8,601 bases of DNA. It comes from Tannerella sp. (GTDB lineage Bacteria > Bacteroidota > Bacteroidia > Bacteroidales > Tannerellaceae). The translations under genes were made by a program, and so were the position numbers. Positions 1-8,601 of this stretch are shown piece after piece (within the stretch, counting starts at the first letter, position 1; each line of letters begins with the position of its first letter). The stretch is from contig JAIRKN010000066.1 of the NCBI GenBank assembly GCA_031260095.1, positions 1-8,601 of the forward strand. Reading direction: 5' to 3'. The notes under the pieces were generated by a model, which worked only from the letters and a program-made list of their open reading frames with translations, made no database searches and was not told where the DNA came from.

Positions 1-1210
1 TTTCGTTTTGTTCTATATCGGAATTTGCCAGACCTTGCAGAGTGTCGATAGAGAGGTATTTGTGGTCTTCGGCTTGCAGTCCGGTGAGTTTCGTCAATTT
101 CTCGCCTTCGGGCGTACCGCTGTTGGTAATCAGCAGAAATGTACGGATGAGTATAATCCCGTCCGTTATTTCGGCAACAAAATAGCCGATCTTCAATTCG
201 TCGGTGAAGCAGGCTATGAGCAGTCTTTTTTTCGTTATGGAGAGAATCTCTTTATGTAATAATGCATGCATTATAACGGCTTTGTAGAAGCACGGGATCA
301 TAGCCCCTATCCGTTCTTTCATGCGATCAAGTGCGTGTTGTTGGATATAAATCGGCAATCTCAGTTTGGCTAAGGACGTGTTGGACGGATTAGAGCGGAG
401 CTTAGTGTTTATATCCTCCATCGACAGCTTAAAGGGGATAAACTCCGGCCGGCCATCTTCAAAAAACATTGCGCCTGTTTGTATGGCCGTATGCACTTCG
501 CCGTTGACTTTTACTTTCCGCACTTCCAGGGGATGCGTTCCGATAGTAATCTTTTTGTGCATTCTGAAATCCTGTCTTTTGATTTCTTCCATTGTTCTTT
601 GGTAGGCGCTGGCTTTCGTAGTGGGTAGTATGTTGGGGATGATGTATCCGGAATCGAAAGCCGGTACACTGATATCAAGCGTATAGGTGTGGAGGTATTT
701 CTTTTCCATATCGTCGAAGAGCCAGCAGGCGGAGGCGCAGATTTGCCGTAGGCCGTCTTCATAGATCTGTCCGCGTTCGTCGCGCAGTTCGGCATATCCG
801 GCGAACGGTTTTTTGGCCGGATATTGTGAGGGGGATTCGCTTAAATTGTATTCAAGCGACATGCCCACTAAGGAATAGTCGGCAAACGTCATTCGTTCTT
901 TGCCGCCCTTTACTACTTCCAGCGTCATTGTCTGTTGTTGCACTCTGATTGTTTTCATCAGTACTTCCGCCAGTTGTTTTTTGATTTTTGCACCTTTAGC
1001 TGCCACGATTTTGAGCGGAGCGCCACGGAAGTAATACATCGTGAGTTTCTCGGTCAACGGGATCGTGTCGTAGAGCGATTCGTCGCCGATTTGTTTGCAC
1101 AAGTGCCGCAGTTTGTCAAAAAAGAATCGTTTGTACTTCTCTTCCTGTTGTCTTTGTTGCTCTGCGGGACTGATATATTTTTTCTTTTTCGAATGTTTTA
1201 TCCTTGCCAT
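1..1210 (-). CDS. Hypothetical protein, 3' end (C-terminus) cut by window edge
   Basis: One minus-strand frame is open from the ATG at 1210 to the left edge, giving at least 403 residues with no stop. The start is well supported: an in-frame TAA (1225-1223) lies five codons upstream, and the ATG has an A/T-rich leader. The N-terminus is strongly basic (Lys-rich, residues 5-12), followed by a Gln/Glu/Lys-rich stretch that is probably helical (about 17-38). No signal peptide or clear membrane segment is visible, so I infer a cytoplasmic protein. Residues 291-301 read QHALDRMKERI, which resembles the HAxxRxxER pattern of several small nuclease- or toxin-like families; the match is short and may be chance. 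I do not recognise the family and assign no function. It follows trpA on the same strand but is separated by 394 bases with a repeat array, so it is probably not part of the trp pathway. Length and amino acid composition look like a real gene. Confidence 0.85.
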   Translation of the reverse strand, partial: MARIKHSKKKKYISPAEQQRQQEEKYKRFFFDKLRHLCKQIGDESLYDTIPLTEKLTMYYFRGAPLKIVAAKGAKIKKQLAEVLMKTIRVQQQTMTLEVVKGGKERMTFADYSLVGMSLEYNLSESPSQYPAKKPFAGYAELRDERGQIYEDGLRQICASACWLFDDMEKKYLHTYTLDISVPAFDSGYIIPNILPTTKASAYQRTMEEIKRQDFRMHKKITIGTHPLEVRKVKVNGEVHTAIQTGAMFFEDGRPEFIPFKLSMEDINTKLRSNPSNTSLAKLRLPIYIQQHALDRMKERIGAMIPCFYKAVIMHALLHKEILSITKKRLLIACFTDELKIGYFVAEITDGIILIRTFLLITNSGTPEGEKLTKLTGLQAEDHKYLSIDTLQGLANSDIEQNE

Positions 1211-1361
1211 AAGTATAAAAATTTATATAAGCACAAAATTAAATAAATATCCTGAGACATCCAAGCGCTCGCAAAAGATAAAGTCTGCGATCAATAATTT
1301 GTCAATTTTTGTAAAAACATAAGGGCTTTTCCGTAAGTATTTGAGAATCAATCATCATATC
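1211..1361. other. Intergenic spacer between repeat array and hypothetical gene
   Basis: This A/T-rich stretch belongs to the 394-base gap between trpA and the hypothetical gene. Apart from the weak promoter candidate, I see no coding frame and no convincing rho-independent terminator for the trp transcript. The only inverted repeat noted is a 5-bp TCGCA / TGCGA pair (around 1269-1290) with a 13-base loop and no U-tract. The end of the trp mRNA is therefore not defined by anything I can see here. Confidence 0.5.
1234..1241 (-). promoter_or_regulatory. Candidate -7 promoter element for the hypothetical gene
   Basis: On the minus strand these bases read TAATTTTG, matching the Bacteroidota -7 consensus TAnnTTTG, and lie 23 bases before the ATG at 1210. 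The expected TTTG element about 19 bases further upstream is only approximate (TTGG at 1264-1261). In such A/T-rich sequence a chance match is possible. If real, the gene has its own promoter, independent of the trp operon, with a 5' leader of roughly 15-20 bases. Confidence 0.4.
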
Positions 1362-1381
1362 TTATCTGCGTTCGCCATTTT

Positions 1382-1561
1382 CAATTGAATCTGGCGAAAT
1401 CCAATTGAATCTGGCGAAATCCAATTGAATCTGACGAAATCCAATTGGATCTGGCGAAATCCAATTGGATCTGGCGAAATCCAATTGGATCTGGCGAAAT
1501 CCAATTGAATCTGACGAAATCCAATTGGATCTGACGAAATCCAATTGGATTTGGCCATTTA
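1382..1561. repeat. Tandem array of 20-bp repeats, nine units
   Basis: Eight full copies of CAATTGAATCTGGCGAAATC start at 1382, 1402, 1422, 1442, 1462, 1482, 1502 and 1522; a ninth, diverged unit starts at 1542. The full copies differ at only two positions, both G/A transitions: base 7 of the unit (A in units 1, 2, 3, 7; G in 4, 5, 6, 8) and base 13 (A in units 3, 7, 8). Where base 7 is G, the unit junction forms the perfect 12-bp palindrome ATCCAATTGGAT; this occurs before units 4, 5, 6, 8 and 9. The period is exactly 20 with no indels. There are no spacers, so it is not CRISPR. Because 20 is not a multiple of three, each minus frame cycles through the same 20-residue translation, which explains the overlapping open frames here without requiring a protein. 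It lies just downstream of trpA, probably inside or at the end of the trp transcript. Confidence 0.95.
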
Positions 1562-1601
1562 CGATTGGCTTTGGTCATTGCCGATAAGTTCCGGCCGGTT
1601 G
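1562..1601. repeat. Degenerate continuation of the 20-bp array toward trpA
   Basis: The 20-base register continues into two decayed units: 1562-1581 (CGATTGGCTTTGGTCATTGC) and 1582-1601 (CGATAAGTTCCGGCCGGTTG). The first still matches unit 9 at many positions (GATTGG, TTTGG, CATT); the second is barely recognisable. The series ends four bases before the trpA stop. The second unit also contains the palindrome CCGGCCGG (1590-1597). At the other end, 1362-1381 is a diverged unit sharing TT-GCCATTT with unit 9. Confidence 0.55.
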
Positions 1602-1604
1602 CCG

Positions 1605-2381
1605 TCACACGTCCAATGCTTCTTTTAACTTTTTGATCGCAATATCGGGAGAGTTGTGTTCGCCGAGAAGCGTGATGAATTTACTTCCGATAATTGCACC
1701 GGATACGTTATCGCAAACAGTGGCGTAGGTTTCTTTATTACTGATTCCGAAGCCGACCATACAGGGATTTTTTAACGACATCGAACGGATCCGGCGGAAA
1801 TAAGCCTGTTTTTCGGCATCAAACGATTTTTGTGCTCCGGTGACGGCGGCCGATGATACCATATAGATGAAACCGTCAGTATGCTCGTCGATCAGGCGGA
1901 TGCGTTCATCGGACGTTTCCGGCGTGATGAGCATGATCATTTTCAGATGATACCGTTCGGCGACCGGCTTGAAGTCTTTTCGATATTCATCAAACGGCAA
2001 GTCCGGAATGATGCAGCCGTCTATACCGCATTTCAGGCAGGAGCGGCAGAAGGCTTCAAAACCATACTGCATGACGGGATTCAGGTATCCCATCAGCAAT
2101 AGCGGAATTTGTACGTTCGGGCGAATGCCGTCCAGTTGAGCGAATAGTTTCTTCAGCGACATTCCATTGCGCAACGCCTGTGTTGCGGCGTTTTGTATCG
2201 CCACGCCGTCGGCTATCGGATCGCTGAAAGGAATCCCTATCTCGACCATATCTACGCCGTTTCTTTCCAACGTCCGTATGATCTCTACCGTCAGATCCGC
2301 CTCCGGGTATCCGGCGCAGAAATAAATCGAAAGAATGTCTTTCGTCTTTGTTTTGAATAAATGATTGATTCTGTTTTCCAT
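1605..2381 (-). CDS. trpA: Tryptophan synthase alpha subunit
   Basis: A complete 258-residue protein, a normal length for TrpA. It cleaves indole-3-glycerol phosphate to indole and glyceraldehyde-3-phosphate and passes indole to the beta subunit. Visible family features: the catalytic Glu47 in MVEIGIPFSDP, the catalytic Asp58 in DPIADG, IIPDLPF (124-130), the mobile loop ending VTGAQ (180-184), and phosphate-binding segments VGFGIS (209-214) and GAIIGSKF (228-235). The loop reads SSAAVTG where SRAGVTG is common, and DGVAIQ replaces DGPVIQ; both look like tolerated variants. It is the last gene of the operon, six bases after trpF; the junction TAA-ATAGAA-ATG suggests translational coupling. 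It contains no tryptophan. Its partner trpB is the first gene, at the other end of the operon. Confidence 0.98.
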   Translation of the reverse strand: MENRINHLFKTKTKDILSIYFCAGYPEADLTVEIIRTLERNGVDMVEIGIPFSDPIADGVAIQNAATQALRNGMSLKKLFAQLDGIRPNVQIPLLLMGYLNPVMQYGFEAFCRSCLKCGIDGCIIPDLPFDEYRKDFKPVAERYHLKMIMLITPETSDERIRLIDEHTDGFIYMVSSAAVTGAQKSFDAEKQAYFRRIRSMSLKNPCMVGFGISNKETYATVCDNVSGAIIGSKFITLLGEHNSPDIAIKKLKEALDV

Positions 2382-2387
2382 TTCTAT

Positions 2388-3023
2388 TTATTTTACCGCA
2401 ACAGCGTTGCGGATCCTGTGAATAAAATCTTTTAGTTTATCAACATCTTTCACCGCAGGCGATGTTTCGAAACCGCTGTTGAGATCAATGCCTGCAAATT
2501 GCGGATGTTTCAATAAGAGCAGATCGTGAATGCTGCCGGGTGTAAGACCGCCGCTCAACAGAAACGGCGTTCGACCCTGGTAGCTATCAAGCAACGACCA
2601 GTCGAAACGCAGGCCGGAACCTCCATAGCCGGCGCACCTGGTGTCGAAGAGAAAAAAATCGGTACAGGCGGCGTAGTCTTCGGTCTTCACGAAATCGTCA
2701 GCCTGCGCGACCGGGAAAGCTTTGATCACGCCGTAACCGGCTTCTCGCAGAGCGATACAGGTTCCGGGAGATTCTTCCCCGTGCAGTTGCAGGCTGTTCA
2801 GGCGGTAAGTTTCAGCCCTTGCCAGCATGTTCGCCGCCGTTTCGTTCACAAACACCCCTACTTTATGCCTTTCACACCGGCGTATCATCTCCGCCGCGTC
2901 TTCATTCTCCGAAACGCACCGCGAAGACCCCCGGTAGAATATGAATCCTACGTAATCAATATCAAGGGCCGATATCCGGCGCAGATTCTCGGCGTTGCGC
3001 ATTCCACAAACTTTTATTTTCAT
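2388..3023 (-). CDS. trpF: Phosphoribosylanthranilate isomerase
   Basis: A complete 211-residue protein with the usual TrpF length and start (MKIKVCGM). It carries out the Amadori rearrangement of N-(5'-phosphoribosyl)-anthranilate to CdRP, the third step of the pathway. The general base Cys6 lies in KVCGM and the general acid Asp127 in FLFDT. QLHGEE (79-84), LSGGL (156-160) and the phosphate-binding GIDLNSGFE-SPAVKD region (178-193) complete the (beta/alpha)8 signature. It is a separate gene here, unlike the TrpC-TrpF fusion of enteric bacteria. It starts 30 bases after trpC, the widest gap in the operon, and ends six bases before trpA. An AAGGA sits directly against the ATG, too close to act as a Shine-Dalgarno. 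Confidence 0.98.
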   Translation of the reverse strand: MKIKVCGMRNAENLRRISALDIDYVGFIFYRGSSRCVSENEDAAEMIRRCERHKVGVFVNETAANMLARAETYRLNSLQLHGEESPGTCIALREAGYGVIKAFPVAQADDFVKTEDYAACTDFFLFDTRCAGYGGSGLRFDWSLLDSYQGRTPFLLSGGLTPGSIHDLLLLKHPQFAGIDLNSGFETSPAVKDVDKLKDFIHRIRNAVAVK

Positions 3024-3053
3024 TCCTTATGGGCGGTTTACGTTAAATACATT

Positions 3054-3866
3054 TTATCCATGACGCAGTTCACGAACAAATTCCGCCACCGTCGCTCCCG
3101 GATCGGCCGTTTTCATAAAGGTCTCGCCGATCAGAAACCCCCTGTACCCCGCATCACGAAGGCTTTTGATGATCTTCGTATCCGAAATTCCGCTTTCGGA
3201 TACGAAGACCGGCGCCTTCCGTCCTTCTCCTGTTTCGGCTTTCATTCTTTCGATCATGCGGAATGAGTTTTCAACATCCGTATGGAATGTTCCCAGATTA
3301 CGATTGTTCACTCCGAGCATATCAATATTTTCGGTAAAATAGGCGAACTCCTTTTCATTGTGGATTTCAAGTAAAACCTCAAGCTCCAACTGGTGCGCGA
3401 TTCCGGCAAAAGATTCACACTCCTCTTTTGTCAGCGAAGCCGCAATCAACAGGACAGCGTCGGCCCCCAGTACGCGCGCCTGATAGAGCTGATACTCGTC
3501 GATGATAAAATCTTTGCGCAGGAGGGGCAGTTTAGTCAGCGAACGCGCCCGTTTCAAATCGCCGAATGAGCCTCCGAAAAAGTCGCTGTCCGTGAGAATG
3601 GAACATGCCGAGGCGCCTCCTTTCTCGTATCCGGGTACGATGTCATCTATCGTGGCCTGGGGGTGTAACCAGCCTTTCGAGGGCGATCGCCGTTTAAATT
3701 CCGATATGATACCGGATGCGGATGATTCCAGTGCTTTGCGCATGGAAACAGTCGGCGCGTGCAGCCGCCACTCTTCCGAGTGAAGCATCTGTACTAAAGG
3801 TACCGCCGCTTTCTGACGGGCCACCTCAAGTCTTTTATTTGCGATTATTTTGTCTAAGATATCCAT
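3054..3866 (-). CDS. trpC: Indole-3-glycerol phosphate synthase
   Basis: A complete, monofunctional 270-residue enzyme of normal length. It decarboxylates and cyclises CdRP to indole-3-glycerol phosphate. The family signatures are in order: EFKRRSPSKG (56-65, with Glu56 and catalytic Lys58), LTDSDFFGGS (91-100), LLRKDF with catalytic Lys118 (115-120), LLEIH with Glu167 (165-169), GVNNRNL (185-191), VSESGI (222-227) and FLIGE (244-248) for phosphate binding. It begins 16 bases after trpD in an A/T-rich context without a Shine-Dalgarno. It has two tryptophans, near residues 33 and 66, outside the catalytic motifs. Confidence 0.98.
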   Translation of the reverse strand: MDILDKIIANKRLEVARQKAAVPLVQMLHSEEWRLHAPTVSMRKALESSASGIISEFKRRSPSKGWLHPQATIDDIVPGYEKGGASACSILTDSDFFGGSFGDLKRARSLTKLPLLRKDFIIDEYQLYQARVLGADAVLLIAASLTKEECESFAGIAHQLELEVLLEIHNEKEFAYFTENIDMLGVNNRNLGTFHTDVENSFRMIERMKAETGEGRKAPVFVSESGISDTKIIKSLRDAGYRGFLIGETFMKTADPGATVAEFVRELRHG

Positions 3867-3882
3867 ATTTTATAATTCTGGA

Positions 3883-4878
3883 TCAGCCGTTTATTTCAAT
3901 AAATTTCTTTAGTACACGCAGCGCCTTTCCGCTCTCCAACGATTCTTTCGCTTCAGCAATACAGTCTTCTATTGTTTTCTCCGGACAGATCACCTGAATT
4001 GCAAAAGCCGAGTTTACAAGAACGCAATCACGTTGCGCTTCCGTCGCCGTATTGTTCAGTACGCGGTCGAATATTGCAGCGGCGGCTTCGGGAGAATCGC
4101 CTCCGTACAAGTCTTCTTCTGCATACCGCTTCATCCCAATCATTTCGGGAGAGTAGATCTTCTCTTTCTCCGGCGTTGACACTTTAAATTCGGACGTAAG
4201 AGAGATTTCATCATATCCGTCTATACTGTGTACCACGCCAAACCGCGTGCCGCTCGCCTGATAAGTGTAACTGTAAAGACGGAACAACGGCAGATTGTAT
4301 ACGCCCAACAATTGATAAGCAGGCATCGCAGGATTAACAAGCGGGCCAAGAAGATTGAAAAACGTGCGTACACCAAGATTCTTCCGTATCGAAGCGACGG
4401 CTTTCATCACCGGATTAAAATACGGAGCATGAAGGTATGCAATATGACAGGCGTCCAGAGATTTGCGCAATTTATCCGTTTCGTTCGTAAATTTAACGCC
4501 GTGCCGTTCCATCACATTGCTTGCGCCGCTTACCGAAGTAGCGCCGTAATTACCGTGCTTCGCCACATTATATCCGGCGCCCGCAAGCACGAAACACGAT
4601 GCCGTACTGATATTAAACGTATTCTTCCCGTCGCCTCCCGTCCCCACAATATCGACGGGCCTGTATTCCGATAAATCGACCGGTACGCGCATAGACAGTA
4701 GCGCGTCACTGAATCCGGCAAGTTCGTCAACAGATATACTGCGCATTAAAAATACGGTGATCAATGCCGAGATCTGTTCATTGTTATATTTTCCTCCGGC
4801 AATGTCAACCAGAATCTTTTGCGCTTCCTCGCGTCTGAGATATTGATGCTCAAACAGGCGATATAATAAATGTTTCAT
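3883..4878 (-). CDS. trpD: Anthranilate phosphoribosyltransferase
   Basis: A complete 331-residue protein of the usual length for a stand-alone TrpD. It transfers the phosphoribosyl group from PRPP to anthranilate. The PRPP-binding loop GTGGDGKNTFNIST spans 79-92, KHGN (107-110) and the SVSGASNVME region follow, GVRTFFNLLGPLVNP (169-183) contributes to anthranilate binding, and Asp223-Glu224 in GYDEIS are the expected metal ligands. Residues 1-65 or so form the helical N-terminal domain. It is not fused to TrpG as it is in enteric bacteria. It follows trpG after six bases, with the junction TAA-ATAAAA-ATG nearly identical to the trpF/trpA junction, suggesting coupled translation. It contains no tryptophan. 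Confidence 0.98.
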   Translation of the reverse strand: MKHLLYRLFEHQYLRREEAQKILVDIAGGKYNNEQISALITVFLMRSISVDELAGFSDALLSMRVPVDLSEYRPVDIVGTGGDGKNTFNISTASCFVLAGAGYNVAKHGNYGATSVSGASNVMERHGVKFTNETDKLRKSLDACHIAYLHAPYFNPVMKAVASIRKNLGVRTFFNLLGPLVNPAMPAYQLLGVYNLPLFRLYSYTYQASGTRFGVVHSIDGYDEISLTSEFKVSTPEKEKIYSPEMIGMKRYAEEDLYGGDSPEAAAAIFDRVLNNTATEAQRDCVLVNSAFAIQVICPEKTIEDCIAEAKESLESGKALRVLKKFIEING

Positions 4879-4884
4879 TTTTAT

Positions 4885-5457
4885 TTATTGTAAATTATAA
4901 ATCCAGTTTTCAATTATTCTTCCCCCCTGCGGAGTGAGTACTGATTCGGGATGAAATTGTATCCCCCGAACATCATACTGACGGTGACGAAGTCCCATGA
5001 TTTGTCCTTCGACAGCGTCGACAGCCGTAATTTCCAGACATTCCGGGAAACGCTCTTTCGAAACTACCCACGAATGATAGCGACCTGCACGAAAACCCAA
5101 CCCCAAACCGCTGAATAACGGATCTTCCGCTATCACACGTATGTCGGAACAAACGCCATGATAAACCTCCTTTTGATTCAGTAGTCCGGCGCCAAAGACC
5201 TCGCCGATCGCCTGTTCGCCAAGACAAACTCCCAGAATGGACTTCGTCGGTGCGAACTTTTCTATCAACGGCAATAGCAAACCGGCTTCCGAAGGTATTC
5301 CCGGCCCCGGAGATAACAGGATTTTATCATAAGAATCCACTTCATCCAATGATATCTTGTCATTGCGATATACATCCGTATCAACGCCCAACTCCCGTAA
5401 GATATGATACAGATTATACGTAAAAGAGTCGTAATTATCAAATAATAGACATTTCAT
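4885..5457 (-). CDS. trpG: Anthranilate synthase, glutamine amidotransferase component
   Basis: A complete 190-residue class I glutamine amidotransferase with the usual TrpG start (MKCLLFDNYDSFTYNL). It hydrolyses glutamine and supplies ammonia to TrpE. The nucleophile Cys78 lies in GVCLGEQ; His169 and Glu171 in GIQFHPES complete the triad; LLSPGPGIP (47-55) forms the oxyanion-hole region. The residue after CLG is Glu (position 81) where His is the common residue in TrpG; it is outside the triad. In many bacteria the same protein also serves p-aminobenzoate synthase (PabA), which the sequence cannot exclude, but the position directly after trpE argues for the tryptophan role. It starts 23 bases after trpE and ends six bases before trpD. 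Confidence 0.97.
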   Translation of the reverse strand: MKCLLFDNYDSFTYNLYHILRELGVDTDVYRNDKISLDEVDSYDKILLSPGPGIPSEAGLLLPLIEKFAPTKSILGVCLGEQAIGEVFGAGLLNQKEVYHGVCSDIRVIAEDPLFSGLGLGFRAGRYHSWVVSKERFPECLEITAVDAVEGQIMGLRHRQYDVRGIQFHPESVLTPQGGRIIENWIYNLQ

Positions 5458-5480
5458 AAATTGTTAATTATATACGGTTA

Positions 5481-6884
5481 TTAATTTTTCAGATTCTCCG
5501 CTTCGCATATCGCTTTATTCAGTGCGCCAAGTTTACTGTTCACCTCTTCGAGTTCGCGTTCATCATTACTTTTTGCCACAATACCCGCACCGGCCTGATA
5601 ATACAAAACATTGCTGCGACTGACGAACGTCCTGATCGTTATGGCCTGATTCAGATCTCCGTCGAATCCTATGAAACCGATACACCCGCCGTATGCCCCG
5701 CGATTGTGCCGTTCTATTTCCGTAATAAGTTGCATGGCACGCACTTTAGGCGCTCCGCTTAACGTTCCGGCAGGAAAGGTGTCGATAAATGTTTTTATGG
5801 AATTGCCGCCGCGCTCTATCTCTCCGCTCACACGCGATACCAAGTGCACGACGTGACTGTAATATTGCACCTCTTTGTAGAAATCAACCTTGACATGGCG
5901 GGCATTACGACTCAAATCATTGCGGGCAAGATCGACAAGCATGACATGTTCGGCATTCTCTTTAGGATCGTTTATCAACATTTCGACCCGTTGTTTATCA
6001 AGCGCCATATTGCCGGTACGAAAGGCCGTCCCGGCAATAGGATCTATGCTCGCGCGACCGTCTTGTATTTTACAATGTGTTTCCGGTGATGAGCCGAAAA
6101 TACGAAAGCCTCCAAAATCAAAGTAAAACAAGTAGGGCGAAGGATTTATACTGCGAAGCGAACGGTAAACCTTAAAATCATCCCCTTGATAAGCCTGTTC
6201 GAAACGACGACTGAGAACTATCTGGAAAACATCACCCCGCAAACAGTGCTTTACGCCTTCACGTACCATCGTTCTGTATTCTTCATCCGTGACAGGCGAT
6301 GTACGCTCTCCTGTTATACGGAAATCATAGGAAGCATAGTTACGGTTCTCTATCAGCGTTTCAATCTCATTCAAATGATCCTCTTCCTCTTCGCGACATA
6401 GTTCGATAAGTGTTAATTCATTTCTGAAATGATCAAATACCAACACATATTTATAAAGAATGTAATACAGATCCGGTGCATCCGTATCTTTATGGTGATA
6501 TTCCAATACGGGAATATTTTCAAAATAACGTACCGCATCAAATGCCGTATAGCCGAAGAGTCCGCAATATTTTTTATCGCGCCCTTCTACGTCAAACTGC
6601 TGAAGAAACAGATTCAATGCGTCCGGTACGGAATAATAAGCATTCAGTTCTTTCACTTCTTTTTTCCCGTCGGGATATGACATCGTAGCTTCGCCTGAAT
6701 TGATAGCAATATCCGCGACGGGACAAAGAGCAATAAAGGAAAGGCTGTTTTCGTTAACATGAAAATCCGAACTTTCCAATAACGCGGATTTCGGATAAAC
6801 ATCACGCAGTTTCAAGTATAAACTGACCGGCGTATAGAGGTCGCCTAATAATTTCTTACTGATCGTTTTTAACTTATACATCAT
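5481..6884 (-). CDS. trpE: Anthranilate synthase component I
   Basis: A complete 467-residue chorismate-using enzyme of normal TrpE length; it forms anthranilate with ammonia from TrpG and is the committed step. Visible in order: LLESS (35-39), part of the tryptophan feedback site; QIVLSRRF (221-228); NPSPYLF (247-253), the second feedback segment; PIAGT (282-286); DPKENAEHVMLVDLARND (306-323); FPAGTLSGAPK (370-380); YGGCIGF (398-404); NQAITIRT (412-419); and AGAGIVAKSNDERE (431-444) with the metal-binding acidic residues. The LLES and NPSPY motifs separate it from the p-aminobenzoate and isochorismate enzymes and indicate sensitivity to tryptophan. The start is MM; the second ATG (6881) is an equally good choice. 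It begins 19 bases after trpB and contains no tryptophan. Confidence 0.98.
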   Translation of the reverse strand: MMYKLKTISKKLLGDLYTPVSLYLKLRDVYPKSALLESSDFHVNENSLSFIALCPVADIAINSGEATMSYPDGKKEVKELNAYYSVPDALNLFLQQFDVEGRDKKYCGLFGYTAFDAVRYFENIPVLEYHHKDTDAPDLYYILYKYVLVFDHFRNELTLIELCREEEEDHLNEIETLIENRNYASYDFRITGERTSPVTDEEYRTMVREGVKHCLRGDVFQIVLSRRFEQAYQGDDFKVYRSLRSINPSPYLFYFDFGGFRIFGSSPETHCKIQDGRASIDPIAGTAFRTGNMALDKQRVEMLINDPKENAEHVMLVDLARNDLSRNARHVKVDFYKEVQYYSHVVHLVSRVSGEIERGGNSIKTFIDTFPAGTLSGAPKVRAMQLITEIERHNRGAYGGCIGFIGFDGDLNQAITIRTFVSRSNVLYYQAGAGIVAKSNDERELEEVNSKLGALNKAICEAENLKN

Positions 6885-6903
6885 TTAAAATTTTAGTGAT
6901 TAA

Positions 6904-8118
6904 TCATTCATTGTCCTGTCGACGCATACGCAGGTTCTCCTGTGTGCAAAGCGTATCCATATCCTTGTCTCCACGGCCGGATACCGTTAACACCAGAACG
7001 TCTTCCTGTTTAAAATCAAGTTTGGGCAGCGCTCCGAGTGCGTGAGCGCTTTCAAGTGCGGGAATAATACCTTCCAATTGCGTCAACTCAAACGCGGCGG
7101 CGATCGCTTCATCATCATTCACCGACAAGACCTTCGCCCGTTTCGTTTCCGACAGATTGGCATGAATAGGCCCTATTCCCGGATAATCCAGGCCGGCCGA
7201 TATCGAATAAGGTTCTTCGATCTGTCCGTCTTCATTCTGCATCACAAGCGTCCGCGCCCCATGTAATATACCTTCTTTTCCCAGTTGCATGGTAGCTGCG
7301 CTTTTACCCGAAAGAAGTCCTTCCCCCCCGGCTTCGGCAAGTATAATTTTCACCCGTCCGTCATGCAGGTAATGATAAACCGTACCCGCAGCATTACTTC
7401 CTCCTCCTACACATGCCATCAGATAATCCGGATAATCGCGTCCTTCTTTTTCCATCAGTTGCTTTTTTATTTCATCGCTTATCACAGACTGAAGTCTTGC
7501 TACCATATCGGGATAAGGATGAGGTCCTACGGTCGAACCGATAATATAAAACGTATCCGAAGGATGACAACACCAGTCGCGTATCGCTTCATTCGTCGCA
7601 TCTTTCAAGGTCATATTTCCGGAGAATACCGGAACGACCGTCGCACCGAGCATCTGCATCTTTTTAACATTCGGCTGCTGGCGTTCCACATCCGTTTTAC
7701 CCATATAAACCACGCATGGCATATCCATTAGTGCGCAGACCGTAGCGATTGCCACGCCATGCTGCCCCGCGCCGGTTTCCGCGATCATACGGGTCTTCCC
7801 CATACTTCGCGCGACAAGGATCTGTCCGATCGTATTATTAATCTTATGCGCTCCGGTATGATTCAAATCTTCCCGTTTCAGATAAATCCGGCAACCGTAT
7901 TTCCTGCTTAACCGTTTTGCAAAATAAAGCGGCGACGGACGTCCTACATAATCACGGAGCAGATCATGATACTCTTTTTTAAAAGAACCGCTCTCCAACA
8001 CTTTTAAATACTTATTCTGCAAATCTTCCACGCATTTGTGAAGGATTTCAGGAACATAAGCGCCTCCGAAACGCCCGTAATAACCTTTTTCATCTACATG
8101 ATAATTCATTTTGTTCAT
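6904..8118 (-). CDS. trpB: Tryptophan synthase beta subunit
   Basis: A 404-residue TrpB1-type beta subunit that condenses indole with serine using pyridoxal phosphate. PLP binds Lys92 in HTGAHKINN. Glu114 in AETGAGQHG is the catalytic acid/base, GGGSN (238-242) holds the PLP phosphate, and Ser380 in VSGRGDKD contacts the PLP nitrogen. The chosen ATG (8118) is followed by NKMNYHVDEKGYYGRFGG, close to the family start, and preceded by AATAAATAGA like other starts in this operon. The ATG at 8109 is a possible alternative. An in-frame ATG at 8151 would add 11 unconserved residues and sits six bases after the attenuator U-tract, so I reject it. It is the first structural gene, separated from its partner trpA by the whole pathway. 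It contains one tryptophan. Confidence 0.97.
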   Translation of the reverse strand: MNKMNYHVDEKGYYGRFGGAYVPEILHKCVEDLQNKYLKVLESGSFKKEYHDLLRDYVGRPSPLYFAKRLSRKYGCRIYLKREDLNHTGAHKINNTIGQILVARSMGKTRMIAETGAGQHGVAIATVCALMDMPCVVYMGKTDVERQQPNVKKMQMLGATVVPVFSGNMTLKDATNEAIRDWCCHPSDTFYIIGSTVGPHPYPDMVARLQSVISDEIKKQLMEKEGRDYPDYLMACVGGGSNAAGTVYHYLHDGRVKIILAEAGGEGLLSGKSAATMQLGKEGILHGARTLVMQNEDGQIEEPYSISAGLDYPGIGPIHANLSETKRAKVLSVNDDEAIAAAFELTQLEGIIPALESAHALGALPKLDFKQEDVLVLTVSGRGDKDMDTLCTQENLRMRRQDNE

Positions 8119-8156
8119 TCTATTTATTAAATTTCCGTTCTTACTTCTCAAAAGTC

Positions 8157-8193
8157 AAAAAAAAAGGTCTGTCGCGAGTACGACAGGCCTTTT
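8157..8193 (-). terminator. trp operon attenuator (rho-independent terminator)
   Basis: On the minus strand a stem AAAAGG-C-CTGTCG pairs with CGACAG-A-CCTTTT around a six-base loop (TACTCG), with one C/A mismatch inside, and runs into nine consecutive T residues (8165-8157). It lies between the leader ORF and trpB, 30 bases after the leader stop codon. This position, before the first structural gene and after a Trp-rich leader, is what transcription attenuation predicts. The loop and the first bases of the 3' arm can pair instead with the end of the leader ORF. Confidence 0.93.
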
Positions 8194-8233
8194 CTAATTA
8201 ACCAAATAAATAAATACGCCGGACTACTCACAA
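8172..8233 (-). promoter_or_regulatory. Candidate antiterminator helix of the trp leader
   Basis: On the transcript, UUGUGAGUA (8233-8225, at the leader stop codon) can form nine consecutive pairs, two of them G-U, with UACUCGCGA (8180-8172), the terminator loop plus the start of its 3' arm. Forming this helix destroys the terminator. It also uses the same bases as the 3' arm of the pause hairpin, so the structures are mutually exclusive. The pairing is read directly from the sequence; function is inferred. Confidence 0.7.
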
Positions 8234-8283
8234 TGAATACATTGCAAGCGCCACCAATTTCTATTTATCATCAAACGTCTCAT
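8224..8283 (-). CDS. trpL: trp operon leader peptide
   Basis: A 19-codon ORF translating to MRRLMINRNWWRLQCIHCE, followed by TAG. The adjacent Trp codons are 10 and 11. It lies between a matching promoter and a rho-independent terminator directly upstream of trpB. The peptide is too short to have a separate function; the act of translating it is expected to sense charged tRNA-Trp. Its ATG lies about 15 bases from the predicted transcription start, with no Shine-Dalgarno, in an A/T-rich context like that of other genes here. The symbol is used by analogy with other trp leaders. Two Trp codons in 19 contrast with six in all seven enzymes. A second in-frame ATG at codon 5 would also contain both Trp codons. 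Confidence 0.88.
   Translation of the reverse strand: MRRLMINRNWWRLQCIHCE
8226..8249 (-). promoter_or_regulatory. Candidate pause (1:2) hairpin of the trp leader
   Basis: On the transcript GCUUGCAAUG (8249-8240) pairs with CAUUGUGAGU (8235-8226) around the loop UAUU, giving ten pairs including three G-U. It begins directly after the two Trp codons (8256-8251). A ribosome waiting there would cover the 5' arm and free the 3' arm for the antiterminator helix; without stalling, this hairpin or a ribosome at the stop codon keeps the 3' arm occupied and the terminator forms. Confidence 0.7.
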
Positions 8284-8303
8284 ATTATAAACTTTATCGG
8301 CGG

Positions 8304-8334
8304 CAAATATACAGACATTTTTCATATAAACAAA
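8304..8334 (-). promoter_or_regulatory. trp operon promoter, Bacteroidota type
   Basis: On the minus strand TTTG (8334-8331) is followed after exactly 19 bases by TATATTTG (8311-8304). This fits the TTTG-N19-21-TAnnTTTG consensus of the primary sigma factor in Bacteroidota. Transcription should start near 8298, giving a leader of about 15 bases before the leader peptide ATG. A run of nine A residues (8354-8346) lies just upstream and could act as an UP-like element. Confidence 0.88.
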
Positions 8335-8342
8335 TAAATTAT

Positions 8343-8495
8343 CTATTTTTTTTTCACTGCCACTTTATCTCTTTTCCCGTCAACCGATAACAAACAGGGA
8401 GTCTGTACAAGTCTGGAGTGCTTCACCCTACGGGTTTGCCGGTGACGGAGAGATGGGGCGGGTTTTACGGCAGCGCGGCGCGCCGTGCCGGGCGA
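8343..8495 (-). other. Open frame in intron 3' flank, possible exon tail
   Basis: Directly downstream of the intron end, one minus frame stays open for 50 codons and stops at TAG (8345-8343), nine bases before the TTTG element of the trp promoter. The translation is strongly basic and ends in a Lys-rich tail (DGKRDKVAVKKK). If the intron interrupts a gene, this would be the end of its 3' exon. There is no start codon at the boundary and no recognisable domain. GC-rich sequence lengthens open frames by chance, so this is a weak call. The flank also contains the GC-rich palindrome CGGCGCGCCG and is clearly richer in GC than the trp leader. Confidence 0.25.
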
Positions 8496-8497
8496 AC

Positions 8498-8540
8498 ATC
8501 GAGTAGGAGAAACGGGATTATTTCCCGTTTCGACCTCTCA
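8498..8540 (-). ncRNA. Group II intron domain VI with branch-point A
   Basis: On the minus strand GAAACGGGA (8531-8523) and TCCCGTTTC (8517-8509) form a 9-bp stem with loop AATAA. Below it GAG and GG pair with CC and CTC around unpaired TA. The unpaired A (opposite 8504) is the seventh base from the intron end, where the branch-point adenosine is expected. Confidence 0.8.
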
Positions 8541-8541
8541 C

Positions 8542-8573
8542 ACCACCGTACGTGCCGTCCGGCATACGGCGGT
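8542..8573 (-). ncRNA. Group II intron domain V hairpin
   Basis: On the minus strand the lower stem ACCGCCGTA (8573-8565) pairs with TACGGTGGT (8550-8542), including the G-U pair normally found in the catalytic triad. A two-base CG bulge (8552-8551) precedes the 3' strand, as in other domain V hairpins. The upper stem TGCC/GGCA carries the tetraloop GGAC. The triad is CGC (8571-8569). The upper stem is only 4 bp, shorter than the usual 34-base domain V would allow. Confidence 0.85.
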
Positions 8574-8601
8574 TCCTTAATTAACCCTTAAACACAGGAT
8601 G

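Follow-up and report, generated by a model that had tools for sequence, protein, structure and literature searches.

In textbook attenuation of the E. coli trp operon, the antiterminator captures the 5' strand of the terminator. In Bacteroidota, the Bacteroid-trp motif (RF01692), which Rfam types only as a cis-regulatory leader, was listed among the cis-regulatory motifs of Bacteroidetes by Weinberg et al. 2010 (PMC2864571), and a passage on Flavobacterium psychrophilum compares it to attenuation at the E. coli trp leader (PMC6414381). A transcriptome study reports strong hints that amino-acid operons of the same species are preceded by leader-peptide attenuators (PMC9723704). The leader analyzed here shares with these F. 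psychrophilum accounts the phylum, the setting before amino-acid operons and the proposed leader-peptide attenuation; it differs in that the relevant passages (PMC9723704, PMC6414381) come without a described antiterminator. Because RF01692, its published likening to E. coli attenuation and the F. psychrophilum clues precede our analysis, this kind of attenuator is already known and the switch type is not new. For the fhsA motif of Leptotrichia, the authors propose that the terminator stem-loop may pair with a preceding hairpin and thereby fail to form (PMC11109978). That proposed way of disarming a terminator would be shared with our leader, but the motif as presented there has no Trp leader peptide, has a supposed folate-type ligand and belongs to another phylum (PMC11109978). 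What appears to be new relative to the known kind is a predicted antiterminator that targets the loop and 3' strand of the terminator, which we did not find described for a Bacteroidota leader in the literature searched, a body of text mostly outside subscription journals and supplements (e.g. the motif pages of Weinberg et al.).

We analyzed an 8,601-nucleotide contig of Tannerella sp. (JAIRKN010000066.1, assembly GCA_031260095.1), referred to in full as the window, in which a trp operon is encoded on the minus strand. The original prediction had described a promoter, a 19-residue leader with tandem Trp codons, a pause hairpin (P1), a candidate antiterminator and a terminator, and all of these lie in the sequence where it put them (Table 1). 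Folding of the RNA with 8298 or 8296 as its first base adds one part to that list, a long outer helix (P0) that surrounds P1, and again gives the terminator. The lowest-energy fold of the whole region, in which the Trp codons pair with bases from 8304 down, was set aside because these bases would lie partly upstream of the transcription start that the promoter suggests. The 172-nt stretch has a folding energy of -50.1 kcal/mol compared to -33.0 (sd 3.6) for shuffled sequence (z -4.7), beating 200 of 200 shuffles. The arrangement TTTG-N19-TATATTTG is presumably a promoter pattern of the Bacteroidota type; the strict spacing form, TTTG-N17..23-TAnnTTTG, occurs in 61 of 74 leaders scanned (window counted) and the second box in the remaining 13. 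A scan with the sigma-70 consensus, which does not cover Bacteroidota promoters, gave two matches, one on the plus strand and an unrelated one on the minus strand, no more than shuffled sequence gives.

Table 1. Positions of the trp leader elements and the downstream operon in the window.
Feature	Position	Strand	Basis or remark
Promoter element TTTG (about -33)	8334-8331	-	Sequence; pattern recurrent among relatives
Promoter element TATATTTG (about -7)	8311-8304	-	Second box, 19 nt from TTTG
Leader ORF MRRLMINRNWWRLQCIHCE-stop, 19 codons + stop	8283-8224	-	Sequence; WW/WWW counterparts in relatives
P0 5' arm (outer helix, no-ribosome state)	8274-8260	-	Fold from 8298; locus-specific pairing
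Tandem Trp codons, likely stall site	8256-8251	-	Sequence; Trp runs conserved in held-out leaders
P1 (pause hairpin) 5' arm	8249-8240	-	Fold; clade pairing; a ribosome on the Trp codons would cover the arm
P1 3' arm, overlapping the antiterminator segment	8235-8226	-	Fold; pairing in the window's clade
Candidate antiterminator segment UUGUGAGUA	8233-8225	-	Pairs with 8180-8172; folds and comparative tests
P0 3' arm	8214-8198	-	Fold from 8298; locus-specific pairing
Intrinsic terminator hairpin, loop 8179-8176	8195-8160	-	Fold; stem covaries
Candidate antiterminator partner UACUCGCGA	8180-8172	-	Last base of terminator 5' arm, loop and top of 3' arm
U-tract, nine T	8165-8157	-	Sequence
trpB, trpE, trpG, trpD, trpC, trpF, trpA (regulated genes)	1605-8118	-	ORFs and Pfam domains

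Infernal aligned 8303-8182 to all 131 model positions of RF01692 with 42.2 bits (E 0.02). This score falls short of the gathering cut-off of 49 bits, so the element is not filed as a member of RF01692; judged from this alignment, it appears to be a divergent relative. The two have in common a position before trp genes in Bacteroidota and consensus helices around the Trp codons, which match P0 and P1. They differ in extent: the Rfam model stops just inside the terminator 5' arm, and the loop, the 3' arm and the antiterminator pairing are not part of it.

We consider it very probable that in this leader a stalled ribosome would free the segment for pairing with the terminator loop and 3' strand, likely permitting transcription into trpBEGDCFA. 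In an untranslated leader, P0 and P1 would hold 8233-8225 and the terminator would form; folding of RNA 8298 to 8157 of the window with no ribosome gave P1 and the terminator at probability 1.0. When charged tRNA-Trp is plentiful, a ribosome would translate as far as the stop codon, where it would mask the segment, and the terminator would again form; with the stop codon in the A site, the terminator alone formed in the window (1.0). If tRNA-Trp lacks its amino acid, the ribosome would pause at a Trp codon in its A site, and its footprint would take in the 5' arm of P1 down to 8244-8241. The freed segment would then encounter the terminator loop emerging from the polymerase, ahead of the remaining 3' arm, and the pairing of 8233-8225 with 8180-8172 (9 pairs, 2 being G-U) would let the polymerase run on into trpBEGDCFA. 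What the analysis shows directly is the sequence, the conserved and covarying pairing of P0, P1, antiterminator and terminator in related leaders, and the computed folds. Stalling, antitermination and tRNA-Trp sensing are what we infer from a short ORF with clustered Trp codons before a terminator and from antiterminator and terminator pairings that are mutually exclusive and conserved, and the element as a whole likely works as a ribosome-mediated trp attenuator.

The stalled state was computed for several lengths of RNA. While the polymerase is near the end of the U-tract, it hides about ten or more of the most recently made RNA bases, so the RNA outside the polymerase would end near 8168-8172; there the antiterminator is favoured under a stalled ribosome, but it would not be after full release. 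When the second Trp codon occupied the A site and the free RNA ran from 8240 to 8168, the antiterminator of the window was predicted at 0.98 and the terminator at 0.02. At an RNA end of 8165 the same state gave 0.78 and 0.22, and at 8161 it gave 0.01 and 0.99. Starting the RNA at 8303 instead of 8298 with no ribosome gave an antiterminator probability of 0.76 at an RNA end of 8172 and 0.0 at 8165. In this model the antiterminator would act while the polymerase crosses the U-tract.

Relatives were collected by a TrpB scan of named genomes in which the best 80 of 554 confirmed loci were kept; the nearest among these best 80 is a Tannerella sp. metagenome bin with a TrpB 88% identical. A WW/WWW leader ORF precedes trpB at 73 of these best 80 loci, a single Trp codon in an otherwise intact leader layout was found at two (L022, L079), the leader element is absent at three (L012, L036, L073), and two loci are cut off by a contig end (L054, L055). 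Leaving out the cut-off loci and those without the element, and including the window, gave a set of 76 leaders, every one of which carries the terminator hairpin (76/76, window counted). They form two groups by antiterminator segment: group A (n=60; Bacteroides, Parabacteroides and others), mostly GUCGUAAGG, and group C (n=16; the window's clade), mostly UUGUGAGUA. The leaders were aligned with MAFFT with structure not used (alignment A1), and a covariance model, R1, was built from A1 with only the terminator pairs as structure. The 67 best full-length R1 matches outside the window's family (E 3.7e-8 or better) served as a held-out set, from which one unrelated match (L176) and one Cys leader (L163) were excluded before counting (n=65). 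Consecutive Trp codons are present in all 65 (two in 18, three in 44, four in 3), the genes that follow are trpB, trpE or trpD homologues, and 14-34 nt (median 22) separate the last Trp codon from the antiterminator segment that follows it. The conservation of Trp codons expected from the original prediction was seen in both samples. In the window's own genus, one leader (L196) reads NWRR, with one Trp codon and the other parts intact.

At E 0.001 or better, R1 matches 128 of 295 genomes of the order, a count that takes in partial matches and opposite-strand matches to the palindromic terminator. It matches 85 of 98 genomes of the family and 23 of 29 of the window's genus, itself counted; the 6 of 29 without a match include some incomplete genomes. 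RF01692 matches 27 of the same 295 genomes at E 0.001, and the Bacteroid-trp family looks under-annotated (27 compared to 128 of 295, with partial R1 matches counted). Twenty weaker full-length R1 matches were examined by eye for leaders of other amino acids; nine (L204, L210, L213-L219) have a WW/WWW leader and the remaining eleven are apparently unrelated terminators.

We examined the partner of the antiterminator segment by comparison across these leaders. Duplexes between the segment and its partner, the loop and uppermost 3' arm of the terminator, came to -11.5 and -10.8 kcal/mol in the two groups; when terminators were exchanged between groups, the values were -8.1 and -8.3, near those of shuffled segments (-7.9), a cost of about 3 kcal/mol. 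At single loci the loop/3'-arm fit is only moderately above shuffles (median rank 14/200; window 15/200), and the strength of this evidence is its consistency across loci. In A1, 84.1% of cells of the antiterminator helix are paired compared to at most 41.8% for slid versions of the helix, two-sided changes occur at 5 of 9 pairs, and the covariation score is 0.256 compared to 0.199 (sd 0.007) for shuffled data. The most clear-cut exchange replaces A-U by G-C at one pair and is seen in 18 of 72 distinct rows. Covariation had been anticipated in all three helices, and it was found in P1, in the terminator and, across groups, in the antiterminator, but none was found in the antiterminator within the window's clade alone, where this helix is near-invariant. 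P1, unlike the antiterminator, covaries inside that clade (95.1% of cells paired), and covariation of the terminator stem is strong, with two-sided change at 10 of 13 pairs.

The held-out leaders (n=65) separate the two possible partners. With the loop and 3' arm, the mean for each segment and its own terminator was -10.53, compared to -8.73 (sd 0.25) for permuted terminators, and 0 of 2000 permutations were as low. With the 5' arm the corresponding means were -6.99 and -7.08, and 1319 of 2000 permutations were as low, indicating no locus-specific fit. Taking one locus per distinct terminator (n=52) gave 0 of 5000 for loop and 3' arm and 3266 of 5000 for the 5' arm, and a locus beat its own mean swap in 39 of 52 cases for the former and 27 of 52 for the latter. 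Since the same loci show no 5'-arm fit under the same permutation, the 5' arm is an internal control for relatedness and composition. P1 and P0, with windows positioned relative to the antiterminator segment, were also locus-specific in the held-out set (-8.4 compared to -7.1 and -7.6 compared to -5.0, respectively; 0 of 2000 permutations each). Searches for duplexes with long terminator arms had returned large interior loops joining the Trp codons to the lower 3' arm, a site that the stalled ribosome would occupy; after these results the search windows were shortened.

The textbook E. coli form would have the antiterminator capture the 5' arm, with the loop/3'-arm match a by-product of the terminator sequence. 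Some observations lean that way: the stalled-state fold of the window contains weak scattered pairs of 8224-8200 with the 5' arm, and in group A leaders pairing between the 5' arm and the bases that follow the segment comes to -9.7 compared to -7.5 for shuffles, the 5'-arm duplex being the stronger in 19 of 60 leaders, chiefly of Bacteroides. The pairs in the window are, however, without comparative support, pairing with the 5' arm in the window's clade is at shuffle level (-5.4 compared to -5.0) with a stronger 5'-arm duplex in 0 of 16, and in the held-out permutations the fit was specific to loop and 3' arm; the 5'-arm duplex was stronger in 8 of 65 held-out leaders, with 3 further ties. We therefore regard the textbook form as improbable here. 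The claimed choice of loop and 3' arm over the 5' arm as the partner of the antiterminator was upheld in the held-out set and in the window's clade, but the preference is tempered by the 5'-arm pairing of some group A leaders. Under the same protocol, E. coli trpL (one sequence) gave -11.5 with the 5' arm and -5.1 with loop and 3' arm. It shares with the Bacteroidales leaders a tandem-Trp leader ORF, a pause hairpin, an antiterminator, a U-tract terminator and three predicted states that are alike; it differs in the preference of the freed segment, for the 5' arm in trpL and for loop and 3' arm in Bacteroidales, and P0 is extra in the latter.

Both pairings might also be combined in one longer helix. 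Its outer part would join the segment to loop and 3' arm; its inner part would join the bases downstream of the segment to the 5' arm and would matter in Bacteroides but be weak in the window's clade. Both parts co-occur in the folds of most leaders, and the window has 10 pairs with the 5' arm and 8 with loop and 3' arm. Neither the held-out set nor the window's clade, however, lends comparative support to the inner part, and as a general account we hold the combined helix to be possible but rather doubtful. Within Bacteroides a mixed antiterminator is likely because group A 5'-arm pairing exceeds shuffles and the 5'-arm duplex is stronger in 19 of 60 leaders. Such a helix extends the main explanation and does not contradict it.

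The predicted switch between loop/3'-strand pairing and the terminator was computed for the other leaders as well. With a stalled ribosome, 65 of 76 leaders (16/16 in group C, 49/60 in group A) had the antiterminator as their lowest-energy fold at the first RNA length computed; in 11 of 60 group A leaders the terminator was already lowest at that length. Held-out leaders folded as the antiterminator in 60 of 65 cases, the other five not doing so, and same-genus leaders in 20 of 20, several of which share contigs with the 76. Once the full terminator was exposed, it was the lowest-energy fold in 75 of 76 leaders despite the stalled ribosome. The energies of the alternatives came out for the original prediction, with the antiterminator favoured in the stalled state at an RNA end of 8168 and the terminator once it is complete. 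Because the finished terminator is more stable even under a stalled ribosome, antitermination would have to be kinetic.

A ribosome at the stop codon had been predicted to mask the segment and let the terminator form, and this describes the window but is not universal. The stop lies more than 16 nt past the segment start in 10 of 74 leaders, all in group A, where a ribosome at the stop would not mask it, and 12 of 65 held-out leaders have their stop outside -6 to +16 of that start. Since some leaders stop well past the segment, cover by a ribosome at the stop codon cannot be the sole way of hiding it; P1 reforming behind the ribosome would be enough. The leader frame crosses the antiterminator segment, with a stop 27-38 nt past its start, in L017, L021, L025, L026, L030, L033, L037, L063, L064 and L071.

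A different sensor, with a ligand or protein (riboswitch or TRAP-like) read by the RNA and the Trp ORF secondary, seems to us hardly credible. We found no support for it, the cis-regulatory typing of RF01692 being all that Rfam offers; no T-box or riboswitch is among the Rfam matches of the window up to E 1, and none scores above gathering. The two to four consecutive Trp codons of all 65 held-out leaders speak against it, as does a CCWCC leader before cysK, which is what codon-specific sensing predicts (one leader). This leader (L163/L200, in G129:C131) is followed by a strong terminator, and the next genes match cysK and serine O-acetyltransferase (EpsC) models above cut-offs. By eye, 7 pairs are possible between its UGUAAGC and GUUUACA, which spans loop and 3' arm (a single case). 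In the same contig, the CCWCC leader and then a WWW leader (L160) before a TrpB-like gene form two attenuator-like leaders in succession.

We lean towards the broader view that Bacteroidales have their own form of attenuator, in which the terminator would be disarmed from its loop and 3' strand, the decision would fall later than in E. coli, and the design would be reused for other amino acids, e.g. in the Cys leader before cysK and serine acetyltransferase. If so, this would be a second solution to attenuation, conserved across Bacteroidales, with the decision made at the terminator loop when the polymerase is almost at the end of the U-tract, and ribosome-polymerase coupling in Bacteroidota would become directly testable. 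It would also account for the smaller number of genomes matched by the Rfam model, which stops short of the terminator loop, than by a model that includes the terminator.

Other features were seen around the operon. A 403-aa ORF at 2-1210 (minus strand), cut by the window end, is without a Pfam match at E 0.001. An array of near-identical repeats (TCCAATTGGATTTCG and variants) at 1381-1558 separates trpA from the next gene; several frames are open across it, and plant microRNA models match it at chance level only. A group II intron domain (RF00029) lies at 8498-8574 (minus strand), about 160 nt upstream of the trp promoter, with 43.8 bits, above the cut-off of 40.
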